Source: Pseudomonadota bacterium
GTDB taxonomy: Bacteria > Pseudomonadota > Alphaproteobacteria > MPNO01 > UBA2964
Length of the DNA stretch: 39,462 nucleotides
Reading direction: 5' to 3'
Assembly: GCA_027624735.1 (NCBI GenBank)
Contig: JAQBTY010000003.1
Span: 1 to 39,462, forward strand
A program made the translations under genes and the position numbers. Numbering within the stretch: position 1 is the stretch's first letter; every line of letters begins with the position of its first letter. This document shows positions 1 to 39,462 of the stretch, piece by piece. Under the pieces are notes generated by a model that made no database searches, was not told the DNA's origin, and was given only the letters and a program-made list of their open reading frames with translations.

Positions 1-54
1 GCCGTCAACCCGGACGATACCACGCGCCTTGCTCAAACCATCCGACCACCGTGA
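1..54 (+). CDS. possible 3' tail of an upstream CDS truncated by the window edge
   Basis: Frame 1 is open from base 1 to TGA at 52-54 (AVNPDDTTRLAQTIRPP*); too short to identify. Confidence 0.25.
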   Translation, partial: AVNPDDTTRLAQTIRPP

Positions 55-154
55 ATAATCCGGGCTAGCGCCACCTGAGTCAACGGGATAAGCCGCAAAA
101 ATTATGATATAGAATAGGTGATAATTTATTTTTTATTTAAAGTGCGAGTCAAGT

Positions 155-178
155 ATTTATAGGATTATTTATAGGATT
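155..178. repeat. tandem 12-bp repeat in AT-rich intergenic segment
   Basis: ATTTATAGGATT occurs twice head-to-tail (155-166, 167-178). Confidence 0.9.
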
Positions 179-249
179 CTGTGCTTCGCACCGAGAGTGC
201 GAACTGCCGCCGGAACGCTCTGGCGGGCCCACCCGATGGAGCAATAGGG

Positions 250-939
250 CTAACCCTCCAGGATTATCCGGATCAGCGCGTCCTGCATGGTCAGCATGGG
301 GAAATGGCCGGTGTCAAGTTCGTGCCAGTTTGCCTTGAGCGTTTCGGCGCAGCGCCGTTGATGGGGCTCACCGGGCTTGCCGGCCTGACGGCACCATATC
401 ACCGACGCATCCCAATCCTGGTCCCAGAAATTTTCCAGCACCACCGGACTGGTAAAACAACCGATGGGGTGAACGGTGGAGCGGTCGGCGGCCCAGGCGG
501 CCATATCCTCGTCAAGTTCCTGCCTGAACCGTTGATAACGGTCATCGCGGGTCGGACCGACGGCCAACTCGGTTTCCACTGACATTTGCCCGCCTGTGAT
601 ATCGCGGATGCATTCACCGTGCATCAACGCGAGCGCGTCGGAAAAAACCAGCCGCCGGATACGCTCGCGCGCCAGCTCCGCGACCTTGGCCATGACCATG
701 CCGCCGGCCGACGCACCCACCAGCACCACGTCGCGCAAATCCTCCGACCAAAGGAAGCCAGCCAGCTCTTCCGCCTGAGTCTCCGTGGTGATGCCGGGCC
801 TAAGCTGATAGGCGCGCTCGCCGCAGCCGTCCAGCGTCGGCGCGAACACCAGATGACCCGCAGCGCGCAATCGTGTCGCCACCGGTTTCCAGATCCAGCC
901 CCCCTGAAAGGCGCCATGGATAAGGATGAAAGTTGTCAT
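250..939 (-). CDS. alpha/beta hydrolase (salicylate esterase/HNL-like fold)
   Basis: Protein from MTTFILIHGAFQGGWIW; nucleophile elbow GASAG and C-terminal HELDTGHFPM histidine. Start chosen at the internal ATG (939) because the ORF-track extension overlaps the upstream gene. Confidence 0.85.
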   Translation of the reverse strand: MTTFILIHGAFQGGWIWKPVATRLRAAGHLVFAPTLDGCGERAYQLRPGITTETQAEELAGFLWSEDLRDVVLVGASAGGMVMAKVAELARERIRRLVFSDALALMHGECIRDITGGQMSVETELAVGPTRDDRYQRFRQELDEDMAAWAADRSTVHPIGCFTSPVVLENFWDQDWDASVIWCRQAGKPGEPHQRRCAETLKANWHELDTGHFPMLTMQDALIRIILEG

Positions 940-961
940 GCGGTATCTCCCGGTCGATTGG

Positions 962-1831
962 CTAAGCGAAGGTCTTGTCGCTGATGACGACAAAGACGCC
1001 ATCCTTGTCGGTGAACTGGTATTGGCTGATGGGGCAGGATTTTTCGATCATGGCGGCCCTGATCTGACTCTCCGCGGTGGTCCTGCTGATCGCGGTAAGC
1101 AACCACATGGGCGCCTGTCCGGGGGAAAAGTGGCTGCAAAATCCGTCGATTTCTTCCCGGACCGTAGCGCCGTCCTCGACCTTGAAACCGATGTGATCGG
1201 GACCCCGTCCGGTAACACTGATACCGCCGTAATCGGTAATGCTCCAGGGAATGAGCATCAGGGTCATGCGGCCGTCCGATAAATAGTGATTGGGATCGTT
1301 CGCCGTCGGTCCCTTATGGGAAAAGCCGAAAATTTCATGATAGAACTGGGCGCATTCCTCAAGTTTGCGTGTCCGGATGGCGTAATGGTGAATATAGCGC
1401 GCCGCAGGATCGCCTTTTGACCAGCGCGCGAAGTTCAACGATCTGGGACGCTCCGCGGGACGCTCGCCAATTTCCCCTCCTTCGCTTTGAGAGAGCGTGA
1501 AAATGCTGCCCGCCGGATCATGGGAAAAATAGTCGCCGTTGGCGCCTTCGGGCGGCTGTTCGACCCAGCCGATGGCCGGGTAGTCGCTACGCAACTTGTC
1601 GAACAAGGCCGCGATGTCGTCAACCTCGATCCCAAAATGATCAAGCCCTACCCGATGACCGGCCAGTCGCGGGCGCAGGTTGAAGGTGAGGTTGCCGTCG
1701 CTCAGGAATTCGCCGAATTCAGGCGACCTGAGTGTCTGATCCAGCTCCATGCCGAATATGGTTTCGTACAGGGTGGCAACCGGTGTGGGATTGTTGGAAA
1801 TCGATGCGATATGACTAATTCTTGCCGTCAC
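962..1831 (-). CDS. two-domain VOC / glyoxalase-extradiol dioxygenase superfamily protein
   Basis: Two VOC-like halves (ISHIASISNNPTPVATLYETIFGM...GLDHFGIEVDDI; YIHHYAIRTRKLEECAQFYHEIFGF...GPDHIGFKVED). Confidence 0.8.
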   Translation of the reverse strand: MTARISHIASISNNPTPVATLYETIFGMELDQTLRSPEFGEFLSDGNLTFNLRPRLAGHRVGLDHFGIEVDDIAALFDKLRSDYPAIGWVEQPPEGANGDYFSHDPAGSIFTLSQSEGGEIGERPAERPRSLNFARWSKGDPAARYIHHYAIRTRKLEECAQFYHEIFGFSHKGPTANDPNHYLSDGRMTLMLIPWSITDYGGISVTGRGPDHIGFKVEDGATVREEIDGFCSHFSPGQAPMWLLTAISRTTAESQIRAAMIEKSCPISQYQFTDKDGVFVVISDKTFA

Positions 1832-1845
1832 GGAATACTCCTAAA

Positions 1846-2679
1846 TCAATCCGCGACCACGAAGCAGACGCCGTTGCTGTCGCAATATTGATATTTACTG
1901 TCCGGCGCGGCGCGGCGCAGCTGCGCGGCGCGTTGGCGATCCTTCTCCCGGCCATCCAGCAGCCAGCACGGCGCGGCCCCGGGGGCAAAGCGGCCAACGT
2001 AATCCACGATCTCTTCATGCACCGCGTCGGCGTCCTCAACCTTGAAACCAATGTGATCAAGCATGGGGCGGTTGGCATCGATCCCTGTGTAATCGGCAAT
2101 CTTCCAGGGGATGAGCTTCAACGTTACACGCCCATCGGTCAGGCTGTAATTCTCGTCATCTTCCTGGCGGTTGAGCGGTGCCATCTTGAAGACGTCATGG
2201 TAAAATTCGGCGCAGGTTGCCGGGTCGGGCGTGCGCAGCGCGAGATAATCCCCGTGGCGTTCCTGGTCCCGGTCTTCTTCAAGATACAGCCCATCGGTCT
2301 TCACCTCGCTGATGGTCTTATCCATATTCTTCTGGTTGATATCGACCACCTGGCCATCGGGATCGTGGATACCGACCTGCGCATAAGGGCGCGATCCGGA
2401 GCGTTTCACCCATTCGACGGTCGGGTATTTTTTCTCCGCCATGGTGAAGGATGCCTCGATGTCCTCGACCTCGATCCCAAAATGATCGAGACCGGCGGGC
2501 CCGGGCCGTCCGGGAATAATAGGGTTGAAGTTAAGCCCCACATAGCCTTCGCGGGCCGTCGCGGAAAAACCCAGGATCGACGCCTTCCTCTCCAACGTCA
2601 TGTTGAAGATTGTCGCATAGAATTTCGCAACCGTCTGAGGATCCTGCGCGATGCAGGCAATATGGTTCAGCTTGGGCAC
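1846..2679 (-). CDS. two-domain VOC / glyoxalase-extradiol dioxygenase superfamily protein (paralog of the preceding gene)
   Basis: LNHIACIAQDPQTVAKFYATIFNM...GLDHFGIEVEDI...LALRTPDPATCAEFYHDVFKM...LDHIGFKVEDADAVHEEI; visibly homologous to 962-1831. Confidence 0.82.
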   Translation of the reverse strand: MPKLNHIACIAQDPQTVAKFYATIFNMTLERKASILGFSATAREGYVGLNFNPIIPGRPGPAGLDHFGIEVEDIEASFTMAEKKYPTVEWVKRSGSRPYAQVGIHDPDGQVVDINQKNMDKTISEVKTDGLYLEEDRDQERHGDYLALRTPDPATCAEFYHDVFKMAPLNRQEDDENYSLTDGRVTLKLIPWKIADYTGIDANRPMLDHIGFKVEDADAVHEEIVDYVGRFAPGAAPCWLLDGREKDRQRAAQLRRAAPDSKYQYCDSNGVCFVVAD

Positions 2680-2874
2680 AATGTTGCTCCTTGAAATTCT
2701 TCTTCTGCCTCCGGTGAGGGTCGGTTATTTTTTACGATAGTACGGCATCTCGTGCGGACAAATAAAGCCCGACGGCCTTCCAGGGTAGGTCCGGTTTGCG
2801 TGTTCAGACGGGTTGGCTAGAATACATCGGTTCATTCAAGTAAATTAATTCGGGATCAAGGGAGAAATAGCCCG

Positions 2875-3909
2875 ATGAGAAGACCGACAGGACTGTTTAC
2901 CGTGGGCTTTACCGCCCTGCTGATGGGCAGCTTCATCTCAGGCGCCGCTGCCGCACAAACCATGGAGAGTTTTTACAAAGGCAAGACCGTAAAGGTCATC
3001 GTTGGATTTGGCTCCGGCGGCGGTTATTCTAAATACTGCTTCCAGCTGTTGCGGGATCTGCCCAAATACGTTCCCGGCAACCCTGCCATGGTGTGCCAGT
3101 TCATGGGCGGCGGCGGCGGTGTAAAGGCGGCCAACTATATGTATAACGCCGGGCCCCGCGATGGCAGCGCCCTCGGTATGCTGGCCGACTACATGTCGGT
3201 GGCTCAGTTGCTGCGGCCAAAGAAAATCAAATACGACGCCCGCAAGTTTACCTATCTTGGTGTCATGGTGCCGGCCAACCCCGTGCTGATGGCGTGGCAT
3301 ACGGCACCGGCTACGTCGCTTAAGGATCTGCGAAAGAAAGAGCTCGTCGTCGGGTTCACCGGCAAACTATCGGCTGGCGGCATCAACGCTGCGATCATGA
3401 ACACCTTCGCCGATACCAGGATAAAATTCGTGGTCGGCTACAACAGCACCGGCAAGGTTGCGCTTGCCATGGAAAAGGGTGAAGTGCAGGGCAGCATGAG
3501 TTCATGGATCAGCTGGAAATCGCGCGCCCAGGCCTGGATCAAGGACAAGAAAATTATCCCGATCATTCAGGTCGGTCTGAAAAAAGCGTGGGACCTGCCC
3601 CATGTGCCGCTGCTGCTGGATCAGGCCAAGAACGATGCCGATCGTCAGGTATTGCAGCTGATCTCCGGCGCCGGTCCGTTCGGCCGGTCTCTGATCGCGC
3701 CGCCCGGCATGCCGAAATATCAAATCGATGGTTGGCGGAAGGCTTTCGATATGACCATGGCGGATCCCAAGTTCAGGGCTGAAGCCAAGCGCCGCAATAT
3801 CGAGATCGACCCGACCCCTGGCGCCGAGATCCAGCCCATCGTGGCAAAAATTTTGAGCACACCGAAGGATGTCGTCAAACGCGCGCAAAAAGCCGTGGGC
3901 ATCAAGTAA
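2875..3909 (+). CDS. tripartite tricarboxylate transporter-type solute-binding protein (TctC/Bug family)
   Basis: N-terminal signal peptide; YKGKTVKVIVGFGSGGGYSKYCFQLLRDLPKYVPGNPAMVCQFMGGGGGVKAANYMYN typical of Bug proteins; RBS AAGGGAG upstream. Confidence 0.85.
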   Translation: MRRPTGLFTVGFTALLMGSFISGAAAAQTMESFYKGKTVKVIVGFGSGGGYSKYCFQLLRDLPKYVPGNPAMVCQFMGGGGGVKAANYMYNAGPRDGSALGMLADYMSVAQLLRPKKIKYDARKFTYLGVMVPANPVLMAWHTAPATSLKDLRKKELVVGFTGKLSAGGINAAIMNTFADTRIKFVVGYNSTGKVALAMEKGEVQGSMSSWISWKSRAQAWIKDKKIIPIIQVGLKKAWDLPHVPLLLDQAKNDADRQVLQLISGAGPFGRSLIAPPGMPKYQIDGWRKAFDMTMADPKFRAEAKRRNIEIDPTPGAEIQPIVAKILSTPKDVVKRAQKAVGIK

Positions 3910-3939
3910 AGATTATAAGCGAACGTTGAGACCCTATCG

Positions 3940-3976
3940 GCGCGGCGGTCCTTTGTGTGATCGCCGCGCTTTTTTT
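3940..3976 (+). terminator. rho-independent terminator between convergent genes
   Basis: Perfect 8-bp stem GCGCGGCG (3940-3947) / CGCCGCGC (3962-3969) followed by a run of seven T (3970-3976). Confidence 0.8.
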
Positions 3977-3982
3977 ATTCCC

Positions 3983-4972
3983 CTACCCCACCGCGGCGAA
4001 CAGATCGTCCAGCGGCATGGCGGCGGGCAGGAAGGCTTCAGTGACCAGATGGCGCATGAAAGTTTCCAGATGGGCCCGGTTGGGTTCCAGACCGTAGGGC
4101 CAGGGATCGCCGCCAAATACCCGGTCCATTTCATCCAGATCGTCGAACATCCAGGGCGTCATGTACATCATGGCGCCGGTATAGCGCATCTGCTCCACCG
4201 CCTTGGCCTTTGAGGTCTCGAACGCGGCAAACAGGCTTTGTGCGATCCATGGGTTTTCGCGGTAAAGCGCCTCGCGCATCACCACCGTATGCATGATGGG
4301 GAAGATGCCGGTGCGGGCGAACCAGTCCTGTTCCACCTTGCGGAAATCAGGGATCAGGCGGGCGATATTGGGATCGGTGCGCGCCGATGACGGCACACGG
4401 GCGGCCATCACTGCATCGATCTCACCGCCGGACAGCGCCGCGCTCAGCGTGTCATGGCGGGTCAGCGCCGAGATGCGCAAATCGCGATCCGGCCGCACAT
4501 CGGACGCGCTTGGTTTGCGGGGCACATCGACGCCACCTTCGACCCAGTCGATGGTGTCGGTATCGACGCCGTATTCGTCGCGCAGGATGCCACGCATCCA
4601 GATCCCGGCGGTCTGGCGGTATTCCTGAATGCCGACACGCCTGCCTTCTAGGTCTTTGGGTTTCTCTATTTCCGTCTTGCGGTTGATGAAGAAATTGCCG
4701 TGGCGGAATACGCGGGACGGAAAAACCGGAATGGCCACGAACGGAAAAGCCTCGCCACCCGCCAGCGCACGGGACCGCTTGGTCAGATAGAGCGCCAGCG
4801 ACATTTCGGAGACGTCGAATTCCTCGCGCTCCGCCATGCCGACGAAAATGCTGTGCACCGGTATACGGGTTTCGTAGTTGAGCGTGATCCCCTCGGGTTT
4901 CACCGCGCCGTAGCGCATTGCCTCGATCCGGTCATAGGGACCGCTGGCGATATGCAGATTAAGATCAGCCAT
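3983..4972 (-). CDS. 4,5-dihydroxyphthalate decarboxylase-like / periplasmic-binding-fold protein
   Basis: MADLNLHIASGPYDRIEAMRYGAVKPEGITLNYE...EEFDVSEMSLALYL...FPVFPSRVFRHGNFFINRKTEIEKPKDLEGRRVGIQEYRQTAGIWMRGIL resembles the dihydroxyphthalate decarboxylase (Pht5-like)/NMT1-like family. Confidence 0.72.
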   Translation of the reverse strand: MADLNLHIASGPYDRIEAMRYGAVKPEGITLNYETRIPVHSIFVGMAEREEFDVSEMSLALYLTKRSRALAGGEAFPFVAIPVFPSRVFRHGNFFINRKTEIEKPKDLEGRRVGIQEYRQTAGIWMRGILRDEYGVDTDTIDWVEGGVDVPRKPSASDVRPDRDLRISALTRHDTLSAALSGGEIDAVMAARVPSSARTDPNIARLIPDFRKVEQDWFARTGIFPIMHTVVMREALYRENPWIAQSLFAAFETSKAKAVEQMRYTGAMMYMTPWMFDDLDEMDRVFGGDPWPYGLEPNRAHLETFMRHLVTEAFLPAAMPLDDLFAAVG

Positions 4973-4975
4973 GTT

Positions 4976-5824
4976 CTATGCCGCCCGCGCCGTCGCCGCG
5001 ACGGGATCGGTGCCGAACACCGTGGTGCGACGCAAGAGCCGCCGTTCACCTTCCGAAAAATCGGTGCGCGCATGGTTGAGGCAGCGATTGTCCCAGATCA
5101 CGAAATCGCCCTTCGTCCAGACATGTTCATAGACGAACTCTGGCTTTTCCGTGTGATCCAACAGCTCTTGCAGGATCGCCTCACTTTCATCGGCCGGCAG
5201 TTCGACGATCTTTGACGTCATGAGACGACTGATATAAAGCGCGGTGCGGCCGGTCTCCTCATGTTCGATAAAGATCGGGTGTTGCCGCACACCGCTCAGC
5301 GATCTGGTCGCCACATCCTGCACGTTATCGGCATAATACATGTGCTCGGCATGACATCCCGCGAGCGTCGATTTCAGCGCCTCCGGCAGGGTGTCATAGG
5401 CCTTGTACATATTGGCGAACAGGGTGTTGCCGCCAATGGAAGGGACCTCCAGCGCATAGAGCAGTGTATAACGGAAAGGTCGCTTGGCAAAAGCGCCATC
5501 GGTATGGAACATCATTTCGCCATCGGGCAAGGAACCAATGGGCTTGCCGTCTTCCCGGATATTGCTGATCAGCATGGTGCCGGGATGAGAGACGCGGCCT
5601 TCTTCCGCCCATCCGATCTTGCGTTGACGCGTGCCGGGCTCACCAAATCTGGCCGTAAATCGAACCTGGTCTTCCTCGGAAATATCCTGTCCGGGGAATA
5701 CCAGCACCTGATGATCGAGCCAGGCACGGTGAACCGCCCGAAACGTGGCATCATCCATTTCCTCGCCGAGATCGATGCCCGTGACCCGCGCGCCGACCGC
5801 CTCTGAAATTGGCTCCGCCTTCAT
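4976..5824 (-). CDS. TauD/TfdA-family Fe(II)/2-oxoglutarate-dependent dioxygenase (copy 1)
   Basis: GARVTGIDLGEEM; HxD motif FHTDGAF; distal His in DNRCLNHARTDF; ERRLLRRTTVFG arginine motif. Confidence 0.9.
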   Translation of the reverse strand: MKAEPISEAVGARVTGIDLGEEMDDATFRAVHRAWLDHQVLVFPGQDISEEDQVRFTARFGEPGTRQRKIGWAEEGRVSHPGTMLISNIREDGKPIGSLPDGEMMFHTDGAFAKRPFRYTLLYALEVPSIGGNTLFANMYKAYDTLPEALKSTLAGCHAEHMYYADNVQDVATRSLSGVRQHPIFIEHEETGRTALYISRLMTSKIVELPADESEAILQELLDHTEKPEFVYEHVWTKGDFVIWDNRCLNHARTDFSEGERRLLRRTTVFGTDPVAATARAA

Positions 5825-5846
5825 CGCAATCCTCTCCTATACATTG

Positions 5847-6704
5847 TCAGGCGGCCCGTGCCGCCGCCGCGACGGGATCGGTGCCAAACACCGTGGTACG
5901 GCGCAACAATCGGCGTTCTCCTTCCGAAAAATCGGTGCGCGCATGGTTGATGCAGCGATTGTCCCACATGACGAAATCGCCGGGCGTCCAGACATGTTCG
6001 TAGACGAATTCTGGATTTTCCGCATGATCGAACAGCATTTCGAGAATGTCGTCGCTTTCAGCGGCCGGAAGTTCAACGATCCTTGTGGTGAGCAGACGGC
6101 TTGCGTACAGCGCAATGCGGCCGGTTTCCTCATGAGCGATGAACAACGGGTGCTGGCGCACGCCGGTCAGCGACTCGGTCGGTTTCGCCTTATCGACACT
6201 GCCGGCATAGTACTGATGCTCCGCGTGGCAGGAGGCTAGCTTGCATTTCAGATCGTCTGGCAGGGTGTCATAAGCCTTATACATGTTGGCGAACTGGGTA
6301 TTGCCACCGACCGACGGGATTTCCAGCGCATACAACAGCGTGTAGCGGAACGGCCGCTTGGCGTAGGCACCGTCGGAATGGAACATCATCTCGCCATCGG
6401 GCAGAGAGCCGATGGGGACACCGTCCTTGCGGATATTGCTGATCAGCATGATGCCGGGATGGGCAACCCGGTCGCCTTCCGCCGTCGGGACCTTGCGGTT
6501 GCGCCCGCCAAGCTCGCCGAAATGCGCGGTAAAGCGGACTTGATCTTCCTCGCCGAGTTCCTGGCCGGGGAATACCAGCACCTGATAATCGAGCCACGCC
6601 TGATGGATTGTCCGAAACGCGGCCGCGTCCATATCGTTACGCAGATCTATGCCCGTGATGCGGGCGCCGACCGCATCGGAGATGGGTTCAATTTTGATAG
6701 ACAT
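5847..6704 (-). CDS. TauD/TfdA-family Fe(II)/2-oxoglutarate-dependent dioxygenase (copy 2)
   Basis: GARITGIDLRNDM; FHSDGAY; DNRCINHARTDF; ERRLLRRTTVFG. Confidence 0.9.
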   Translation of the reverse strand: MSIKIEPISDAVGARITGIDLRNDMDAAAFRTIHQAWLDYQVLVFPGQELGEEDQVRFTAHFGELGGRNRKVPTAEGDRVAHPGIMLISNIRKDGVPIGSLPDGEMMFHSDGAYAKRPFRYTLLYALEIPSVGGNTQFANMYKAYDTLPDDLKCKLASCHAEHQYYAGSVDKAKPTESLTGVRQHPLFIAHEETGRIALYASRLLTTRIVELPAAESDDILEMLFDHAENPEFVYEHVWTPGDFVMWDNRCINHARTDFSEGERRLLRRTTVFGTDPVAAAARAA

Positions 6705-6716
6705 TGATCCCTCTTT

Positions 6717-7574
6717 TCAGGCCGCGACATCGATGCGGGCGCGCTCAGGACGAACGCCCTGGATCACATTGCGCCGCAGCAAACGCCGCTCGGTTTCAGG
6801 AAAATCCGTGCGCGCATGGTTGAGACAGCGATTGTCCCACATCACGAAATCGCCCAGCGACCAGACATGCTCGTAATACATCTCCGGTTTTTCGCTGTGA
6901 TCGAACAGGAAATTGATGATCTCTTCGCTTTCCGCCTCGGGCAGCTCGTTGATGCGCATGGTCAAAAGCCGGCTGACATAAAGCGCGGTGCGGCCGGTTT
7001 CGTTGTGTTCGATAAAGACAGGATGGGAAAACTCTCCTGAATAGGACCCCATATGCTGGCCGCGCTGTACCGTACCCGAGTAGTAACGCTGCAGCGCCGT
7101 GCAAGTGGAAAGCTTGGCCTTCAGATCGTCGGGCAGGGTCTCATAGGCCTTGTACAAATTGGCGAACATTGTATTGCCGCCAACCGATGGAATCTCAACC
7201 GCGTACAGCATGGAATAGTTATAGGGATGCTCGTCATAGGCGCCATCGGTATGAAACATCATCTCGCCATCGGGCAGCGAGCCGATCGGTTTGCCGTTCT
7301 CGCGGATATTGCTGACCAACATGATGGATTTGTCGGCGACATCCTTTTCGGGCCGGGTTTCATAGCGATCGCGTTTAGGGAACTCGCCCCACAGACGCGC
7401 GAAGCGGATTTGCTCGTCCTCGGTCAGATCCTGATTCGGGAAAATCAGCACCTGATGATCCATCCAGGCCTTGTGGATGGACGCAACAATTTCCGGGTCC
7501 AGCTCCTGGCTTAGATCCACCCCGGTGATCCTGGCGCCGGTAGCCGCCCCCGTCGGTTCCACTTTCATGCTCAT
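6717..7574 (-). CDS. TauD/TfdA-family Fe(II)/2-oxoglutarate-dependent dioxygenase (copy 3)
   Basis: Start set at the internal ATG (MSMKVEPTGAATGARITGVDLSQEL) preceded by a GGGGAAGAG ribosome-binding sequence; FHTDGAY; DNRCLNHARTDF; ERRLLRRNVIQG. Confidence 0.9.
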   Translation of the reverse strand: MSMKVEPTGAATGARITGVDLSQELDPEIVASIHKAWMDHQVLIFPNQDLTEDEQIRFARLWGEFPKRDRYETRPEKDVADKSIMLVSNIRENGKPIGSLPDGEMMFHTDGAYDEHPYNYSMLYAVEIPSVGGNTMFANLYKAYETLPDDLKAKLSTCTALQRYYSGTVQRGQHMGSYSGEFSHPVFIEHNETGRTALYVSRLLTMRINELPEAESEEIINFLFDHSEKPEMYYEHVWSLGDFVMWDNRCLNHARTDFPETERRLLRRNVIQGVRPERARIDVAA

Positions 7575-7588
7575 CTCTTCCCCACTCC

Positions 7589-8464
7589 TTACGCTGCCCG
7601 CACCGCATGCGCCGCCTCGGGCCGCACGCCCTGAACGGTAGTGCGCCGCAACAGCCGCCGCTCGCCGGCGGAAAAATCGGTCCGTGCGTGGTTGAGACAA
7701 CGATTGTCCCAGATCACGAAATCGCCCGGATTCCAGACATGCTCGTAAACAAAATCCGGCTTCTCAACATGGTCCAGCAGCCGATCGAGAATTTCATTGC
7801 CTTCCCCCTCGGGCAGGCCCTTCAGGCTGGTGGTCAGCAGGCGGCTTATATAAAGCACGGTGCGGCCGGTTTCCTCGTGGGCGATAAACACCGGATGGGC
7901 GAACGCATCATCCACCCGCGTGATCGCCAGGGTCTTCAGGATTTCCGGTGTGACGTGGCGACCGGCATAGTAGCCATGCTGCGCCTCCACATGGGCGAGG
8001 CGTTCCTTCAGATCGGCCGGCAGCGCGTCGTAGGCCTTATATAAATTCGCAAACAACGTGTTGCCGCCCGACGATGGAACCTCCAGCGCATACAACATAG
8101 TGTAGCGATAAGGATGTTCGTCATATTGCCCGTCCGAATGAAACATCATGTCGCCATCGGGCAGCGAGCCAATGGGTTCGCCGTCTTCACGGATGTTGGA
8201 GATCAGCATGATGGATTCGTGGGAGCGACGGCCTTCTTCCCGGCGCCCGGCATAGCGCGAGCGCAACGGCATCTCGCCCCAATGGGTGGCGAAGCGGATC
8301 TGGTCGGCTTCCGTCATGGTCTGGCCGGGAAACACCAGCACCTGGTGATCCAGCCACGCCTTATGGATCGCCCCATAGGCCGCAGCGTCCAGCACTGTCC
8401 CCAGATCGACACCGGTAATCCGCGCGCCGGTGGGGGCGTCCAATGGCGTAACAATGAGGGTCAA
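7589..8464 (-). CDS. TauD/TfdA-family Fe(II)/2-oxoglutarate-dependent dioxygenase (copy 4), probable TTG start
   Basis: LTLIVTPLDAPTGARITGVDLGTVL; FHSDGQY; DNRCLNHARTDF; ERRLLRRTTVQG. TAAGGAGG lies 8 nt upstream of TTG (8462-8464), so the ATG at 8623 in the ORF track is probably not used. Confidence 0.88.
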   Translation of the reverse strand: MTLIVTPLDAPTGARITGVDLGTVLDAAAYGAIHKAWLDHQVLVFPGQTMTEADQIRFATHWGEMPLRSRYAGRREEGRRSHESIMLISNIREDGEPIGSLPDGDMMFHSDGQYDEHPYRYTMLYALEVPSSGGNTLFANLYKAYDALPADLKERLAHVEAQHGYYAGRHVTPEILKTLAITRVDDAFAHPVFIAHEETGRTVLYISRLLTTSLKGLPEGEGNEILDRLLDHVEKPDFVYEHVWNPGDFVIWDNRCLNHARTDFSAGERRLLRRTTVQGVRPEAAHAVRAA

Positions 8465-8659
8465 AGACGAAGCCTCCTTATTGTTTGTCGCTCTACCGTT
8501 TCCCCGATTGCAGTCAGTATAGGCGAAAATCGGCGCCCACTCCAAGATCGGTTCCGCACCCGCGAAGCCAAGCCGGCGCTTGCCGCCCGGCGGAACGGAA
8601 CGTACTATCCGCGCCTGATCCATAGGATAAATTCACGTCACCTTACAAGGGAGACCCCA

Positions 8660-9718
8660 ATGAAGAATATATCGATTCGTTCCGCAACGGCCGCTGCTCT
8701 GGTCACCACCCTGATGGCCGCTGGCCCCGCCGCGCAGGCTGACGCGGTCGCGGATTACTTCGAGGGCAAGAATCTAAGAATCCTGATCGGGTTCGGCGCC
8801 GGCGGCGGCTATGACACAACGACGCGGATATTCGCGCGGCATTTTTCCAAACATATGCCGGGCCACCCGACCATCGTGCCTCAGAACATGCCGGGCGCGG
8901 GCAGCATGAAGGTTGCAAACTTCATCTATAACGCGGCCCCCAAGGATGGGCTGACCATTGGCGTGTTTGCCTCCTCAACCGCGCTGGAACCGCTATTCGG
9001 CAACAAGAAGGCAAAATTCCAAACGTCGAAGTTCAACTGGCTGGGCAGCATGCACCAGGACACGGCGAGCTGCACCGTCTGGAAAGGCGCCGGCCAGAAT
9101 ATCCGGACGCTCGATGATCTGGTGAAAGCGAAGAAACCGGTCCTGTTCGGCTCGACCTCGCCGGCCGCCATCACCAGCCAGCATGCGCTGGTCCTGAAGA
9201 ACTATCTCGGCGCGCCGGTGAAAATCATCTATGGCTATAAGGGCAGCAAGGCGGTCAGCCTGGCGGTGCAGAACGGCGAGGTCCAAGGTCTTTGCGGCAT
9301 GTTCGAGAGTTCCGCCAGAGGCGCATTCAGTCAACTCATCGCGTCCGGCGACCTGAAGGTCTTCGTTCAGTTCGGGCCGGACCGGGCGGTGCCCTTCTTC
9401 GGTGACGCGACCCGGCTTTATTCGAAACTCAAAAGCGAAGCAGACCGGCCGGTGCTTGATCTGATCTACCGCCAGACCCAGCTTGCGCGCCCCATGGCGG
9501 CGCCACCGGGCGTCCCGTCCGACCGCGTCGCCGCGCTGCGCAAGGCTTTCATGGCGACCCTGAGAGACCCCGCGCTGGTTGCCGACGCGGCAAAACGGAA
9601 GATCGAGTTCAACCCCCTGTCAGCCACCGAAGCAATGGCCCTGTTCGCCAAATTCGAAGCGACGCCGAAACCGCTCATCCGCAAAGCGGCCGCCCTGATC
9701 GGTAAAAAAGTGAAATAA
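8660..9718 (+). CDS. tripartite tricarboxylate transporter-type solute-binding protein (TctC/Bug family), second copy
   Basis: MKNISIRSATAAALVTTLMAAGPAAQADAVADYFEGKNLRILIGFGAGGGYDTTTRIFARHFSKHMPGHPTIVPQNMPGAGSMKVANFIYNAAPKDG; signal peptide and Bug-family core. ATG at 8660 preceded by AAGGGAG. Confidence 0.86.
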   Translation: MKNISIRSATAAALVTTLMAAGPAAQADAVADYFEGKNLRILIGFGAGGGYDTTTRIFARHFSKHMPGHPTIVPQNMPGAGSMKVANFIYNAAPKDGLTIGVFASSTALEPLFGNKKAKFQTSKFNWLGSMHQDTASCTVWKGAGQNIRTLDDLVKAKKPVLFGSTSPAAITSQHALVLKNYLGAPVKIIYGYKGSKAVSLAVQNGEVQGLCGMFESSARGAFSQLIASGDLKVFVQFGPDRAVPFFGDATRLYSKLKSEADRPVLDLIYRQTQLARPMAAPPGVPSDRVAALRKAFMATLRDPALVADAAKRKIEFNPLSATEAMALFAKFEATPKPLIRKAAALIGKKVK

Positions 9719-9740
9719 TACCCCGGGGAAAGAGCAATCC

Positions 9741-10835
9741 ATGACCATCGAAAGACCGAACCGCAACGCCATCCTTTTTCTTGGACCCGACGAAATCAAG
9801 GGCTTGATCTCCATGGAAGAGGCGGTCGCGGCCATCGAACAGGGCTATCGCGAGGCTGACGAGTTTCCCATCGGCAATGCGCCGCGCCGTCGGGTCCATT
9901 CACCGGAAGGCGTCAGGGTATCAAACTTCCCGGGCGGCATTCCGGGGCTTGGCGTCATCGGATCGCTGACCCGGGCCGAAATGGTCAGCCACGAAGGAGA
10001 AAACCAGTCCTACCCCTATCGCGAGCACCCCGTGTATTTGCTGTGGAATTCAGCGACAGCCAAACTCGACGGCATGATGATGGGGGAGATTTTCGACGAC
10101 CGAACCGGCTTTACCAGCATCATGGCGTTTCGCACCGGCGCCACCACCGGGGTTGGGGTCAAGGCGCTGTCACGCGAAGATTCCCATGTCTTCGGGCTGT
10201 TCGGATCGGGCGGCCAGGCGGTCAACAAGATCCTCGCCATCAACGCCGTGCGTGATATCCACAAGGTCAAGGTTTACAGCCGAAATCCGGCAAACCGCCT
10301 TGCCTTCTGCGAAAAAATGGCCTTGATGATCGGCAAGGAAATCGTGCCGGTCGAGACCCCGGAAGAGGTCATCAAGGGCTCCGATGTGGTGATTTCCGCC
10401 ACCGATTCAAACGTACCGGTATTCGACGGCTCGCTGATTGAACCGGGCCAGCATGTGGTCACCGTTGTCGGATCCAACTCCGCCCTTGTCGAAGGCGGCT
10501 GGCTGAAAAGCGGCAGACGCGAAAACGACGATGAGTTGGTCCGCCGCGCCGATGTGATCGTGGTCAATCATGTGGAATCGGTCACCATGGAAAAACAGGC
10601 CGGTCTTTATGACCCCATGCAGCAGGGCATTATTACCGAGGACGACATTCACTCATTGGGGTCCGTGCTGGCCGGAACCCATCCGGGGCGCACCAGCGAC
10701 GAACAGATCACCTATCATTTCAACAATAACGGTACCGCGGCGGCCGATATGGCGCTGGCCAAGATCGTGTTCGAGCGCGCCAAACTAGACGGCCGCGGAA
10801 CTGAGCTCGATATTCCGGTTCCGGGCATGCAATAA
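9741..10835 (+). CDS. ornithine cyclodeaminase / mu-crystallin family protein
   Basis: LISMEEAVAAIEQGYREADEFPIG...GATTGVGVKALSREDSHVFGLFGSGGQAVNKILAINAVRDIHKVKVYSRNPANRLAF...SDVVISATDSNVPVFDG: Rossmann core and family motifs. Confidence 0.85.
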   Translation: MTIERPNRNAILFLGPDEIKGLISMEEAVAAIEQGYREADEFPIGNAPRRRVHSPEGVRVSNFPGGIPGLGVIGSLTRAEMVSHEGENQSYPYREHPVYLLWNSATAKLDGMMMGEIFDDRTGFTSIMAFRTGATTGVGVKALSREDSHVFGLFGSGGQAVNKILAINAVRDIHKVKVYSRNPANRLAFCEKMALMIGKEIVPVETPEEVIKGSDVVISATDSNVPVFDGSLIEPGQHVVTVVGSNSALVEGGWLKSGRRENDDELVRRADVIVVNHVESVTMEKQAGLYDPMQQGIITEDDIHSLGSVLAGTHPGRTSDEQITYHFNNNGTAAADMALAKIVFERAKLDGRGTELDIPVPGMQ

Positions 10836-10874
10836 TTTGAGGCCGTTGGCACCATTCCACAGTAGTGACGACCC

Positions 10875-11345
10875 ATGACATACGCTTCTTCCCTCGCGCC
10901 AACAGAACAAGAACATATGGCCGACGATCTTCTGTCGGACGTCCACGTCCTGGCCAATCTGATCGGCCGGGCGTTCTCGGGTCAACTCGACGGCACGTTC
11001 GGCATGTCGGTGCCGGAATGGCGGGTGCTGCTGACGCTGGCGCGTCATCCGGGCCTTACAGCGGCGGAAATCACCAATCGCTGGGCAATGGACAAAATGG
11101 CGATCAGCCGGGCCATCCAGCGGCTGGAAAGTGACGGCCATATAAGCCGCGACCGCAACCCCAGCGACCGGCGCAGCTACAAGTTGGGGCTTACCGCCTC
11201 GGGCCACGCCCTGCATCAGAAAATTCTGCCCGCCGCCAATAAGCGGGATCGGGAATTCGTCTCCTGCCTCACACGTGAGGAGCTGGCCGGTCTGCGCGGC
11301 TCGCTCGAGAAGCTGATCGCCCACGCCGGGGACTTGCGCGGCTGA
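10875..11345 (+). CDS. MarR-family transcriptional regulator
   Basis: PEWRVLLTLARHPGLTAAEITNRWAMDKMAISRAIQRLESDGHISRDRNPSDRRSYKLGLTASGHAL: canonical MarR winged helix. Confidence 0.93.
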   Translation: MTYASSLAPTEQEHMADDLLSDVHVLANLIGRAFSGQLDGTFGMSVPEWRVLLTLARHPGLTAAEITNRWAMDKMAISRAIQRLESDGHISRDRNPSDRRSYKLGLTASGHALHQKILPAANKRDREFVSCLTREELAGLRGSLEKLIAHAGDLRG

Positions 11346-11452
11346 AGACGGGGATCACGCTTACCAGCAACGTACCTGATTTACGGGTTGGAAAGGACGC
11401 TTGGCTACTCTTGGCGGGATTCTTGCAATCTCAGCCCCAAGGGTAGGCCCCT

Positions 11453-13210
11453 GTGACACCGCATATTGGTACAATCCAACCACACCAGGCTGTAACACGG
11501 GGCTTCGATACCAGAGCGTGGGCCGCCCTCGCGTTCACCGTGACGAGTACATTCCTGATTCTGCTGTATTTTCACGACCGATTTTGGTTCTCGCGAGATG
11601 ATGGGTATTACGCCGAGATCGCGGCGCGCATCATCGCCGGCGATGTGATCCATCGCGACGTACAGGCGCTCCATACCGGGCTGATCTATTTTACCAACGC
11701 ACTGGCTCTTAAACTGTTTGGCGGAGATTTCATCAGCCTGCGTTATCCGCTGATCGCGGCTGGCGTCGTACAGGCGATATTGGCCTACCTGATCCTCGTC
11801 CCGCGCGGGATCGTGCCAGCCATGGTTGCCGGATTTGCCGGGGCGTCCCTGTCCGTTGTCCAGTTCTATAACCCCACCGCGCACTGGTACTGCGTACCGA
11901 TTTTCTTCGCCATCGTGATGGCTGTGGGTCCCACGGGTAGGGCGTGGCGCTGGCGGCTGGAGATCATCGGGGCGCTGCTGGCGACCTTGTTCCTTTACCG
12001 CCAGCTTACCGGCGTGTTCGTCGCCATCGGCGTGCTGACCTATCTGTTTCTCGACACGACGGAGGCGGAGCGGCGCGACCGACAGACTTGCTGGCTTGCG
12101 CGCACGATGATCGTCGTCATGGCGGCTGGCGTCTTTGCGTATCTCAGCGGCAAGGCGGATCCGGTAGCCTGGCTCGCCTTTGGCATCTGGCCTCTCCTTG
12201 TATTGCTGCGCGCCTGTTTCACGGTGACCATGGATAACCGCCATGGCGCCACCCTGTTGGGACGGCTTGCCGTGGGTGGCGCTGCCGCATTCATGCCACT
12301 GCTGGTCTACCATCTTGCGACCGGCTCGTTCGGTGCCTGGATGACCGATTCCTTCTTCGATGCCATTGCTCTGGGTGAGTTCTCTTATCAGAAGACAGCG
12401 CGATATGGCCTCTTCGCGCTTGTCGCGCTCAAGCAACTCGGCGATCCCAGCCGCTTGGGTGCGTTTCTAAACGGGCTCTATTGGCCAGTGCTAATTTTCG
12501 CCACCATGGCGCTGGGCATCGCCACTATAATCCGGCTTTACCGCCAGCCATTGGCCAGCGCGCCCAGTTTCGGCGAAACCGGCATGGCGCTGCCGTTCCT
12601 CGGCGTCTTTTATGGCCTCGTCGCGGTGCACTACCAGGACCCAGCCTATCTCTATTTTATCGCTGGCGTGACTGCCGCCGCGCTGCTCTGGTATGGCGCG
12701 GGATTGAGGCCCCCCTATCGCGCAGCCTTAATCGCCGCTGTTGCTTTACAGGCGGCAACAGGGCTGGCTTTTCACGCCGCCCAGCCGATCTCGCGCAGTT
12801 ACGCAAGCATGCTGGCCGGTGAGCGTGTGCCGGTGGTGAAGAGCAACCATGCGGCCCTGGCCGGCCTGTCCATGACTGCGAGCGATAAGGAGGCCCTGCT
12901 CGCTCTCATCGACCGGTACACCAAGCCGGATGACGCGATTCTCGCCATCCCGTCCAATGCCGATCTTTATTTTCTCTCGGGGCGGCGGAATCCGCTGCCC
13001 TATATGTTTGTGCCGTTTGGCGTCCGCGACGACGCGACAACAACTCAGGCGCTCAAGACCCTCGACGCCGATCCGCCGCGGCTGGTATTCCACGTGCCCG
13101 CGTTGCCCTACAATACCGCCCATACCAACCGGATCATGGATTTCGTGCGTACCGGCTACAACCATATCGCCACGTTGCGCGAGTTCGTCATCTATCTCCG
13201 GCGCGACTGA
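11453..13210 (+). CDS. polytopic membrane protein, GT-C/GT39-like glycosyltransferase-type fold
   Basis: GTG start; many hydrophobic helices; N-terminal loop FSRDDGYYAEIAARIIAGDVIHRDVQALHTGLIYF resembling the acidic first loop of ArnT/PMT-like enzymes. Confidence 0.6.
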   Translation: MTPHIGTIQPHQAVTRGFDTRAWAALAFTVTSTFLILLYFHDRFWFSRDDGYYAEIAARIIAGDVIHRDVQALHTGLIYFTNALALKLFGGDFISLRYPLIAAGVVQAILAYLILVPRGIVPAMVAGFAGASLSVVQFYNPTAHWYCVPIFFAIVMAVGPTGRAWRWRLEIIGALLATLFLYRQLTGVFVAIGVLTYLFLDTTEAERRDRQTCWLARTMIVVMAAGVFAYLSGKADPVAWLAFGIWPLLVLLRACFTVTMDNRHGATLLGRLAVGGAAAFMPLLVYHLATGSFGAWMTDSFFDAIALGEFSYQKTARYGLFALVALKQLGDPSRLGAFLNGLYWPVLIFATMALGIATIIRLYRQPLASAPSFGETGMALPFLGVFYGLVAVHYQDPAYLYFIAGVTAAALLWYGAGLRPPYRAALIAAVALQAATGLAFHAAQPISRSYASMLAGERVPVVKSNHAALAGLSMTASDKEALLALIDRYTKPDDAILAIPSNADLYFLSGRRNPLPYMFVPFGVRDDATTTQALKTLDADPPRLVFHVPALPYNTAHTNRIMDFVRTGYNHIATLREFVIYLRRD

Positions 13211-13354
13211 CAACTGGCCGGTTCCGCCTCAACACGCGTCGAACAGGCACCATGAAAATTTGTTAGACCGACCCCACAGACCTCGCCGCGATGATCGCGT
13301 CGTGGTATAGTTTTTTTTCTGACGGACCCAACAACACCCCAAGCGATTTTTCAT

Positions 13355-14638
13355 ATGGCGGATACAGTCCAGCCCGACGGCATGGCCGATGACAGGCCCC
13401 AATCCTTCGCAGCCATGCGCCATCCCGGCGCGCGCGCCTATCTGATCGGCGGCGCGCTGGCGATGATGGCCGACAGCATAGAACACGTGATCAGCTACTG
13501 GATGATCTATGAAAAGTTTCATTCCCCCATGCTGGGCGGGTTCGCCATCCTGTCGCACTGGCTGCCGTTCCTGCTGTTTTCAGTCTGGGCCGGCGGATTG
13601 GCGGACCGGTTCGACCCGCGCCGCATCATCCAGTGGGGCATGGTGCTGTTCATGCTGGTGTCGTTCGGCTGGGGCGTTCTGTTCCTGACCGATACGCTGG
13701 AGATGTGGCACGCCGCGGTGCTGCTGGTCATTCACGGCATCGCAGGGGTTTTGTGGGCGCCGGCGGGTCAGCTTCTGGTCCATGACATCGTCGGCGGCAA
13801 ACAGCTGCAAAGCGCCATTCGCACCATGGCGACGACCCGCACGCTGGGCCTGCTGCTGGGACCGGCGATCGGCGGCGGGCTGATGATCTGGCTCGGGCCG
13901 ACGTACGGCATTTTCGTCAACATCCTGATCTATCTGCCGCTGACCCTCTGGCTGTGGAAAGCGCCCTACGGCCCCGCCTTTCGCAAGGAAGAACGACCGG
14001 CGGCCAGCAAGCTAGGCGGGTTTGCCGACATCGTGGCGACGCTCGCGGCCATAAAGGACACCCCCGTCATCATCACCATGATCGCCGTCGCCGGCGTATC
14101 GTCTTTCATCGTCGGCAATGCCTATCAGGGGCAGATGCCGGCCTTCGCCGAAGCGCTCGGCTATGGCGGCGCGGGTATGTTCTACAGCCTGCTGTTCACC
14201 GCCAACGCCATCGGCGCGCTGACCGCGGGCGTGGTGCTGGAAACCGGCGGATTTCTATCGGCCCGTCCGCGACCGGTCTTTATCATGGTCATCCTGTGGT
14301 GCGGCGCCATGATCGGGTTCGCCGCGACCAAGAGTTATCCAATGGCGTTTTTCCTGCTGTTCATGGCGGGCTTTCTCAATTTGTCGTTCAGCTCCATGTC
14401 GCGGGCGCTGGTTCAGCTCAACGCGCCGCCCGCCCTTCGCGGCCGGGTGATCGGGCTCTACAATATGTCGGATCTGGGGCTGCGCTCGTTCAGCGGCCTG
14501 ACGGTCGGGTTCGGCGGCAGCCTGATCGGCATCCACTGGTCGCTGGGCCTCAGCGCGGCGCTGCTGGGCGTGGTCGTCATGGCGATGATGCTGGTCATGC
14601 TGCGCAAAATGCCGGACGGAAGCACGGCCGGCGGCTGA
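13355..14638 (+). CDS. MFS transporter
   Basis: About 12 hydrophobic segments; loop GGLADRFDPRRIIQWGMVLFM and RGRVIGLYNMSDLGLRSFSGLTVG typical of MFS_3-like permeases. Confidence 0.85.
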   Translation: MADTVQPDGMADDRPQSFAAMRHPGARAYLIGGALAMMADSIEHVISYWMIYEKFHSPMLGGFAILSHWLPFLLFSVWAGGLADRFDPRRIIQWGMVLFMLVSFGWGVLFLTDTLEMWHAAVLLVIHGIAGVLWAPAGQLLVHDIVGGKQLQSAIRTMATTRTLGLLLGPAIGGGLMIWLGPTYGIFVNILIYLPLTLWLWKAPYGPAFRKEERPAASKLGGFADIVATLAAIKDTPVIITMIAVAGVSSFIVGNAYQGQMPAFAEALGYGGAGMFYSLLFTANAIGALTAGVVLETGGFLSARPRPVFIMVILWCGAMIGFAATKSYPMAFFLLFMAGFLNLSFSSMSRALVQLNAPPALRGRVIGLYNMSDLGLRSFSGLTVGFGGSLIGIHWSLGLSAALLGVVVMAMMLVMLRKMPDGSTAGG

Positions 14639-14693
14639 ACGGAGGCCGGCGTGCCAGACGGATTGCCATTGTACAGGCGATGGTATCGCCCTC

Positions 14694-15677
14694 CTACCCG
14701 CCGGTGAATTGTCGGATTACCCGTAACGCGAGGGACTTTTCTTCCTCGCTGCCGCTGACCTGGATCACCGGTTCCTGCAGGCCGGCTTCGAGATAGGCTT
14801 CGAGGCATTTGGCGCACTCGGCGGGCGTGCCGGCGACACCGAACGCCTCGACGGCGTCGTCGGGCACCAGGCTCGCGGCCTTATCGAGATCGCGGTCCGC
14901 CACGGCGTCGATGATGGCATCCTGGTCGATGGGAATACCCGCGGCCTTGATGTTTTCCGCCATCAGCCGGTTACGGAACAGGAAGCCGAGCTTGCGGCGC
15001 ACATTTTCCCGCGCCGACTTTCCGTCACCCGACACGGCGAAATGGATGTTCCCGGCGTTGCGCAGTTTGGCGGGATCGCGGCCCGATTCCCTGGCGCCTT
15101 GTTCGAACAGGGCGAGACAATGGGACACGAACGCCACCGAGAAGCCGGCGGACAGCAATATCCCGTCGGCGGTGTTGCCCGCCGCCTTCGCCACATCGCT
15201 GCCAAGTGCTGTGACAAAGATGGGGATTTCAGGCGGTCGAAAAGACATCCGCGCGCCGCTCAGCAGATAGGATTCTGTATAGCTTTCGGTGGGTTCGGTG
15301 GTCCACAGGGAGCGCAAATCCGCAATGTAATCTTCCACCGCCCTCACCCCGTCCTGCGGGTCCTTGCCAGATTCTTTCAGATCCAGCGTGTTGCCGACGG
15401 CGACGGACACCGCCACCCGCCCGGGATAGGCTTCGGCCATGGTGGCCAGCGACATGGCGGTGGGTGTGGGGTGAAACAGATAGGGCGTCACCGCGGCGGG
15501 AATAACGGTCGCACGTTCGGTCGCCCCGGCAAACGCCATGCAGGACACCAGCGCCTCGCGATAGCCGATATGTTCGGTCATCCACAGCCCGGTCACGCCT
15601 GCCTGCTCCGCCTGCCGGCAGATCTCGATGGTTTCGTTGATGGTGTCGAACCCATCGAACCGGATGCCGATGCCCAT
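14694..15677 (-). CDS. LLM-class oxidoreductase, candidate F420-dependent (copy 1)
   Basis: MGIGIRFDGFDTINETIEICRQAEQAGVTGLWMTEHIGYREALVSCMAFAGATERATVIPAAVTPYLFHPTPTAMSLATMAEAYPGRVAVSVAVGN: luciferase-like/F420 oxidoreductase N-terminus. Internal ATG start. Confidence 0.85.
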   Translation of the reverse strand: MGIGIRFDGFDTINETIEICRQAEQAGVTGLWMTEHIGYREALVSCMAFAGATERATVIPAAVTPYLFHPTPTAMSLATMAEAYPGRVAVSVAVGNTLDLKESGKDPQDGVRAVEDYIADLRSLWTTEPTESYTESYLLSGARMSFRPPEIPIFVTALGSDVAKAAGNTADGILLSAGFSVAFVSHCLALFEQGARESGRDPAKLRNAGNIHFAVSGDGKSARENVRRKLGFLFRNRLMAENIKAAGIPIDQDAIIDAVADRDLDKAASLVPDDAVEAFGVAGTPAECAKCLEAYLEAGLQEPVIQVSGSEEEKSLALRVIRQFTGG

Positions 15678-15698
15678 GGTTATTGTCTCCCTGTAAGG

Positions 15699-15817
15699 CC
15701 CCTCACCCTTCCCACGACACAAGCGTGTCGCGGGTCCCTCCCCTCTCCCGCGAGCGGGAGAGGGTTACTAAGCCTTAGCGAGCCAACGGGCGAGCCTAGG
15801 CGCAGTTGGGTGAGGGG
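15699..15817. repeat. REP/MITE-like nested palindromic intergenic element
   Basis: Outer perfect 10-bp inverted repeat CCCCTCACCC (15699-15708) / GGGTGAGGGG (15808-15817); inner hairpins CGACAC/GTGTCG (15715-15720/15725-15730) and CCCTCTCCCG/CGGGAGAGGG (15741-15750/15755-15764). Confidence 0.8.
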
Positions 15818-15841
15818 AAATTTCATGTCCTAAATCTAACG

Positions 15842-16837
15842 TCACCCGCCGGTGAATTCGCGGATCACGTCGAGCGCGAAGCGCCTTTCCTCGGCGCTGC
15901 CGCTGACCTCGATCACCGGCTCGTCGACGCCGGCATCGATATAGGCCTGGAGCTGGTCGCGGCATTGTTTCGGCGTGCCGGCGACGGTGAATTGCGGCAC
16001 CGCGTCGGGCGGGATCAGCTGGGCAGCCTCTTCCAGTTTGCGCTGTTTCACCAGATCGATAATCGCCTCGTGATCGATCTGAACATCCACCGAGGCGATA
16101 TTTTCGGCCTGCGCGGAATTGCGGAACAGGAAGGCGATTTTGCGCCGGTTGGATTCGATGGCCGTTTTACCGTCTTCGGAACAGGCAAAATAAACAAAAC
16201 CGGCCTTGCGGAATGTCGAGGGGTCGCGGCCGGCCTTGGCGAGGCCCGCTTCCGCGAAAGCCGCACCTTTCTTGATGGAGGCCAGCGACAGCCCGCCGGA
16301 ATAGAGCACCCCATCGGCGATCCGGCCGGCCAGCCCCAGCACCTGCGGGCCGGTCGAGGCGATAAAGATCGGAATTTCCTCAGGCGGCGTGAAGGCGAGC
16401 CGCGCGCCGCGCAACTGCCAGACCAGCCCTTCCTGATCGACGGTCTCTCCCGCCCATAGCGCGCGCAGGGCTTCGACATATTCGCGGATCACCCGCACCG
16501 GTTTTTCCGGCTTTTCGATGCCGGATTCGCGCAAGTTCAGAAGATTGCCCACCGAGACACAGATCCCGACCCGCCCCGGCGCCAGTTCGGCCATGGTGGC
16601 GAACTGCATGGCGGTCGGCATGGGATGCCACAGATAAGGCATCACCGCCGTCGGGCAGACCATGGCGCGGCTGGTCTTTTGCAGAAAGGCCGTGCATGAC
16701 ACCGCCGCCTCGCGATAGCCGAGATGTTCCGCCATCCAGATAGTGCTGGCGCCGGCCGCTTCGGCTTGCGCCGCGACCTCGATGGTCTCGCCGACGGGGT
16801 CGAACCCGTCAAACCGCATGCCCAGTCTTACAGCCAT
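15842..16837 (-). CDS. LLM-class oxidoreductase, candidate F420-dependent (copy 2)
   Basis: LGMRFDGFDPVGETIEVAAQAEAAGASTIWMAEHLGYREAAVSCTAFLQKTSRAMVCPTAVMPYLWHPMPTAMQFATMAELAPGRVGICVSVGN; clearly homologous to 14694-15677 over its full length. Confidence 0.87.
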   Translation of the reverse strand: MAVRLGMRFDGFDPVGETIEVAAQAEAAGASTIWMAEHLGYREAAVSCTAFLQKTSRAMVCPTAVMPYLWHPMPTAMQFATMAELAPGRVGICVSVGNLLNLRESGIEKPEKPVRVIREYVEALRALWAGETVDQEGLVWQLRGARLAFTPPEEIPIFIASTGPQVLGLAGRIADGVLYSGGLSLASIKKGAAFAEAGLAKAGRDPSTFRKAGFVYFACSEDGKTAIESNRRKIAFLFRNSAQAENIASVDVQIDHEAIIDLVKQRKLEEAAQLIPPDAVPQFTVAGTPKQCRDQLQAYIDAGVDEPVIEVSGSAEERRFALDVIREFTGG

Positions 16838-16849
16838 CCGCCTACTCCC

Positions 16850-17974
16850 TTAATCGTCGAAACCGTTGGTGAGCAAATTCAGAAACTCGTCCCTGGTGAT
16901 ATCGCCAAAACCCATCCGGGCCAAGGTCAGTCCCTCGGCGCGAAAGTCGCGGCACATGATCACGGACGCCAGATGGATGATATGATCGATGGTCGGCGTC
17001 GGCACCCCGGCAAGGCGTCCGAGCTCCTGATAGATCAGATGGCCGTAGGGCACGTCTTCCAGCAGATAGCGGCTATCGAGGCTGGTGGGCGCCATGATCC
17101 ATTTGTCGGGCTCGCTCTGGTGAAACGCTTCGTAGGCGATGCCCGTATCGCGCGCCGCGTCGGTGGTGTAGCCCATGCGCCAGAACAGCTCGACAAACGG
17201 CATGGTTTTGGCGCCAAGCGCCTCCGCCACCGCCACCCGTTCGCGATCAACCGCATCGATCAGGCGACCGACCGACGGCGTGATGCCATCGTAATAATGC
17301 CGATAATCGCCGCCTGTCGCTTCGATACGCCCGACATTGCACAGCACCGCCGGCGGATGATGGATCGCATTGCCATAGGGGAACACGGTTTCCAGCACGT
17401 TGGAAAATTTCTGCACCGACGGGTAGACGGTCTTCACCACATCGTACATCCGTCCCGTCTCGCGGCCCGGAAACCCACCGAACACCATGAAGTCCGACAC
17501 CCGCGAGATTTTGCATTTGGTGGGCTCGATCCGGCGGCACAGATACGGCAGCGTCGCGGTTTCGCAAAAGACCGGGTTCTTGATGCCGTGCTCGCGCAGC
17601 ACATGCGGGATCATCAACAGCGTGTGACCGGGTGAGACAAACAATACCTGGTCTTCGGTCAGGTGCGGCGCCGCCGCCGACACCCATTTTTCATGCAGAT
17701 GCGCCGGGCTGACGATCATCACCAGTTCGGCGCCCGCCATGGCTGCTTCGGCATCGTCGGTAATCAGCCCGATGGGCGCAAAGCCGTCGCCAAACGGCGC
17801 CGTGTAGTTGATGCCGCCAAGTTCCTGCAGCGGCGCCAGCGCTTCCGGGTCCTGACTATAAAGCCTGATGTCAAAACCGAGCGTCCCGAGATGCGCCGCC
17901 GCCGACGTGCCGCCGCCGCCTGCGCCGAAGATGGCGATGCGCTTGACCGGTGATGTATCGGGAGAGGCAGTCAT
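16850..17974 (-). CDS. NAD/NADP octopine/nopaline dehydrogenase-family protein (copy 1)
   Basis: KRIAIFGAGGGGTSAAAHLGTLGFDIRLYSQDPEAL dinucleotide-binding site; FPYGNAIHHPPAVLCNVGRIEATGGDYRHYYDGITPSVGRLIDAVDRERVAVAEALG octopine_DH C-terminal domain. Start at internal ATG. Confidence 0.83.
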   Translation of the reverse strand: MTASPDTSPVKRIAIFGAGGGGTSAAAHLGTLGFDIRLYSQDPEALAPLQELGGINYTAPFGDGFAPIGLITDDAEAAMAGAELVMIVSPAHLHEKWVSAAAPHLTEDQVLFVSPGHTLLMIPHVLREHGIKNPVFCETATLPYLCRRIEPTKCKISRVSDFMVFGGFPGRETGRMYDVVKTVYPSVQKFSNVLETVFPYGNAIHHPPAVLCNVGRIEATGGDYRHYYDGITPSVGRLIDAVDRERVAVAEALGAKTMPFVELFWRMGYTTDAARDTGIAYEAFHQSEPDKWIMAPTSLDSRYLLEDVPYGHLIYQELGRLAGVPTPTIDHIIHLASVIMCRDFRAEGLTLARMGFGDITRDEFLNLLTNGFDD

Positions 17975-17975
17975 G

Positions 17976-19079
17976 TCAGGCGCCCTCCGCCACGAAGCGG
18001 TCGAGATCCGCCGGGCCAAGACCGGCAAGCCCCATTTTCGCCAGCGTCAGCCCGGTTTCAGCATAGGGAATATCCATCAGCTGCGAACAGAGATGGATCA
18101 GCGCATCGATTGTAGGGGTTGCAACCCCCGCCAGATCGCCGAACGCGGCGAACGGCACCAGCCCATAACCAACGTCTTCATGCACATAACGGTGATTCAG
18201 GCTGGGCGGACTCATGATGGATTTATTAGGTTCGCTCTCGACGCAGGCGCGGGAGATATCGCCGCTGTCCAACGCTTCTTTCGTGGTCAGGCCGGCCTGA
18301 TAGAAATTTTCGAGAAAAGACGCGCTTGGCACACCCAGCGCCTTGGCCACCGCAAGCCGTTCGCGGTCCACTTCCGCCGTCACCCGACCGACCGCCGGCG
18401 TGATGCCTTCGCGGTAAAACAGAAAGTCGCCTCCGGTATCTTCTATCCAGCCCGCATTCATCAGCATACCGGGGGTGTGGAATACCGCGTTGATGTTTGT
18501 GAGCCCGGTTTCCAACACGCTGGAGCGGAGCACGATTTCGGGATAAAGCGGCTTGATGGCGGCAAAAAGCTCATCGGCATGCTTACCGGGAAAGGCGGCG
18601 AATTTGAGATTTTTCACATAGCTGAAAATATCCACCTCGGCCGGGCCGGTCTTGCGGCAGATATAGCTCAGCGTCACCCCTTCGCAGGTCTTCACGGCGT
18701 CGCGATACCCCGCCTCACGCAGGCTGTGGACGAAATGCAGTCCGCCGCCGGTATGGCCGGGATTGACGAAGACCGGCAGATCGGGAGTCAGAAAGGGCGC
18801 CAGCGCCTGGGCATAAAACCCGTGCGCGACCGAGGGCACCACCAGCATCACCAGGTCCGCGCCATGAACGGCGTCGGCCACGTCTGTGGTCATCAGATGG
18901 ACCGGTATCAGGCCGGTCTGCACGCCCTTGGCCAAAATGCCGCCCTGCGCCCGGATCGGGGCCAGGCTTTCTTCCCGCCTTGCGTGAAGCCGAACCTCCA
19001 AACCACGCCTGGTCAAATCCACCGCCGCGGCTAGCCCGCCGTGGCCCGCCCCCATGATCGCTACGCTGCGGATATCCAT
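17976..19079 (-). CDS. NAD/NADP octopine/nopaline dehydrogenase-family protein (copy 2)
   Basis: MDIRSVAIMGAGHGGLAAAVDLTRRGLEVRLHARREESL...LTNINAVFHTPGMLMNAGWIEDTGGDFLFYREGITPAVGRVTAEVDRERLAVAKALG. Confidence 0.85.
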   Translation of the reverse strand: MDIRSVAIMGAGHGGLAAAVDLTRRGLEVRLHARREESLAPIRAQGGILAKGVQTGLIPVHLMTTDVADAVHGADLVMLVVPSVAHGFYAQALAPFLTPDLPVFVNPGHTGGGLHFVHSLREAGYRDAVKTCEGVTLSYICRKTGPAEVDIFSYVKNLKFAAFPGKHADELFAAIKPLYPEIVLRSSVLETGLTNINAVFHTPGMLMNAGWIEDTGGDFLFYREGITPAVGRVTAEVDRERLAVAKALGVPSASFLENFYQAGLTTKEALDSGDISRACVESEPNKSIMSPPSLNHRYVHEDVGYGLVPFAAFGDLAGVATPTIDALIHLCSQLMDIPYAETGLTLAKMGLAGLGPADLDRFVAEGA

Positions 19080-19206
19080 CGTCTTGATGTCGCCTTGCTG
19101 TTGTTGGCCTGATCGATCTTTTCCGGCGACCGGTTCCGCAGTATTGTCGGATCAAACGTAAGACCTATCAACCCCGAGCCCGCAACCCTTCTGGAAAAAT
19201 CGACGC

Positions 19207-21597
19207 GTGACATCTGACCTGACCGAGACGGAGCTGCGCGACATGGCTGCGCGGCAACCACTGGAAATCCTGCTGGACGACGCCGGCCGCCTGCGCGATT
19301 CCGGACATGGCAGGCTGATTTCCTATTCGCGCAAGGTTTTTATCCCCCTGACCCATCTGTGTCGGGACGTTTGCCGCTACTGCACCTTCGCCCACCCACC
19401 GCGCGAAGGAGAAGCCGCGTATCTGTCGCCGGACCAGGTGCTGGCCATCGCCCGCACCGGGGCCAAAGCGGGCTGCAAGGAGGCGCTGTTCACGCTTGGC
19501 GACAAGCCGGAGCTGCGCTATCGCGCCGCGCGGGAAGCACTGGACGGTCTTGGCTTTGAGACCACGATTTCCTATCTGGCGGACATGTGCCGGCTGGTAT
19601 TCGAGGAAACCGGCCTGCTGCCCCACGCCAATCCCGGCGTGATGAATGCGGCGGAGCTCGCCGCCCTACGGGAGGTCACCGTATCGCAGGGCATCATGCT
19701 GGAGAGTACGTCTTCGCGGCTGTGCGAACCTGGCGGGCCGCATCATGGCTCGCCCGACAAGGATCCGGCGATCCGCCTCGCCACCATCGAGGAAGCCGGC
19801 CGCCAGCGCATCCCGTTCACCACCGGCATCCTGATCGGCATCGGCGAGACACGGGAGGAACGCCTCGATGCGCTGCTCAGCCTCCGCGCGTTGCATCGCA
19901 CCTACGGTCATATCCAGGAAATCATCATCCAGAATTTCCGCGCCAAGCCAGCAACCCAGATGGAAGGAGCAGCGGAGCCGGATCTCGAGGATCTCCTGTG
20001 GACCATCGCCATCGCCCGCCTCACCTTTGGCCCCAATATGAATATCCAGGCGCCGCCCAATCTCAGCCGTAGCGATTACCCCAAACTGATCGCCGCAGGG
20101 TTGAATGACTGGGGCGGAATTTCCCCGGTTACGCCGGATCACGTCAATCCCGAAGCGCCCTGGCCAGCGATAGACTCTTTGCGCGCCAACACAGAAGCAG
20201 CCGGCAAGCAGCTGGTTGAACGGCTGGCGGTCTATCCGGAATTCGCCCAGAACAGCGAGCAGTGGCAGGATTCGACTATCGCGCCCGCTATATTGCGGGC
20301 CATCGATTCGGACGGGTTGGCGCGGACCGAGGATTGGGCGCCGGGGCTGGACCTCCCCATTCCAATGATCGCCCCACCCACCGAAAGGACCGACCCCGCG
20401 ATAACGAAACTGCTGGATCGAGCCAGCGCCGGAAGTGCGCTGAGCGAGACCGACATTGTCCAACTGTTCCATGCCCGCGGCGCTGATTTCGACGCCGTGT
20501 GCAGGTCTGCCGATGCGCTGCGCCGCTCCATCGTCGGCGACCGCATCACCTATGCGGTCAACCGCAACATCAACTACACCAATATCTGCACCTATGGCTG
20601 CCGCTTCTGCGCTTTTTCGAAAGGCCCGCGACGGGAATCGCTGGGTGGCGTGCCCTATCTGCTCGATCTGCCGGAAATCGCCCGCCGCGCGGCCGAGGCG
20701 TGGGACCGCGGCGGCACAGAAGTCTGCATGCAGGGCGGCATCCATCCGAGCTTCACCGGCGACACCTACGTGGCGATCTGCGAGGCGGTCAAACAAGCCG
20801 CGCCCGACATCCATATTCACGCCTTTTCACCGCTCGAAGTCTCGCAGGGCGCGGCGACGCTGGGTATATCGGTCCCCGCCTTCCTCGACAGGCTGCGCGC
20901 CGCGGGGCTAGGCTCGCTGCCCGGTACCGCGGCGGAAATCCTGGACGACGATGTCCGGGCGGTGCTGTGCCCCGACAAGCTTTCGACAGCGGAGTGGCTA
21001 TCGGTAATCGAAAGCGCCCATGAGGCAGGATTCAAAACCACCGCCACCATCATGTTCGGCCATATGGACTCACCGGCCTCCTGGGCGCGGCATCTGATCG
21101 CCATCCGGGATCTGCAGAAACGAACCGGCGGCTTCACCGAATTCGTACCCCTGCCGTTTGTCCATATGGAAGCGCCGCTTTACCGCAAGGGCCAGGCCCG
21201 GCGCGGACCGACCTTCCGCGAGACCGTGCTGATGCATGCGGTGGCGCGGCTGGCGCTTCATCCGCACATAACCAATATCCAGACTTCGTGGGTCAAGCTC
21301 GGCGCCGCCGGCGCAAAAGCCTGTCTCGAAGCGGGCGCCAATGATCTCGGCGGGTCACTGATGAATGAGAGCATCACCCGGGCGGCGGGGACAGAACACG
21401 GTCAGGAATTTGCACCGACTGCCATGGAACAGGCAATCCGGGATCTCGGCCGCGAGCCATGGCACAGAACGACACTCTATGGCGATGCTTCGGCGGAGCG
21501 GCGGCTGGCGGCAAGAAACGCACCGCCGCTGGTCGATCTGCTCATCACGAGGGTTCCGGCAAAGACGGGGATGCGCACAGCCCCGGCCGTGGCTTAG
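19207..21597 (+). CDS. fbiC: fused 7,8-didemethyl-8-hydroxy-5-deazariboflavin (FO) synthase, CofG-CofH fusion
   Basis: GTG start. N-terminal radical-SAM motif CRDVCRYC (CofG half) and C-terminal NRNINYTNICTYGCRFCAF (CofH half), both CX3CX2C; about 796 aa. Confidence 0.96.
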   Translation: MTSDLTETELRDMAARQPLEILLDDAGRLRDSGHGRLISYSRKVFIPLTHLCRDVCRYCTFAHPPREGEAAYLSPDQVLAIARTGAKAGCKEALFTLGDKPELRYRAAREALDGLGFETTISYLADMCRLVFEETGLLPHANPGVMNAAELAALREVTVSQGIMLESTSSRLCEPGGPHHGSPDKDPAIRLATIEEAGRQRIPFTTGILIGIGETREERLDALLSLRALHRTYGHIQEIIIQNFRAKPATQMEGAAEPDLEDLLWTIAIARLTFGPNMNIQAPPNLSRSDYPKLIAAGLNDWGGISPVTPDHVNPEAPWPAIDSLRANTEAAGKQLVERLAVYPEFAQNSEQWQDSTIAPAILRAIDSDGLARTEDWAPGLDLPIPMIAPPTERTDPAITKLLDRASAGSALSETDIVQLFHARGADFDAVCRSADALRRSIVGDRITYAVNRNINYTNICTYGCRFCAFSKGPRRESLGGVPYLLDLPEIARRAAEAWDRGGTEVCMQGGIHPSFTGDTYVAICEAVKQAAPDIHIHAFSPLEVSQGAATLGISVPAFLDRLRAAGLGSLPGTAAEILDDDVRAVLCPDKLSTAEWLSVIESAHEAGFKTTATIMFGHMDSPASWARHLIAIRDLQKRTGGFTEFVPLPFVHMEAPLYRKGQARRGPTFRETVLMHAVARLALHPHITNIQTSWVKLGAAGAKACLEAGANDLGGSLMNESITRAAGTEHGQEFAPTAMEQAIRDLGREPWHRTTLYGDASAERRLAARNAPPLVDLLITRVPAKTGMRTAPAVA

Positions 21598-21619
21598 TGT
21601 CTAAACAAGGATCAAGGGA

Positions 21620-22327
21620 ATGACGGAGACACTACCGGCAATCGCCGTGCTGGGGGGAACGGGCAGTGAAGGATGGGGGCTGGCGCTGCGCTGGGCCGAC
21701 GCCGGATATTCCGTGATCATCGGATCGCGCTCGGCTGAGCGCGCACAGGAAGCCGCCGCCGCCATCGATGTTGAGCTGACCGGCCGGCCGGTGCGCGCAG
21801 GGGTCGACCGCCTCTCCGCGCGCGGCATGGCTAATACCGAAGCGGCCAAGGCGTGCCAAGTCGCTGTTCTCACCGTCCCCTTCGACGCCCAGAAATCCAC
21901 GGTGGAGGAAGTCCGGGGCGCGCTTAAGGGAAAGATCCTGGTCGATGTCACGGTGCCCTTGGTCCCGCCCAAAGTGCTGCGGGTTCAACTGCCCAACGGC
22001 GGCTCCGCCGTTGCCGCCATACAGGATATGCTGGGAGAGGAGATCCGCGTGGTGTCCGCGTTCCAAAATATCGCCGCGGCGCATCTGAAGGACCTCGATC
22101 ATGGCATCGATTGCGACGTGCTGGTTTGCGGCGACAACAAAGCGGCACGCGAGGAGATTATCAAGCTTGCCACGGATGCCGGCATGCGCGCCTGGCACGG
22201 CGGGCCCATCGCGAACTCAGCGGTGGCCGAGGCGCTGACATCGGTCTTGCTGTTCATCAATCGCAATTACGGTATCGACGGGTCCGGTTTCAAGATAACC
22301 GGCACGCCCAGCAAGGATAAGGCGTGA
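21620..22327 (+). CDS. npdG: F420H2:NADP+ oxidoreductase (NADPH-dependent F420 reductase)-like protein
   Basis: LPAIAVLGGTGSEGWGLALRWADAGYSVIIGSRSAERAQEAA; AAKACQVAVLTVPFDAQKSTVEEVRGALKGKILVDVTVPLVPP; VVSAFQNIAAAHLKDLDHGIDCDVLVCGDNKAAREEI: Fno/NpdG family. Confidence 0.93.
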   Translation: MTETLPAIAVLGGTGSEGWGLALRWADAGYSVIIGSRSAERAQEAAAAIDVELTGRPVRAGVDRLSARGMANTEAAKACQVAVLTVPFDAQKSTVEEVRGALKGKILVDVTVPLVPPKVLRVQLPNGGSAVAAIQDMLGEEIRVVSAFQNIAAAHLKDLDHGIDCDVLVCGDNKAAREEIIKLATDAGMRAWHGGPIANSAVAEALTSVLLFINRNYGIDGSGFKITGTPSKDKA

Positions 22328-23142
22328 CGCCCGAGATGGATACTGCACACCCTCACTCTGACGTGAATGTACCTGCCAGACTGTCCGTCACGGCGCTTGG
22401 CGGCATCCCGCTTATTAAACCTGGAGACGATCTTGTTCAGATCATCCTGGATGCGCTGGACGGGATGGGCGACCGGTTGGAAGATGGTGACATTCTGGTC
22501 CTGGCGCAAAAAATCGTCTCCAAATCCGAAGGCCGCATCGTCGATCTGGAAAGCGTGACGCCGTCCGCCAGGGCCTTAGAGGTTGCCGAACAGGTGGACA
22601 AGGACCCCCGTCTGGTCGAACTGATCCTGTCGGAGGCAACGGAGATCGTGCGCCACCGCAAGGGTGTGCTGGTGGTCGCCCATCGTTGTGGGGTCGTGCT
22701 GGCAAACGCCGGCATCGACCGGTCCAACGTGGATCAGGCGGTCGGGGGAACGGATACCAACGTCCTGCTGCTGCCGGAAGATTCCGACGCCTCCTGTGCG
22801 AGGCTGCGGCAGGATTTCCAGAACCGCGCCGGCGTGACGATCGGGATCATCATAAACGACAGCCTGGGACGGGCATGGCGCAACGGCACGGTGGGCGCCG
22901 CCATCGGCGCTGCCGGGATCGAGGCGCTGCTAGATCTCAATGGCGAACCCGATCTGTTCGACCGGCCGCTGCAAAGCACTCAGGTGGGGCTGGCCGACGA
23001 GTTGGCGGCAACCGCATCGTTGGTTATGGGGCAGGCGGGCGAAGGCCGTCCGGTAGTACTGATCCGGGGCCTTGAACGCGGACATGGCCAGGGTCGCGCC
23101 GCCGATCTGGTCCGGCCACGGGATCAGGACTTGTTCCGGTGA
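22324..23142 (+). CDS. cofE: coenzyme F420-0:L-glutamate ligase, single-domain CofE type
   Basis: GTG start overlapping the npdG stop by 4 nt; GGIPLIKPGDDL..., DGDILVLAQKIVSKSEGRIVDLESVTPS..., NDSLGRAWRNGTVGAAIGAAGIEALLDLNG, DELAATASLVMGQAGEGRPVVLIRG. Ends at 272 aa with no nitroreductase-like C-terminal domain. Confidence 0.95.
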   Translation: MTPEMDTAHPHSDVNVPARLSVTALGGIPLIKPGDDLVQIILDALDGMGDRLEDGDILVLAQKIVSKSEGRIVDLESVTPSARALEVAEQVDKDPRLVELILSEATEIVRHRKGVLVVAHRCGVVLANAGIDRSNVDQAVGGTDTNVLLLPEDSDASCARLRQDFQNRAGVTIGIIINDSLGRAWRNGTVGAAIGAAGIEALLDLNGEPDLFDRPLQSTQVGLADELAATASLVMGQAGEGRPVVLIRGLERGHGQGRAADLVRPRDQDLFR

Positions 23143-24089
23143 TCCTCGCGCTGGCGGGCGGTGTGGGCGGCGCCAAGCTGGCCCACGGGCTGGTCCGAAT
23201 TCTTTCCCCGGACGGGTTGGTGATCGCCGTCAATACAGGAGACGATTTCGAGCATCTGGGGCTGCATATCTCGCCCGATCTCGATTCGGTCATGTACAAG
23301 CTTGCCGGTCTCAACGACACCGAACGCGGCTGGGGTCTCGCGGACGAGAGCTGGCATTTCATGGAAGCGCTGGCGCGGCTGGAGGGGGAAACCTGGTTCA
23401 ATCTGGGCGACAGGGATCTCGCCACCCATGTGGAACGGACGCGCAGGCTTGCAGCGGGCGAAACACTGTCCCATATCACAGCGGCTCTGTGCGGCGCGCT
23501 CGGCATAGAACACAGAATCGTTCCCATGACCGATTCCGCCGTCCACACCATGGTCACGACAGAGGCCGGCACCATACCCTTTCAGGATTATTTCGTGCGC
23601 CTTCGTTGTGAGCCTGTTGTAACCGGGTTTAGTTTCGCTGGCGCGGAAAGCGCCCGCCCTACTCCGGCCTTTACGGCGGCGCTGAAATCGGCAGATCTTT
23701 CTGCCATCGTGATTTGCCCCTCCAACCCCTATGTCAGCATCGACCCGATCCTGAGCCTGGCTGACGTAGCCGCTGCCCTTGAAGGGCGCCGTGTTCCCTT
23801 GGTCGCCGTATCACCGATCATCGGCGGCGGCGCCATAAAGGGCCCAGCGGCAAAAATGATGGCCGAGCTTGGCCTGCAACCGTCGGCGGCTTCTATCGCC
23901 TCACACTACGGTAGGCGACTAGACGGCCTGGTTATCGATCAGACCGATGGAGCGCTCGCGCCCAAGATCGAAGCCATGGGAATTCCGACACATGTCGCGC
24001 AAACCATTATGAAAAGCGCCGATGACGAGCGAACGCTCGCACAAGAAGTCTTGACCTTCGCCGCCTCGTTAAACGTCAGATCAAAATGA
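23139..24089 (+). CDS. cofD: 2-phospho-L-lactate (or related) transferase, CofD/FbiA
   Basis: MILALAGGVGGAKLAHGLVRIL...VNTGDDFEHLGLHISPDLDSVMYKLAGLND; CPSNPYVSIDPILSL; VAVSPIIGGGAIKGPAAKMM. 4-nt overlap with cofE. Confidence 0.97.
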   Translation: MILALAGGVGGAKLAHGLVRILSPDGLVIAVNTGDDFEHLGLHISPDLDSVMYKLAGLNDTERGWGLADESWHFMEALARLEGETWFNLGDRDLATHVERTRRLAAGETLSHITAALCGALGIEHRIVPMTDSAVHTMVTTEAGTIPFQDYFVRLRCEPVVTGFSFAGAESARPTPAFTAALKSADLSAIVICPSNPYVSIDPILSLADVAAALEGRRVPLVAVSPIIGGGAIKGPAAKMMAELGLQPSAASIASHYGRRLDGLVIDQTDGALAPKIEAMGIPTHVAQTIMKSADDERTLAQEVLTFAASLNVRSK

Positions 24090-24712
24090 GACTGTTTGCC
24101 GTCATTCCGGTCAAACCGTTCGCGGAGGGCAAGTCTCGGCTCAAAAATATCCTGTCCGATACGGCACGGCGTGATCTCAATTTTCGTATGTTCGAGCACG
24201 TCCTCACCGTAGCCGCTTCGATGATCGGCGCAGCCAACACCATCGTCGTAAGTGCCGATCAGACCGCGCTGGCCCTGGCCCGTGACCACGGCGCGACAAC
24301 CGTTCGCGAAGCAACGCGCACCGGGCTGAACGCCGCCCTGAAAGTGGGTGCGGAGAAGGCGGCGGCGCGCGGCGCGGATGCGATTCTGATCCTGCCCACG
24401 GACCTCCCCACGCTGTCACAGGACGATTTAGAGGCGCTTTTAGACTGCGCGAAGATTCCGCCGTGCGTCATTATCGCCCCCGACCGATCGAACCGGGGCA
24501 CCAACGCGCTTTTGATATCCCCGCCAGATGCGATCGGGTTCTCCTTTGGACCCGATAGTTTCTCCGCACACCAGGCGGCCGCCCACGCCATCCCCGTTAA
24601 GCCGGTGCCGGTGCACCGCGACGGGCTGGCATTCGATATCGACACGCCGGAAGATTATCAACAGCTTGAAAGACAGGGATGGGATGCTATTCGCTCTGTA
24701 GCAGGCAATTGA
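24086..24712 (+). CDS. cofC: phospho-starter guanylyltransferase for F420 biosynthesis, CofC/FbiD
   Basis: MRLFAVIPVKPFAEGKSRLKNILS; ILILPTDLPTLS; VIIAPDRSNRGTNALLISPPDAIGFSFGPDSFSAH; LAFDIDTPEDYQQL. 4-nt overlap with cofD. Confidence 0.95.
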   Translation: MRLFAVIPVKPFAEGKSRLKNILSDTARRDLNFRMFEHVLTVAASMIGAANTIVVSADQTALALARDHGATTVREATRTGLNAALKVGAEKAAARGADAILILPTDLPTLSQDDLEALLDCAKIPPCVIIAPDRSNRGTNALLISPPDAIGFSFGPDSFSAHQAAAHAIPVKPVPVHRDGLAFDIDTPEDYQQLERQGWDAIRSVAGN

Positions 24713-24789
24713 AGGGTAGCGAAAACGACAAATTTATGGGGGAATAGACCCGCTCTGCTCCCTCAACCGCCTGATTTTGGAACCACCCG

Positions 24790-25944
24790 ATGAAATTAGC
24801 CTCCTGTAAGACCTATCGCGTTGCCGTCCCGACCCGGCGGGCCCATACCTGGGCCAGCAAGATGGACACACCGATCGGTCATCATGCCATTGTCAAACTG
24901 GAGGCCGACGACAGCACCATCGGCTGGGGAGAATCCCCCGCGGGCGAGACCTGGGGCGGCTCCGATATGCGCTATTACGGCGAATCGCCGGAAACCGTGT
25001 GTCATATGATTGAAACCCATCTTTTCCCCGCCATTCAGGGTATGTCACCGTTTCAGATCGCCAACATTCACGCACGCATGGACCGCGTGGTGAAAGGCCA
25101 TCCCTATGCCAAGGCAGCGCTCGACATCGCGATCTACGATCTTGCCGGCAAGGCGTCGGGCCGACCGGTATGCGAACTGCTGGGCGGCGATTTCCGCGAC
25201 AGCATCGAGGTGACTCATTCGCTTGGCATCATGCCCATCGACCAATGCATCGAGGAAGCAAAGCTGGCTGTGGCGGAAGGCATAACAACGATCAAATGCA
25301 AGACCGGACTGGACCCTGAGCGCGATGTAGAGATCGTCCGGCGGCTGCGCGAAGAGGTCAGCCGGACCGTCAAGATCCGGGTCGATGCCAACGAGGCGTA
25401 CCCCTCCGTCAGCGCGGCGGTCAGCGTCACCCGTGCGCAAGCGGCCTACGGTGTCTTTATCTGCGAACAACCGCTGATGGGCGCTGAAATGCTGGCCCGC
25501 GTCGCCGAGCGCATCGACATTCCGGTGATGGCGGACGAATCCGCCTGGACGGTGCATGACATTATCGAGCTGTACAATCTGCGCGCCGCCGAGTGTTTTT
25601 CCTGCTACGTCACCAAACCGGGCGGGCTATATCGCGCCAAGCAGCAGGGCGATATAGCCCATGCGCTGCACATGTATTGCGATATCGGCGGATCGGTCGA
25701 GCTTGGCATCGGCAACGCCGCCAATCTGCACCTGGGGGCCGCCCTGGAAAATGCCTATTTGCCAAGCGTTTGCCCGGTATCCAAGCCAAAAGGGGCGGCG
25801 GGCCCGGATATCGCGGGCAACTACTACCTCGACGATATCGTCACCGAGCCCTTCAAGTTCGAAGGCGGACGCGTATACCGCCCGCTTGGGCCGGGTCTGG
25901 GGATTGAGGTCGACGAAGACAAGATCGCGACCTACTCCCTATAA
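24790..25944 (+). CDS. enolase-superfamily enzyme (mandelate racemase/muconate-lactonizing group)
   Basis: Catalytic KxK (ITTIKCKTGL), metal ligands in RVDANEAYPS, ICEQPLMG, VMADESAW, and distal lysine in YVTKPGGLYRA. Confidence 0.9.
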   Translation: MKLASCKTYRVAVPTRRAHTWASKMDTPIGHHAIVKLEADDSTIGWGESPAGETWGGSDMRYYGESPETVCHMIETHLFPAIQGMSPFQIANIHARMDRVVKGHPYAKAALDIAIYDLAGKASGRPVCELLGGDFRDSIEVTHSLGIMPIDQCIEEAKLAVAEGITTIKCKTGLDPERDVEIVRRLREEVSRTVKIRVDANEAYPSVSAAVSVTRAQAAYGVFICEQPLMGAEMLARVAERIDIPVMADESAWTVHDIIELYNLRAAECFSCYVTKPGGLYRAKQQGDIAHALHMYCDIGGSVELGIGNAANLHLGAALENAYLPSVCPVSKPKGAAGPDIAGNYYLDDIVTEPFKFEGGRVYRPLGPGLGIEVDEDKIATYSL

Positions 25945-26117
25945 GCCGATAAATCGCTGGCAGCCGTAATCAGGCCCTACTGATCATGGTGCGACTTTAT
26001 TAACCCCAATTTGGCAGTATTGGCGGCTTTCCGCGCGAAGGAAACTTCGCAAAATTCGTCTGCCCTGAGATAGGGACGCTATATTATCTTTGTTTATCAA
26101 ATGGTTATGATCAGCCA

Positions 26118-26948
26118 ATGCCGACGGCCGCGATTATGAAGAAATCGAACATTGTTCGGGTGTTGCTGGTCCTCATGGCAATGTCGCCGTCATCCATGGC
26201 TGCAATTTATTCAGCCGTGACCGGCCCGAACACAGGCGCTCCCGCTATACATGCCTTCAAGCCATCGGACGTTATTTTTCCTGGATTTATACAAACAGAT
26301 TTAAGGCAGCGACCGGAGGATAACCGAGGATTTTCCGGGTTCCTGGAGGAGGTCCGCAATGCTGTCAATTCGACCAGGGGGGGAGCTTCTTTGACGGATC
26401 GGGCCGAGGACGCATCCCTGGCAAACAGAAGAAGAGACAAGGGCCAATCCCGGAACGCCACCTATGAATCTTCCACTCCGATAAAGCTGGAGCCAAATTC
26501 GAGCACCGGAGCCACGACCGAGGTATATCTGGGCGTCAGTGTAAAACAAATTGTGAGTGAAATTCCGCCTGCCGGAACGATCATCCTGGAACGCCCAACA
26601 AACGGCACCACGGAAAATCGCGCTCGGGGAAAAGGATCGTATTCAGGGTCGGTCAAAGGTGGGGCGCTGGGCAGCGGCGGTAGCTGGCTTCGCGGAGGCT
26701 TTTTGTCGACAGGGGAGGCAAACGGTCTTTCGGGTTTCGGGTTTGACCTGCAGCCCATGTCCTTTCCGACCGATCAGGGAACCGGAGCAATTTTCGGTGC
26801 GGGACCTGGCGAGATCGAAGTCACCAAAGGCTTAAAAGCCCTTCGAAGGATAGTCCTGGATTTGGTCTTCAACCCGTTTGTCTATTTTGGCGGTCTGATC
26901 ATTGCCGTCTTCATGTTTATGGCGCGGTTCCGGAGCACATCGGCCTAA
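26118..26948 (+). CDS. orphan exported protein with N-terminal signal and C-terminal transmembrane tail
   Basis: KKSNIVRVLLVLMAMSPSSMAA signal-like N-terminus; low-complexity polar middle; terminal LVFNPFVYFGGLIIAVFMFMARFRSTSA hydrophobic helix plus basic end. Start may be the ATG at 26136. Confidence 0.6.
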   Translation: MPTAAIMKKSNIVRVLLVLMAMSPSSMAAIYSAVTGPNTGAPAIHAFKPSDVIFPGFIQTDLRQRPEDNRGFSGFLEEVRNAVNSTRGGASLTDRAEDASLANRRRDKGQSRNATYESSTPIKLEPNSSTGATTEVYLGVSVKQIVSEIPPAGTIILERPTNGTTENRARGKGSYSGSVKGGALGSGGSWLRGGFLSTGEANGLSGFGFDLQPMSFPTDQGTGAIFGAGPGEIEVTKGLKALRRIVLDLVFNPFVYFGGLIIAVFMFMARFRSTSA

Positions 26949-26968
26949 ATCATTTTCACGCTGTCCGA

Positions 26969-28087
26969 TCACCCACTACATTGCACGAGACATTTTGTCA
27001 CCGTCGCGTCGGAGAGAAGCGTACAGCCGTTTTCGGTTACCGCGACCATATCCTTGTTCTGCAGACCGAAACCGTAACCCGTCCGGTAGATAAGCGGTTC
27101 AATACCGAGCACCATCCCCGCTTCCAATGCACAATCGTTCTGGGCGCCAAGATACGGATCCTCATGCAGATGAAGGCCGATGCCATGGCCGACAAATGCA
27201 ATGGGCGGCATGTTCAGCGGGGCTATCATTTTCAGATATGCATCATAAATATCGCGGGTGCTGGCGCCCGGCTTGATGATCTCCAGCAACATTTGCGTCG
27301 CATCGCTTAACAGAGCCCATATGCGTTCCGCGTGCTCAGGCGGCTCACCGACATAGGCCGACCGGCAGACACCCGCGTGGTATCCGTTCAGGATCGAGAA
27401 GATTTCGACACGGCAGATATCTCCTGACGCCAAAATCCGATCGCTGGGACCGACATTGGGCAACTGGCTGCGCTCGCCGGTCGCAATGATCATGAATTTG
27501 AAATCCTCGGCGCCCCGCGCATAAATACCGCGCGTCAGATCCGCGGCAATCTGCATTTCCGAAATGCCGACATCTGCCACCGCCAGCGCATCCTTGATGC
27601 TCTGATCGGAAATGCGCGACAGACGATGCAGCAGATCAAGCTCCCTGCCGGTCTTGATCATCCGCGCCCGATTGAACAAATCCTGGGCCGCGACGAAATC
27701 GATTTTGGGCAACTCGCTGTTCAATATATTCAGATCGCGCGCCGGCAGATAATCGGTCTCGATTCCCACCCGCCCCTGGGTCAGCGATAACTCACGCAGC
27801 AGCTCGGCAAAGACCGCCATCGAGGAATCGGTAAATTCACCCCAGCTTTTCAGCGGCACACCGGGCAGCCGGGCTGAGACAGTGGATTCTTCCATATCAA
27901 CCGTGAATGCAGCCACTGTTGCGTCGGGTTTGACGACCAGCATGCTGTGCCGCCAGCGCAGCACATGATGGGAGGGCACGACGAACCCTGCCAGGTAGGC
28001 GAAATTTTCCGGGCTGGTCGCGATGATGGCGTCGAGCCCGTTTTCTGCCGCGATTGACGCGATTTTTTTCAATATGTCCTTATTCAT
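26969..28087 (-). CDS. M24 / creatinase-prolidase (pita-bread fold) family protein
   Basis: N-terminal creatinase domain (LDAIIATSPENFAYLAGFVVPSHH...LRWRHSMLVV) and pita-bread domain (FVGHGIGLHLHEDPYLGAQND...LEAGMVLGIEPLIY). Confidence 0.85.
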   Translation of the reverse strand: MNKDILKKIASIAAENGLDAIIATSPENFAYLAGFVVPSHHVLRWRHSMLVVKPDATVAAFTVDMEESTVSARLPGVPLKSWGEFTDSSMAVFAELLRELSLTQGRVGIETDYLPARDLNILNSELPKIDFVAAQDLFNRARMIKTGRELDLLHRLSRISDQSIKDALAVADVGISEMQIAADLTRGIYARGAEDFKFMIIATGERSQLPNVGPSDRILASGDICRVEIFSILNGYHAGVCRSAYVGEPPEHAERIWALLSDATQMLLEIIKPGASTRDIYDAYLKMIAPLNMPPIAFVGHGIGLHLHEDPYLGAQNDCALEAGMVLGIEPLIYRTGYGFGLQNKDMVAVTENGCTLLSDATVTKCLVQCSG

Positions 28088-30392
28088 ATTTTACACCACC
28101 AGCGTTTTGCGCTTCAGACAAGGCGCACCATATACGTTCCGGTGTCGCCGGCATGTCCACATCCCGGGCGCCGTGGCGCGCCAGGGCATCGGATACCGCA
28201 CACATCACCGCGGGCAGGGCGCCCACCGTACCGGCCTCGCCTGCGCCTTTAACACCCAACGGATTGAGCGCTGTCGGCACCGCGTTCGACCCAGTCTTGA
28301 TGGCACAGACATCTTCGGCCCGCGGCATGGCGTAATCCAGGAACGACCCGGTCAGTATCTGGCCGCTGTGGGGATCAAACCGGATGGCTTCAAGGACCGC
28401 CTGTCCGATGCCCTGAACGACACCGCCCTGTATCTGGCCTTCCAGCAGAAGCGGATTGAGCACCGTGCCGACGTCATCGACCGTCGCATAGCGGGCGATC
28501 GCCACCTGGCCGGTCTCGGGATCGATTTCCACCTCACATACATGGGTGCCGTTTGGAAAGGTCGGCGAGGACGGCGTGAACAAAGCGTCAGCCGATAGAC
28601 CGGACGCCGCCGCGACCACCTGCTCAATCGTGACAACACGGTCGGTACCGGCAACCCGGAAACGCCCCGCATCGAATTCGATGTCCGCGACTGCCGCCTC
28701 CAGCAGAGAGGCCGCCACAATTTTTCCGGCTTCGATTATTTTTTCAACGGCCAGAATGGCCGCGCTGCCGCCGGTAACCGCCGACCGGGAATTGAACGTG
28801 CCCATACCGGTGGCAACAGCGTCACTATCGCCATCCTGTATCCGGACCTTTGCGGGATCGAGACCCAGCGCTGGGCATACGAGCTGCCGATAGATAGTGG
28901 CATGGCCCTGTCCCTGCCCCGCGGTGCCGACGGCGATCGTGGCACACCCGCCTGGCTCTAGCCGGATTTCGGCGCCTTCGGGGCTGGGCCGGGCGGTCTG
29001 TTCGATCGCGTTGCTGATCCCAAGCCCCCGCAAACGGCCGCGCCGGCGCGCTTCTTCGCGGCGCGCGTCAAACCCCGCCATATCCGCAAGCTCGATGGCC
29101 GCATCCATGGTGCGTTCAAACGCACCACAATCATAGACGAGCCCAACCCCGGTATTGTGAGGAAAAGCATCCTCGCCGATAAGATTGCGCCGCCTCAGCG
29201 CCACGCGACCGATGTCCAGCGCGCGCGCCGCCTTGTCGATCAGGCGCTCGAGTATATAGGCCGCCTCGGGGCCCCCGGCGCCACGGTAGGGAGAGGTTGG
29301 ATTGGTATTCGAACAAACCCCTGCAACTGAAACATCGAGCGCCGGAATGTCATATACGCCGGACAAGAGCGCCAGCGTATTCAAAGGCGCCCGCGGTCCC
29401 TTGATGGCGGGGTAGGCGCCTAAATTGACCATTGCGGAAACGCGGAGCGCCAGAAACCTGCCGCTCGTGTCAAGCGCCAGACTGGCCTCGCTAACCGCGT
29501 CACGGCCATGATCGTCGCCTACAAATCCCTCGCTGCGCGAGGCAACCCATTTCACCGGGCGACCGAGCCGGCGCGCGGCCCACAGGACGCAAATCAACTC
29601 CGGATAGAGCGGGCCGCGCAGCCCGAAGCTGCCGCCGATATCTCCGGTGACGACACGAATCCGGGCCGGTTCCACGCCGAAAATGTATTTGGCTAGCTGG
29701 TCGCGGATGCCGTGTGGACTTTGCACGCCGCCGCGCAGGGTGTAGCGCGCCTCGCCCGCATCATAGAAGCCGATATAACCGCGGGGTTCCAGGGTACTGG
29801 CCGAAACCCGCTGGTTTACCAGGGCCTGATGTATGATATGGGCGGCTTTCCCAAATGCCTCATCGACAGCCTGACGATTACCTTCCTGAGCATAGAAAAT
29901 TTCATTGTTGGGGCATTCATCCCAAATTCTTGTCGCGTCTTCGGCGACAGCCTGTTCAATCCCGGTGACGGGGGTGAGGGGCTGGTACTCGATCACGACG
30001 CGGTCGGCAGCTTCTTCGGCAATCTCGGCTGTTTCGGCAATCACCATGGCGGTGCAGTCACCCATGTACCGGACACGATCGCTGGCCAGAGCCGGGTGCG
30101 GCGGTACCACCATGGGAGATCCGTCGCGTCTTCGGCATTCATCGAGACAGGGTATCGGGCCAATCCCGTCGGCTCGGTAATCCGCCCCTGTCAGCACGGC
30201 GAGGACTCCGGGCAGCAACATAGCCCGGTCTACATCGACAGCGATAATCCTGGCATGGGGATGCGGCGAGCGGATCATGACGGCCCGAGCCATGTCGGGC
30301 TCATCCCAATCGTCAAGAAACAACCCGCCGCCGGTCAGCAGGCGCTCGTCCTCGCTGCGTCTGACCGGCTCACCGGGCAAAAACAGTGCCAT
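28080..30392 (-). CDS. xanthine dehydrogenase/CoxL-type molybdopterin-binding large subunit
   Basis: MALFLPGEPVRRSEDERLLTGGGLFLDDWDEPDMARAVMIRSPHPHARI; GDIGGSFGLRGPLYPE; TSPYRGAGGPEAAYILERLIDKAA; VAVGTAGQGQGHATIYRQ; LGVKGAGEAGTVGALPAVMCAVSDAL. Internal ATG start; the 4-8 nt junction with the M24 gene overlaps. Confidence 0.88.
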   Translation of the reverse strand: MALFLPGEPVRRSEDERLLTGGGLFLDDWDEPDMARAVMIRSPHPHARIIAVDVDRAMLLPGVLAVLTGADYRADGIGPIPCLDECRRRDGSPMVVPPHPALASDRVRYMGDCTAMVIAETAEIAEEAADRVVIEYQPLTPVTGIEQAVAEDATRIWDECPNNEIFYAQEGNRQAVDEAFGKAAHIIHQALVNQRVSASTLEPRGYIGFYDAGEARYTLRGGVQSPHGIRDQLAKYIFGVEPARIRVVTGDIGGSFGLRGPLYPELICVLWAARRLGRPVKWVASRSEGFVGDDHGRDAVSEASLALDTSGRFLALRVSAMVNLGAYPAIKGPRAPLNTLALLSGVYDIPALDVSVAGVCSNTNPTSPYRGAGGPEAAYILERLIDKAARALDIGRVALRRRNLIGEDAFPHNTGVGLVYDCGAFERTMDAAIELADMAGFDARREEARRRGRLRGLGISNAIEQTARPSPEGAEIRLEPGGCATIAVGTAGQGQGHATIYRQLVCPALGLDPAKVRIQDGDSDAVATGMGTFNSRSAVTGGSAAILAVEKIIEAGKIVAASLLEAAVADIEFDAGRFRVAGTDRVVTIEQVVAAASGLSADALFTPSSPTFPNGTHVCEVEIDPETGQVAIARYATVDDVGTVLNPLLLEGQIQGGVVQGIGQAVLEAIRFDPHSGQILTGSFLDYAMPRAEDVCAIKTGSNAVPTALNPLGVKGAGEAGTVGALPAVMCAVSDALARHGARDVDMPATPERIWCALSEAQNAGGVKYE

Positions 30393-30441
30393 GGCCGCTT
30401 CCCCGCCTAAGCTGTTTTTTCGACCCGCCGGAACTGACGGC

Positions 30442-31227
30442 TCAGTTCGCGGCGCGCCTTTCCTTCGGCAAGTTTGGATCGCCAATTTCCTGCGCGGCGG
30501 CAAGCTTGTTGGAAAAATAATCGAAAAACAGACCGAGATTTCGTCCTTCGCCCATGGTCTTTGCCTTGCGGGCCAGCTCGTCGTCATCCGGCCAGTCATA
30601 GGCCAGACCCGATGCGGCAATTTCGAGCTGCTGTTGGCAGGCAACCTCCAGATTGACGCCGACAATGGTCATTTTCTCAATCGATTCGCCGCAGAACACC
30701 ACGCCGTGATTGCGCAGAAAGACGGCATAATGGTCGCCGAGAATATCCGCCATGTCGTCGCCGACGCCCATGTCGCGGATTAGCTCCGAGGTCCGCGTGT
30801 AGCGCGGCGGCGGCGCCGCGAAATAGCTGCCGGCGTTGGACAGCGCGCGCAACGGCTCGCTAGTGCAGGAAAATACCGTCCCATACCGCGGATGTGTGTG
30901 GGCGCTGGCATTGATGTCGGGGCGGGCCTTGTAGATTCCCATATGAATGGGCCACTCGCTATGGCGCTTGTTGCCGTCGCCATAGAGCAGATTGCCGTCG
31001 AAATCGAGAAGCTGGTGATCGTTCCAGTCCTGCACTTCGCCCAGCGTGAGACCCCAGCGCTTTATCCAGATTCCGCGTCCTTCCGGATCGCGCATCGCAA
31101 GATGCCCGAGGGTGAAATTGCCATGCCCTTCCATTTCGAGAATTCGGCTGGCTAGCGCCAGTCTGTCGAGCGACTCCCTTAACTCCGGTGATACATCGAT
31201 GGTATTCGACTGTGTGTGCGCCGCCAT
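30442..31227 (-). CDS. class II aldolase/adducin-family protein
   Basis: EMEGHGNFTLGHLAMRDPEGRGIWIKRWGLTLGEV; SAHTHPRYGTVFS; NHGVVFCGESIEKMTIVGVNLEVACQQQL. Confidence 0.88.
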   Translation of the reverse strand: MAAHTQSNTIDVSPELRESLDRLALASRILEMEGHGNFTLGHLAMRDPEGRGIWIKRWGLTLGEVQDWNDHQLLDFDGNLLYGDGNKRHSEWPIHMGIYKARPDINASAHTHPRYGTVFSCTSEPLRALSNAGSYFAAPPPRYTRTSELIRDMGVGDDMADILGDHYAVFLRNHGVVFCGESIEKMTIVGVNLEVACQQQLEIAASGLAYDWPDDDELARKAKTMGEGRNLGLFFDYFSNKLAAAQEIGDPNLPKERRAAN

Positions 31228-31435
31228 TTCCGAACTCTCCCTGTTTCACGTATTACGGTTGGATAGGGGATTGTAGATCACCGGACCGCGCCTTCCAACG
31301 TCGATCGCGACCAAAATTTCCGGGTAATCGGCTATCGGGGTCTATCCGTTAGTTTTCAGGCTTTTACTGTTTTTTAACCACGAAGAAACACTCTGTAAAT
31401 CGCGTAAATCGGCGATTTTCGGCAATTGCGCGCGG

Positions 31436-33838
31436 TTGCTGTGGGAAGAGTTCTTAATAATCGTGTTTCGACATTGGCCAAGACTGGCGATCAACCTCAT
31501 CGCGGTGTCCGTGTTCACGGCCGGATGTGTCGTCACGCCCGACCCGATTGAAAATCAGGGCCACGTCGAGCGATCACGGCAAGATTTGAGCAAACTACGG
31601 TCGATCGAATTCGTTCCGACAAAACCAATAAAGCTGCATGAAGCCATGGCGCGCGCGGTCTCCTTTAATCTCCGACACCGCGTTGCACAGATCGAGCGCG
31701 ACATCGCCAACGCCGAGCTGGAAAAAAATAATTTCGAAATGCTCCCAACGTTTGACCTCAACGCCTCTCGTGACAGAAAAAACGTCAACATTTCAAATAC
31801 CGACGATCGCATATCCAATACAGCGAGCGCGACCTTTGCCTGGAATATACTTGATCTTGGCGTTAGCTATGCACGCGCCAACCAGCAGGCGGATGAAGTG
31901 CTCATCAAGCAGGAACAGGAACGCAAGGCTCTGCAAGATATCATCCGGCAGGTGAATGCTGCCTTTTGGCGAGCCGCGGCCGGCCAGCGGCTTCTGACAA
32001 AGGTCCATTCCATCGCGCGCGATCTTCAAGTTGCCATGGAGGCATCCCGCGAAATGGAGCGCACAAGAGCAACCGACGTTATTTCCGCGGTTTCGTTCCG
32101 GCGCACGATCGTTGAATCGGTCAAACAGGCCCTCGCCATCAGGCGCGAACTGCAGGAAGCAAAGTCGGAGCTTGCCGAACTTCTCAATATCCGACCGGGC
32201 ACGGACTTTGAGCTGGCACAGCCGGCAATGAACGTCAGTTTGCCCCGGCTCCCCATGTCGATTGAGAATCTGGAGGTTTTCGCCCTGGAGAATCGGCCGG
32301 AACTTCGTGTCGAAAAATATAATGAGCGTATCGGCAACTGGCAGGCGCGCGAAGCCTTATACAATTTGCTGCCTGGACTGAAGGTCAGCGCCGGTCAGAA
32401 CTACAACAGCGAATCGGCCAATCTGTCTCCAAACTGGATCAGCACCGGCGTGAATATGGGCATGAATTTGTTCAGTCTCTTTTCCGGATCCAGTGAATAC
32501 GAGATTGCCGAAGGCAAGGCAGAGCTGGCGCGCCGACAGCGGCTTGCCCTGTCACTGGCCGTATTGACCCAGGTGCATATGTCACGGATCAAATTCCAAA
32601 GCGCGGCGCAGCAAATGCGCCTGGCGCACGAGATCGCGGAATCCGACCGGTCGTTGACCCAACTGCTGCGCACCGACGGGCAGTTTCTCAACAACGATTA
32701 TTTCGAAGCGGTTAGCCTGTCGACCCAGCAACTTCAGTCGGAGATGAACGAACAGCGTTCATACGTGGATCTGGTGTCGGCCCATGCGGACCTCATGCAT
32801 GCTGTCGGGCTAGATTTGTTCCTGGACACCGTGCCTTTCAACGACATTCCCGCGCTCAGCGACGCTATCCGGGCGATGATGGCGCAGTGGACCATATCCG
32901 ACGGAACCGCGACGGAGCCAGCCATCGCCCTGCCACTGGACCAGTTGGTCAACAGCATGATTTCGGTGGACAGCCGCGCTGATACTTTGATCTCTACGGC
33001 AACAACAACTCACCCGGCAATACATCTGTCCAGGAAGACAGGTGCGTCGCCTGCTGAAACGCTTTTCACAACGGGCATACGTGAAGAAACCGAACTTGCG
33101 GCATCACTGCCGGAAATCTTTCGGCCGACCAGTCAGACCATATTAAATGATCGCCAGCCTGACGATATGGATGGGGCACCCGAAAGCGGCCAAAATACCG
33201 GCGACATCTCACCGATCGGCGCGGCGCGGCGCAATAGCGCACAGCCAGAAAATGACCTGCCCCCTGAAACTATCGAGAAGCTGAATAAAATTGCCCCATC
33301 GAGCCAGGCTAATCCCTCTGAGACAACGACAGACGTCGTAGACCGGAAAGTTCCTATTCGGCCGCTAAAATTAGGGCCACCCTCTACAAGCGGCGGCCGG
33401 GATGAGACACCGGCAACGAGCCAAACCACCGTCGGGAACACACGGGTCAGCGCAAAAAAACACAACGGCGCACTATCGAAAAAAGACCTAAACCGGGCAA
33501 CCGTCGAACGGATGACCAGAATTAGGCGGTCGAGCCCGGTCAATCCCTCGGAGACAAGGTCACACCCCGTCGACTGGGAATTCTCTACTCAGTCTCTGAA
33601 ATTAGGATCACGTTATACAGTCGGCGGCCGGGATGAGACCGCAGGAACCAGCCAAACGCGCGTCAGGAATTCACCGGCCGGCGCGGCAAAACACATCGGC
33701 ACACAGCCAAAGGAAAACATCATCCCAGAAACCATCGAGCGGCTGAACGGAATCGCGCCATCGAGCCGGGGCAATCCCTCAGAGACAAATCCAAAGCCGA
33801 TCGTCTGGGAATTTTTCGTTCCGGCTTCGAAATTGTGA
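31436..33838 (+). CDS. TolC-family outer-membrane efflux protein with N-terminal lipobox-like signal and repetitive C-terminal tail
   Basis: LAINLIAVSVFTAGCVV lipoprotein-like signal; KPIKLHEAMARAVSFNLRHRVAQIERDIANAELEKNNFEMLPTFDLNASRD...FAWNILDLGVSYARANQQADEVLIKQEQERKALQDIIRQVNAAFWRA. Alternative GTG start at 31463 (MFRHWPRLAINL). Confidence 0.87.
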   Translation: MLWEEFLIIVFRHWPRLAINLIAVSVFTAGCVVTPDPIENQGHVERSRQDLSKLRSIEFVPTKPIKLHEAMARAVSFNLRHRVAQIERDIANAELEKNNFEMLPTFDLNASRDRKNVNISNTDDRISNTASATFAWNILDLGVSYARANQQADEVLIKQEQERKALQDIIRQVNAAFWRAAAGQRLLTKVHSIARDLQVAMEASREMERTRATDVISAVSFRRTIVESVKQALAIRRELQEAKSELAELLNIRPGTDFELAQPAMNVSLPRLPMSIENLEVFALENRPELRVEKYNERIGNWQAREALYNLLPGLKVSAGQNYNSESANLSPNWISTGVNMGMNLFSLFSGSSEYEIAEGKAELARRQRLALSLAVLTQVHMSRIKFQSAAQQMRLAHEIAESDRSLTQLLRTDGQFLNNDYFEAVSLSTQQLQSEMNEQRSYVDLVSAHADLMHAVGLDLFLDTVPFNDIPALSDAIRAMMAQWTISDGTATEPAIALPLDQLVNSMISVDSRADTLISTATTTHPAIHLSRKTGASPAETLFTTGIREETELAASLPEIFRPTSQTILNDRQPDDMDGAPESGQNTGDISPIGAARRNSAQPENDLPPETIEKLNKIAPSSQANPSETTTDVVDRKVPIRPLKLGPPSTSGGRDETPATSQTTVGNTRVSAKKHNGALSKKDLNRATVERMTRIRRSSPVNPSETRSHPVDWEFSTQSLKLGSRYTVGGRDETAGTSQTRVRNSPAGAAKHIGTQPKENIIPETIERLNGIAPSSRGNPSETNPKPIVWEFFVPASKL
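33218..33838 (+). repeat. direct coding repeat, 231-bp (77-aa) period, about 2.7 copies
   Basis: Anchor words recur at exact 231-bp spacing: ACT/ACC of (T)IE-LN at 33269, 33500, 33731; CGGCGGCCGG at 33391 and 33622; GGCGCGGC at 33218 and 33680 (2 x 231). Confidence 0.92.
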
Positions 33839-33895
33839 ACGCCGTCCCGGATGGGCTGGCAACATTTGGTTCGATAAGGCGCGTCAACCCGCCGC

Positions 33896-35236
33896 CTACC
33901 GTTCGGAAAAGGCCCTGTCTAGAGACTGGAAGATAGGCCGCAGCAGATACCGCAACAGGGTGCGTTCCCCGGTGATGATATCGACCTCGGCCACCATGCC
34001 GGGCAGAACCAAATTTTCACCCGGTTTATCGCCGACATAATTCTTATTCAGCTTGATCTCCGCCCGGTAGTAAATTTCGTCCTGACGGTCCTTGAAGGTC
34101 GTGGCGGAAATCTTGGTGACCTCGCCTTCCAGCTCGCCAAACCGCGCAACGTCAAAGGTGGTCACTTTGACAGCGGCCTTTTGGCCGGGCGATATATGGC
34201 CAATATCGATCGGCGATACCCGGGCTTCGACAACCAGTTCCTGATTGACCGGTACGATTTCCGTGATGAGCCCGCCGGGTGTGACGACGCCGCCTATGGT
34301 GTGGACGGTCAAGCCCTTCACGATACCGCGAACCGGCGCGCGAACATCGACCCGCGCCGCACGGTCCTTCGCCCGGACAATGAGTTCACGTATACCAGCC
34401 ATCTCGGCGGAAATCTTGCCTGATTCGCCGAGAGCATCATTGTGCCGCGATGAATCAAGACGTTGCATCTTGCCACTGGCCTCCTCTATGGCACTTCGGG
34501 CGCGGTCAATTTTACCTTTGATCTCGGCGCTCTCACCGACGGCGCCCTCATAGTATTCAAGGGTCTGCAAATAGACGATCCTCGATACCAGGCCGCGCTT
34601 GACCAGCGATTCATGCATGTTTTTCTGTTTGGCCAGATTGGCGATACGGCTTTTGAGCCGGCTGGCCTGACGCCGCAGCACATCAAGCTCTGATTTGCGC
34701 TGGGCACGCTGAAACAGCAGTACCTCTCGCTCGTTTGCGAGCGCCTGGTTTTGCTGGCGCAAGATCGCCAGTTCCTCGCGGACGCTTAACTGGTGGCGCG
34801 CCTCTATATGATCGAACTTCGGTTTGCGGTTCTCCGCGAAGGCACGCAGCCGTTCGCGGCGTGTCTCCAGCGCCGCGTAGCGGGCTTCCATTTCGTCCAA
34901 CTGAGCGAAGGACGTCGTCGAGTCAAGCCGCGCCAGAACATCGCCTTTTTCCACCAGGTCGCCGTCACGAACCAGGATCTGGGAAACGATGCCCCCTTCG
35001 AGGTGCTGAATCGCCATGACCGAACCGCTCGGAACGACCTCGCCCGATGCCTTTGTGGTTTCGGTCAGGGTGGTTATGGCAGTCCATCCGATAAACACGA
35101 AGATGCTGAGCGTAATCGTCAGCAGCAACAGGCGGACGATCCTTGGCGGACCGACTTCTTCGAGAATGACCGATTGGGACAGGTGCCGCAGCTGACGGGC
35201 GTCGCCAAGGCGGGAGGGTGAAATCGGGCTGCTCAT
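33896..35236 (-). CDS. HlyD-family type I secretion periplasmic adaptor
   Basis: TKASGEVVPSGSVMAIQHLEGGIVSQILVRDGDLVEKGDVLARLDSTTS; coiled coil; VRAPVRGIVKGLTVHTIGGVVTPGGLITEIVP; LLRYLLRPIFQSLDRAFSER. Confidence 0.93.
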   Translation of the reverse strand: MSSPISPSRLGDARQLRHLSQSVILEEVGPPRIVRLLLLTITLSIFVFIGWTAITTLTETTKASGEVVPSGSVMAIQHLEGGIVSQILVRDGDLVEKGDVLARLDSTTSFAQLDEMEARYAALETRRERLRAFAENRKPKFDHIEARHQLSVREELAILRQQNQALANEREVLLFQRAQRKSELDVLRRQASRLKSRIANLAKQKNMHESLVKRGLVSRIVYLQTLEYYEGAVGESAEIKGKIDRARSAIEEASGKMQRLDSSRHNDALGESGKISAEMAGIRELIVRAKDRAARVDVRAPVRGIVKGLTVHTIGGVVTPGGLITEIVPVNQELVVEARVSPIDIGHISPGQKAAVKVTTFDVARFGELEGEVTKISATTFKDRQDEIYYRAEIKLNKNYVGDKPGENLVLPGMVAEVDIITGERTLLRYLLRPIFQSLDRAFSER

Positions 35237-37404
35237 TGCTTCAGCGCACCGTGCAGATCCAGGGCATCCGCCGGTTTTCCATAATACCGAACCCGGCCAT
35301 TTTCGAGAACCATAAGATGATCCGCGACCCGCAAATGACTGGGCCGATGCGATACCACGATGATTGTCGTCGAGCCGCGAAACTTTTCTATCGCCGCCAG
35401 GAAAGCGGCATCACCCCGTTCATCCAGCATCTGTCCTGGTTCGTCGAACAGAAAAATCGTCGGCTTGCGTAAATACGCCCGGGTAAGAGACAGCTTCTGC
35501 TTGAAGCCCTCTGGCAGTTCCGCGACCACCGTCTCGGTCAAGCGTGTTTCATAGCCGTGCTGCAGGCCCAAAATCGCTTCATGAACGGCGGCTGTCTTTG
35601 CCGCCTCGACAATATCCTCGTCACTCGCCCACGGGGTGACCAGGCGAAGGTTCTGCGAGACCGTGCCGTAGATCATCTCACTGGTTTGCGGCACCAGACC
35701 GATATTCTGCCGGATGTCGATCGCGTCCATCTGCCTGACGTCGATCCCGTCGATCAGGACGGCGCCCATTTGCGGGCGGTAGAGCCCTGCCGCGAGATTC
35801 AAAATGGTCGATTTTCCCGCACCGTTGGCGCCGGTTATCGCCAGCACCTCTCCTGGCTCCACGGAAAAGCTGACCCCGGAAAGCGCCGGATCGGCGTCGG
35901 GTGTATGACGGAACGCCACGTTGCTGAACGAAATGCGGCCGCGATAGCTCAATTTCGGCGGAATGTGACCGGGCAGCCGCTCGGGCTTCAGCTTCATCAA
36001 GTGGTTGATCTGACGCAACGTGGCGCGGATCTGCGTCGCCCGGTTCAGCAACGTGAGCAGCGACTGGAATGGCCCCAGCACACGCCAGGATAGGGCCATG
36101 GAGGCGACCAGCGCGCCGATCGTCAGAGTCTTGTCCATGACCATGATCGCGCCGAATCCGACCATCGCTGTTCCAGCGCCGAGCAGGACGCTTTTGCCGA
36201 TTGTCTGCATGGTTTGATTGATCATGGCTACGCGGAAATCGCCAATGGCGGATTCCGCTGAAATATTGCTGAAACGCTTCAGCCATACGGTTTCGGCGCC
36301 GGCGAATTTTATTGCCCGCATCCCAGAAACCGCCTCGATCAGAAACCGTTGCTGCTGTGTCCTGCCTTTCGACACCTGGCCGTAGACCCGCCTGACAAAC
36401 GGTGAGGCCAGCATCGCGCCAGCGACAAGAATCACCGCCGCCAGAATCGGAACCAATACCAGCCAACCGGCCAGCACCGTGATGACCGCGGCAAATAAAA
36501 CGGCAAATGGTATATCGATCAGCGTTTCGCCCAGCGGGCCCGCGAAAAACTCCCGCACCGATTCGAATTCCTGCAGGTGAGAGACTTGCGCGCCCAGCGG
36601 TTCGTTCTCTGTCATTGCAATGGGCATCATCAATACCTGACGAAATCCCGCCGTTCCGATGATGTAGTCGATGCGGCCTGCCGCGTGGGCCATGGTGAGA
36701 GAGCGGAAACGGCGAAAGACCCATTCAAATCCAAGTGCCGAACAAACCCCCAAAAATAGCAGAATAAGCTGATCGACCGAGCCGGAAGGAATGACGACAT
36801 CGTATATGGCCATCATAAAGAGGGGCATTGCCAGGCTCATGAGGTTGACCATCAGCGTGATGACCAGAACCTGAAGAACAAGCTTGCGGAAACGGATGAA
36901 CAGCTCCGCCATCCAGGCCGCGCTATCGGATTGAAGGGGTCTCTGATCGGTGCCCTGTTTCAAGACATAAGCCGTGCCGCCGAGATTTTCCCCGGAAATG
37001 GTTTCCTTGGCGCGGGACGCGCCGTTGAAGACCCGGTAGCCGCCATCGTCGTTCCGCCCGAGCACCACACAGACAGACCCCTTATCGGGCACGAACAAAC
37101 AGGGCAGAAGACCGGGATTGAGGCCATCAAGCCCGATCTTGACGGCGACGGTATTGAAGTTGAGGTTGGCGAGCGTGCTCCTGAAATCCTCAAGATCAAG
37201 TGCATCGATAAAATGCGGCAGGGATTCCGATAGATGGCGCGCCCGGCCTGACCAGCCGAGAGCCTCCAGCAGCGGCACGAGACAGGCGCCGTAATCCGAT
37301 ATATCGTGCTCGACGTTGGCGCCGAACCCGCTCAGAATGCGGAGCCCGGCCGCCATCCCGACGTCAGCACGAGCGTCGCCCGATAGTGTGGCGGCAGCGG
37401 TCAT
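35233..37404 (-). CDS. type I secretion ABC exporter with degenerate C39-like N-terminal domain
   Basis: N-terminal DYGACLVPLLEALG C39-like segment; ABC membrane domain; Walker A GANGAGKST; Walker B TIFLFDEP; H-loop VSHRP; 4-nt overlap with hlyD. Confidence 0.92.
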   Translation of the reverse strand: MTAAATLSGDARADVGMAAGLRILSGFGANVEHDISDYGACLVPLLEALGWSGRARHLSESLPHFIDALDLEDFRSTLANLNFNTVAVKIGLDGLNPGLLPCLFVPDKGSVCVVLGRNDDGGYRVFNGASRAKETISGENLGGTAYVLKQGTDQRPLQSDSAAWMAELFIRFRKLVLQVLVITLMVNLMSLAMPLFMMAIYDVVIPSGSVDQLILLFLGVCSALGFEWVFRRFRSLTMAHAAGRIDYIIGTAGFRQVLMMPIAMTENEPLGAQVSHLQEFESVREFFAGPLGETLIDIPFAVLFAAVITVLAGWLVLVPILAAVILVAGAMLASPFVRRVYGQVSKGRTQQQRFLIEAVSGMRAIKFAGAETVWLKRFSNISAESAIGDFRVAMINQTMQTIGKSVLLGAGTAMVGFGAIMVMDKTLTIGALVASMALSWRVLGPFQSLLTLLNRATQIRATLRQINHLMKLKPERLPGHIPPKLSYRGRISFSNVAFRHTPDADPALSGVSFSVEPGEVLAITGANGAGKSTILNLAAGLYRPQMGAVLIDGIDVRQMDAIDIRQNIGLVPQTSEMIYGTVSQNLRLVTPWASDEDIVEAAKTAAVHEAILGLQHGYETRLTETVVAELPEGFKQKLSLTRAYLRKPTIFLFDEPGQMLDERGDAAFLAAIEKFRGSTTIIVVSHRPSHLRVADHLMVLENGRVRYYGKPADALDLHGALKQ

Positions 37405-39095
37405 GCAAACTCCCGCTGTATTCGATCGATCGATCCGCGCGCGTCTTCAGGGGCTTTATGCACCCCATGATCGCGGATGACATAGCGCGTGTCCGCGAGT
37501 TCGAGGAACGATGGGCGGTGGCTGACAATCACCAGGGCGGATTTTCCGCGGTAGTATTTGAGCAGTTCCAGCAGGCGGGTGTCGCTGTCCTGATCCAGAA
37601 ACGTATTGGCTTCATCGAACAGGATGAGTTGGGGATTCTCGACCAGAGTAAGCGCGCGGATCAGGGCGATACGCTGGCGTACACCGCCGGGCAGCCCGTC
37701 ATTCGCGGCGTGTTCGACCCGCGTTTCATAGCCGTGCGGCATACGTCCCACCGCCTCGTGCAGCCCCAGCTTCTCCGCCATGATAAGAGCGTCGTCAATA
37801 TGGGAATCGCCGCGGAACATGGTCAAATTGTCCATCAACGAGCCCTGGAACAGAACCGGCTGCTGCGGCAGATAAACCACCTGAGAGCGCAGGCTCACCG
37901 CGTCATGCTCCCAGATATTCTGGCCATCGATAAGCACCTGGCCGGCGGAGGGGACATGCAGTCCCATGATCAGCCCTAGAAGCGTCGATTTTCCCGATCC
38001 GTTGGGGCCGCTCACGGCAATGGTTTCGCCGGCGTTGAAGTGAAGATTGACGTTCTGGAACAGCGCATTTTCCTGCTGCGTATAGGAAAAGGTGACATCT
38101 TTCAGGACGACGTTCCCCGCGATCCGGTGCAGGGCGGGCGCCTCGGGCTTGGATTCAAGCGGTAATTGCATCAGGTCATCGACCTGGTTGCGGGTAACCC
38201 GTGCGTTCTGAAACTGGGTCCAGGTCGCAACGGCCCGCATCATCGGCTGCGCGGAGCGGCTCGCAAGCAGGGTACAGGCGGCCAGCGCCCCGATGGTCAG
38301 GGCGCCGTCGATAACCATCGTGCTGCCGTAGGCCCCGACAGCGATTGCCGTCAGTTGCGAAAAAACCTGACCGGTGTTGCGGCTCCACGTACTGGCGTCC
38401 GCGAACAGATAACTCGCTTCCGCCGAACTCGCCTGCAGCCGTTCATAACGGCGGACCATCATCGCCTCCATGCCCAGCCCCTTGATGGTATGGATGGTTT
38501 TAAGCACTTCGATGATGAAGTTGTACCGGCGATCATCGGTCTCTCTTCTGAGTTTGAGCGCGGCGCTTACCCGTCGTCCGGCGATGGCCGCCGTCATACC
38601 CAACAAAATCAGAACGATGACCGGCACGACGGCCAACGGCCCCGCTATCAACCCGATCAGGAGAAAAAACAGCAGCGCGAAGGGAAGATCGACAATCAGC
38701 AACAGGGACTGGCCGGCAAAATGGCTTTTGACGGAATCAATCGCCCGCAAACGCTGAATGTGAACGCCGGGCGGCGATGCGTCGAAGGCACGCAGATCTG
38801 ATTTGAAAATATGGCCGACCGCGTCGCAGGCCATTCTGTGCTGCACCCGCGCCGCCGTCCAGTTTGAGATGTAGGCGCGCCCGAGACTCAGGATCATATC
38901 CAGGATCAGAATGAAACCCAGCGCGACCACAAAAATAGCCAGTGTCTGGTTTGAATTATTGGGAATAACGCGGTCATAGACCTGCAATATTGTAATCGGC
39001 AAGGCCAGTGACAGAATATTGATGGCGCTCGACGCAGCAATCAACTCCGCGCGGTGGCCACGCAGGATATCGAATTTGGGTGCTGCTTTTGTCAT
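37401..39095 (-). CDS. type I secretion ABC exporter lacking an N-terminal C39-like domain
   Basis: KFDILRGHRAELIAASSAINILSLALPITILQVYDRVIPNNSNQTL; Walker A GPNGSGKST; GLPGGVRQRIALIRAL; Walker B LILFDEA; VSHRP; 4-nt overlap with the downstream ABC gene. Confidence 0.92.
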   Translation of the reverse strand: MTKAAPKFDILRGHRAELIAASSAINILSLALPITILQVYDRVIPNNSNQTLAIFVVALGFILILDMILSLGRAYISNWTAARVQHRMACDAVGHIFKSDLRAFDASPPGVHIQRLRAIDSVKSHFAGQSLLLIVDLPFALLFFLLIGLIAGPLAVVPVIVLILLGMTAAIAGRRVSAALKLRRETDDRRYNFIIEVLKTIHTIKGLGMEAMMVRRYERLQASSAEASYLFADASTWSRNTGQVFSQLTAIAVGAYGSTMVIDGALTIGALAACTLLASRSAQPMMRAVATWTQFQNARVTRNQVDDLMQLPLESKPEAPALHRIAGNVVLKDVTFSYTQQENALFQNVNLHFNAGETIAVSGPNGSGKSTLLGLIMGLHVPSAGQVLIDGQNIWEHDAVSLRSQVVYLPQQPVLFQGSLMDNLTMFRGDSHIDDALIMAEKLGLHEAVGRMPHGYETRVEHAANDGLPGGVRQRIALIRALTLVENPQLILFDEANTFLDQDSDTRLLELLKYYRGKSALVIVSHRPSFLELADTRYVIRDHGVHKAPEDARGSIDRIQREFA

Positions 39096-39260
39096 CGCCT
39101 GATATGGCCTAGATCACTTTCGATGGATACTGCCGGTCGCAACCACATAATCGCTCGTCGCCGCCCCGCTCGACCCCACTGCGATGAGCCCCGAAGTTCT
39201 AACTCACTGAAAATCAGTACATTTATTACCGACCGTAGAGTGCAGAAGCGGGTTAAATAT

Positions 39261-39272
39261 TTGGTTAACCAA
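39261..39272. promoter_or_regulatory. perfect 12-bp palindrome upstream of the ABC-ABC-HlyD operon, possible operator
   Basis: TTGGTTAACCAA, 166 bp upstream of the start codon of the first ABC gene; function unproven. Confidence 0.35.
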
Positions 39273-39462
39273 GTCAGAAAATCGGGGCCTGACATACAGC
39301 GCGGCGATGGCCGGTAGCAGCCCGGCGACCCGGACGCTCCCTACGAAACAGCGCCATCAGTACAAAACGTCGGAACGCGGGGTAATTCACGACAAATTTG
39401 TAATTGCTCACCCTGGGTGTTCCGGAAGGATCTGCGGGTGGTGTTTTTCGCTAACTTGGCAT

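What the first reader, a model, noticed from the sequence alone, without database searches (positions are those of the whole stretch)
35233..39095. Type I secretion system with two different ABC exporters: candidate heterodimer with one degenerate C39-like domain
Two non-identical ABC exporters and hlyD are joined by 4-nt overlaps. Only the 723-aa copy carries an N-terminal C39-like domain, and there the catalytic Cys position reads Y (DYGACL against DCGxACL) with no matching His motif, so it should be non-proteolytic. Both signature motifs are atypical (LPEGFKQKLSL and LPGGVRQRIAL in place of LSGGQ-type) with unusual D-loops (PGQMLDE, ANTFLDQ). Typical T1SS exporters are homodimers; this suggests an asymmetric heterodimer with a single cargo-docking domain.
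Basis: partly seen in the sequence, partly recalled or inferred. Interest (0 to 1): 0.68.

Follow-up and report, generated by a model that had tools for sequence, protein, structure and literature searches.

The report
Paired-exporter protein secretion pump, asymmetric
This bacterium's type I secretion pump for sticky surface proteins is built from two different motor proteins that always occur as a pair, and are even fused into one protein in some relatives, so the pump is very probably an obligate unequal pair rather than the textbook pair of identical halves.

Summary
In detail: abc1 (564 aa, no C39-like domain, CLD), abc2 (723 aa, CLD without catalytic Cys or His) and hlyD overlap by 4 nt. 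The heterodimer reading is strongly supported. In 83 of 83 loci of this family with upstream sequence present, ABC1 lies beside ABC2; in 20 of them, including two named Azospirillum plasmids and several Magnetococcales, the two form one open frame (ABC1-CLD-ABC2). ABC1 and ABC2 form separate, mirrored clades apart from single T1SS exporters. Degeneracy is lopsided: ABC1 has lost Walker-A Lys, catalytic Glu or H-loop His in 58/80 pairs (ABC2 in 14/80), while ABC2 has lost the second signature Gly in 30/80 (ABC1 in 4/80). This suggests one working and one degenerate ATP site. The window's own pair keeps all core catalytic residues, so there the asymmetry rests on the single CLD and the signatures. 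Cargo is RTX/cadherin adhesin-like. Two such proteins occur in this genome and share an unlisted C-terminal module that co-occurs with the pair (27/44 genomes with it, 3/341 without). Closest precedent: MARTX RtxB/RtxE, where a heterodimer was suggested. A missing catalytic Cys is ordinary for RTX exporters. Verdict: a new variant of T1SS.

The parts
37401..39095 (-). abc1: 564-aa type IV ABC exporter half (TMD+NBD), no C39-like domain; intact Walker A, catalytic Glu and H-loop; signature LPGGVRQR
35233..37404 (-). abc2: 723-aa exporter half with N-terminal C39-like domain; intact Walker A, catalytic Glu and H-loop; signature LPEGFKQK
   Evidence: best PDB fold match is full-length HlyB
36955..37305 (-). 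C39-like domain of ABC2 (about residues 34-150); Tyr-type position instead of catalytic Cys, no catalytic His; non-peptidase
   Evidence: pLDDT about 61-85; aligned over 688 columns to HlyB chain A, which includes its CLD
37662..37694 (-). ABC1 signature motif LPGGVRQRIAL
35485..35517 (-). ABC2 signature motif LPEGFKQKLSL
37590..37628 (-). ABC1 Walker B / D-loop LILFDEANTFLDQ
35419..35457 (-). ABC2 Walker B / D-loop IFLFDEPGQMLDE
37401..37404 (-). 4-nt stop/start overlap abc1/abc2, the same overlap as in 41 of the 63 split pairs of the family
33896..35236 (-). hlyD: type I secretion membrane fusion protein, 4-nt overlap with abc2
   Evidence: TIGR01843 382 bits, over cut-off; found downstream of the pair in 74 of 83 loci
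31436..33838 (+). TolC-like outer membrane factor (OEP domain) with a long C-terminal extension, convergent with the exporter operon
   Evidence: PF02321 1e-28, two stretches; TIGR01844 4.6e-13 but below cut-off; homologues beside the pair in L053 and L058
39096..39462 (.). upstream gap to the contig end; in relatives a divergent RTX/cadherin cargo gene commonly starts within about 60-900 nt upstream of abc1. A 52-codon ORF running off the end (39307-39462 +) may or may not be its start

Best explanation
This is a type I secretion system whose inner-membrane motor is an obligate ABC1-ABC2 heterodimer. The two half-exporters are co-translated and pair to form one translocation pathway, in complex with HlyD and a TolC-like channel (shown by sequence: the gene set; inferred: the assembly, probably three ABC1-ABC2 dimers with six HlyD as for HlyB/HlyD). 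Only ABC2 brings a non-proteolytic C39-like domain, so each dimer has one docking/chaperone domain for the unfolded cargo (inferred from HlyB). In the family the site built from ABC2's Walker A/B/H-loop and ABC1's signature is kept, while the site built from ABC1's Walker A/B/H-loop and ABC2's signature decays. So ATP hydrolysis is expected mainly at the ABC2-core site, the other acting as an ATP-holding or structural site, as in TM287/288 or TAP (inferred). Cargo are RTX/cadherin adhesin-like proteins with a conserved C-terminal module of about 60 aa, probably the secretion signal (association shown, function inferred).
For: Pairing: 83/83 loci with upstream sequence have ABC1 directly upstream of ABC2 (63 split, 20 in one frame), 41 with the same 4-nt overlap (architectures). 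Fusions: 17 in a second class (named ones are Magnetococcales), one in G069, and annotated single CDSs in Azospirillum lipoferum 4B (WP_244442643.1) and Azospirillum sp. B510 (WP_148219661.1) beside HlyD and giant Ig-like proteins. The fusion model matches whole single-chain ABCB1/P-gp at TM 0.6-0.64 over about 1270 columns. Tree: ABC1 and ABC2 are separate clades with SH-aLRT 100 each, apart from single exporters, with mirrored branching and fusions in two places; distance correlation ABC1-ABC2 0.943 against 0.785 and 0.791 with HlyD. Asymmetry: core motif loss in ABC1 58/80, ABC2 14/80, only-ABC1 47 against only-ABC2 3; second signature Gly lost in ABC2 30/80, ABC1 4/80; 20 single T1SS controls keep Lys, Glu and His in all. 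Own genome: the other strong exporter hits are MsbA-like, yet it has two RTX/cadherin proteins. Cargo module and pair co-occur: 27/44 against 3/341 genomes, p=1e-26; 19/36 against 3/341 without the seed genomes.
Against: No physical interaction was tested. The window's own two subunits both keep Lys, Glu, His and Gln, so each could in principle hydrolyse ATP; only the signatures and the CLD are unequal there. Structure models are of moderate to low confidence (pLDDT 70.5, pTM 0.39; fusion pLDDT 63, pTM 0.45) and were not made as a complex of two chains. Loss of ABC1 motifs and of the ABC2 signature Gly are not correlated pair by pair (Fisher p=1). Motif counts are per locus, not per evolutionary event. 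The cargo gene is not on this contig. Three genomes carry the cargo module without a detected pair.
Confidence: 0.88

Rival explanations
1. Two independent homodimeric exporters encoded in tandem, each working alone, with different cargo.
For: Both subunits in the window keep all core ATPase residues; tandem duplicates are common in bacteria (general knowledge).
Against: No locus with one subunit alone, repeated fusions into one chain, one hlyD for both, and loss of catalytic residues in most ABC1 subunits, which would make ABC1 homodimers inactive.
Confidence: 0.05
2. ABC2 (with the CLD) is a normal homodimeric exporter and ABC1 is an accessory or decayed ATPase that regulates it.
For: ABC1 carries most of the motif decay; ABC2 alone has the cargo-docking domain.
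Against: ABC1 keeps a full TMD and a signature Gly (76/80), is found in every locus, and in fusions occupies the first half of one chain, as in P-gp-type full transporters. An ABC2 homodimer would use the degenerate ABC2 signature at both sites.
Confidence: 0.05
3. A bacteriocin/RiPP exporter pair of the NHLM type rather than an RTX adhesin T1SS.
For: NHLM systems also pair two ABC proteins with an HlyD (NCBIfam TIGR03796, TIGR03797, TIGR03794; one search lists the models).
Against: Scores of 203-255 bits are far below the 709-853 cut-offs, and HlyD scores 84 against 156. There is no active C39 peptidase, and neighbouring cargo is large RTX/cadherin proteins.
Confidence: 0.02

Closest known systems
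MARTX T1SS RtxB/RtxD/RtxE (Vibrio and others)
   Same: T1SS with two different ABC exporters, both needed for secretion (PMC3034196); a heterodimer has been suggested (PMC4316617)
   Different: ABC genes flank the MFP gene (B-D-E order) and both proteins fall in the Group 2 clade (PMC4316617); here the ABC genes are adjacent, or fused, ahead of hlyD, one subunit lacks the CLD, and cargo are RTX/cadherin adhesin-like. Phylogenetic relation not tested here
HlyB/HlyD/TolC hemolysin T1SS
   Same: CLD with Tyr for Cys, TMD, NBD; best fold match. [quoted passage not shown]
   Different: HlyB is one gene and a homodimer with two equal ATP sites; here one-CLD-per-dimer is encoded in the genes
LssB/LapB-type T1SS exporters (TIGR03375)
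   Same: Best NCBIfam model for both subunits; large RTX adhesin cargo
   Different: 501 and 411 bits against a 693 cut-off; separate clade from single exporters; canonical LSGGQ and homodimer in the latter
Heterodimeric ABC exporters with a degenerate site (TM287/288, TmrAB, TAP1/2, BmrCD)
   Same: Loss of core residues concentrated in one subunit and signature changes in the other (definition in PMC7756269)
   Different: Those move drugs or peptides and are not part of a T1SS; the window's own pair keeps both catalytic Glu
P-glycoprotein (ABCB1) full transporters
   Same: The natural ABC1-CLD-ABC2 fusions have the same two-halves-in-one-chain layout
   Different: A C39-like domain sits between the halves and the operon carries HlyD

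Membership tests
Type I secretion system (ABC exporter + HlyD MFP + TolC OMF) | ABC exporter of T1SS type encoded with an HlyD-family MFP | tested here: met
   TIGR01843 382 bits over cut-off for HlyD; T1SS models best for both ABC proteins
Type I secretion system (ABC exporter + HlyD MFP + TolC OMF) | TolC-like outer membrane factor | tested here: met
   PF02321 1e-28 in 31436-33838; TIGR01844 only below its cut-off
Type I secretion system (ABC exporter + HlyD MFP + TolC OMF) | Uncleaved cargo with C-terminal signal, often RTX | tested here: inconclusive
   RTX/cadherin proteins with a shared C-terminal module in own genome and beside relatives' exporters; export not shown
TIGR03375 LssB subfamily | Score over the curated cut-off (693.1 bits) | tested here: not met
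   501 and 411 bits
NHLM bacteriocin export pair | Scores over TIGR03796/TIGR03797 cut-offs; active C39 peptidase in one subunit | tested here: not met
   203-255 bits against 709-853; no catalytic Cys or His
MARTX RtxB/RtxD/RtxE | Two different ABC exporters with one HlyD | tested here: met
MARTX RtxB/RtxD/RtxE | B-D-E gene order, ABC genes flanking the MFP gene | tested here: not met
   order is abc1-abc2-hlyD
MARTX RtxB/RtxD/RtxE | Both ABC proteins required for secretion | not testable with these tools
   needs knockouts
MARTX RtxB/RtxD/RtxE | Grouping with RtxB and RtxE in a tree | not tested
   those sequences were not fetched
Heterodimeric ABC exporter with degenerate site | Two different subunits that always occur together | tested here: met
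   83/83, 20 fused
Heterodimeric ABC exporter with degenerate site | Core motifs lost in one subunit and signature in the other, family-wide | tested here: met
   58/80 vs 14/80 and 30/80 vs 4/80
Heterodimeric ABC exporter with degenerate site | Catalytic Glu missing in one subunit of the window's own pair | tested here: not met
   DE in both
C39 peptidase-containing transporter (PCAT) | Catalytic Cys and His | tested here: not met
   Y and V/C at those places; no Cys at that position in the aligned family

The most novel reading that the evidence does not exclude
A widespread and so far unnamed clade of T1SS in Alphaproteobacteria and Magnetococcia uses an obligate, functionally asymmetric ABC1-ABC2 heterodimer: one docking domain, one hydrolysing ATP site, and its own C-terminal cargo module. 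This makes genetic what is only conformational asymmetry in the HlyB homodimer.
Probability: 0.7. Interest if true: 0.72.

Novelty: new variant of a known kind. Interest (0 to 1): 0.62.

Why it matters
T1SS exporters are taught as homodimers, and whether both ATP sites and both C39-like domains of a dimer are needed is open; in the HlyB/HlyD structure only one CLD of the transport-competent dimer is visible (PMC9751043). Here nature has fixed one CLD per dimer and let one ATP site decay. The role of each half can therefore be tested by changing one gene at a time, or one half of a single-chain natural fusion, in harmless laboratory organisms such as Azospirillum. The C-terminal cargo module, not matched by any model in the two libraries scanned, would also give a handle for finding the cargo of this clade.

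Tried and rejected
The first scan of genome contigs with the window protein alone found nothing, and the 35-row ABC2 alignment had no stretch conserved enough to scan with; the fusion alignment worked. A pair-by-pair link between ABC1 motif loss and ABC2 signature loss was looked for and not found (Fisher p=1). The idea that the missing C39 Cys is remarkable was dropped: HlyB has Tyr there. NHLM bacteriocin export was considered and rejected on scores. Candidate second T1SS exporters in the own genome (C77, C50) turned out MsbA-like. Direct comparison with Vibrio RtxB/RtxE sequences was not made; literature was used instead. DNA repeats in the OMF extension were sought and not found at 30 nt or more. 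Ten literature searches in the held library found no description of this clade; most subscription papers are not held.

Full report
Observation. The three genes are as described: abc1 37401-39095, abc2 35233-37404, hlyD 33896-35236, all on the minus strand with 4-nt overlaps. Both ABC proteins are exporters of the T1SS type. ABC1 aligns to the T1SS model TIGR03375 only from position 152 and so lacks the N-terminal domain; ABC2 aligns from position 5 and has it. A convergent TolC-like gene lies at 31436-33838. The window is one whole contig of a 4.42-Mb, 515-contig assembly, and it ends 367 bp upstream of abc1.

The C39-like domain. The catalytic Cys position is Tyr and there is no His motif. 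This is ordinary for RTX exporters: HlyB has Tyr9 at this place (PMC8277102). In the aligned relatives no sequence has Cys there. An AlphaFold2 model of ABC2 (mean pLDDT 70.5) finds full-length HlyB as its best PDB match, over 688 columns including the CLD.

Pairing. Searches of 27 genomes of the order, 385 of the class and 399 of the phylum gave relatives. Scores are bimodal for ABC1 (family members above about 530 bits, other T1SS exporters up to 476). Every one of 83 ABC2 loci with upstream sequence present has ABC1 directly upstream; three more are cut by contig ends. 63 pairs are split, 41 of them with exactly the same 4-nt overlap; 20 are a single open frame; HlyD follows in 74 (architectures).

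Fusions. The 20 fused frames are about 1290-1390 aa: ABC1, then the CLD, then the rest of ABC2. Seventeen are from a second class of the phylum, whose named members are Magnetococcales, including Candidatus Magnetaquicoccus inordinatus UR-1. One is in the window's class (G069). Two are annotated single genes on Azospirillum plasmids (AZOLI_RS22950 and AZL_RS33650). In the tree they fall in two separate places, so fusion happened at least twice. A model of one Magnetococcales fusion, cut to 1200 residues (pLDDT 63, pTM 0.45), matches whole single-chain P-glycoprotein at TM 0.6-0.64. This fits two halves of one transporter, but the model is weak and such a match is expected from the fold.

Phylogeny. 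ABC1 and ABC2 form two clades, SH-aLRT 100 each, separate from 19 single T1SS exporters, with matching inner groupings. Pairwise distances correlate at 0.943 between ABC1 and ABC2, more than with HlyD of the same operon (0.785 and 0.791). A distant pair in G274 (L195) also splits between the two clades, on long branches.

Asymmetry. In 80 pairs ABC1 has lost Walker-A Lys, catalytic Glu or H-loop His in 58, ABC2 in 14 (two of these are truncated sequences); only-ABC1 47, only-ABC2 3. The second signature Gly is lost in ABC2 30 times and in ABC1 4 times. Gln5 of LSGGQ is absent from all 160. Twenty single T1SS exporters keep Lys, Glu and His without exception and nearly always LSGGQ. In an ABC dimer each site takes Walker A/B and H-loop from one NBD and the signature from the other (PMC7756269). 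So the ABC2-core/ABC1-signature site is conserved and the ABC1-core/ABC2-signature site is degenerate. The window's own pair keeps all core residues in both subunits; there the inequality is the CLD and LPEG against LPGG.

Cargo. In relatives a divergent gene starts upstream of abc1, commonly within 60-900 nt, often over 2200 aa, with cadherin and/or RTX repeats or Ig-like domains in Azospirillum. In the closest relative, G013, it is a 987-aa cadherin/RTX protein. The window's genome has two RTX/cadherin proteins of the same kind, on C55 (cut by the contig end) and C341. The other strong exporter hits checked in that genome are MsbA-like, so the window pair is its only T1SS exporter found. These cargo share a C-terminal module of about 60 aa (consensus WT..L..G...LS.DAAGTITL.DGS.ITFEG.E.IE) that has no Pfam or NCBIfam match of its own over cut-off. 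In 385 genomes it occurs in 27 of 44 with the pair and 3 of 341 without (p=1e-26; 19 of 36 against 3 of 341 after leaving out the genomes it was built from), often on other contigs than the exporter. Two of the three exceptions lie near contig ends, and all three lack a detected pair.

Mechanism. The best-supported reading is an obligate heterodimer in a HlyB/HlyD-like complex. [quoted passage not shown] In the present family that asymmetry appears to be written into the genes.

Known or new. The concept of a two-ABC T1SS is known from MARTX systems, where both RtxB and RtxE are needed (PMC3034196) and a heterodimer was suggested (PMC4316617). Gene order, the missing CLD in one subunit, the fusions, the lopsided ATP sites and the cargo module set this clade apart. 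Ten searches of the held library found no description of it. It is a new variant of a known kind. The class of the window (taken here as Alphaproteobacteria because named relatives such as Azospirillum and a Rhodospirillaceae MAG carry the family) was not established directly.

Noticed in passing
G000:C55:9743-11305 (L219) and G000:C341:9403-10872 (L220): Two RTX/cadherin proteins in the window's genome with a conserved C-terminal module of about 60 aa; the C55 copy runs off its contig end and may be the missing divergent neighbour of abc1.
   Followed up: partly
window 32640-33838 (+): The TolC-like protein has a C-terminal extension of about 370 aa with repeated peptide phrases (IERLNxIAPSSxxNPSET); relatives beside the pair in L053 and L058 also have over-long OMFs (673 and 896 aa). 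Function unknown.
   Followed up: partly
L053:6325-8019 (G013): In the closest relative the abc1 frame is broken by an in-frame TAA, splitting it into 243 and 288 aa; sequencing error or decay not decided.
   Followed up: no
L163:942-2753 and L166:6487-7793: In these two loci a stretch of 1.3-1.9 kb separates ABC1 from ABC2, in L163 with an unrelated 603-aa frame.
   Followed up: no
L148:11456-13765, L149:10910-13570, L158:1-3150: Some ABC1 proteins of the second class carry long C-terminal extensions (about 180 to 520 aa) beyond the NBD.
   Followed up: no
window 36955-37305 (-), ABC2 residues Cys41 and Cys102: Two cysteines (ACL and LPCLF) are kept in most C39-like domains of the family although the catalytic Cys is gone; they may be structural.
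   Followed up: no
L195 (G274:C2): A much more diverged ABC1-like/ABC2-like pair (564 and 688 aa) suggests the two-ABC clade reaches further than sampled.
   Followed up: partly
window 19207-21597 (+): 796-aa protein with two Radical_SAM stretches and a CofH/MqnC C-terminal domain, resembling a fused FO synthase.
   Followed up: no
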